From the NCBI GenBank assembly GCA_013151865.1, contig JAADHN010000173.1:1-37152 (forward strand): a stretch of 37,152 nucleotides of DNA, read 5' to 3'. Positions 1 to 37,152 of this stretch are shown piece after piece. The number at the start of each line of letters is the position of its first letter. The stretch's first letter is position 1. The position numbers and the translations under genes are program-made. This stretch comes from Kiritimatiellota bacterium. Lineage in GTDB: Bacteria > Verrucomicrobiota > Lentisphaeria > Oligosphaerales > JAADHN01. The notes under the pieces were generated by a model. The model ran no database searches, was not told the origin of the DNA, and saw only the letters and a program-made list of their open reading frames with translations.

Positions 1-89
1 GCAGCGTCCGCTTTTGATGGAACATTCGTAAAACCGGGCCACACGGGGATGCTTCGCCAGCACGCGACCGAGTGCGCGTTCCGCGCCGC

Positions 90-261
90 CGGGCGCTTTT
101 GCACAGTACAACGCGTTCGGGTTCGCCGGCGTTACCCGCGTCCGGTTCGACGTCGACGTGGAGCACCTGTACGGTTCGCGGCTCTTCGCGTCCGAGGACG
201 GGCTTGAACCTGCCCTGTTCGAAAAGTTCCGCCCGGGCGCCGCGCCCGAGCGCGGTCCGTG
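90..261 (+). other. Coding-like open frame without a clear start, near window edge
   Basis: Reading plus-strand frame 3, a stretch ending at TGA 259-261 has protein-like composition (FAQYNAFGFAGVTRVRFDV, then EHLYGSRLFASEDG) and third positions dominated by G and C. The same frame has a stop at 31-33 and no ATG in between; the only usable start would be GTG 158, giving about 34 residues. It lies opposite the degenerate 3' end of the GIY-YIG gene. It could be the tail of a frameshifted plus-strand gene or merely the mirror of a minus-strand frame. No family recognised. Confidence 0.15.
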
Positions 262-428
262 AAAGCCAGGTACGTTTTGATCCGCCACGGCCGGCGCCTG
301 GCGGTGTGCAGCACCTTGCCGCGGTTGTGATAGGCGAGGCGTTCCTCGACAGGCAAGTCTGTGAAACCGACGTAGAATGCACCGGGCAGCGATTCCGACT
401 CGAGAATGTACACGTAATGGCAACACAT
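132..428 (-). pseudogene. GIY-YIG endonuclease-like protein (YhbQ/UPF0213 type), apparently broken
   Basis: The first 60 or so residues match the small single-domain GIY-YIG family: HYVYILES near the N-terminus, FYVGFTD as the GIY-YIG equivalent, then EERLAYHNRGK and RRPWR, all in the usual order. The family normally continues with a helix of the type ALxFERYLKSGSGR. Here the reading frame after FTDRARA (about 243) turns into low-complexity Arg/Gly/Thr. In the +1 frame the residues AELFEQGRFK then a GR pair vaguely resemble the missing part. The simplest reading is a frameshift or decayed 3' end. An assembly error or a genuinely divergent tail is possible. The start ATG has only a weak ribosome site. 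Function of these stand-alone domains is poorly known; a nuclease role is family knowledge only. Confidence 0.5.
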
Positions 429-567
429 GCGGATGCCCGGCTACGTCTGGCGACTACGCCGCGGCAGGCTTCGCGCGGCGGTTTATGCCGTTGGATGTGT
501 TTGCGGTCTTGAAGCCTGGCGTGCCGGGGCGTAGCTCGGGGGCTCGACCGGGCCGCCGAGCGAAGCC

Positions 568-656
568 TGGTACCGGAGGTGGGGGTCGAACCCACACTGG
601 GGGTGAACCCAACTGGATTTTGAGTCCAGCGCGTCTGCCAATTCCGCCACTCCGGC
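568..656 (-). tRNA. tRNA-Leu, anticodon CAA, with encoded CCA end
   Basis: Read on the minus strand, the acceptor arm GCCGGAG (656-650) pairs with CTCCGGT (578-572), closing with a G-U pair. The D-arm carries the TGGCGGAATTGGCAGACGC hallmark of leucine tRNAs. The anticodon stem CTGGA/TCCAG encloses the loop CTCAAAA, so positions 34-36 read CAA (UUG codon). A long variable arm follows, as expected for class II tRNA. The T-arm has GTGGGTTCGACCCCCAC. The discriminator is A (571) and CCA is encoded at 570-568. A promoter lies just upstream at 687-714. Confidence 0.95.
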
Positions 657-686
657 ATGAGATGCGCAGAAAAAGAAGCGATTCAT

Positions 687-714
687 ACTGTATGCGACAG
701 GCCCCGATTGTCAA
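687..714 (-). promoter_or_regulatory. Promoter of tRNA-Leu
   Basis: On the minus strand a perfect TTGACA -35 box (714-709) is followed after 16 bases by TACAGT (692-687), a four-of-six match to TATAAT. The predicted transcription start falls about 24 bases before the mature tRNA 5' end, a typical tRNA leader length. Confidence 0.55.
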
Positions 715-742
715 CTCGGTTTTCGGCGTCGAACCCCGGCCG

Positions 743-2893
743 TCAATCCGCGCGCGGCCAACCGTGTTGATTCACCGGTTCGGCCACAAACCAGCGTACG
801 GCCGCAGCGTCTCCCGCCTCGAGATCGGCGCCCAATTGTTCGAGAAACTCGAACAACACGCTCAAGTCGCGAAGCACGGCGGGAACCACCCAATCCGGTT
901 TGTTCTCCTCGCATACCGCCATGGCTTCCACCAAGATGTCGCGCGCTTCCTCGCAACGCCTGGCGGCATCCGGCGGCACGGTCCCCCCTGCGAGGTCGGC
1001 CCGGAGCCTCAGTAGCTCGCCGAAGACGGTTGCCAACCCCGCGGTGCGGGCCGCCTCCCCGGCCAGACTCTTGAGACACAATTCGTCGGTGTCCGGCGGA
1101 TCCTCAACGGCAAGCGCCTCCTCGAAGGCCGCCTGGGCGGTCGACGCCAACTCCGCGGCCTTGCGGAGTTCTTCCTGCGCCGTGGCGGCATCTCGGCTTT
1201 CGAGGGCTTCGAGGGCCTCCTCAGGGTAGTGCCGCGGGTAGGGTTTGCCGTCTCGGTAATAGGTATACGAGTAGTACCAGCAGGGCTGAAGCGCAGCCTG
1301 CGAAGCCGCTGTTTCCAGGGCTTTCCGGGCTTCGAGGATGTTCCCGGCCAATTCCCCGAAACTCGCCTCGGCCCAGTGAGCCAGAATGTCGTCGACCGTT
1401 TCGAATCCTTGGGCGTTCCAAGCGTACTCGGACAGGAGCGCCTCATGGTCGGCCCAGGCCGGATCGTGCACGGCATACGCCACGACGCCGTCGGCCCCGC
1501 CGGCCAAGGCGGCCTCCGACATGAGTTTGATGTTGGCCAGGCGCGTGCTGTAGCGACTCCAATTAAAGTAGCAGGTCATGGGCGCCACCCAGCCGGCCAG
1601 TCCGAGCCCCTTCCCGATAGCCGGGTCGACGCGATCATTCAACTCGGTATTGCTGTACCACCACCAATGAACCACCAGGCGTTTGTCAAGACCGGCTTCC
1701 CGCAACTGTTCCACGAAGGCCGCGTCCAGAACATCCATGTGCCTGGTGAGCTGATCGTTCCAGATCACGACTTTCTCCACGCCTTTTTCCGTGAGCATCC
1801 CGACCAGCCAGAGGATGTACTCACGCAGGAGGTCTTCCCGATCCCTGGTCCGACACTCGGGACAATGGCACCACGGGTCTACGGGACGCGAAGGGTCGGA
1901 GACGTCCGCCCGGACGGGGTACACCTCGTCCATCTGGATATGGAAAAACGGCGCACCGGCGGGATAATAGCGTGTGAGGATACTCCCGTAGAAAGCCTCA
2001 ATGAACTGGCGCGTCTCCGGGTTGGAAAGGCAATATCCAGCGCCGGCGGGCGAACCGTCCTCGGTCTTGGCTGAAATAGCCGGAACTAACCGGGGAATCA
2101 GCGTGTTATGCCCGAGGCTGTTCACGAATGGAATGATCTCGACGCCCTTCTCGTGGCCGTGGGCCACGACTTCACCCAGGAAATCCTGCTCAAACATGGG
2201 GGACAGGTACGTTTCTTCCGTCCATTTTCCCAAGGCGGGGGAGAACCACTTCAACGTTTTTTCGGTTTGGAGTTCGTCATACTCGGGGATGGGGACCTGG
2301 AGGAACTCGGTAACCTTCCCCTCATACTGGCAGCACCAGCACCCGTAGAGCCCGATCCCGAGTCGATTCATTTTGAGTGCACTCAGTCGGTCGATCAGTT
2401 TGAACCAATCGTCCCGGTCCATGCGGTCGGGCCCCCACTTGTTCTCGACGAAAATGCCCCGATTGCCGAGCGTGGGCCAGTCGCGGACCTTGACGGCCCG
2501 CAGCCGCCCGCGAGTCAATCCCCGATGCAAGATGGCGCCGAGGGTGTGGACCCCCCACAGGGCGCCGGGCTGATCGAGGGTCCGGACCACGGCCGTGTTC
2601 CCCGTGATCACCAGTTCGTAGAACTCGGATAGGGCCTGCTCGGGGACACCGTCGACGTCCATCTGCTCCCGGGGCTCGATGCGAATGTCCACGATAAAGC
2701 GTTTCTTGTTCGCGACCACGCGGATCCCGGACGCACTGAGTATGGTCCGCATATTCTTCCGATAGAGCGGCATAACGTCCTTGGTCACGAGCCGCACGTC
2801 TTCGGAGAGCACGCAATCTCCTTCAAGGAGCGATATTTCCCTGGGTTGCGGGAAAACGACGGGGATTTCGTCCGCCTGATCAGATTCAGTCAT
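743..2893 (-). CDS. Beta-N-acetylhexosaminidase-like glycoside hydrolase, family GH20
   Basis: A 716-residue protein read as GH20. Residues 10-135 form the alpha/beta GH20b-like N-terminal domain, ending in the typical ALWGVHTLGAIL; the TIM barrel follows from about 142 (GNRGIFVENKWG). The catalytic Asp-Glu pair is D322-E323 in HIQMDE, where classic members have HxGGDE. A Cys cluster (C342, C344, C347) follows directly, and a helical region rich in Ala/Glu makes up the C-terminus. No signal peptide is visible, so it is probably cytoplasmic, acting on imported amino-sugar oligosaccharides; this is inference. The start is set by AGGAGG (2910-2905) 11 bases before ATG 2893; the open frame extends further upstream to 3295 but that part has non-coding composition. 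Exact substrate unknown. Confidence 0.85.
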   Translation of the reverse strand: MTESDQADEIPVVFPQPREISLLEGDCVLSEDVRLVTKDVMPLYRKNMRTILSASGIRVVANKKRFIVDIRIEPREQMDVDGVPEQALSEFYELVITGNTAVVRTLDQPGALWGVHTLGAILHRGLTRGRLRAVKVRDWPTLGNRGIFVENKWGPDRMDRDDWFKLIDRLSALKMNRLGIGLYGCWCCQYEGKVTEFLQVPIPEYDELQTEKTLKWFSPALGKWTEETYLSPMFEQDFLGEVVAHGHEKGVEIIPFVNSLGHNTLIPRLVPAISAKTEDGSPAGAGYCLSNPETRQFIEAFYGSILTRYYPAGAPFFHIQMDEVYPVRADVSDPSRPVDPWCHCPECRTRDREDLLREYILWLVGMLTEKGVEKVVIWNDQLTRHMDVLDAAFVEQLREAGLDKRLVVHWWWYSNTELNDRVDPAIGKGLGLAGWVAPMTCYFNWSRYSTRLANIKLMSEAALAGGADGVVAYAVHDPAWADHEALLSEYAWNAQGFETVDDILAHWAEASFGELAGNILEARKALETAASQAALQPCWYYSYTYYRDGKPYPRHYPEEALEALESRDAATAQEELRKAAELASTAQAAFEEALAVEDPPDTDELCLKSLAGEAARTAGLATVFGELLRLRADLAGGTVPPDAARRCEEARDILVEAMAVCEENKPDWVVPAVLRDLSVLFEFLEQLGADLEAGDAAAVRWFVAEPVNQHGWPRAD

Positions 2894-2904
2894 GGTCCGT
2901 CCGG

Positions 2905-2910
2905 CCTCCT
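2905..2910 (-). promoter_or_regulatory. Shine-Dalgarno site that fixes the GH20 start
   Basis: The minus strand reads AGGAGG, 11 bases before ATG 2893. It supports the internal start against the longer open frame reaching 3295. Confidence 0.6.
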
Positions 2911-2999
2911 GGCTGTGGTTTCGGCCTGTACTTGCGGGTCCGTCTGCGGGCTGTTCACCCCATGTCCGTCGGCTCACCCCGTCCATGCGGCGCATCTGC

Positions 3000-3028
3000 G
3001 GGGCGACTCCGGACCGGCCGGTCGCCCC
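3000..3028 (-). repeat. Inverted repeat in the putative GH20 leader
   Basis: GGGGCGAC (3000-3007) and GTCGCCCC (3021-3028) are perfect 8-base arms around a 13-base loop, itself rich in CCGG. It lies about 107 bases upstream of the GH20 start. It has no T-tract on either strand, so it reads as leader structure rather than an intrinsic terminator. Confidence 0.35.
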
Positions 3029-3282
3029 GAAACGATTTCGAGCCCGAGCGAACTCGCCCGATGAATTCATGCCCCCCGACCGGCCTGTAAATCGATCATG
3101 CCCCGGGTGTAGTTGCGGGGCAATTCCGCCTCTTTCCCGGGGGCGGTCGAAGGGGTCGCCTCGATCTTGGCGAAAAGGCGGGAGGCCCTGCGGAACGGTC
3201 GTCCAAATCGGAAGCGTCCCGCAAGAAAGCAACGCCCGCCGTTTCCGGCGGCGGCGGGGCATACCGGCATTGGCGGTAAAAT

Positions 3283-3311
3283 ATGTTAGCCGCACAAATC
3301 GATTTTATCAA
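3283..3311 (-). promoter_or_regulatory. Candidate promoter for the GH20 gene
   Basis: On the minus strand TTGATA (3311-3306, five of six to consensus) and TAACAT (3288-3283, four of six) are separated by exactly 17 bases, in one of the few AT-rich patches of the region. The start of transcription would give a leader of about 380 bases before ATG 2893, which is long. Confidence 0.4.
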
Positions 3312-3420
3312 GGGCGGGTCCGGCGATTTTTGCGCCGGGAAACCCAGCGGAAAAGAGCGGGGAAAAGACGCGACGGACGGGCACGGGAAGGTCTCGGCAG
3401 CGCGGCCGACGGCGATCCCA

Positions 3421-3441
3421 AACGCCTCGTTGTCAGGCGTT
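3421..3441 (-). terminator. Hairpin downstream of dgt, possible terminator
   Basis: AACGCCT (3421-3427) and AGGCGTT (3435-3441) are perfect 7-base arms with a 7-base loop, about 140 bases after the dgt stop. A U-tract is missing, so an intrinsic terminator function is weakly supported. Confidence 0.25.
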
Positions 3442-3579
3442 GACTCGCCGGAACGGATTGCCGGTCGTCTCGAAAAAGTCCGAGTCCCCGGCGATACGCA
3501 AGGGCCTGCAAAACCGACCGGAAGGCTTTTCCTGGAATCGGTATGGCATTGCGGCGCACTGTGCGGCGGGCCGGGGGGC

Positions 3580-4716
3580 TCACGAGCCCGTTCCGGCTGG
3601 TCCCAACCGGGTGTGGATCAGAAGGGCATAGCGGTCGGTCATGCCGGCGATGTAATCGGCAACGGCCCGTTCGAGGCCGTCCTGCTCGATACGGCCCCTG
3701 GCCCCGCTGCCGAGCTCGTCGGGTCGCCGGACAAAATGCCTGAAGAGATCGCGGACCACCCGGCCCATCCTTTCGCTGACTTCCAGGATCTCAGGGTGCC
3801 AATAGACGTGCTGAAAGAGGAATGTCCGCAATTCGGTCACGGCCTCGCGGAACCGGGGTGAGAACCCCGCAACCGGCTCGGCAGCGCTCGCGACATCGTC
3901 CGGAGAACGGGGTGCGAGCGCCTTGAGTCGGGCCAGGGAATGGCTGATCGCGTCCCCGACCAACCGGTCGATCAAACAGCGAACCACGAACGGAATGAAG
4001 TACTCCGCTGCGGGGTCTCCACCGCCGGCCCGGGCCTCTTCACGGGCCAGACACCAGAGCGTGACGTCCTCGAGCTGCTCTACATGAATCAGTCCGGCCT
4101 CAAGTCCATCATCAAGATCGTGGGCGTAGTAGGCCAAATCATCGGAAATATCGGCCACCTGGGCTTCGAGGGAGGGTTGCCGAGGCAGCGGAATGCCGTC
4201 CAACTTCGCCGGGGCCGGTCCACGGCGTTTGACCAAACCGGAACGGACCTCCCAAGTGAGGTTAAGCCCCTCGCCCCACGGGTATTTCTTCTCCAGGAGA
4301 TCCACCACGCGCAGACTCTGGGTGTTGTGATCGAAGCCGCCGAGCCCCTCGAGGAGGCGATTCAACATGCGCTCGCCCACATGGCCGAACGGGGTGTGCC
4401 CCAAGTCGTGCGCCAGCGCGACGGCCTCGACCAAGTCTTCGTTAATCCTCAGACGCCGACCGATGGTGCGTGCAATGGCCGCAACTTCCATGGTATGCGT
4501 GAGACGGGTCCGCAGGTGGTCTCCCGTCCCGTTCAGGAACACCTGCGTCTTGTACTCGAGCCGGCGGAAAGCCCGGCTGTGAATGACGCGGTCCCGATCC
4601 CGCTGGAACGGGTTCCGAAACGCATGTGTCGCCTCGGAGAGGCGCCGCCCCCGGCTGTCCTCCGCACGCACGGCGTAGGGCGCCGGACCGGTCTCGAAAT
4701 GGTGAACCCCGGACAT
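3580..4716 (-). CDS. dgt: dGTP triphosphohydrolase-like HD-domain protein
   Basis: A 378-residue protein of the dGTPase family, which hydrolyses deoxynucleoside triphosphates to the nucleoside and triphosphate and so controls dNTP pools. The N-terminal FRNPFQRDRDRVIHSRAFRR and YKTQVF segments are diagnostic. The HD metal site is H74 (RLTHTMEV), H103-D104 (LAHDLGHTPFGH) and the downstream Asp pair near D192-D193 (ISDDLAYYAHDLDD). Length fits the shorter bacterial type 2 proteins rather than the roughly 500-residue E. coli Dgt. The start at ATG 4716 has GGGAG about 9 bases upstream and begins the conserved region; the open frame continuing to 4995 has non-coding composition. It lies 257 bases after the Gfo/Idh/MocA gene on the same strand, with no evident functional link. 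Confidence 0.92.
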   Translation of the reverse strand: MSGVHHFETGPAPYAVRAEDSRGRRLSEATHAFRNPFQRDRDRVIHSRAFRRLEYKTQVFLNGTGDHLRTRLTHTMEVAAIARTIGRRLRINEDLVEAVALAHDLGHTPFGHVGERMLNRLLEGLGGFDHNTQSLRVVDLLEKKYPWGEGLNLTWEVRSGLVKRRGPAPAKLDGIPLPRQPSLEAQVADISDDLAYYAHDLDDGLEAGLIHVEQLEDVTLWCLAREEARAGGGDPAAEYFIPFVVRCLIDRLVGDAISHSLARLKALAPRSPDDVASAAEPVAGFSPRFREAVTELRTFLFQHVYWHPEILEVSERMGRVVRDLFRHFVRRPDELGSGARGRIEQDGLERAVADYIAGMTDRYALLIHTRLGPAGTGS

Positions 4717-4973
4717 GGAGCGTCTCCCTGTGGCGGCATTGCGGGGCCCCGTGGGCCGGTGCGACAGGCCGTTCCGCATTCGGGGGCGCCAACCGGAAGC
4801 GCCGGGCGCCGGCGCATCTTTCTGCCGGGGCCGTGCACGCGGCTCGGACGTTCCTCCGCCGGAAGCCGCAGAGCGGCGGGGCCTCGCGGAGAGGAGGCGT
4901 CGACGGCTTCCGGTCGACTGGACGCCCACCTCGGAGGCGCCGCCGTTCCGCCGGGCCCCGCTCCCCGCGGTTG

Positions 4974-6572
4974 TCATTGGTCGGGCTCGAGGCATCGGAT
5001 GCGCAAATCCCGAAAGTCGGTCGGGTGACCGCAGTCGACCAGCTCGATATGCCCCGCATCACCGGATCCGGCCGGCCGGCCCATCCGCGAAAGGTCGCAC
5101 CGAGAGATCTCTTCCCCGTTCACGGACACCCGCACCTCCTGCCGCCGACAAACGATCTCGAGTTCGTTCCAACTGCTGGCGCCTCGCACTGCACTCGCTG
5201 TGGGGGCGACCACCCCGTTGATTGCGCCGGTGGTCTCCAGGGAAGGCGGGTCGCCGCGGTCGTCGGCCAGGGTCACTTCGATCCCGTTTGCGGACTCCGC
5301 ATCGCCGGCCGAGGTCCGCAGACGCACCGCACTGCGCCCCCGGTTCGTTCGCTGTCGCCAGCTCATGCAAAGCACGAAATCTGCGAACTCCGCGCGGGTA
5401 CGCAAGGCCGACCCGGCCGCGCCGCCGCACTGAATCAGCCCCCGAACCACGCGCCAGTCGCCTGTGGCGCCGCGCTTTTCCCACCCGGCCAAATCGTCCC
5501 GGCCATTGAAAAGGAGTTCGAAGCCGGCTTCCTCTTCTTCTTCGGTGAGAAAGGCGGGCCAGTCGGGAATGATGATCTCCCCGCGGTCGATCAGATCGAG
5601 CAGCGGCGCGTCTTCGATCTCGAGCGGCAGCAAGACCTTCTGACGTCGGCGCGCCGACTCGTGGGTGGCAAAGATCAACTCGGTGGCCCGCAATGCATTG
5701 CGGCTGCACAGGATGGACTCCCGGCCGCTTCGGAGACAATCGATCGCGTCCAGGATATACCTCGATGTATCGCCCCCGGCCAAATCAGACCCTGTCACGG
5801 CCGGCGTCTCCCAAGGGTGGCCCTCGTGCAGCACGCGGACTCCCTTCCAAGTCACTTCGATCACACCCGTCTCCCCCACGATCCGGTTCTGGCAACCACC
5901 GCCCGGACTGGCGCCGGTCACCAACAGACCGGTCACCCCGTTCTGCCACTTGAGGTACGCGAGGCCGGCGGTATCTACGGGCACGCCGAACACGAGCCGT
6001 TCCTCGGCGCAGTCGACTTGGCCCATCACCCAATCGACGGGCTGGTCGTCATTGCAGAAGAGCATCATGTCGAACCAGTGCGTCCCCCAATCGAACAGGT
6101 TCGAGCAATAAGCCTCGAGATGTCTCAGTCCACCCACCGTCCCGCTTTTGAGAAGGTCTCGAGCCAAAACGAATGCGGGGCCGAATCGGCGCTGATGGCT
6201 GAAAGTGAGCATGACTCCTGCCCGTTCGCACGCTTCATGCATGTGCCGGGACTCTCCGAAACTCGGGGCCATGGGTTTTTCCGCATTGATCAATCGTGGC
6301 GGGACCGGGGCGTCGAGACAGGCCATAACCGCCTCGCAGTGAAGGGCCGGCCATAAGGCAATGCTGACCACATCGAGTCGTTCCCGGGCAAGCATCTGTC
6401 GATAGTCTGTGTACGTGCGGGCGATCCCGAAGTGTGATGCCACTCTCTCGAGGGCCGGGAGGTGGGTGTCGGCGCAGGCCGTCAGCTCGACGCCCTCGGC
6501 CAGGGAATAACCGAGCGCGTGCGCCGCGCCGCGCCCCCCGCAACCGATGATACCTGCTCTCAGTTTCTTCAT
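4974..6572 (-). CDS. Gfo/Idh/MocA-family oxidoreductase fused to a DUF1080 (3-keto-disaccharide hydrolase) domain
   Basis: A 532-residue two-domain protein. Residues 1-125 form a Rossmann domain with GCGGRG at 10-15 and the family's Glu-Lys-Pro motif at 98-100 (INAEKPMA). The substrate domain follows to about 330, with DWGTHWFD (161-168) supplying the usual His and Asp. After an acidic linker (TEEEEEAG, 343-350) a DUF1080-type jelly-roll starts with the typical FELLFNGRDDLAGW and runs to the end. Known Gfo/Idh/MocA enzymes oxidise or reduce sugars with NAD(P); DUF1080 proteins include 3-keto-disaccharide hydrolases. A combined 3-keto-glycoside oxidation and cleavage route is an inference. No signal peptide is present. 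The start has AAGGGAAGG just upstream. The fusion itself is the odd point; these domains are usually separate proteins. Confidence 0.88.
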   Translation of the reverse strand: MKKLRAGIIGCGGRGAAHALGYSLAEGVELTACADTHLPALERVASHFGIARTYTDYRQMLARERLDVVSIALWPALHCEAVMACLDAPVPPRLINAEKPMAPSFGESRHMHEACERAGVMLTFSHQRRFGPAFVLARDLLKSGTVGGLRHLEAYCSNLFDWGTHWFDMMLFCNDDQPVDWVMGQVDCAEERLVFGVPVDTAGLAYLKWQNGVTGLLVTGASPGGGCQNRIVGETGVIEVTWKGVRVLHEGHPWETPAVTGSDLAGGDTSRYILDAIDCLRSGRESILCSRNALRATELIFATHESARRRQKVLLPLEIEDAPLLDLIDRGEIIIPDWPAFLTEEEEEAGFELLFNGRDDLAGWEKRGATGDWRVVRGLIQCGGAAGSALRTRAEFADFVLCMSWRQRTNRGRSAVRLRTSAGDAESANGIEVTLADDRGDPPSLETTGAINGVVAPTASAVRGASSWNELEIVCRRQEVRVSVNGEEISRCDLSRMGRPAGSGDAGHIELVDCGHPTDFRDLRIRCLEPDQ

Positions 6573-6741
6573 CGCCTTCCCTTCCGGTCACGTCCCGAGA
6601 CCGGGCGTCCCGGGATTCTGCGGCTCCGGCGAAAGTGCGACAGCCCCGTGCGGCTGCCAACCCCGCCAACAAACCGGCGGTGTCCGGCCGGAAGCGGGGA
6701 CCCAAGCCGCAAATCCCGTGGGGTCGCCTCCGCTTTCGGCG

Positions 6742-6788
6742 CTATTCTCTTTGCTCCTTCCCCCCTCCCCCGCCATCCTCTCCTTGCC
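6742..6788. other. Polypyrimidine/polypurine tract downstream of aroE
   Basis: In the 226-base gap between aroE and the dehydrogenase gene the plus strand is nearly all C and T over about 45 bases, so the minus strand (the transcribed sense) is purine-rich with runs of five and six G. It resembles neither a gene nor a standard terminator. Possible G-rich RNA structure; function unknown. Confidence 0.3.
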
Positions 6789-6798
6789 GGGCAACGCA

Positions 6799-7650
6799 CT
6801 ACTGGGTCAGGGCCTGGTCCAAAGCGTGCCGCATCGCCTCGATGGGGGCGGGGCGTCCAGTCCAGATGCGGAAGCTCTCGGCGCCCTGGTGCAGAAGCAT
6901 CCCTCGTCCGTCGGCGGTGCGACATCCGGCCCTGGCTGCGTCGCGCAGGAATTGCGTGGGGCGATAGATCATTTCGACGACAGCGAGGCCGGGCCGCAGG
7001 AATTCGGGCGGCATGGGGGCGGGATCGCCGTCATGCAGCCCGAGCGAGGTGGCCTGGATGAGCAAGTCGGCTTCAGCCAAAGCGACCTTCTGTCGGTCCC
7101 GGGCGTCGAGGGCGGCGCCCTCCGCTCGGACGCCGGGCGCACACCGGGCGATGTCTTCGGCAAGGGCGCAGGCCCGCTCGAGCGTGCGGTTGAAGATCCA
7201 GATTCGCTTCGCACCATGCCGTGCGAAATAGATACTCACGGCCCGGGCGGCGCCGCCGGCGCCGAGAAACACGACCGCGCTGTCTTTCACGTTCAGCCCG
7301 AAACTCTCGCGCACGGCGGCGGCCATGCCGCAGCCGTCCGTGGAGCAGCCGATCAGACGCCCGTCGCGATTGACCACGGTGTTGACGCTGCCCGCCGCCC
7401 GCGCCTCCGGGTCCACCTCGTCCAGGAACGGAATGATTCGCTGCTTGTGGGGTACGGTAATGTTCCACCCGTCGAACCCCTGGGTGCATAAGGAGTGGAT
7501 TTCCGCGCTCAGACGTTCGGGCGGGACAGGTCGCAATGTGTAAGCGGCAGGGATACCCGCGGCACGAAAGGCCGCCTCCTGCATAGGCGGCGAGACCGAG
7601 TGCCCCACCGGCCAGCCCAACAGTGCATACTTGCGAACAGCGTGCTGCAT
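6799..7650 (-). CDS. aroE: Shikimate dehydrogenase (NADP+)
   Basis: A 283-residue full-length AroE, which reduces 3-dehydroshikimate to shikimate in the aromatic amino acid pathway in the cytoplasm. The shikimate site is seen in GHSVSP (S18, S20), NITVPHK (catalytic K69), and STDG (D105). The NADP-binding loop is GAGGAAR at 130-136, followed by NRT near 154. The C-terminal Gln of the family is in LLHQGAESF (Q255). The start ATG 7650 leaves the normal short N-terminus before YALLGWPVGHS; its ribosome site is only G-rich (GGGGCG). It follows the isomerase gene by 65 bases on the same strand and may be cotranscribed, without an obvious functional relation. Confidence 0.95.
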   Translation of the reverse strand: MQHAVRKYALLGWPVGHSVSPPMQEAAFRAAGIPAAYTLRPVPPERLSAEIHSLCTQGFDGWNITVPHKQRIIPFLDEVDPEARAAGSVNTVVNRDGRLIGCSTDGCGMAAAVRESFGLNVKDSAVVFLGAGGAARAVSIYFARHGAKRIWIFNRTLERACALAEDIARCAPGVRAEGAALDARDRQKVALAEADLLIQATSLGLHDGDPAPMPPEFLRPGLAVVEMIYRPTQFLRDAARAGCRTADGRGMLLHQGAESFRIWTGRPAPIEAMRHALDQALTQ

Positions 7651-7715
7651 GACGCCCCAACATGCCCGGGTCCACGGCGAATTTCGCGATCCTGCCGGGG
7701 TCCGCTCCGCGAAAC

Positions 7716-8897
7716 TCAGGGTCGGGCCTTCTTCGGCTTCGGCTTGCCCGGTTTCGCCGCGGACTTGCCCGGTTGCACGACGGATTTGGCCGGCTTCCCA
7801 ACGGACTTGACCGGGACCGGCATCACAACCCGCGGTTTGATTCCGACGGGTTTGACCACGTTCGGCGACTTCCGCCGCTGATAGTGCATGGGCTTGAAAC
7901 GGTTCGCCGAAGGCGGCGCGGGCACGCGCAAGGCGGCCAACGCTTCGTCGTTGATCTTTAGCCCGGCCTTCTTGAAGATGTCGGCGGCCAGGAGGCGAAT
8001 ATCCGAAATCCGGCGGGACCGGAGTCGGGCCTTGATGATGGTCAGGGCCTGTTCGAAGGTCTGCTTACGGGCGGGAATGACGCGTTCGAGCCGGAGGATG
8101 TGGAGCCCGTCCGGGGCCCGCACCAAGTCGCTTATCTGCCCGGGCTTGGTCAATTTCGCCACGGTGTCGATGACCTCTTGCGGGTAGCGGGCACTGGGTT
8201 TCATCCCTGCGGAGACGTAGCCGTACATCCCGCGGTACCTGCGTCCAAGGGGATCGTCGGAACGGGTCGCGGCCAGCTTGGCGAAGACCGCGGCCTGCTT
8301 GTCCGGTCCGGCTTTTTTGAGTTCATCGAGGATTTCGCGCGCTGCCGTGAGTTTGGCCGTTTTCTCTTTTTCGGAAGCGTTGGCGGGGAGTTTCAGGAAG
8401 ATTTGAGTCAGCCTCTTGCGCTCCGGCCGTTCGAACTCGGTTTTGTGGGTGTCGTAGTACTTGCGCGCCTCATCGTCGGACACGGCCAAGGGGGCGCGCT
8501 CCTGACGCAATCGTCTTTCGAGTTCGGCCGCGAGGATGGCATCGATTCGGGCGCGCACCTGCGGATCTTTGTCCAGACCGCGTTTGCGGGCTTCGGCCGC
8601 CAGGACCCGAGAGCGGACGATTCCCTCGACGAACTGTCGACGTCCATCCGGCGTCTGCAGGCGTCGGCGGAAGTACGAGCTGGCGGCGCGCCGGTCGATC
8701 TCGGCTTGGATCTCGGCAACGCTGACCCGCCCGCCGTCGAACGTGGCCAGTATGCCTTTTTCACCGGTGTCCGTTTTCTTGACGGCAACGGGGGCCGAAA
8801 CCTTTCCCGCGACGGGGGCGGCCCCGAACAGGCCGTTCGCGGCCGTGAGTCCCACAGCCGCCGCCACTCGAACACAACGCTTCAGGACTGGTTGCAT
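7716..8897 (-). CDS. Exported parvulin-type peptidyl-prolyl cis-trans isomerase (SurA/PpiC-like)
   Basis: A 393-residue protein with a basic, hydrophobic N-terminus (RCVRVAAAVGLTAANGLFGA) read as a signal peptide. It has a SurA N-like helical region (about 50-155) carrying VSVAEIQAEIDRR and a FVEGIVRSRVLAAEARKRG helix. A parvulin domain (about 157-272) follows, with RLTQIFLKLP at its start and PGQISDLVRAPDGLHILRLE at its end, the latter matching the conserved GxxS...V..GxHI pattern. The final 55 residues are a Lys/Pro/Val tail with repeated KP and VGKP-like units. Such proteins help outer-membrane or secreted proteins fold in the periplasm. The start has AAGGAGA (8911-8905) 7 bases upstream. 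It lies 173 bases after the importer genes and may serve exported proteins encoded nearby. Confidence 0.85.
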   Translation of the reverse strand: MQPVLKRCVRVAAAVGLTAANGLFGAAPVAGKVSAPVAVKKTDTGEKGILATFDGGRVSVAEIQAEIDRRAASSYFRRRLQTPDGRRQFVEGIVRSRVLAAEARKRGLDKDPQVRARIDAILAAELERRLRQERAPLAVSDDEARKYYDTHKTEFERPERKRLTQIFLKLPANASEKEKTAKLTAAREILDELKKAGPDKQAAVFAKLAATRSDDPLGRRYRGMYGYVSAGMKPSARYPQEVIDTVAKLTKPGQISDLVRAPDGLHILRLERVIPARKQTFEQALTIIKARLRSRRISDIRLLAADIFKKAGLKINDEALAALRVPAPPSANRFKPMHYQRRKSPNVVKPVGIKPRVVMPVPVKSVGKPAKSVVQPGKSAAKPGKPKPKKARP

Positions 8898-9070
8898 GAC
8901 CCGATCTCCTTACTGTTGCCCCATGAAAAAACGCGAACACGCCCCGGCGGGAATCAGCCGGGACGAATGGATCGGCCCACCGGCGCTGCGGGAGGCAATA
9001 CCATACTGAGACCGTCCGACAAGTCCAACGGTTCCCGAACGTCCCGATCGGGAAGGATGATAGGGTCCCA

Positions 9071-10390
9071 TTACCCCTTGAGTCCGGTCATGCTGACGCC
9101 GCGAATGAACGTCTTCATGGCAAAGAAGAAGAGTATGATCAGGGGCAGGCTGAAAACGGTGGCGGCCGCCATGAGCAAGTGCCACGGAGTGCCGCCGTGC
9201 TCCGAGGCAAAAGCCTGGAGCGAGAGGGAGAGAGTGAACTGCGATTCGTGGTTCAGGTAGATCAGGGGTCCGAGAAAGTCTTTCCAAGTTCCGAGGAAGG
9301 TGAACAGTGCAATCATGGCAATGGCGGGTTTCGAGAGCGGCGCGACCACATACCACAGGATTTCGAGGTCGGAGCAACCGTCGATCCGGGCGGCATCGAG
9401 CAGATCCCGCGGCAGGCCGAGGTAGAATTGCCGCAGCAGGAAAATGAAGAAGGCCGACCCGAACCAGGATGCAACCCACAACGGCTTGAAACTGCCGACC
9501 CAGCCCAGGTCGCGATACAACAGGTAAATGGGAATCATCACCACCGGAAAAGGAATCATCATGGTCGCCAGAGTCACGCCGAACAGCAATTCGCGACCCC
9601 GGAATTGGAGGAAGGCAAAACCGTATGCGACGATGAGGGACGAGATCGTGGTGCCGCATACGACCATGGCGCAAAGGAACAGGGTGTTCCACAGGCTGCG
9701 GGCGAAGTGGACGCGCCGGAGCGCCACCGGGTAGTTATGCGGTATCAGGCGGATGGTCTTCCGCAACCTGCTCTCGGGCAGAACGTCCCAGGCCCGGGTC
9801 ATATCGCCGGCCGCAGCGCCGACTTCTTTGGTGTCGGTGTCTTCGGGCCGCCACTCCCGGACGAGCCAAAGCTTTTCGCCGTTGGACGCGGGCCGGACGC
9901 GGCGCACGACTGCGGCCCGCACTTTGCGGCCCGACTGGAGCGTAAGCAAACCGACGGCGGGGTCAAAAGTATTGCGGGCGTCGGTGAGCACGGTCATGGC
10001 AGAGGTGACCCGCGTGTTCATCCGCGCCAGTTCCTGTTTGTTGAAGACCGGGTACCGGTCCCAGACCTCTTTGCCGAACGGGTGCGTCATTTCTCCGGCC
10101 GGGAACGGATCGAGCGGACGCAGGATGTACACCGGCCGCGACTCGCTGGGGACGATCTCCCGCTCGCGGACAACCTCCAGCCGGCGGCCCCCGATCACGG
10201 CCTGCCAGCCGTCGCCGAAGAAGGCTGTTTTCAGATTCGTGGGCGGCCGCATAGTCTGATCGAGCGGTTTGAGAGAAGTCGCGATCATCCACAACAACGG
10301 CAGCAGAAAGAACAGGCCGCCTCCCGCCAGTGCAATGTGCACCGGAATGCGGGTGGTCCAAGGCAGCGGCTTGTTCGGGGCGTTCGACAT
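9071..10390 (-). CDS. Carbohydrate ABC transporter permease, MalG/UgpE type, with large extracytoplasmic insertion
   Basis: A 439-residue inner-membrane permease, well above the usual 270-300. The first membrane helix (about 17-40) ends in the family's IATSLKP. Standard sequence resumes at about 216 with IPHNYPVAL and RSLWNTLFL, followed by five hydrophobic segments. The cytoplasmic EAA loop is LDAARIDGCSDLEILWYVV and PLSKPA (331-356), which contacts the ATPase; the C-terminal GLKG is typical. Between them, residues about 54-215 form a hydrophilic, mixed alpha/beta-looking insertion that would face the periplasm. It is the last of three importer genes, three bases after the MalF-type permease, whose stop lies inside its weak ribosome site. 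No ATPase is encoded here, so a shared MsmX/UgpC-like ATPase elsewhere is inferred. Confidence 0.88.
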   Translation of the reverse strand: MSNAPNKPLPWTTRIPVHIALAGGGLFFLLPLLWMIATSLKPLDQTMRPPTNLKTAFFGDGWQAVIGGRRLEVVREREIVPSESRPVYILRPLDPFPAGEMTHPFGKEVWDRYPVFNKQELARMNTRVTSAMTVLTDARNTFDPAVGLLTLQSGRKVRAAVVRRVRPASNGEKLWLVREWRPEDTDTKEVGAAAGDMTRAWDVLPESRLRKTIRLIPHNYPVALRRVHFARSLWNTLFLCAMVVCGTTISSLIVAYGFAFLQFRGRELLFGVTLATMMIPFPVVMIPIYLLYRDLGWVGSFKPLWVASWFGSAFFIFLLRQFYLGLPRDLLDAARIDGCSDLEILWYVVAPLSKPAIAMIALFTFLGTWKDFLGPLIYLNHESQFTLSLSLQAFASEHGGTPWHLLMAAATVFSLPLIILFFFAMKTFIRGVSMTGLKG

Positions 10391-10393
10391 CTT

Positions 10394-11572
10394 TCAGCGA
10401 CCTGCGTAGTAGACGTGCCGGCGCGACAATCGGAAAGCCAGGAGCGTCAATCCGACGATGACGAGAAAGAGGACCCAGGCCACGGCGGCGGCATATCCCA
10501 CGTTCTGATACTGGAATGCCTGGTCGTAGATGAACAGGGCCACGAAACGGGTCTTGTCCTCCGGCCCGCCGCGGGTCATGATGTAGGGCTCGGTGAAAAC
10601 CTGGAATGTCCCGATAATGGCCATGACCACATTGAACAGGATCACGGGCGAAATCAGCGGCAGGGTGATGTGCCGGGTCTTTTGGATCCATGTGGCTCCA
10701 TCGATGTCGGCCGCCTCATAGAGCTGTATCGGGACGTCCTGCAGTTTGGCCAGGTAGATCACGGCCATCTGCCCAACGCCCCACATGCTCATCACGACGA
10801 TGCCCCACAAAGCCCAGGACGGGGCGAAGGGCACGGCCGCAGGAAAAGGCGACGCGTCGGAAAGCCATCCCGGAGAATGCAGCTTGCGCATATCGCCGGG
10901 CATGAACCGAACCATGACCACGTACAACACGGGCAGCACGGCAAGCGTGCAACTCAGCGCCGCCGCGAACCGCACGAGCCGAAACAGTCCGGCCCGTTTT
11001 GTCAATTCGCTCCGCAGCCACGGCCCGAAGGCGAGCAGGGCCGCGACGGGACCGGCTGCGAGCATGGCGGACCACCGCACGGGGAGGATGCGCCCTCGGG
11101 CGGCGGCCTCGAGGTCGAAGAACAGCCCGGTCCAAACGTCCACCCCATGCATGAGTTTACCCAGAAAAAGGTTCAACAGTCCGTAGTCCGGATTGAAAAT
11201 CCAGAGCCACAGCAGGGCCGTAACCACGGTGGGCACAAGGTGCGGGAGAAAGAAGATGACACGATAGAGCGCCTGACCCCGGATACGGGTATTCAGAAGC
11301 AAGGCGAGCGTGAGTGCCAGCAACACCCCGAGAGGGATGGCCGCTGCGCCGTAAATCAGGGTCACCCCCAACGAGCGATGAAAAACGGGGTCGTGCAACA
11401 ATTGGGCGTAGTTGTCGAGTCCGATGAACATGGGAGTTTTGAGCGGGGGAAAATCGCAGAAGCTGAAATAGAACCCGCCCAGGAACGGGAAGCCGATGAA
11501 CAGGCCCAGGGCGATCAGCCAGGGCAGGACGAACGAATACCCGGTCAACGATTTTCGGACGGATGCTCTCAT
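10394..11572 (-). CDS. Carbohydrate ABC transporter permease, MalF/UgpA type, with extra membrane segments
   Basis: A 392-residue permease, partner of the MalG-type protein. Standard elements are the first helix (10-36), YRVIFFLPHLVPTVVTALLW (103-122), NPDYGLLN (127-134), PGWLSD (234-239), and the EAA loop EAADIDGATWIQKTRHITLP (286-305). Between NPDYGLLN and PGWLSD, which are normally close together, lie about 95 additional residues containing two hydrophobic stretches (about 167-186 and 198-222). Its ATG overlaps the stop of the solute-binding protein gene as ATGA (11572-11569), so translation is probably coupled. The substrate is likely a sugar or oligosaccharide, from the family only. Confidence 0.88.
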   Translation of the reverse strand: MRASVRKSLTGYSFVLPWLIALGLFIGFPFLGGFYFSFCDFPPLKTPMFIGLDNYAQLLHDPVFHRSLGVTLIYGAAAIPLGVLLALTLALLLNTRIRGQALYRVIFFLPHLVPTVVTALLWLWIFNPDYGLLNLFLGKLMHGVDVWTGLFFDLEAAARGRILPVRWSAMLAAGPVAALLAFGPWLRSELTKRAGLFRLVRFAAALSCTLAVLPVLYVVMVRFMPGDMRKLHSPGWLSDASPFPAAVPFAPSWALWGIVVMSMWGVGQMAVIYLAKLQDVPIQLYEAADIDGATWIQKTRHITLPLISPVILFNVVMAIIGTFQVFTEPYIMTRGGPEDKTRFVALFIYDQAFQYQNVGYAAAVAWVLFLVIVGLTLLAFRLSRRHVYYAGR

Positions 11573-13074
11573 TCCGTTGTCCCCGGGACCTCAGGCGGCG
11601 GTCCCGTTCGGGACCGGGAGACGGCCCCGAATCTGCGACGCCGAAGCCGGTCCCGCTCACGTTTGAGGTCGAGCTTATGCTGGATGGTCTTGCGCACCTC
11701 GCCGAGGGTGCGCACAATCTCCGGCCGGCAGTATTGAGCGATCTTCCGGTCCAGGGCGGGGCCGCTCAGTCCTTCGATCTCTTTCTCAGGCACCGGGTAA
11801 TCCCAGATATGATCGAAAGCGCGCCCGAGTTCGTCGTTGTACTCCTGCCAGACCGGGAGCTGCGGCAGGATGAACGAGTACGGACTGGCGGCCACGCGCT
11901 CGAACACGGCCAGCTCGAGGTTCGGGTGTCCCTCTCGAAACAACGGCGGCGGATCTTTGATCGGCATGTGTTTGCCCTGGAGACGACAGAGAATCTCGAG
12001 TCCTTTTCCCTGGGCAAACCGGACGAACTCCCAGGCCGCCTCGATCTGCCGGCAGCCCCGGGGAATGGCGATGACGTCCGCGTCCAGGAAAGAACGGGGC
12101 CCGGGCACCCCTCGGGCGGTCGGAAAGGGGGCCACGCCGAAATGCATGTGCGGCCGGTGACGGCGGATGAAGTTGGGGAACCATACCCCTTGGATTTCCA
12201 TGGAGACTTTGCCGGCGATGAAGGCGTTGTTGGGAGAATCGAAATTCCCGAAACCGGCGCGGAACCGGAGCAATTTGTCGCGTCCATACTTTTCGGCATA
12301 TCGTTTGAGCCAGAGAAACGCCCGGATGTTGGCCGAGGAATCGGGGGTGACGCGACCGGTCCGTTTGTCGTACAGACTGCCCCCGAAATAGTAGCCCCAC
12401 TCGGCATTCCACCAACCGGGTTCGGTGGGCAGGAACCCCATTCGCTTGGGCGAGCCATCCGGGTTGAATTCGGTAAGCACGTCGGCGTATCGATCCAGCT
12501 CTTCAATGGTGCGCGGCGGGCGTTCCGGATCCAAGCCCGCAGCCCGCAACTCGCTCGCCTTTTCCTTGAAGTGATCCCGGTTGTAGAAAAGCGCCACGGA
12601 CGCCGGCGTGGTGGGCAGGGCGTAAATGCGCCCGTCGTACGTCCCGATTCGGAGGTATTGCGGCGTATAGCGCTCGGGCGACAGCCCGGACTTGGCCATG
12701 AGCGAATCGAGCGGAAGCAATGCGCCGGCGGAAGCGAAGGGCTGGACGTTCTGGGCCCAAAGTCCCACCACGTCCGGCGGCGTGCCGCCGATGATGGCCA
12801 GCATGGCCTTGCGGTCCACTTGCGAAGTGTTGACATAGTGGACGTAGATCCGGTCCTGACTTCGGTTGAAAGCGTCCACCATGGCTTGGCAGGCATCGCG
12901 TTCGAAGCTGCCCCACTTCTCCCAATAAGCGAGATGAATACGCCGGTCCCAAGAATCCTTGAACGCCGCGTCTCGGACGGGATCGAAGTCTTCGAGCTTC
13001 GGCGGACGCTCGAAGTAGCCGATGCAGAACACGACCGCAATGATGCCGGCCAGTATGAAATGCACGCGGCGCAT
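11569..13074 (-). CDS. Extracellular solute-binding protein, family 1 (carbohydrate ABC importer)
   Basis: A 501-residue binding protein that would capture substrate outside the inner membrane for the two permeases. The mature part begins HLAYWEKWGSFERD and has TPPDVVGLWAQN (about 98-109), IYALPTTPASVALFYNRD and AAWEFVRFAQG, all typical of SBP_bac_1/UgpB-like proteins. The N-terminus has one hydrophobic helix (about 5-21). Its Cys (VVFC) is not in a good lipobox, so it may be membrane-anchored rather than a lipoprotein. The last 60 residues form a Lys/Arg-rich helical tail (LDLKRERDRLRRRRFG) not expected in the family. The start has GGGAG about 7 bases upstream. First gene of the importer operon, divergent from the LWP-repeat gene. 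Confidence 0.9.
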   Translation of the reverse strand: MRRVHFILAGIIAVVFCIGYFERPPKLEDFDPVRDAAFKDSWDRRIHLAYWEKWGSFERDACQAMVDAFNRSQDRIYVHYVNTSQVDRKAMLAIIGGTPPDVVGLWAQNVQPFASAGALLPLDSLMAKSGLSPERYTPQYLRIGTYDGRIYALPTTPASVALFYNRDHFKEKASELRAAGLDPERPPRTIEELDRYADVLTEFNPDGSPKRMGFLPTEPGWWNAEWGYYFGGSLYDKRTGRVTPDSSANIRAFLWLKRYAEKYGRDKLLRFRAGFGNFDSPNNAFIAGKVSMEIQGVWFPNFIRRHRPHMHFGVAPFPTARGVPGPRSFLDADVIAIPRGCRQIEAAWEFVRFAQGKGLEILCRLQGKHMPIKDPPPLFREGHPNLELAVFERVAASPYSFILPQLPVWQEYNDELGRAFDHIWDYPVPEKEIEGLSGPALDRKIAQYCRPEIVRTLGEVRKTIQHKLDLKRERDRLRRRRFGAVSRSRTGPPPEVPGTTE

Positions 13075-13306
13075 CGCGAACTCCCGTTGGACTGCCCCGT
13101 CTCCACACGGCCCGGGATCGATCCTCGTTCCAAGGATTACAGTAGTCCGCCGGATCGGGGCGTGCCACCGCCCGCCGCGCCCTGTCCGAACCGGGCGCCT
13201 CCCGGCTTGAGGTTGTATGTTGTCGGCCGTCGCGATTCCATCCGGGTCGCAAACCGCTCGGGACCGCGCGATCGGACCGGTCAGCGGGATCGGCTTCGGG
13301 CCGAAA

Positions 13307-13336
13307 GGCTTGATCTCCGCCGCCTGGGGTCAAGCC
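13307..13336. promoter_or_regulatory. Spaced inverted repeat, candidate operator
   Basis: GGCTTGA (13307-13313) and TCAAGCC (13330-13336) are perfect inverted arms separated by 16 bases, so arm centres are 23 bases apart, about two helical turns. It lies about 90 bases before the LWP-repeat gene and about 230 before the binding-protein gene. Operator function is inference. Confidence 0.25.
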
Positions 13337-13380
13337 GGATGTCTACACATATCGTACTGTTCTATAGGTGGTTGCGACAG

Positions 13381-13392
13381 AACAGATCTGTT
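13381..13392. promoter_or_regulatory. Perfect palindrome upstream of the LWP-repeat gene
   Basis: AACAGATCTGTT is a perfect 12-base palindrome located 33 bases before ATG 13426, followed by a T-run. It could be a regulator-binding site or a leader element; no other copy was noticed. Confidence 0.25.
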
Positions 13393-13425
13393 TTTCGGTC
13401 GCGGATTCAGGGAGAAGGGTGCACC

Positions 13426-14886
13426 ATGCTGCGTGGCGCGAAACGTACGCTCCCGGCCCGGCTACTGATGGTTGTCTCTGTGCTGCTGGCGACGTCGCTG
13501 CCGGCAGCGGGCCTGAACCTGCGCCTGGCCCCGCTCATCGAGATGCAATCCGACCCCGAACAGGGTCCGCTGATGCGGGCACTCGGCCCTCTGTTCGAAA
13601 GATCTGAAACGTTCGAGGGCGAACTGACTCTCGCCTTGCCGCGGCCGTTTTATTGTCGGTTCGAGGGCACGGGCCCCCGCCCCGTCCGGGGACGGGATTT
13701 TCTGTGGCCGTTGGGCGTCACGCGACGTTCCGGAAACGAGACCCAGCAACGCCTGTTGCTCGCCCTGCATACGGACCGCGACATTTGCAACCCAAAAAGC
13801 GCCGAGCGCCGATGGCTTCTTCCCCTGGTCTTTCTGGGACGGAACAAGGCCGGGCACACTTACGCCGCACTCTTTCCCTTGGGCGGCGAAATCGACGAAA
13901 TCGCCAGTTACGATCAAGTCAGGTTCCTGTTTTTCCCCCTGTACCTGGAAACGCAACGCGGCACGGCCCGATCACGCACAGTCTTGTGGCCGGTATTCAG
14001 TCGGACCCGGAGTGCACACGGCAGCAAATGGCGGGTCTTCCCCTTGATCGGCGCATCCTCGACCCCAAACGGAGTGCAACGCTTTTTCCTTTGGCCGGTT
14101 GGACACACGGCACGACTCGATTCAGTCCGTACCGGACGGTCGACCCGGAGTTTTTTCCTGTTGCCTGCGATGGGGTGGAGCCGTTCGCGCCCCTCTGAGG
14201 CGGAATCACCCGACTCGAAAGCCTGGACTGTGCTCTGGCCGTTTTTTTCCGGGAGCATGACGCCCCGTTCTCGGCGCTTGCACTTTCCGTGGCCGTTCTT
14301 CCAGCGGGCCCTCGATATCGGGGCGGACGGGACGCGCACGCTGGACAAGACCTATCTCTGGCCCCTGGCCGGGGTGCGCAAGCGAGGCGAAAACGAAACA
14401 TACCGTTTTTTTCTCTGGCCGATCGTCCATGAGAGAAAGAGCGGCAACAGCCGCAACGGTCGTCATTCCCTGTGGGTCCTGCCTTTCTACTGGTCGGCCG
14501 CCTCTCGACGGGAAGGAGAAGTCCGTTCCGTCCAGCGCCAGGTTTGGCCCCTGGTTCGCTTCGCGCGACGTGGGAAGCGTGGGTTGCTGGCGACGCCCGC
14601 GCTCTGGCCGGGGCCCCTGCCCGCGCCGGTCGACCGGGGCTATGCCCCCCTCTGGCGTCTCTACACACGGCGAGACGAGGGCGACGTACACCGGCATGAC
14701 CTGTTTTGGGGATGGGCCCAGTGGAGCACCGAGGCGGGCCGAATGCGGGACATGGGCCTGTTTCCCTTTTTCCATCTCAGCCGCGGCCGGGATCGGACCG
14801 CACTCTCCCTACTCGGCGGCATCTTCCGGCGCGAGAGCACGCCAACCCGCACACACCGCCGACTCCTCTGGATCTTCAACTGGTGA
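13426..14886 (+). CDS. Exported protein with about twenty 'LWP' repeats; possible outer-membrane beta-barrel; family not recognised
   Basis: A 486-residue protein I do not recognise. Residues 1-28 look like a signal peptide (ARLLMVVSVLLATSLPAAG). From about 90 to the end a short hydrophobic/aromatic unit recurs every 13-25 residues, consensus [FV]-L-W-P-[LVF]-[FVG]: FLWPL (92), WLLPLVF (130), LFFPLY (168), VLWPVF (186), FLWPVG (221), VLWPFF (269), FPWPFF (287), YLWPLA (310), FLWPIV (329), VWPLV (373), GLFPFF (444). Charged, Gly- or Ser-rich turns separate them. The C-terminus LLWIFNW has W, F, W, L at positions -1, -3, -5, -7, resembling the beta-signal read by BamA. An outer-membrane beta-barrel is therefore inferred; a propeller-like soluble fold is the alternative. 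ATG 13426 is preceded by GGAGAAGG. It converges tightly with the beta-helix gene (10-base gap). Confidence 0.75.
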   Translation: MLRGAKRTLPARLLMVVSVLLATSLPAAGLNLRLAPLIEMQSDPEQGPLMRALGPLFERSETFEGELTLALPRPFYCRFEGTGPRPVRGRDFLWPLGVTRRSGNETQQRLLLALHTDRDICNPKSAERRWLLPLVFLGRNKAGHTYAALFPLGGEIDEIASYDQVRFLFFPLYLETQRGTARSRTVLWPVFSRTRSAHGSKWRVFPLIGASSTPNGVQRFFLWPVGHTARLDSVRTGRSTRSFFLLPAMGWSRSRPSEAESPDSKAWTVLWPFFSGSMTPRSRRLHFPWPFFQRALDIGADGTRTLDKTYLWPLAGVRKRGENETYRFFLWPIVHERKSGNSRNGRHSLWVLPFYWSAASRREGEVRSVQRQVWPLVRFARRGKRGLLATPALWPGPLPAPVDRGYAPLWRLYTRRDEGDVHRHDLFWGWAQWSTEAGRMRDMGLFPFFHLSRGRDRTALSLLGGIFRRESTPTRTHRRLLWIFNW

Positions 14887-14896
14887 GCACGGCGTT

Positions 14897-16615
14897 TCAG
14901 GGCCTCTGCGACGCCCCGGGCGTGGCGGTCAATTCGGCGGCATCCGTCACCGCCCGACCATCGATGCGCAGGTCGCGCACCTCCAACTCCTTGACGTTGT
15001 GCAGCATGAGCCGTCCCTGCCGGACCGTGTTGCGGATGAGGCGCAGTCCGGTCCAATTGCGAAAGTCGAGATCACCGCCTTCGGCACGATTCTCTTCAAA
15101 AGTGAAATTCCGGTAATCGGCCGCCTGCATGGGGTAGCGCCGGCCGCCCCGTGTCCGGAAGTCGGATCCCGTGGCCAACAGCAGCCGCGGATTACCCTTC
15201 CCCTTCGTCAGCAGACAGTTCCGCACGATCACATTGCGCGGCAACGGTCCTTCGATCGTGTCGCCGTAAAACCAGAGCAACCCCTGAATTCGACAGTTCT
15301 CGATCAGCACCGGGCATCGCAAGCGACTCGTGCCGACGACCGAGCAATTGCGGATCGTATTCCTCGGATTGCACAAGGCTTCGTCCCAGACGCACGTTTC
15401 CCGATCCAGGCCGGGGAGCGCCGTCTCAAGCCGAATCTCCTTGACCAAGCGGCCGCCCGCAATCGGCGGATTGGTCGCTTGCACAATCCGAGCCCTTCCC
15501 AAAATGCGACCCTGTGGGACACTGTAGGCCACCAAGACATCCCCCGGTCGCATCTCCTTCATTCGCGAAGCGGGAAAAACCTGTCGGATCACGATCTTGT
15601 CCGGCGCCTTCACGTTCTCGACCCGCCAAGTCATGGACGAAATATTGAACGCATCGTCTTGCAGCCCGGCCAGCTTGCAGTCCTCCCAGAGCATTTCGGC
15701 GCGGTTGTCTTTCACGTGGAAGCCGTCCCGCCACGAGGAGGTGAGGCGGCGTGTTCCGGGCTTGGGACGAATGTTGACATTGCGGAAAGAGAGCGCTCCT
15801 TCATTGTCGCTGACGACAAACGAGAAATAGGGCGAGCACCAGATGTCCACATTCTCGAAACGAACGTCGCGGCTGTGCCGAACCTGAAGCCGGGCGTCGC
15901 CGCAATGGGCCAGACCGCGGACCGGCAGAGTGAACCGGTCCGATCCGGGCTGAACTTTCCCGGCCCTGGCATACGACCGCGGCGCGGCGTAGACACGAAA
16001 CCGCCGCGGGTCCGGGGAGTCGCTCCTCACAATCTGCTCGATGAAGTAGTGCCCGGCCTCGATCCACGTCCCGTCTGTCGGGCGCCACAACATGCCGAAA
16101 AAGGGAAACCGGGGCTTGGGCACGGGCGCCGGGTCCGCAGGCGGCGGTTCGAATTCGTCGAGCACGCGCACGTCGATCCAGCGCCCCCGTGGGTCGGCGC
16201 CGACCACGAATGCTTCGCGCAGCGGCAGCGGAGCGTAATCGACTTTGAAGTTTCGAATCTGTATGTTGCGCGAGCCGGAGACATCGAGGACGTTCAGGCG
16301 CGGATGCAGCAGGAACAGGCTCCCACGGCCGTCCACCGTGGTGTTCTTCATACCCTCAAGACGCAAGAAAGTATCGTGGGGTGCGCTCGACACGCGGTAA
16401 GTCCCCGGACGGTCGAAGACTACGGCAGCCGGGCCCGCAGCCCGGGTCGCGGCCTCCAGCGCCCGGGCCACGGCCGGCCCGGAGTCGGTCGCCCCGTCGG
16501 GTACGGCGCCGAAATCCGAAACCCGGAAGATCGCCATGGCAGAAGCCTCCTGCAACAATGGCATCAGCGTGATCGAGAGTGCCCCGAGCACGCGGTTGAG
16601 TCGTTGGCGGGGCAT
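14897..16615 (-). CDS. Secreted right-handed beta-helix protein, GH110/GH28-like
   Basis: A 572-residue protein with a signal peptide (1-26, ending LLQEASA). The mature protein opens with VSDFGAVPDGATDSGPAVARAL, the pectate-lyase-superfamily start found in GH28, GH110 and related enzymes. Repeating N-x-x-I/V coils follow (SRNIQIRNFKVDY; VRFENVDIW; LSFRNVNIRPK). The probable active site is SSWRDGFHVKDN (D297) and GLQDDAFNIS (D320-D321), which resembles the DDAxN block of GH110 alpha-1,3-galactosidases. A C-terminal set of parallel coils runs to about 560. The exact activity cannot be fixed; a glycosidase or lyase acting outside the inner membrane is inferred. The start has GGGAGAAGAG upstream. 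Last gene of a minus-strand series following the GT39-like gene by 138 bases. Confidence 0.8.
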   Translation of the reverse strand: MPRQRLNRVLGALSITLMPLLQEASAMAIFRVSDFGAVPDGATDSGPAVARALEAATRAAGPAAVVFDRPGTYRVSSAPHDTFLRLEGMKNTTVDGRGSLFLLHPRLNVLDVSGSRNIQIRNFKVDYAPLPLREAFVVGADPRGRWIDVRVLDEFEPPPADPAPVPKPRFPFFGMLWRPTDGTWIEAGHYFIEQIVRSDSPDPRRFRVYAAPRSYARAGKVQPGSDRFTLPVRGLAHCGDARLQVRHSRDVRFENVDIWCSPYFSFVVSDNEGALSFRNVNIRPKPGTRRLTSSWRDGFHVKDNRAEMLWEDCKLAGLQDDAFNISSMTWRVENVKAPDKIVIRQVFPASRMKEMRPGDVLVAYSVPQGRILGRARIVQATNPPIAGGRLVKEIRLETALPGLDRETCVWDEALCNPRNTIRNCSVVGTSRLRCPVLIENCRIQGLLWFYGDTIEGPLPRNVIVRNCLLTKGKGNPRLLLATGSDFRTRGGRRYPMQAADYRNFTFEENRAEGGDLDFRNWTGLRLIRNTVRQGRLMLHNVKELEVRDLRIDGRAVTDAAELTATPGASQRP

Positions 16616-16753
16616 GAACGAATCTCTTCTCCCTGAATCTGCAGTGGCTGCTGGAGGCTGCGTCGCCGAGGCAAGAGGACGCCTCGAATACCTGGGGAGC
16701 CCACCAAGGCGCCCGTCATGCCGAAACGAGCAGCCGCGGCACTTCCCGAAGCG

Positions 16754-18676
16754 TTATTCCCGACCGGACGGCGGTCGGCCCCCGGCCCCGGCCGACGCCG
16801 CACCGGGCACGGCGGCATACGCCGTCGCTTTCGCCGCCTCCTTCTCCGCCAGGACAGTGAGGCCGCACTGCCGATAAAACTGAGCGAGGCGCCGATGGGC
16901 CTCGGCGTCTCCTGTGATGTCATAGAGATAAATGCTGTATCCGGCCCGGTCCGTTGGTTCGCGGACCCGGAGCCATGCCAACGGGTCCGGCAAACCCGGT
17001 ACGGCATACAGCGTGCCCTGCAGATTGTTCACACTGGCCGCAACGATCTCGCGGCCGCCATCCACCACGAATGTCTGGGGGGCGGACGAGAAAAACATGA
17101 CCGGCAAGAATTGATAGCGAATGCCGTAAAAGGCTGGATCCGTATTCCCCATGTACGCCGAAATGACCTCGTTCGCGTTGCGGCGCTCCAGCACCCGCCG
17201 CAGCCGCTTCAGGTCTTGGCCCCAATCGACATTCGAGTCGCCAAGATATCGGATCCCGCCGGTCGGCCCGCCGGCCAATTCATTGAAATAAGACAGATCC
17301 AGCGGAAAAATCAATGCAGCCACCGCCGCCAACCAGACGACCAACACAGCCGCGCACCAGCGCACGCGCCGCGCCACAACGCCGGTGGCCCCGCGCTCGA
17401 CAAGGGTCCCGGCGAAAAGAGCCATCATCGGGTAGCATTGCAGGATGTGTCGCAACCCGATATTCAAATGCGACCGCAAACTGATGACGTAAAACACGCC
17501 CGCAAAGACCAGGGGCGCCAGGATCCACGGACGCTCGACCCACCGTTTCCGGTCCGTCGCCGCTGCGAGCAGGGCAAGCGTCCAGGCGAGCAGCAACGGC
17601 ACGGGCGTCTTCAACAAGAGCACAATGACAAAATAAGTCGGCCACGAGGTCCCCGTTTCTCCACAGAAAAACGACGGCATTCCATGGGTGGCGTATCGGG
17701 CCGCCTGGTCGAAGCCCGGCAGAAACCCGGGAAACGCCAGAAACGGGGGACGCACCTGCAGATACGCGCCGTATCCGACCCAAACGACCAAGATCCCGCA
17801 CGCAGTCGAAATCAGCGCCGCTTCCGCCCAGAATCGGCGGGATTTACCCTTTAGGCTCCGCCAGTACAGCGGCACACACAAGACCGCCAAGGGCCAAAGA
17901 ACCAGACCTGTAAACTTGGCGACAACGGCCAAGCCCAACGCCAGCCCGAGGAAAGCCGCACGTGGATATGTCGGCCGTGCAAAAAAACGGTCGACGCAGA
18001 ACAGAACCAAGACGGACGCGACCGCGAGCATCGCGTCCGTACTGATTAACGAGAAATGTGCAATCAGGTTGGGATCGAAGGCCGAGAGACCGAGCACCAG
18101 AAGGCCGCCCCACTCACCGAACCACCCGCGGGCCATCCTCCACAGCAACCACAGCATGATCGCCCCCAAGGCGATCGTCACCAACCTCGCCCGGAAGATC
18201 ACCCATTCGGGATTGGGCGAACCGAAAACGAGACGATACCCGGCCAGGTGCGCGTTGGATCCCATCCGGACATCCGCCGGAAGTCGCAGATTATCCAACA
18301 GAATCGGTACCGCGAACAGCGCGGTCAACGGCGAATTGTCCACCCCGAGGCAGGCCTGACGGTGCTTCAACAGCCACCATCCCGTCACGAGGTGCTTGCC
18401 CTCATCGTTGCACAATGAGTTCCCGCGAGCGATCAGGATACATTGGGCGCAGAACACGATCACGAGGATCGCCGCCAGGAGCCGCCATCGGCGAGCGGCG
18501 GCCTTGCCGCAGCCCGCCCCGTCATCGGGATCGCCGGCGAATACGGCGCCGTCTCGTATGCTTTCCCCGGTCCCGTTCCCGCCAGATCCGGCACACGCCG
18601 CCTCGGCCCCGTCCGAATCCAAGAGGGCCGCCGATTCGTTTGCATCGGAACGCTTCAAGCCCGACACCCCCTGCAA
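16754..18676 (-). CDS. GT39-like (PMT/ArnT superfamily) membrane glycosyltransferase
   Basis: A protein of about 640 residues with roughly ten hydrophobic helices from residue 66 on. The first extracytoplasmic loop holds SLCNDEGKHLVTGWW with the Asp-Glu pair (D91-E92) that marks GT-C enzymes of the PMT_2 type, which move sugars from a lipid-phosphate carrier to an acceptor on the outer face of the membrane. The C-terminal soluble part carries GDSNVDWGQDLKRLRRVLE, seen in many such bacterial proteins. No ATG occurs in the first 130 codons, so a non-ATG start is needed: TTG 18676 gives a hydrophilic leader of about 60 residues; TTG 18658 has a better ribosome site (AGGGGG). It starts about 50 bases after the VWA gene and may be cotranscribed. 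Confidence 0.82.
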   Translation of the reverse strand: MQGVSGLKRSDANESAALLDSDGAEAACAGSGGNGTGESIRDGAVFAGDPDDGAGCGKAAARRWRLLAAILVIVFCAQCILIARGNSLCNDEGKHLVTGWWLLKHRQACLGVDNSPLTALFAVPILLDNLRLPADVRMGSNAHLAGYRLVFGSPNPEWVIFRARLVTIALGAIMLWLLWRMARGWFGEWGGLLVLGLSAFDPNLIAHFSLISTDAMLAVASVLVLFCVDRFFARPTYPRAAFLGLALGLAVVAKFTGLVLWPLAVLCVPLYWRSLKGKSRRFWAEAALISTACGILVVWVGYGAYLQVRPPFLAFPGFLPGFDQAARYATHGMPSFFCGETGTSWPTYFVIVLLLKTPVPLLLAWTLALLAAATDRKRWVERPWILAPLVFAGVFYVISLRSHLNIGLRHILQCYPMMALFAGTLVERGATGVVARRVRWCAAVLVVWLAAVAALIFPLDLSYFNELAGGPTGGIRYLGDSNVDWGQDLKRLRRVLERRNANEVISAYMGNTDPAFYGIRYQFLPVMFFSSAPQTFVVDGGREIVAASVNNLQGTLYAVPGLPDPLAWLRVREPTDRAGYSIYLYDITGDAEAHRRLAQFYRQCGLTVLAEKEAAKATAYAAVPGAASAGAGGRPPSGRE

Positions 18677-18727
18677 TTGAATCGCTTGCGTTCGGGATCG
18701 AAATCCGCCCGAAAAGCGGCCGGTTCG

Positions 18728-20947
18728 TCACACAAGATCGAGGCGACGGCGCCACCACCATTCGAGGGAAAAGAGCCCCACGAGTACAAGGAGCCACCAC
18801 CAGCGGTTCCAGATGGGGTTCTCGGTAATCTCCTTCAACTGCCGGGGACGGTAAGGGACCTTGCGCAGGAGAGAGTACCGTTTTTTCCAAGGCACGAAGC
18901 TGCCGCCCGTTTCGGCGGCGAGCCGAGCCAGCAGGTTCCGGTTGAGCGGGGCGCCGGTCCGTTCGCGTTCGGCACGCGTCGCCAGGAGCAGAAGCCGGGC
19001 GGAGCGGGCCCCGTCCGGGGTGGATACCGTGATTTCGTACTTGCCCGGCCTGGCCGGACTGAAGACGCACTTGAACCCGTTGGTCTTGGTCCCCAGTCCC
19101 ACATCGTCGCCGAGTACGGCGGGGGACATGGGATAGGGAAGCCGCTGGCCGTCCGGCGTCGTGACCGTGCACGTCAGCGAATCCAGCTTTTCGGTCGCCC
19201 CCTGGTACACAGCTCCGATCGCGACCCGTTCCCGGATTTCGACTTCGCTCTTGGCGGTGAGGACTTGAAGAATGCCGGTCTTGTCGATCTCCTTTTCACG
19301 GGGGGCAAGCCAATAAACGAGTTGCGTGACAAAGCGGCTGTACAGGCTCTTCTCGAGGCCGGTCCCCGAACCGCCGAGTTGCCAGCGCCAAAGCGTGTCG
19401 CTCAGGTTCATGGCCACCCGCCCCTGCCCGTATCGGCGAACGACCACCACCGGCGAACCATCGAGCGCGCCCACCAGGATCGTACTGAACTGCCCCACTT
19501 TAACCGGTCCCCAAATACTCAAGATGGGAGGGAGCGACGACTCGGCTTGAAGCGCACGCAAAGCCGGATGCACCCGGCCCTGCGGGGTCAAATCCACGGA
19601 GAATCGGCCCTCATGCATGCGCGCCCCGGGCTCGGAGGAAGCGGGCAGCAGTTCCTGCATGTACGCGGTCTTGGCCCAGCCCTCTTTGCCGTACGCCCGG
19701 GACGCACCGACCAGGAACAGGCCGCCGCCCTTTTCCACGAAATCCCGAACCGCCCGCCACTCGTCGTCCTGCAGCGCACTCCCGCGCAAGTCGCCGAGGA
19801 TGATCACTCGGTACCCGGCCAAACCGTCCGCAGTGAGTTCCGGGGCCTTGGCCCGGGCCGCTCCGTCCGCTTCGCTGAAGCTGATGAACGCCCCGGTCCC
19901 TCCCTGGACATAGGCGTCGAGCTGGTAGTTCCGTTCGGCAAGAAGGGCGCGCTTCAAGAATTTGAACTCCCAGCGGGGAGCGCCCTCGAGGTAGAGGACC
20001 CGGTTCTTCGCGTTCGTCACTTCGATGAGGAAATCACGGCGATTGTTGTCCTCGCGCGCATCATTCTCCGGCATGATCTCGACTCGATACAGGATCCGAC
20101 CCGTCTGGATCGGCTCGATCTCGAAAGATACCTGCTTGAAATGTTCGCCGGCCTTAAACTCCACCACACTGCTGCGAAGACGCCGCTTCTGCTGATAAAA
20201 ATGGATCGGAAACGAAACCGCGCCGTCCCCGCGACGCCGGATCAGAACGTTGATCCCCGTTTTCCAATTCACTACGGTCATTTTGGGGAAGGAGACGTCC
20301 GCAATCCAGGCATCGGGTCGTTCCTTTTGTTTCTCGATCTCGGGGAGAGGTTTCTCCAGTTCGGGTATCAGCAACGGCACAGTGCGCGCCTGCGGGGTGA
20401 GGTCCTCCCCGGACTGGTCCAGGCCGTCCGTGAGAAGGATGATCGCCGCCAGGTTCGCACCCCGCAACTTGTCCACGATGCGATTCACGCCGGAAACAAT
20501 GCGGCTGCGGGGAGCGTTGAATACGAGACGCTCGGGGGAGGTGCTGCTCTCCTGGACCTCGCGCCCGATCTCATACTGCACCAGCCGATAGCGCTTGCTC
20601 AAACCCCGGAGCTTGCTGTCGGCCAGGAACTCGGCCGCCTTTTCCTCCCGCCCCACCACCACGCCCGGCAGACGCTCGGTCATGCTCACCGAAACGTCCA
20701 CGGCCAACGCCACGGTCGGCGGGTCTTCTTTGAGACGAACCCGGCGTTGTTCCGGCTGTCCGAGCAGCCAGACCAGGACGAGAATGGCCGCGATGCGCAA
20801 CCCCCACAACCCCAAACGGCGCGGCCGGTCCAGGGCGCACTTCCCGTAGCTCACCCAAGCCGCCGCGGCAAAGACGGCGACCACGGGCACGACGACCCAG
20901 ATCGGCAACACAGGATCGAACAGAATGATGCCGGTCACGACGTTCAT
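18728..20947 (-). CDS. VWA-domain membrane protein with glutamine-amidotransferase-like domain
   Basis: A 739-residue inner-membrane protein. Two N-terminal membrane helices (about 14-34 and 46-63) precede a von Willebrand A domain with MIDAS residues D84-x-S86-x-S88 (VALAVDVSVSM). A middle beta-rich region follows, then a class I glutamine-amidotransferase-like fold (about 305-470: RVLYLEGAPRWEFKFLKRAL, YRVIILGDL, FVEKGGGLFLVGA) without an evident catalytic Cys nucleophile. A final helix with many Trp ends the protein. Such proteins accompany DUF58 and BatA proteins; function is uncharacterised, often linked to envelope or MoxR chaperone systems. The ATG overlaps the stop of the BatA gene as ATGA (20947-20944) and has GGAGG upstream, which fixes the start inside a longer open frame. 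Confidence 0.87.
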   Translation of the reverse strand: MNVVTGIILFDPVLPIWVVVPVVAVFAAAAWVSYGKCALDRPRRLGLWGLRIAAILVLVWLLGQPEQRRVRLKEDPPTVALAVDVSVSMTERLPGVVVGREEKAAEFLADSKLRGLSKRYRLVQYEIGREVQESSTSPERLVFNAPRSRIVSGVNRIVDKLRGANLAAIILLTDGLDQSGEDLTPQARTVPLLIPELEKPLPEIEKQKERPDAWIADVSFPKMTVVNWKTGINVLIRRRGDGAVSFPIHFYQQKRRLRSSVVEFKAGEHFKQVSFEIEPIQTGRILYRVEIMPENDAREDNNRRDFLIEVTNAKNRVLYLEGAPRWEFKFLKRALLAERNYQLDAYVQGGTGAFISFSEADGAARAKAPELTADGLAGYRVIILGDLRGSALQDDEWRAVRDFVEKGGGLFLVGASRAYGKEGWAKTAYMQELLPASSEPGARMHEGRFSVDLTPQGRVHPALRALQAESSLPPILSIWGPVKVGQFSTILVGALDGSPVVVVRRYGQGRVAMNLSDTLWRWQLGGSGTGLEKSLYSRFVTQLVYWLAPREKEIDKTGILQVLTAKSEVEIRERVAIGAVYQGATEKLDSLTCTVTTPDGQRLPYPMSPAVLGDDVGLGTKTNGFKCVFSPARPGKYEITVSTPDGARSARLLLLATRAERERTGAPLNRNLLARLAAETGGSFVPWKKRYSLLRKVPYRPRQLKEITENPIWNRWWWLLVLVGLFSLEWWWRRRLDLV

Positions 20948-23100
20948 GCCGCCCGCCCTCCCCGGCGCAAGAACTGCCGAAGGGCCTCGGGCAGGGCCGC
21001 GGCGCGACTCCGGAGGTTGGCAAACAGTTCTTCTGTCACGGCCAGGAAAAAAGCCAAGGCCAAAAGCAACGGCCACAACGGCCGCCCCAAATGCAAGTTC
21101 ACCAATTGCTGCTGCTGTTCATGCCAGTCCGACGACTGATAGACGGGGACCGCCCGAAGGGTAAAGGCCAGGTCCTGACGCCCCACGGACGTCAGCTTGC
21201 TTTCTTCCGGCGGCAGGTTCACCGCGACTGTCGTTACCCGACCGCGGCGCTCCAGGCGATACAATCCCGGTTCGTAAAATCCGCCGAGCACCACCGGCCG
21301 GTCGGGAGTCTTCCGAGTGACCGAGACCATCCGAGCGCGTCCCCCGGGGGACGTCAGGCGAAAATCCAGGTCCGTGGCGTTCTCGTTCCAAATCAGGGCG
21401 AAGGGCCGCCCCACACGCCCCATGAGCACAGGCAGGTTGCGTTGGGCCGAGTTCTTGATCAACTCCTGCTGGCAAATGACGAAAAACGGCGTCAAAGGCC
21501 AGTCGGACCAGTCCCGGTCGGCACTGACCGAACACACCCACAATCGTCCCTTGCCAAAAGGAACTTCGAACAGAAACGGCGAACTGTCCGTATATTGAAA
21601 CACCACCGCCGCTTTGGCCGGCAGTCCCCGAAAAAGCAGACGACGACGCAGCACGAACGTCGGGTTGCCCGGCAAAAAGGCCCGCAGCCGTTTCTCGATC
21701 TCGGAAGGGCGTTCCCCGCGCACCAACGAAATGGACGTCTCCTCGTCCAGGACCGTCTTTTGCACCTTCAACCCCCGTAACGGTTCGAGCTGTCCGAGTT
21801 GGTTCTCGAGAGCGCCGAGGTTGCCGGGAAAAAGGACGGCCGTACCGCCGGAACGAACGAACTCGGTCAACTTCGCGGCCACAGTTCGGTCCAAAGATGG
21901 CGGGTTGCAGACGAAGACGACCGGAAAACGCCGGGGGTCGCTACTCACGAACGTGGCCCAATCCACGATCCGAGGCAGAAACAGAGTGGTGGTTCGACCC
22001 CGCGGCTGGATGGCATAACGCAGGAAAAGCGTGTCCTGCGTCCCGTTCCCGGCGCCCGGACCGCGGGCGTTCCCGTCCGCCAGCAACACCGGAATGCCGG
22101 GAAACCGCGGCAAAGAAAAATAGAAGGTGTTGTCCGGGGCCAGCGAGTCGGTCTCGAGTTCGAGGCGACCCGTGAGGCCCGGCGCCTCGCCGGCAACCGT
22201 GCCGCTCACGCTCTCCGTCACCGTTTGGGCCGGACGCAGCGTGAAGGTTGTCCGCGCCTGTTCCTTGTCCCCGACAAACAGCCGCAGGCTGTTCGGACCG
22301 CGGTAGTCCGGAGAGGAGTGGACCCGGACATTGGCCGTGAACGTGCCGCTGCCGAGAACGGCGGGCGGGTAAAAGGCCGTGTCCACGATTCCCGCATTGG
22401 CTGCCACCATGGGACGAACGTGATTCAGAAACAGCACCAGCCGCCGGCGGCCCAGTTCCGGCGCCAGACTCTCCGCCTCGGTGGCGTTCCAGTCGCTCTC
22501 CTGAAAGTCGCTGAACACATGCAGCTCGACCCCGGCCGTGTCTCCGGTCTCCCCGAGACGCGAAGCGACCTCGCTCAGCACTTGGACCAACCGGGCCCGA
22601 CCGTAGCCGGGCTTGACATCATCGAGCGCCCGCAACACCACGGGGTGGTCCGAGATCGGTGGAAAAACCACCCACGGGTCCGGGGCGCCGGCCAGGACGA
22701 GCGCCACCCGGTCCGACTCCGCCAGGCTGCCCAGCAGTTGCCGGACCCAATCCCGCGCCTTCTCGAAATTCGTCTTCTCCCCGTCCTGAAACTGCATACT
22801 CGCACTGTCGTCCAGCACCACGACCAAAGTGCGCCGCCCCTCGGGCAACCACGAGGCGAACCGGACCTTGGGCCGGGCGAAAGCGCAGGCGAGCAGCAAC
22901 AGAATCAGTACCCGCATGAGCAGCGCGAGGATGTGTGTAAGGTTCCGCGAGCGTCTCGTCCGGTCCACCGCCTCGCGGATGAACCGTAACGTGCTGAATG
23001 GCAACGGCTTCGGCTTGCGGCGATGCAACAAGTGGATCGCCACCGGAATGGCCGCTGCCAAGCCGGCCGCGAGAAACCATGGCGCCAGGAATACCGGCAT
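20944..23100 (-). CDS. BatA-domain / VWA membrane protein
   Basis: A 718-residue protein. The N-terminal BatA double-membrane motif spans 1-78: FLAPWFLAAGLAAAIPVAIH, LLHRRKPKPLPFSTLRFI, then the second helix LMRVLILLLLACAFARP. The VWA domain follows with MIDAS D97-x-S99-x-S101 (VVVLDDSASM). A long extracytoplasmic beta-rich region and a C-terminal helix (LWPLLLALAFFLAVTEELF) complete it. Family members are encoded next to DUF58 and MoxR ATPases. The gene lies 33 bases after the DUF58 gene and overlaps the next VWA gene by four bases, so the three are almost certainly one transcript. Confidence 0.88.
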   Translation of the reverse strand: MPVFLAPWFLAAGLAAAIPVAIHLLHRRKPKPLPFSTLRFIREAVDRTRRSRNLTHILALLMRVLILLLLACAFARPKVRFASWLPEGRRTLVVVLDDSASMQFQDGEKTNFEKARDWVRQLLGSLAESDRVALVLAGAPDPWVVFPPISDHPVVLRALDDVKPGYGRARLVQVLSEVASRLGETGDTAGVELHVFSDFQESDWNATEAESLAPELGRRRLVLFLNHVRPMVAANAGIVDTAFYPPAVLGSGTFTANVRVHSSPDYRGPNSLRLFVGDKEQARTTFTLRPAQTVTESVSGTVAGEAPGLTGRLELETDSLAPDNTFYFSLPRFPGIPVLLADGNARGPGAGNGTQDTLFLRYAIQPRGRTTTLFLPRIVDWATFVSSDPRRFPVVFVCNPPSLDRTVAAKLTEFVRSGGTAVLFPGNLGALENQLGQLEPLRGLKVQKTVLDEETSISLVRGERPSEIEKRLRAFLPGNPTFVLRRRLLFRGLPAKAAVVFQYTDSSPFLFEVPFGKGRLWVCSVSADRDWSDWPLTPFFVICQQELIKNSAQRNLPVLMGRVGRPFALIWNENATDLDFRLTSPGGRARMVSVTRKTPDRPVVLGGFYEPGLYRLERRGRVTTVAVNLPPEESKLTSVGRQDLAFTLRAVPVYQSSDWHEQQQQLVNLHLGRPLWPLLLALAFFLAVTEELFANLRSRAAALPEALRQFLRRGGRAA

Positions 23101-23133
23101 GGCGTCGCTTCCGTTCTCCGGACCGTCCGGCGA

Positions 23134-24033
23134 TTATCTGCCGCGCCGACGGCGGCGGTTCAAATGACGCTGGACAAACTCGCCCACAGGCTGGTCGCTG
23201 GTGGCCAGGACGTAGTCGATGTCCAGCCCCGCACAAGTCCGTTCACAGGAGTACAGGAATTCTGAAAAGGCCTCCTGGTAAGCCCTGCGGACTTCGCGCG
23301 GGTTCGTAATGGTTGTCTCGGCAGTTTCGAGGTCCTGGAAATTCCCGATTTCACGAAACGGGAAATCGATCTCGCTCCGGTCCAGGACATGGTACAGGAT
23401 CACGTCGTGCTTGCGGCGGCGGAAATGGGCCAGTGCATTCCGAATACGCTCCAAATCATCGAAAAGGTCGCTCAACACGATGATCAAAGCGCGCCGGCGC
23501 ACGCTCTCGGCCAGCCGGTGCAGCGTCTGCGCCGTGTCCGTCGCGTTCCCCGGCTCGTGATCGGCGAGCATATTCGTCAACACCCGCAGGTGTTCGAGTC
23601 CGGACCGAGCCGGAAGCTGCTTTCGCACTTCCGCATCAAAGATAGAAATCCCCACACTGTCCTGCTGGTGCACCGTCACATAGGCCAGGGCCCCGGCCAG
23701 CTTTGCCGCGAACCGGTATTTGCTCACCCCGCCCCGGCTGTAGGCCATCGACCCGGAAGCGTCCACCAGCAGGTAAACCCGCAAATTGCACTCTTCCTCG
23801 TATTGCCGGATGTACAACCGCTCGTTCCGAGCGTACACCCGCCAGTCCAGATGGCGGAGATCGTCGCCCGGCACGTACTGACGATAATCCGAAAACTCGA
23901 CGCTGAAACCCTTGAGCGGACTGCGGTGCGCTCCGGCCAATGTGCCTTCGACCGTAAAACGCGATCCCAGCGCGAGGCTGCCGAGCCGCACGATTTCAAG
24001 CGAATCGAGGAGCCTGTTGATGCCGTCGTTCAT
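23134..24033 (-). CDS. DUF58-domain protein
   Basis: A 299-residue soluble DUF58 protein. Diagnostic blocks are AGAHRSPLKGFSVEFSDYRQ (33-52), YVPGDDLRHLDWRVYAR (53-69) and a VWA-like metal site LLVDASGSMAYS (D91, S93, S95). Family members normally work with a MoxR-type AAA ATPase and VWA membrane proteins; the ATPase is not next to it here. It leads the DUF58-BatA-VWA series. No Shine-Dalgarno is visible before ATG 24033, while TATTGT ends 7 bases before it, so a leaderless or very short-leader mRNA is possible. No good -35 box was found. Confidence 0.9.
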   Translation of the reverse strand: MNDGINRLLDSLEIVRLGSLALGSRFTVEGTLAGAHRSPLKGFSVEFSDYRQYVPGDDLRHLDWRVYARNERLYIRQYEEECNLRVYLLVDASGSMAYSRGGVSKYRFAAKLAGALAYVTVHQQDSVGISIFDAEVRKQLPARSGLEHLRVLTNMLADHEPGNATDTAQTLHRLAESVRRRALIIVLSDLFDDLERIRNALAHFRRRKHDVILYHVLDRSEIDFPFREIGNFQDLETAETTITNPREVRRAYQEAFSEFLYSCERTCAGLDIDYVLATSDQPVGEFVQRHLNRRRRRGR

Positions 24034-24122
24034 GGTCCGTACAATACTTAGTCTTTCGGCGAATGCTTCCGGGAACGCCGATACACCGTGAGCGCCTCGG
24101 CCGCCCTTTCCCTCGCCGCCCG

Positions 24123-24151
24123 TTGCAGTCCCGAGACCGGAGCGCTATTTT
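24123..24151 (+). promoter_or_regulatory. Candidate promoter for yjbQ-acpS
   Basis: TTGCAG (24123-24128) and TATTTT (24146-24151) are separated by 17 bases in the divergent gap before yjbQ. The -35 match is only three of six. The leader would be about 145 bases. Confidence 0.25.
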
Positions 24152-24303
24152 GTCGGCGCTTCGAGAGGGGGCCGCCACCGCGCCGCGAAAAAGGCCGCAG
24201 ACCCACGACGAAAGTCGAAAGAGAACCGGCCCGAGGGACAGTTCTTGCAACCGACCGGCACGGCCGGGCCACGGCTGGACGGCCATGCGATAGGAACGGA
24301 GTC

Positions 24304-24714
24304 ATGAGTCACATCCTACAGGTGCACACTTCGGCCCATGCCCAGATGGTCAACATCACCACCCGGGTCGCGGCCCTGGTCCCCCCGGAATTCAACGGGA
24401 TATGCGTCGTCTTTTGCTTGCACACCACCGCCGGCCTTACCATAAACGAGAATGCAGACCCGGATGTTGTGCACGACCTGCTGCACGGCCTGGAACGCTT
24501 GGCGCCTTGGCGCGACCCGGCCTACCGCCACACCGAGGGCAACAGTGCGGCGCACCTCAAGGCCACGCTCTGCGGCAGCAGCGCCGCCGTCCCCGTGGAC
24601 AACGGTCGGCTGCGTCTCGGCACTTGGCAGGGGATTTTTTTCTGCGAATTCGACGGGCCAAGGTCACGGAACATACTCGTACAATTCATTGCGGAAGAAG
24701 GTATTGACACATGA
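24304..24714 (+). CDS. yjbQ: YjbQ/UPF0047 family protein (secondary thiamine-phosphate synthase enzyme family)
   Basis: A 136-residue full-length member of the YjbQ family. The conserved core is CLHTTAGLTINENADPDV, YRHTEGNSAAHLKATLCGSS, and LRLGTWQGIFFCEFDGPR, with the His and Glu residues of the family's metal/anion site. Members can weakly replace ThiE in making thiamine phosphate, but their true role is unsettled. The start has AGGAACGGAG just upstream. The stop overlaps the acpS start as ATGA, implying coupled translation. Confidence 0.93.
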   Translation: MSHILQVHTSAHAQMVNITTRVAALVPPEFNGICVVFCLHTTAGLTINENADPDVVHDLLHGLERLAPWRDPAYRHTEGNSAAHLKATLCGSSAAVPVDNGRLRLGTWQGIFFCEFDGPRSRNILVQFIAEEGIDT

Positions 24715-25106
24715 TTGTCGGCCTTGGCATCGATGTCATTGAGGTCGAACGGATGCAGCGCACGCTCGACCGCCACGGCGAGCACTTTCTGCGGCACGTC
24801 TTCTCCGCGCCGGAATTGCAGGCCGCCCCGGCCGGACCCGCCGCAGCAGCCTACTACGCCGGACGCTGGGCCGCCAAAGAAGCCGCCGCCAAAGCACTCG
24901 GCACCGGAATCGGACAGGACTGCCACTGGACCGATATCCGCGTGTTGCGCGGCCCCGCGGGCAAGCCCGTGATTCGCTTCGAGGGCGTCGGCGCTCAGAC
25001 CGCCCGCCGGCTGGGGGGCAACCGTGTCCACGTGACGATCAGCCACACAGGGGGTCTCGCCTGCGCCTGCGTGGTGCTCGAGAACGCCCCGAAAGACTCC
25101 GCCTGA
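24711..25106 (+). CDS. acpS: Holo-[acyl-carrier-protein] synthase
   Basis: A 131-residue AcpS, which transfers the phosphopantetheine arm of coenzyme A to a Ser of apo-ACP, needed for fatty acid synthesis. The Mg-binding Asp is in VGLGIDVIEVERM (D8), and the second signature is WAAKEAAAKALGTGIG, containing the metal-binding Glu. HVTISHTGGLACACVV near the C-terminus is typical. Full family length. The start overlaps the yjbQ stop by four bases; GAAGG lies about 10 bases upstream. Converges on mtaB with a 43-base gap. Confidence 0.95.
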   Translation: MIVGLGIDVIEVERMQRTLDRHGEHFLRHVFSAPELQAAPAGPAAAAYYAGRWAAKEAAAKALGTGIGQDCHWTDIRVLRGPAGKPVIRFEGVGAQTARRLGGNRVHVTISHTGGLACACVVLENAPKDSA

Positions 25107-25122
25107 ATCGTTCACCGACCGC

Positions 25123-25138
25123 CGGCGGCAAGCCGCCG
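25123..25138. terminator. Hairpin between convergent acpS and mtaB
   Basis: CGGCGG (25123-25128) and CCGCCG (25133-25138) form perfect 6-base arms with loop CAAG, in the 43-base gap between two convergent stops. Placement suggests a two-way terminator, though only short T/A runs follow. Confidence 0.5.
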
Positions 25139-25149
25139 TTGCGGCAACC

Positions 25150-26517
25150 TCACTGTCCGCTTCCACGCCTTCGGTCGCAGAGTTCCGCCGCAACCTTGCG
25201 CGGACCGAGCACACGGGTCACACGGCAAGGGATCAGCGTGTTCAATGGGGCGTCCGGGGCGGGAATTTCGACCCGCAGGTAATTCCCCGACCACCCCGTC
25301 ACACCGCCGCCGGCGGTCCGAGTCTCCGGAAGCACGACAAGGTCGCGCCCGCGAAACGCACCGGCGAAGGCCCTGCCCTTGGCCTTGGACAATTCCCGCA
25401 ACACGGCGGCACGTTCCGCCGTGAGCCGAGGGTCGGGACGACCGGGCCGCGCGGCCGCCGGCGTCCCGCCTCGCGGCGAGTAACTGAAAACGTGAAAGTA
25501 AGCAAACGGCAATTCCACCAGCACGCGACGACAAGCCTCGAACGCCTCATCATCCTCGCCGGGGAAGCCCACGATCACGTCGGTCCCCAGGCACAGCTCC
25601 GGAATGCGCGACACGGCCCGACGCACCAACCCGGCAAACTCCGCCACGGCATACCGCCGGTTCATGGCGCGCAGGATCCGGTCCTCCCCATACTGAAGCG
25701 GCAGGTGGAGCGAAGGGCAGACCCGGGGCGTTCGCGCCATCACATCGATCACCCGTTCGAGACCCGGGCCGGGCTCGACGGAACTCAGACGGATGCGATA
25801 GTCGCCGTCGAGCCGGCAGAGGGCTTCCACCAATTCCGCCAGACCTCGCTCGCGCTCGGCATCACGGTAAAGCAAGAGGTTCACGCCGGTGACCACCAGC
25901 TCGTGATGGCCGCGTTCGAGCAATTCGCGTGCCTCGCGCAGCACGTCGTCCCAATCCCGGGACCGAGGCCGACCGCGGGCGGCCGGGACGACACAGAAAC
26001 TGCAGAAGAAATCGCACCCCTCCTGCACCTTGAGGTTCGCCCGGGTCCGATGCGGGTAGGCGCCCGTGCCGGGGATGCGAAACCCATCCGCGCCGCCGGA
26101 ACCCCCCTCTGATATCGGCGCCGCCGTCGAAGGGGCGGACGGTCGTACAAGGGGATGCGGCAACAGCCGGGCCAATTCGATCTTGAGCGCGTTGGGGATC
26201 ACCAAGTCCGCCCCGGAGTCGGGGCCCCAAGCGTCCGGATGCACGTCCGCATCGCAACCCGCCAAGACGATGAAGGCCTCGGGAGCACGCCGCCGGGCGG
26301 CACGCAGCGCCTGTCGCGTCTTGCGGGCCGCCTCACCGGTGACCGTGCAACTGTTGATGACGATCAAATCCGCGGAGGCGCCTCGCGGCAAAATACGAAA
26401 CCCCCTCAGGCGCAGTTGCTCGGCCATGAGCGCGGTGTCGGCTTGGTTCAAGCGGCACCCAAGGGTTTGAATGACGGCAGTCGGCACGTTGCGCGATCTT
26501 TCTCGACTGCGAACCAC
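25150..26517 (-). CDS. mtaB: tRNA t6A37 methylthiotransferase (MtaB-type radical SAM enzyme)
   Basis: A 455-residue methylthiotransferase that would add a methylthio group to t6A at position 37 of ANN-decoding tRNAs. The N-terminal UPF0004 domain supplies C21 (TLGCRLNQAD), C57 (INSCTVT) and C88 (LAGCDA) for the auxiliary iron-sulfur cluster. The radical SAM motif is C168-x3-C172-x2-C175 (EGCDFFCSFC). A C-terminal TRAM-like domain is present. TLGCRLNQAD and SCTVTGEAARKTRQ favour MtaB over MiaB or RimO. The ORF begins at GTG 26517; GTG 26487 has a better-spaced purine-rich site and begins right before the conserved region, so it may be the true start. It follows the GT-C/TPR gene by 54 bases on the same strand. 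Confidence 0.92.
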   Translation of the reverse strand: MVRSRERSRNVPTAVIQTLGCRLNQADTALMAEQLRLRGFRILPRGASADLIVINSCTVTGEAARKTRQALRAARRRAPEAFIVLAGCDADVHPDAWGPDSGADLVIPNALKIELARLLPHPLVRPSAPSTAAPISEGGSGGADGFRIPGTGAYPHRTRANLKVQEGCDFFCSFCVVPAARGRPRSRDWDDVLREARELLERGHHELVVTGVNLLLYRDAERERGLAELVEALCRLDGDYRIRLSSVEPGPGLERVIDVMARTPRVCPSLHLPLQYGEDRILRAMNRRYAVAEFAGLVRRAVSRIPELCLGTDVIVGFPGEDDEAFEACRRVLVELPFAYFHVFSYSPRGGTPAAARPGRPDPRLTAERAAVLRELSKAKGRAFAGAFRGRDLVVLPETRTAGGGVTGWSGNYLRVEIPAPDAPLNTLIPCRVTRVLGPRKVAAELCDRRRGSGQ

Positions 26518-26571
26518 ACTCCCGGCGGTCTGTCGTGACCCGGCCCCGGGGCGGCGGTCCTGGCGAACCCA

Positions 26572-28353
26572 TCAGCGGCCGGCTCCGCCGATCGCCCGTT
26601 CCCCCCCGGGCCCGTGGCCGGCAAACCGCCGGAGCCAGGTTTCCTGTCGCGTCGCGTTCCCGGCTTGCCCCCGGGCCCGGTACCAGGCGGCCAACTTCGA
26701 ACGAACCGCGGCGCTCCCCGGCCCGGCGCGCAGCCCTCGAACAAGGGCGGAGCGCGCCTTGTCCAGCTCTTTCGATTCCAGGTAGAATTGGGCGAGGTTC
26801 ACCCATACGTCCGCATTGTCGGGGATCAGTTCCTTCGCCCGCTCCAACGCGGCGACACCTTCTTCCCGACGCCCGTTCTTGAGATACGCCACGCCCAACG
26901 CCAGGTACAACTCGCCCGTCTCGGGAAAAAGCTTGCGAAGTTCGTCCAGCGTACCCCAGACACCGTCCCAGGACACCTCGGACGGCGATGCGGTCGTCAA
27001 GGCACGCCGCATGTGCGGAAGCTGCAGGGCCGCCGCAACCGCGTTCTTGGCAAGTCGCGTGCCGCGCGGATGCTCGAGCGCGTCGGAAACGAACAGGGTC
27101 AATTCGTCCCGCCAGAGTGTAGACCGTCGCCAAGCGAGACCGGCCCACAGGGCGATCAGGATCAGAAACAGCACGGCGCACCCCCGCCGGAAGCGGACCG
27201 CCGCCAACGCCCCGGCCGCCGTCAGCACGGCGGCCCAACCGAGCAGCGGCAGGTACAGAAACCGTTCCGCCATGTACTGCATCATGGGCACGATATTCGA
27301 GACCGGCGCCAAGAACAGGCCGGTCCAGGCCAGTCCGAACCCCATCAATCGCGTTTCCTTCTTTCGCAGGGCCGCAACGGTCGCGCCGATCCACACAAGC
27401 AGAAAAGACGCTCCCAGCAGCACCGGCGGGGACCCGACCCGCAGCCCGCCCTTCAGAAAGGTGTAATCGCAGCAGAACGGCGGGATCCCCAGCAGGAGCC
27501 GTGTGTAAGAAGTCGCCACCGGCAGCATATCGATCAAGGTCTGCAGCCACGAACCGGAAATCGGCGCAGTCTGTCCGGTCCCGCCGATGATGCCGTGTCG
27601 GTGAAAGAGAAACACTGCAGCAACTGCCCCAAAGGGCAGGGCCTGCATCCACGCGTCGCGACGCGAGTTCCGCGGCGCGCGCAGAGCTTCCAGTACAGGC
27701 AAGGCAAGAAACGGCAGGGCCGAAACCTTCGAATACAGGGCCAGGGTGTAACAGAGGAAAGCCCCGACGTACGCTCCCGACCGTTTTGACCGATGGAGCC
27801 AGAACAGCAGGGCCGCCAACACGAAAAAAGCCGCCAGAAGGTCGTCCAGACATTTGGCCCAGGAAACCACTTCCGCATTGGCGGGATGCGCCCCGAACGC
27901 CGCGGCGCCAAGCGCGGCCCACAGGCATTCGCGCCCCGCATCCGGCGTCCTCCCCGGCCGGCCGGGCGGCGCCCGCCGCAACCCCTGTCGCAGAAGTTCG
28001 AACAGCAGCAGCACGTTCAGGGCGTGCATCAGCACATTCGCCAGATGAAAAAGCCACGGGCGCGGCTGTCCCCCGCCCACCAGCACCAGCAGGCAGTAGA
28101 CCACGTTGCGGATCGGACGAAAAACACGGAAAGAAGCCCCGCGATCCGCCTGGGCCTCCAACGTCGTGAACATCCGTGGTATATTGCGAACCGACCGAAT
28201 ACTTGACAAGTTCGTGATAAAGTAGGTGTCGTCCCAAACGAACCCATACCCGAGCGTGCGACCCCAGAGGACGAAAACCAGCATCACCAGGAACAGACGC
28301 GCCAACCCCGGGCGCAGTCTGAGCAGGCTCTCTGGATTCGTGGCTTGGTTCAT
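26572..28353 (-). CDS. GT-C membrane protein with C-terminal TPR repeats (TMTC/O-mannosyltransferase-like)
   Basis: A 593-residue polytopic membrane protein. The first helix (about 17-34) is followed by GYGFVWDDTYFITNL, where the Asp pair D41-D42 matches the loop-1 acidic motif of GT-C glycosyltransferases. Further blocks include FRVFRPIRNVVYCLL, LFHLANVLMHALNVLLLFEL, and FGAHPANAEVVSWAKCLDDLL, typical of the TMTC-like bacterial family. About ten hydrophobic helices precede a soluble tail with two to three TPR units (about 475-575: GELYLALGVAYLKNGRREEG, ADVWVNLAQFYLESKELDKA). It probably transfers a lipid-linked sugar to a protein or glycan outside the membrane. Start fixed by AGGAGA 8 bases before ATG 28353. 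Confidence 0.83.
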   Translation of the reverse strand: MNQATNPESLLRLRPGLARLFLVMLVFVLWGRTLGYGFVWDDTYFITNLSSIRSVRNIPRMFTTLEAQADRGASFRVFRPIRNVVYCLLVLVGGGQPRPWLFHLANVLMHALNVLLLFELLRQGLRRAPPGRPGRTPDAGRECLWAALGAAAFGAHPANAEVVSWAKCLDDLLAAFFVLAALLFWLHRSKRSGAYVGAFLCYTLALYSKVSALPFLALPVLEALRAPRNSRRDAWMQALPFGAVAAVFLFHRHGIIGGTGQTAPISGSWLQTLIDMLPVATSYTRLLLGIPPFCCDYTFLKGGLRVGSPPVLLGASFLLVWIGATVAALRKKETRLMGFGLAWTGLFLAPVSNIVPMMQYMAERFLYLPLLGWAAVLTAAGALAAVRFRRGCAVLFLILIALWAGLAWRRSTLWRDELTLFVSDALEHPRGTRLAKNAVAAALQLPHMRRALTTASPSEVSWDGVWGTLDELRKLFPETGELYLALGVAYLKNGRREEGVAALERAKELIPDNADVWVNLAQFYLESKELDKARSALVRGLRAGPGSAAVRSKLAAWYRARGQAGNATRQETWLRRFAGHGPGGERAIGGAGR

Positions 28354-28564
28354 GGACAGTCTCCTGTTCCGGCACTGGCGAGCGGGGCCTCACCGCCGCC
28401 CGGGAAGCGCGTTTCGGAATCGACCGGACGATGTTGCAGAAGCCGGGAGCCGACCTGCACTCTGAATGCGTTCGAAACAATCCGCAACGACCCCCGAAAC
28501 CATACCTGCCCGGGCCGGGTTCGCAATCCGCCCCATCCCGGCTCGAAGCGGCAGCGGGACCGCC

Positions 28565-29149
28565 ATGCCACCCAAATCGCCACCTCCGATCCCGAGCAAG
28601 CCGCCTCTCGAACGCATGCGGTGTTGCCGTCCCTGCCGCTCCGGCCGGCTTTGTGTGATCGTTTTGCTTGCGGTCATGTTGGGAGACCTGATCTGGTCCC
28701 CGTTGACGGACCCGACCGCCCGCCGGAGCGGGGGCTACGGTTCGAACCGGACCCGCGAAGGCGTGTCGCCGCCGGTGCGGTTCGGACCCCGGCGCGTACT
28801 CCACAACTTCCGGAATTTCGCCGTCTTTTGGCGGCCGCCGGCCGGCCGTCGGCGCAAGTCGGGATTGACCGGGTTCCTGACCGCGGACGGGAACAGCCTG
28901 ACAACAAATCTGTTCGGGCATTTCGGACTGGCGGTCCTGCTCTGCCTGATCTTTCTCGGGCTCGGAGCGAATTGGACTTGGGTCGCCGCGGGAGCTACGC
29001 TCGTGAATATCTGGCACGAATACGTAAGCGAAGGCATGTACTGCGACCCGTCCTATGTCGATCTTTGGCTGGATCAGGCGGGCATCGGATTCGCCTTGGC
29101 CGGTTTCGCCCTGTTCCGACTGCTGCGCAACTGGCGGCAGCAGGGCTGA
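28565..29149 (+). CDS. Small membrane protein, VanZ-like topology, uncertain
   Basis: About 194 residues. A Cys/Arg-rich N-terminus (RCCRPCRSGR) precedes a membrane helix (VIVLLAVMLGDLIWS); a basic soluble part follows, then three hydrophobic segments. The last part (GHFGLAVLLCL ... WHEYVSEGMYCD ... DLWLDQAGIGFALAG) has the spacing of VanZ-family proteins: His in one helix, an acidic residue in the next, and Asp before a Gly-rich helix. The match is weak and the function unknown. The start is uncertain: ATG 28565 has little ribosome site, ATG 28616 is an alternative. Confidence 0.55.
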   Translation: MPPKSPPPIPSKPPLERMRCCRPCRSGRLCVIVLLAVMLGDLIWSPLTDPTARRSGGYGSNRTREGVSPPVRFGPRRVLHNFRNFAVFWRPPAGRRRKSGLTGFLTADGNSLTTNLFGHFGLAVLLCLIFLGLGANWTWVAAGATLVNIWHEYVSEGMYCDPSYVDLWLDQAGIGFALAGFALFRLLRNWRQQG

Positions 29150-29170
29150 TGTCCGTTGTTCCGGAGGAGA

Positions 29171-29234
29171 AAACGGCGGCGCACCGTTTCCCGGACCCGC
29201 GGCCGGAGACTGCGTCCGGACAAGTCTTGTCCGG
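29171..29234 (+). terminator. Tandem hairpins after the VanZ-like gene
   Basis: Two perfect stem-loops follow the stop at 29149: AAACGG/CCGTTT (29171-29176, 29184-29189; 7-base loop) and CCGGACAA/TTGTCCGG (29216-29223, 29227-29234; 3-base loop). Neither has a clear T-tract. They probably separate this gene from the next; the second could also be a protein-binding palindrome. Confidence 0.4.
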
Positions 29235-29302
29235 CAGATGGAAATCAGGTTTCGACCAACATGACCGAAACGCGAAGGAAAGGGTCCCGGCATGACAGCG
29301 AG

Positions 29303-29308
29303 AAGGAG
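29303..29308 (+). promoter_or_regulatory. Shine-Dalgarno site choosing ATG 29316
   Basis: AAGGAG lies 7 bases before ATG 29316, a better site than that before the in-frame ATG 29292, and the shorter protein has a cleaner signal peptide. Confidence 0.6.
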
Positions 29309-29315
29309 CCGATTG

Positions 29316-32300
29316 ATGTCGGCACGGTTTCGCAAGTGGGCAATCCTGATTGTGCCCTTCCTCCTCACCGGCGGGGCCCGGCTCTGCAACGCAGCCCCGG
29401 GCATTCGTTCCTGCGCCCGACTTTTGTGGGGCGGAGTGGCGGAGTTCGCCCGGGCCCGCACCCGGAACAGCATGTCCGCTTCCGTCCGTCGGCACGTCGC
29501 AGCCGGCAATGTGTCGCGGGACGCGGTCTTCCTCCACCCGCAGGCGTCGGGCCGGACCCGAGCCGAGTACCCCGCGGTCCGGTTCACCGCGCCGGCAGCT
29601 ACCCGCGTGCTGTTCCTGGCATGGGCCGGTCTCGGCGACAAGACCCCGCTCGACGATCCGGAACATCCCGCCGACGGGGTCCGGTTCTATGTGCTGGTAA
29701 ACGGGCGGGAAGTGGCTCGGACCGAGGTCCGAACGCATGGCTGGCAGCCGCTTTTCGCGGACCTGGGGACCGTGGCCGCAGGGGAACGCGCGGAATTCAC
29801 GGTGACCCTCGCCACCGACGCCGGCGCAGCGGGCAATTCGAGCTATGACTGGGCCTTGATCGGAGATCCGCAACTGGTGGCTGTGCCGGACGTCCCGCTC
29901 CCCCCGAATCGCACGGTCCGGGGCACCGCAGGCATCTTCGCGACATCCACAGCCGACCCCGGAACGCGTGTCGTCATCCGCGCCGTCGATGCCGATGGAA
30001 AAATCGTCCCGGACGCTTCGGTCACCGTGGCAGGGAAGGACGGGGTCGTTCTCACCCGTTTCGACTTCAGTCGTCTGCCGGCCTGCGTCGGCTGGCAGTG
30101 GCGGACCGTGATCGGTCGCGTGGATCGGGCCCGGGGCGGAAGCTGGACCGCGCAACTCGTGGTTGAGGGCGCCGGGCCGGCTCGGGCCGTTTCCACGGCC
30201 GGAGACGCGGTATCGGTCCGGGTCGCGCTTCGAAATGCGGGGATGGCTTCCCTGCTTCCGGACGACGCGGCCGTGGTCGAATGCGCCGGCAAACGCCGGC
30301 CGGTGGCGAGCCTCGGCCCAGGGGCGTCCACAACCCTCGATTTCGAACTCGGCCCCCGGCCCGCCGGACCCGTGAAACTCGACTGGCGACTCACGTCACG
30401 CCTGGGGCCGGCGCTGACAGGGGACCTTCCCGTTTTTCAAGTTTGGCCGAGCTTGCCCGCCTTACCGGTGGGCCGACCTCTCCGCCGTCGTGTACTCCGC
30501 CTGGGCAGAACGCCCGGCTGGCTGCTTCTCGAAGACCGCAGGGTCCGGTGGCTGATCAATCCGACGGTCCCCGGGATGGGGGCCCTGTTCTGGGCGTGGA
30601 CGCCCCGGGGCTGGGAATTGTGCGGCTCCGCATCGCCCCTGGTCGAACTCGTCCTCGCCGGAAATGTGCCGGTGGTTCTCCGATTCCAAACGGCCGCTCT
30701 GTCCCGCGTCGGCCTCGCGGGGGCGGCGGTCCGGGCGGCGGCCAGAGGACCCGACGGCGCCTTGATCGATGTCCGGGCCGAGTTCTCCCTTGTCGAGGCC
30801 GCCCCCGCTCTGGCCATTGCGCTCTCCGCAACGTCGGACCGACCGGTCCGGATCGCCGCCTTTCGCGGCCCCGCCGTGCACGCCGGCGACCGGAACACGG
30901 GGGAAAACAAGGGCGTGGCCGTCTTCCCCGGCCTCGAATACCTCGACGGTCCCGAGCGCAGTTCGAGCACCCGCGACCTCGCCCCCCCCCTGAATGTCCG
31001 AGTGGCGCCGCACAAGTTCAAGATCTGTGTGCCGATCATGTTCGTCGAGACACGCCCCGAAGGCCCCGTGACCGCCGTGATTTGGGACGCGCGTCAACGC
31101 TGGAACGGCCGGGATATCGCCCCGGCCGCCGCTTTTGCCTCCCCGAACTTCGTTCAACATCAGGCCAACCACCTGATGCAAGTTTTCCTGCCGTCCATCC
31201 CCGATTTCGTACCCGAAAACAGATTCCTCGCTGCGGACGCTCCCTACGCCCTGGTCCCGGGAGGGACGGTCGCGCTCCGAATGTTCGTGGCCGTCGGCAT
31301 CCCCGCCCCGGACGCCACCGGCGCGTTCGCCTGGTTCGACGCCCTCGTCGGTTTCCCGCCCCCGGAATCGCCCCCCCGAAACTTCGAAGAAGAAATGGCC
31401 CTCTGCCGCCAGGGGTTTCTGAAAACTGTCTGGGACCCCGAATCTCAGCACAACAAACACGTGGTGGGCAAGGCCCACGGCAATTCGCCGGGCGCGGCCG
31501 CTCTTCTCCTCATGGACGCCCGCGCCGTGGCCCGCGGGCCGGTCCGCAACGAATTGCTCGAACGCGTTCGGACCATCGCCCGCCAAACGATCCGAGAACA
31601 AGGCCCCGGCGCATTGTCGAGCAGCAATCTGTGTCATATCATGCGGGCCGAATTCCCGTTTCACTACGGTGAAATGCCCGCCGGACTCGGGAGGCTTCGG
31701 GCGGATGCCCGTGCCGCCCTCGATTCACAGGAGAGCGACGGCGGCTGGGGATATTACCCCGATGAACAGCGGCGCGCCCTTGGAAAACGGGGAACGCGCG
31801 TGATCGGCATCGCCGCGCGAAACGCCTCCGTGCTCGCCAAATGGGCAGCCGTCAGCGGCGACCCGGAAACCACGGGCGGACTGCGACGGGCACTCGAGCA
31901 CATGCGCCGTTACACCGTGCCGCGCGGCGCCCAGGGCTGGGAATGCCCGATCCTCGAACCGGATGTCCTGGCCGCCGCTTATGCCATTCGCACGTACGTC
32001 TGGGCTTACATGGCCCTCGGGGACCCCAAGCTGCTCGAACATGCACGGTATTGGGCTCGGACCGGTCTCGCCTTCCAGTATGCCTGGGACGACGGCAAGC
32101 ATCCCGGGATGCGATACGCCGGTATTCCCGTGTTCGGCAGCACGTTTTTCAATCATTCCTGGATCGGACTGCCCGTGCAATGGTGCGCCCTGGTTTACGC
32201 CTACAGCCTCCAGGAACTGATGCGGTTCGACCCCGACCCCCTATGGAAGAAGCAGGTCGAAGGCATCACCGTCAGCGCCATGTTCCAGCAGTGGCCCATG

Positions 32301-33188
32301 GACAACCGGGAACTGGCAGGGACGTATCCGGACAGCTTCGGGCAATGGTTCACCCGCCGAAACCCCGTGCACATCAACCCGGAAAACATCGAAGTGAACC
32401 TGCTGGCCCTGCACGGACTCGATCCGGGCTTGCGCTCGGTCCGGCTGCCTGATGCCGGCAACACCGTACACGTCACCGCGCCGTGCGACCTGAAAGCCGC
32501 CGTCGATCGCACTCGAGTTTCCGTGGACCTGACGTACCTTCCCGGCCGAACCGTATACTTCACGGTCGCACCCGTCCGCCCCACCGCTTCCGCCGATATC
32601 ACGGTCGGGGGCCGCGGCCTGCCCCGCAAACCTCATTTGCCCGGCGGCACGACCGGATGGGCCTACGATTCCGAAACCCGCCTGCTGGCCGTGGGCGTAA
32701 CCTGCGACAACGAGGGCCGGGCCCGGGTCACCTTGGCCGGGGTGACGCCTTCCACGCCCGACTCCCGAGCCGCGGCTTCGGCGTGGGAGTTCGCTGCCGA
32801 TGCAGAGGGTTGGAGGATGGGCCATTCGTCTGCCCTCGAAGCCGTCGACGGCGTCCTGCGCATCACTGTAACCGGCTCCGACCCGTACGCGATCAGCGGC
32901 AGGGCCGCCATCGATGCGGCGAAACACCGGGCCCTCCGCGTCCGGGCCCGCATGAATCGCGCCGGTCAGGTCGGCCTCTTCTGGCGCTCGACGGTTTCGC
33001 CCCAGTGGAGCGCTTCGAAGAATATCAATCTGCCGCTTCCGGGCGACAACCGCTGGCACGAACTCACATTCAACTTGGCCGACCAGCCGGACTGGGACGG
33101 GCGCATCCTCCAAATCCGCCTCGACCTCGAACCTGCCGACCTGCCGCCGGGGACACGCCTCGAGGTGGACTGGGTCCGGCCTCGATAG
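29316..33188 (+). CDS. Large secreted protein with carbohydrate-binding-like ends and an alpha/alpha-toroid-like core
   Basis: A 1290-residue exported protein; the signal peptide is FRKWAILIVPFLLTGGARLC and ends near NAAP. Residues about 68-187 resemble an NPCBM-like jelly-roll (VRFTAPAATRVLFLAWAGLG ... GVRFYVLVNGREVARTEV). A beta-rich region follows to about 680. Residues about 690-1035 are helical with spaced Trp and aromatic residues (SQESDGGWGYYP, VRTIARQTIRE, AAAYAIRTYVWAYMALGDP, FFNHSWIGLPVQWCALVYAY), in the style of (alpha/alpha)6 glycan-active toroids. The last 135 residues (WEFAADAEGW ... WHELTFNLADQPDWDG ... RLEVDWVRP) match the jelly-roll common at the end of planctomycete carbohydrate enzymes. 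I cannot assign a family; a secreted glycoside hydrolase or lyase is inferred. An upstream in-frame ATG exists at 29292. Confidence 0.8.
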   Translation: MSARFRKWAILIVPFLLTGGARLCNAAPGIRSCARLLWGGVAEFARARTRNSMSASVRRHVAAGNVSRDAVFLHPQASGRTRAEYPAVRFTAPAATRVLFLAWAGLGDKTPLDDPEHPADGVRFYVLVNGREVARTEVRTHGWQPLFADLGTVAAGERAEFTVTLATDAGAAGNSSYDWALIGDPQLVAVPDVPLPPNRTVRGTAGIFATSTADPGTRVVIRAVDADGKIVPDASVTVAGKDGVVLTRFDFSRLPACVGWQWRTVIGRVDRARGGSWTAQLVVEGAGPARAVSTAGDAVSVRVALRNAGMASLLPDDAAVVECAGKRRPVASLGPGASTTLDFELGPRPAGPVKLDWRLTSRLGPALTGDLPVFQVWPSLPALPVGRPLRRRVLRLGRTPGWLLLEDRRVRWLINPTVPGMGALFWAWTPRGWELCGSASPLVELVLAGNVPVVLRFQTAALSRVGLAGAAVRAAARGPDGALIDVRAEFSLVEAAPALAIALSATSDRPVRIAAFRGPAVHAGDRNTGENKGVAVFPGLEYLDGPERSSSTRDLAPPLNVRVAPHKFKICVPIMFVETRPEGPVTAVIWDARQRWNGRDIAPAAAFASPNFVQHQANHLMQVFLPSIPDFVPENRFLAADAPYALVPGGTVALRMFVAVGIPAPDATGAFAWFDALVGFPPPESPPRNFEEEMALCRQGFLKTVWDPESQHNKHVVGKAHGNSPGAAALLLMDARAVARGPVRNELLERVRTIARQTIREQGPGALSSSNLCHIMRAEFPFHYGEMPAGLGRLRADARAALDSQESDGGWGYYPDEQRRALGKRGTRVIGIAARNASVLAKWAAVSGDPETTGGLRRALEHMRRYTVPRGAQGWECPILEPDVLAAAYAIRTYVWAYMALGDPKLLEHARYWARTGLAFQYAWDDGKHPGMRYAGIPVFGSTFFNHSWIGLPVQWCALVYAYSLQELMRFDPDPLWKKQVEGITVSAMFQQWPMDNRELAGTYPDSFGQWFTRRNPVHINPENIEVNLLALHGLDPGLRSVRLPDAGNTVHVTAPCDLKAAVDRTRVSVDLTYLPGRTVYFTVAPVRPTASADITVGGRGLPRKPHLPGGTTGWAYDSETRLLAVGVTCDNEGRARVTLAGVTPSTPDSRAAASAWEFAADAEGWRMGHSSALEAVDGVLRITVTGSDPYAISGRAAIDAAKHRALRVRARMNRAGQVGLFWRSTVSPQWSASKNINLPLPGDNRWHELTFNLADQPDWDGRILQIRLDLEPADLPPGTRLEVDWVRPR

Positions 33189-33503
33189 AACCCCGACGGG
33201 GGCCTTCAAGGACCTCGGAATGCACGGAAGAGGGAAACTCGCCCGGACGGGGCGGGCGGACTCGGCGTTTCGGCGATGTTCCGGGACTTTGAATGCCCCG
33301 TTCGCGTCGCGGCCCTCGGGCGTGTTGAACCGAAGCCGGGCCGGAGTTTCGGTGAACAGCCGAACTCCCGTGCTCGCAAGAAAACGGCAGAGCCCGATCC
33401 GGGTCCGCCCGAAATGCAACCTCGAGGGGGGAAGCAACCGGATAATCGAGACTCGAAGGAGCAATCTGCGCGCGACGCCCTCCGAACTCAGGAGATCTCG
33501 ACC
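33189..33503. other. Intergenic region before the GNAT-GH38 gene
   Basis: 315 bases. The frame of the downstream gene stays open back to 33276, but its composition is Arg/Pro-rich and the conserved protein starts at 33504. GATAAT at 33441-33446 is a possible -10 box without a good -35. CCCC-GAC-GGGG just after the previous stop could be a small hairpin. Nothing else supported. Confidence 0.35.
33490..33494 (+). promoter_or_regulatory. Shine-Dalgarno site fixing the GNAT-GH38 start
   Basis: AGGAG sits 9 bases before ATG 33504, where the recognisable acetyltransferase domain begins. Confidence 0.6.
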
Positions 33504-36500
33504 ATGAACAACGAACTCTTACCGCGCATGGTCCCTTTGCGACACGGCCGGCCGGTATTGGTGCGGACCCTCGAACCGAGCGACGGACCGGCGCTCGGCG
33601 AGTTCCTGGAATCACTTTCCCGACGGACCGAGCACTTCTTTCATCCGTTCCCGCTCACGGCCGAATCCGGGGCGCGTTTTGCCAAGCGAACCGACGTTCA
33701 GGCCGCGATTGCACTGGATCCTGTTGAAAACCTCATTGTCGGCATGGCCTGGACCAGTTCCGCCACGCCGCCCGGTTTCGGCATTTGCGTCCGCGACGAC
33801 CGCCAGGGCCGCGGTCTGGGTCGACGCTTGGCGGCGATCACGCTGGCACAGGCCCGCGAATCCGGCGCCGACGCTGTTCAATTGACTGTGCTCAAAGACA
33901 ATCCTGCCGCCAAACTGTATCGGGAACTCGGGTTCATTGCCGACGGCGAAGCTTCCGACCCGCGAGGCCCCTCCCTGCATATGACGCTGCATTTCGATGG
34001 CAACGAATTCCTGCCCGGGATCGTCGAAACCGGCGACGACATTCGGCGAGAACTGGCCGGGGCCAAACTGCTCATCGTCCCTTATTGCCATGCAGATTGG
34101 GCCTGGACCCACACCCGCCAGTGGCACGCTCTGCGCTACGTCCAAGTCCTCGAAGAAGTCCTCGACATCTTCGAGCGGCAGGACCGAGACGGCATCCCGT
34201 CGGACGCCCCGCACGCCTTCCGATGGTACCTGGACACAGTCGCCATGGAACTCGAACCATTCATGGAACATTCGCCCCAACGCCTTCCCGAACTGCGCCG
34301 GCGAATCGCCGAAGGACGCGTGGCCGTGTGCGGCGGGTTCGCCAACGTGCGACCGAACATGGTGGGGGACGAAACATTCCTCCGGAGCCTGCTCATCGGC
34401 GGGCGCGAATTCCGACGTCTCTTCCCCGAAGCCGACCTCGGGGTGTTCGCCGACACGGTGGACGTGGCTGTCGGTCACCCGCAAATGCCCCAGATCTTAC
34501 GATTGGCCGGTTTCCGAGGGTACCGCTTCTGGAGGCCCCAGACCGCGCTCAACCTGAAAGGGGTCCCGTTCGAGTTCGTTTGGGAAGGACTCGACGGGGC
34601 TCGAATCACCTGCAGCCGCGGTTGTTACGGCGGCGTAATCTCGACGCGCCTGGTCCCGAGCGACTTCTGCGAACACTGGGATGAAACACTGCGGACTTGG
34701 TGGGAACTCGAGATCGCCGCCCGAGCCATCCTTTCCCCCGCCGCCCTACCCGTGCTGAACCACGGCATGGACGACGCCCGACCGCTCCATACAAATTTCC
34801 ACGAAGACGCCCCCCTGGATTTGCCGGCTTTCATCGAGGAATGGAATCGCCGTGAAGTCACCCCCATGCGCTTTGCTACGCCACTCGACGTATTCCGGGA
34901 ACTCGAGGAACGCCGGGACAAGCTGCCGGTGGTCTCCGGTGTAATTGATCCGTGCGACGTATGCTACAACATGGCGTGGAACGGATCGGGGGGTATCTGG
35001 CGGCTGCGGATTCTCGGTGACCGGGCCCTCACCGCGGCCGAACGCTGGCGAACGCTGGCCCGGCAGGTGGGTTGCCCCTATCCGGGAGACGAATTGGCCG
35101 AACTCTGGCGCGAGCTGCTGCCCGTCTGCGCCCATGCGGTGCAATGGTTGTTCGAGGAAGATTACCGGGAAATGCGGGAACGGGCGCTCACGGTCATCCG
35201 CCAAGCGGACCGACTCCGGACGGAAGGGCTGCAGGCGCTGGCGAAAACGCTGCCAAACACAACGCTTGCAAACTCCCTTCCCCCGCCTGCCGCCGTGTTC
35301 AATCCATCCCCGTGGGTCCGGAGCGCTCAGGTTCGGCTCCACTTGGCATTCCCGGCGGGGGCCCCCGAGGAATGCCGGCTCACGGATACCGCAGGAAACA
35401 ATCTGCCCTGGCAGATCGTCACCCAGTACGATCACGCCGGCAAGACCTGGGAATGGGACGTTGAAGCCGTCGTTTCTCTCCCCCCCCACGGAATGACGGC
35501 AGTCTGCATCCGGCCGGGGGGGGACTCGATCCAGGCGCCTCGAAAAGAACGACCCGTCCGCGGCGGCAACGCCACACTCGAAGGCAAGCTTTGTGCCGAG
35601 TTTCGGAAAAAACGCCTGACAGCGGTCCACGACCGTGCGGCAAGTCTCCGGGTCGAAACGGAAGGACCCGAGGAAATCGGTACGCTCCGCCTCTATGAAG
35701 TCGACCCGAACGCCCCCTTGCATGTGGGCGAAATCCTGTCGGTGCACGAGGTCAGATGGACAAGGCCCCGGCGAGTCCGATTCGGTCCGGTCCGCCACAT
35801 GCTCCGGCGCAGCGGTCGCGTCGGGCCGCATCGGGTCGAAATGGATGTGTCCACGTTTCCAGACGATGCCCGGATCGAATGGCGGATCGCCGTCGACTGG
35901 AAAGACTGGAACGGGTTCCTGGCTCTCGAACTGCCCGTCCCGTTCCCGGTCGAGTTGCACGGCGACATTCCTTTCGGCGTGCAGGAGATCGACTTGGAAC
36001 ACGAGCCGTACGGCCCGCTCCCGGTCCGCGGCTGGGAGAATATCGAGCGACGACGCCCCGGTCTGTTTTTTGCCCGCAGTTTCGTATCGGCCGTGGGACG
36101 AGAGAAGGGGTTGACCCTGATATCGCATGACGGCGACCGCTACTACCTCTGGGACAGCCGCCGGTCCGTGTTGAGCCACGTGCTGATCAACAGCTTCAAG
36201 AAACCGCAGGCCGGTTGGGAACAGTACATCAACGAGGGGATCGGCGGCCGGGGCCACCACGAGTTTCATTGCAGTCTGCTCTTGCACGCCGGAGACTGGC
36301 GTGACGCCGGCATCGTCCGGCGTGCCGCCGAATTGCGGAATCCGCCCGACGTCCTCGATGCGATCGCCTGTGCCCGCGTCCCGAACACTCACGCGGAATT
36401 CCCCCAGTTTTCGGTCGAACCGGCCGAGGTGCTGCCGGCAGCCCTGTACAGCGACAGCGGCGCCACGTTCCTGCGCATCAGCGAAATGCACGGCGCAGGC

Positions 36501-36668
36501 GTCGCCGCAAGGGTGCGATTGCCGGGGATCCGTCGGGCCGAAGTCGTGGACCTGTCGGGTCGTTTGTTGCCGGACCGGAAGGTTCGCGTAATCGACGGCA
36601 TGATCGAGGTCGAATTGCGACCTTGGGAAATCTGCACGCTTCGACTCGATCTCGCAAAACTCGACTGA
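33504..36668 (+). CDS. GNAT acetyltransferase fused to a divergent GH38 alpha-mannosidase
   Basis: A 1054-residue protein without a signal peptide, so probably cytoplasmic. Residues 1-165 form a GNAT domain: acetyl-CoA loop R100-QGRGLG (motif A), then LTVLKDNPAAKLYRELGF, the standard motif B end. From about 187 a GH38 domain begins with LLIVPYCHADWAWTH, where H197 and D199 are zinc-type ligands. The nucleophile block is FADTVDVAVGHPQMPQIL: spacing to the PQIL segment puts D320 at the place of the Asp in the usual DxFG, so the Phe-Gly are replaced by Ala-Val; D317 is a second candidate. The central and C-terminal beta domains (AAVFNPSPWVRSAQV; LISHDGDRYYLWD) follow the GH38 pattern to the end. 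The family cleaves alpha-mannosides by a retaining mechanism. Possible substrate: an acetylated or amino-sugar mannoside, which is speculation. Confidence 0.87.
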   Translation: MNNELLPRMVPLRHGRPVLVRTLEPSDGPALGEFLESLSRRTEHFFHPFPLTAESGARFAKRTDVQAAIALDPVENLIVGMAWTSSATPPGFGICVRDDRQGRGLGRRLAAITLAQARESGADAVQLTVLKDNPAAKLYRELGFIADGEASDPRGPSLHMTLHFDGNEFLPGIVETGDDIRRELAGAKLLIVPYCHADWAWTHTRQWHALRYVQVLEEVLDIFERQDRDGIPSDAPHAFRWYLDTVAMELEPFMEHSPQRLPELRRRIAEGRVAVCGGFANVRPNMVGDETFLRSLLIGGREFRRLFPEADLGVFADTVDVAVGHPQMPQILRLAGFRGYRFWRPQTALNLKGVPFEFVWEGLDGARITCSRGCYGGVISTRLVPSDFCEHWDETLRTWWELEIAARAILSPAALPVLNHGMDDARPLHTNFHEDAPLDLPAFIEEWNRREVTPMRFATPLDVFRELEERRDKLPVVSGVIDPCDVCYNMAWNGSGGIWRLRILGDRALTAAERWRTLARQVGCPYPGDELAELWRELLPVCAHAVQWLFEEDYREMRERALTVIRQADRLRTEGLQALAKTLPNTTLANSLPPPAAVFNPSPWVRSAQVRLHLAFPAGAPEECRLTDTAGNNLPWQIVTQYDHAGKTWEWDVEAVVSLPPHGMTAVCIRPGGDSIQAPRKERPVRGGNATLEGKLCAEFRKKRLTAVHDRAASLRVETEGPEEIGTLRLYEVDPNAPLHVGEILSVHEVRWTRPRRVRFGPVRHMLRRSGRVGPHRVEMDVSTFPDDARIEWRIAVDWKDWNGFLALELPVPFPVELHGDIPFGVQEIDLEHEPYGPLPVRGWENIERRRPGLFFARSFVSAVGREKGLTLISHDGDRYYLWDSRRSVLSHVLINSFKKPQAGWEQYINEGIGGRGHHEFHCSLLLHAGDWRDAGIVRRAAELRNPPDVLDAIACARVPNTHAEFPQFSVEPAEVLPAALYSDSGATFLRISEMHGAGVAARVRLPGIRRAEVVDLSGRLLPDRKVRVIDGMIEVELRPWEICTLRLDLAKLD

Positions 36669-37152
36669 GTGCACATGCGGAACATGCGCATTGGTTGACT
36701 CCCGAGCAACGCCTCGGTCCGCTGGCCGGGAGGTGCGCGGCTCTCCCCCCGGCGGAAGAACGGAACGCTCTTCTCTTCTCCTTTCCTGTCTCTTGTCCTG
36801 AACGGCCAAACCGTCGCTGGGACGCACGTTTCGCAGGCTCTGTCCTGCAAGGTCGTTCGGGGACTCGCGCTGTGTTCTGCCCTGAATCATGCGTGAACCG
36901 TCTGCTGCGGTGACGCGTCTCGCACATCTGCAAGACATTGCTGCCCTCCACCGACCGAGGCGATGTTTCAACACGGCCTCGCCCAGCATCCGTCCCAACA
37001 ACCTGAATTCCTCCAGGCCGCGCCCTCTCGCAACGACGTTCATGAATCATCCAGGCCAATTCATCGCCTCGACTTTCGCTCCGGATGTGGACCCCTCCCA
37101 GGCGACGCCCCAGGGCCGATTTGTACCGTTGCCGGATTTCGACTCCGGGATC
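36669..37152. other. Right-edge stretch without a convincing gene
   Basis: 484 bases after the GH38 stop. Composition is less coding-like than elsewhere and no ribosome site precedes a long frame. The best candidate is an ATG at 37042 opening a plus-strand frame (MNHPGQFIASTFAPDVD...) that runs off the edge. An opposite minus-strand frame is also open, so neither is called. Confidence 0.3.

Follow-up and report, generated by a model that had tools for sequence, protein, structure and literature searches.

LWP, an exported repeat protein and probable component of Mla-type lipid transporters

The gene at 13426..14886 (+ strand) of the 37,152-nucleotide stretch of DNA analysed here (the window) encodes a protein of 486 aa; we use the name LWP for this protein and for its family. 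With a probability of about 95%, in our judgement, LWP forms part of an Mla-type lipid transporter. It is a conserved exported protein of the mlaEFD operon, present in over 40 families of one phylum and largely missing where MlaA and MlaC occur. Within such a transporter, LWP likely relays lipids in place of MlaC and MlaA, working on the side of the periplasm or outer membrane.

How lipids pass across the periplasm outside Proteobacteria is an open question, to which LWP offers a testable candidate answer. A 2023 Veillonella study described MlaA and MlaC as mostly proteobacterial; its survey with MlaA-F profiles recorded PVC MlaD proteins without an outer-membrane barrel, and its authors asked whether non-homologous proteins take the place of the missing outer-membrane parts (PMC10665443). 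LWP also adds a family whose fold is predicted with confidence and has no global match among solved structures.

A family of exported repeat proteins

The LWP gene, its stop codon included, is an open reading frame supported by family alignments and by the structural model described below. A Shine-Dalgarno-like AGGGAGAAGG (13409..13418, +) can be read in the sequence about 7 nt 5' of the ATG; a promoter scan 5' of the gene found no sigma-70-type site. Residues 1-28 (13426..13509, +) have the makings of a signal peptide, with the n-region MLRGAKRT, a hydrophobic core and an SLPAAG end, and are modelled by AlphaFold2 as a helix. A hydrophobic N-terminal core of the same kind is found in 61 of the 65 aligned members, the start codons of the homologues being set by rule. 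The signal peptide and the export proposed in an earlier note on this DNA are supported. The lipobox rule is fitted by 8/65 members, from which it seems that some LWP proteins are probably anchored lipoproteins.

The LWP repeat is real and lies beyond chance. Past residue 29, we counted 14 copies of the motif hydrophobic-[LVIFWY]-P-hydrophobic, where 1.7 would be expected and 20,000 shuffles gave at most 8. Fifteen motif prolines are conserved across the family, and nine of them are invariant in 65 sequences (P133, 151, 171, 189, 206, 224, 247, 272 and 375). The earlier note had counted about twenty repeats; the repeat itself holds, while the number comes down to about 15 units. Downstream, the C-terminal segment (residues 400-486, 14623..14883, +) carries the motifs RNYAPLW.LY and LLWG, conserved in the family alignment. 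Its very end, RRLLWIFNW, resembles one further LWP unit.

By its sequence, LWP belongs to what we take to be an undescribed single-copy family. BLAST found it in 15 of 99 relatives. Of 388 genomes, 173 contain a strong match to a 17-member profile (E below 1e-25), mostly one each; this search was confined to one phylum, whose sample includes many incomplete metagenome assemblies. Since records named as Lentisphaerales and Kiritimatiellae belong to the set, this phylum is probably Verrucomicrobiota as defined by GTDB. The window's own genome (G000) holds a single copy. With the window protein as query, neither Pfam nor NCBIfam returned a match at E up to 10. The 65 homologues had no Pfam match at E 0.01, and so none to the MlaA (PF04333), MlaC (PF05494) or PF03886 profiles. 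In NCBIfam, at E < 0.01, they gave a single match: one homologue (L089) aligns over about 100 residues with LA_1737 (NF047486), a family that takes its name from a Leptospira protein, and scores 28 bits where the curated cut-off is 60. The LWP profile matched no sequence in the PDB, and nothing was matched in a plasmid collection. The earlier suggestion of a new, unrecognised family is thus borne out: no named domain family in Pfam, no PDB entry and nothing near an NCBIfam cut-off accounts for it. A literature search, mainly outside subscription journals and preprints, found no paper describing an LWP component; for Leptospira LA_1737 or Verrucomicrobia Mla partners, it returned nothing relevant beyond PMC10665443.

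Weaker matches to the LWP profile (E 1e-4 to 1e-13) also occur, sometimes several per genome, for example in G013, G023, G025, G204 and G229. They perhaps represent a wider superfamily of repeat proteins, which may include the Leptospira LA_1737 family.

Linkage to mlaEFD and exclusion of MlaA and MlaC

The evidence that carries the Mla assignment is the gene's context among homologues. Clustering of neighbours revealed three genes following LWP in 19 of 22 loci, identified through Pfam as MlaE (PF02405), an ABC ATPase (MlaF, PF00005) and MlaD (PF02470). The same LWP-mlaE-mlaF-mlaD order recurs in 34/40 further loci, taken mostly one per family. Linkage is therefore seen in 53 of 62 loci. Leaving aside L113 and L115, which are cut off by a contig end, 60 loci are informative, and the 53 linked ones share one arrangement: LWP lies directly 5' of mlaE-mlaF-mlaD, on the same strand and within about 300 bp, across more than 40 families. 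Start and stop codons often overlap in these loci, several gene pairs by 4 bp. Their MlaD proteins are long, at about 310-420 aa. The homologue profile and survey of gene neighbours that the earlier note had suggested thus led to 173 genomes and to mlaEFD.

The window itself is one of the exceptions, LWP having no adjacent mlaEFD there, which counts against the Mla assignment. The other informative loci without linkage are L066, L067, L111 and L112, all from the window's order, together with L077 (family f45) and L106 (family f32). The LWP gene is displaced from the mlaEFD operon in the window's order, and the unlinked loci of this order share no neighbour besides LWP itself.

The divergent neighbour in the window (11569..13074, - strand; Pfam SBP_bac_1) is an extracellular solute-binding protein of a sugar-type ABC transporter, whose permeases are encoded at 9071-10390 and 10394-11572 (Pfam BPD_transp_1). 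On the other side, a convergent gene (14897..16615, -) encodes a pectate-lyase-like protein (PF12708). We place both neighbours outside the LWP system: neither the sugar ABC operon nor the pectate-lyase-like gene is kept beside LWP in its closest relatives. The adjoining, divergent position of the ABC genes speaks for the pore for imported glycans that the earlier note had thought possible. A pore or binding protein serving that transporter is hardly credible, as the conserved neighbour elsewhere in the phylum, nearly everywhere, is mlaEFD. Further along the window, between 28345 and 37152, candidate long ORFs at 29292-33185 (+), 32244-33464 (-) and 34749-37043 (-) have no Pfam match.

The window's genome contains two MlaE and two MlaD genes, arranged in two operons. 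The MlaEFD operon on contig C129 (L073, 4217-10787 in locus) is without a PF03886 partner; close by are two genes for the synthesis of envelope lipids, uppS (PF01255) and one for a cdsA-like cytidylyltransferase (PF01148). The operon on contig C9 (L072, 9544-13381 in locus) encodes an STAS-MlaE fusion, MlaF, MlaD and a PqiC-type lipoprotein (PF03886), and operons resembling it exist in G011 and G017. This C9 operon seemingly represents a distinct type of MCE transporter that has a partner of its own.

A tree built from 86 MlaE proteins groups those linked to LWP into two clades with 99-100% support. The MlaE of contig C129 falls within the LWP-linked clade of 51 rows (100/100), alongside the MlaEs of the order's remaining genomes in which LWP is unlinked; all LWP genomes of this order have an MlaE in one LWP clade. 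We next placed 60 additional MlaEs, 59 being from genomes that lack LWP; neither clade received any. In the sample tested, the presence of LWP tracks the two MlaE clades exactly.

The distribution of LWP is largely the inverse of that of MlaA. Among the 388 genomes, 17 have both, 156 LWP only, 136 MlaA only and 79 neither (Fisher p = 7e-29, ignoring shared ancestry). LWP and MlaC occur together in just 8/388 (Fisher p = 6e-5, again ignoring shared ancestry); wherever we checked, separate contigs carry the two genes. The exchange of LWP for MlaA recurs inside families: in f31, for instance, LWP is present in 26 genomes and MlaA in 10, and a single genome has both. In 8 loci with both MlaC and MlaA, the two genes are situated 3' of an mlaE-F-D set whose MlaE belongs to a separate clade. 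Against replacement speak the 17 genomes with LWP and MlaA and the 79 with neither.

Predicted fold

With 17 sequences, AlphaFold2 returned a model at pLDDT 86 and pTM 0.72; with 65 homologues, these values rose to 94.3 and 0.82, and the two models place the strands almost identically. The better one is all-beta, with some 45 strands, each about 6 residues long, in keeping with the beta-strand repeats announced earlier. According to DSSP of this model, the core (residues 87-390, 13684..14595, +), which holds the invariant prolines, is built of hairpins in which LWPx connectors alternate with polar two-residue turns. None of the 14 strict motif prolines lies in a predicted strand, because the LWP motif is the connector between two strands; the earlier note's proline inside each strand is thus explained away. 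The average of 15 units in 65 sequences is hydrophobic from P-4 to P+2, with polar or charged residues predominating outside that stretch. Taken with the placement of the connectors, these averages suggest a meander with one hydrophobic and one charged edge.

Foldseek found no solved structure above a TM of 0.25 of the query among the matches listed. The top E-values went to teneurin, WD propellers and ApoB100, at TM below 0.2 and rmsd over 20 Å, and we discarded homology to these proteins on those grounds. Matches of higher probability include the single-layer sheets of OspA and viral MORN proteins; the viral structures matched were MORN repeats and phage proteins, and we read no homology into them either. 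Sheets of the MORN/OspA type reach a Foldseek probability of 1.0, yet a TM of the query of at most 0.23. Like the predicted LWP fold, they are antiparallel meanders of short strands; they are without sequence relation to it, and the resemblance is in kind only.

The protein had been thought to found a new outer-membrane beta-barrel family, and an integral barrel could in principle be the outer-membrane pore of the Mla system. LWP is exported and all-beta, and barrels do serve other such systems, as OmpC with MlaA or the barrel of the Veillonella MlaD (PMC10665443). The window protein also has a BamA-like terminal aromatic residue, and its last residues read L-L-W-I-F-N-W, alternating as the earlier note had described. 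This signature is a trait of the window protein and not of the family: 9/65 members end in F, W or Y, 8/65 follow the alternating pattern, and 8/65 are lipoprotein-like. The model itself argues further against a barrel. Membrane-crossing strands of about 9 or more residues with an alternating hydrophobic face are not seen in the prediction; the strands are shorter, and every hairpin has a proline-containing connector at one end. The hydrophobicity follows an edge instead of alternating faces, and with one such edge and one charged edge, the predicted pattern would not be that of a transmembrane barrel. Porin-type barrels in the fold search reached TM only below 0.1 of the query. Altogether, an integral outer-membrane barrel is quite improbable.

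Possible role and related systems

LWP is probably located in the periplasm and, since some members are lipoprotein-like, may be anchored at the outer membrane. There it would pass phospholipids between the inner-membrane MlaD ring and the outer membrane, with the edge of aligned F-V-L-W-P-L-Y connectors in the model as the likely contact surface. We infer the location of LWP, its contacts with lipid and with MlaD, and the direction of transport alike. A genome-wide profile search of the window's genome found neither MlaA nor MlaC, and LWP would thus do their job. Known lipid-binding proteins have no similarity to LWP, which counts against a lipid-handling role.

LWP could instead belong to the Mla complex without carrying lipid: as a scaffold or tether, it would keep the MlaD ring close to the outer membrane or peptidoglycan while lipids move through the long MlaD itself. 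The length of MlaD in LWP-type loci would suit this arrangement, a periplasm-spanning long MlaD having been proposed elsewhere (PMC10665443), and the repeat rod could well be structural. Yet the exclusion of MlaA and MlaC by LWP suggests that the lipid-handling part is what has been replaced, and the invariant hydrophobic stripe of connectors is more than a simple tether requires; we therefore regard a purely structural role as unlikely. A bolder form of the relay can be drawn from the model, and we offer it tentatively, as rather doubtful: the protein would be a new kind of bridge-like lipid transfer protein, one sheet composed of about 45 short strands that spans the periplasm, and phospholipids would slide from the MlaD ring along the unbroken hydrophobic edge formed by its LWP connectors until they reach the outer membrane. 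At 4.8 Å per strand, the sheet would measure about 200 Å if fully extended.

The closest functional parallels to the relay are the MlaC and MlaA proteins of E. coli. The first of these is a small, soluble chaperone for lipids, the second a helical lipoprotein that associates with OmpC. Both are exported and partner MlaEFD towards the outer membrane, and LWP replaces both in its distribution. No relation in sequence or fold is seen between them and LWP, an all-beta repeat protein whose gene stands at the operon front. In Veillonella parvula, the long transenvelope MlaD likewise belongs to an MlaEFD system without MlaA and MlaC; there, bridge and outer-membrane barrel are contained within MlaD, whereas LWP is a separate protein (PMC10665443). 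The PqiC-type lipoprotein (ABC_trans_aux) is, like LWP, an envelope partner encoded with an MCE transporter; however, it belongs to another family, its gene lies at the operon end, and it was not found in the LWP-type loci examined.

LWP, MlaA and MlaC are all missing from 79 of the 388 genomes, and MlaE is still present in most relatives; a further outer-membrane partner may be left to find. In families f8, f14, f16 and f11, MlaA domains are found in open frames of about 600-850 codons, against 250-300 for ordinary MlaA. The genomes with these long frames are mostly without LWP and MlaC, and the frames possibly encode fusion proteins.
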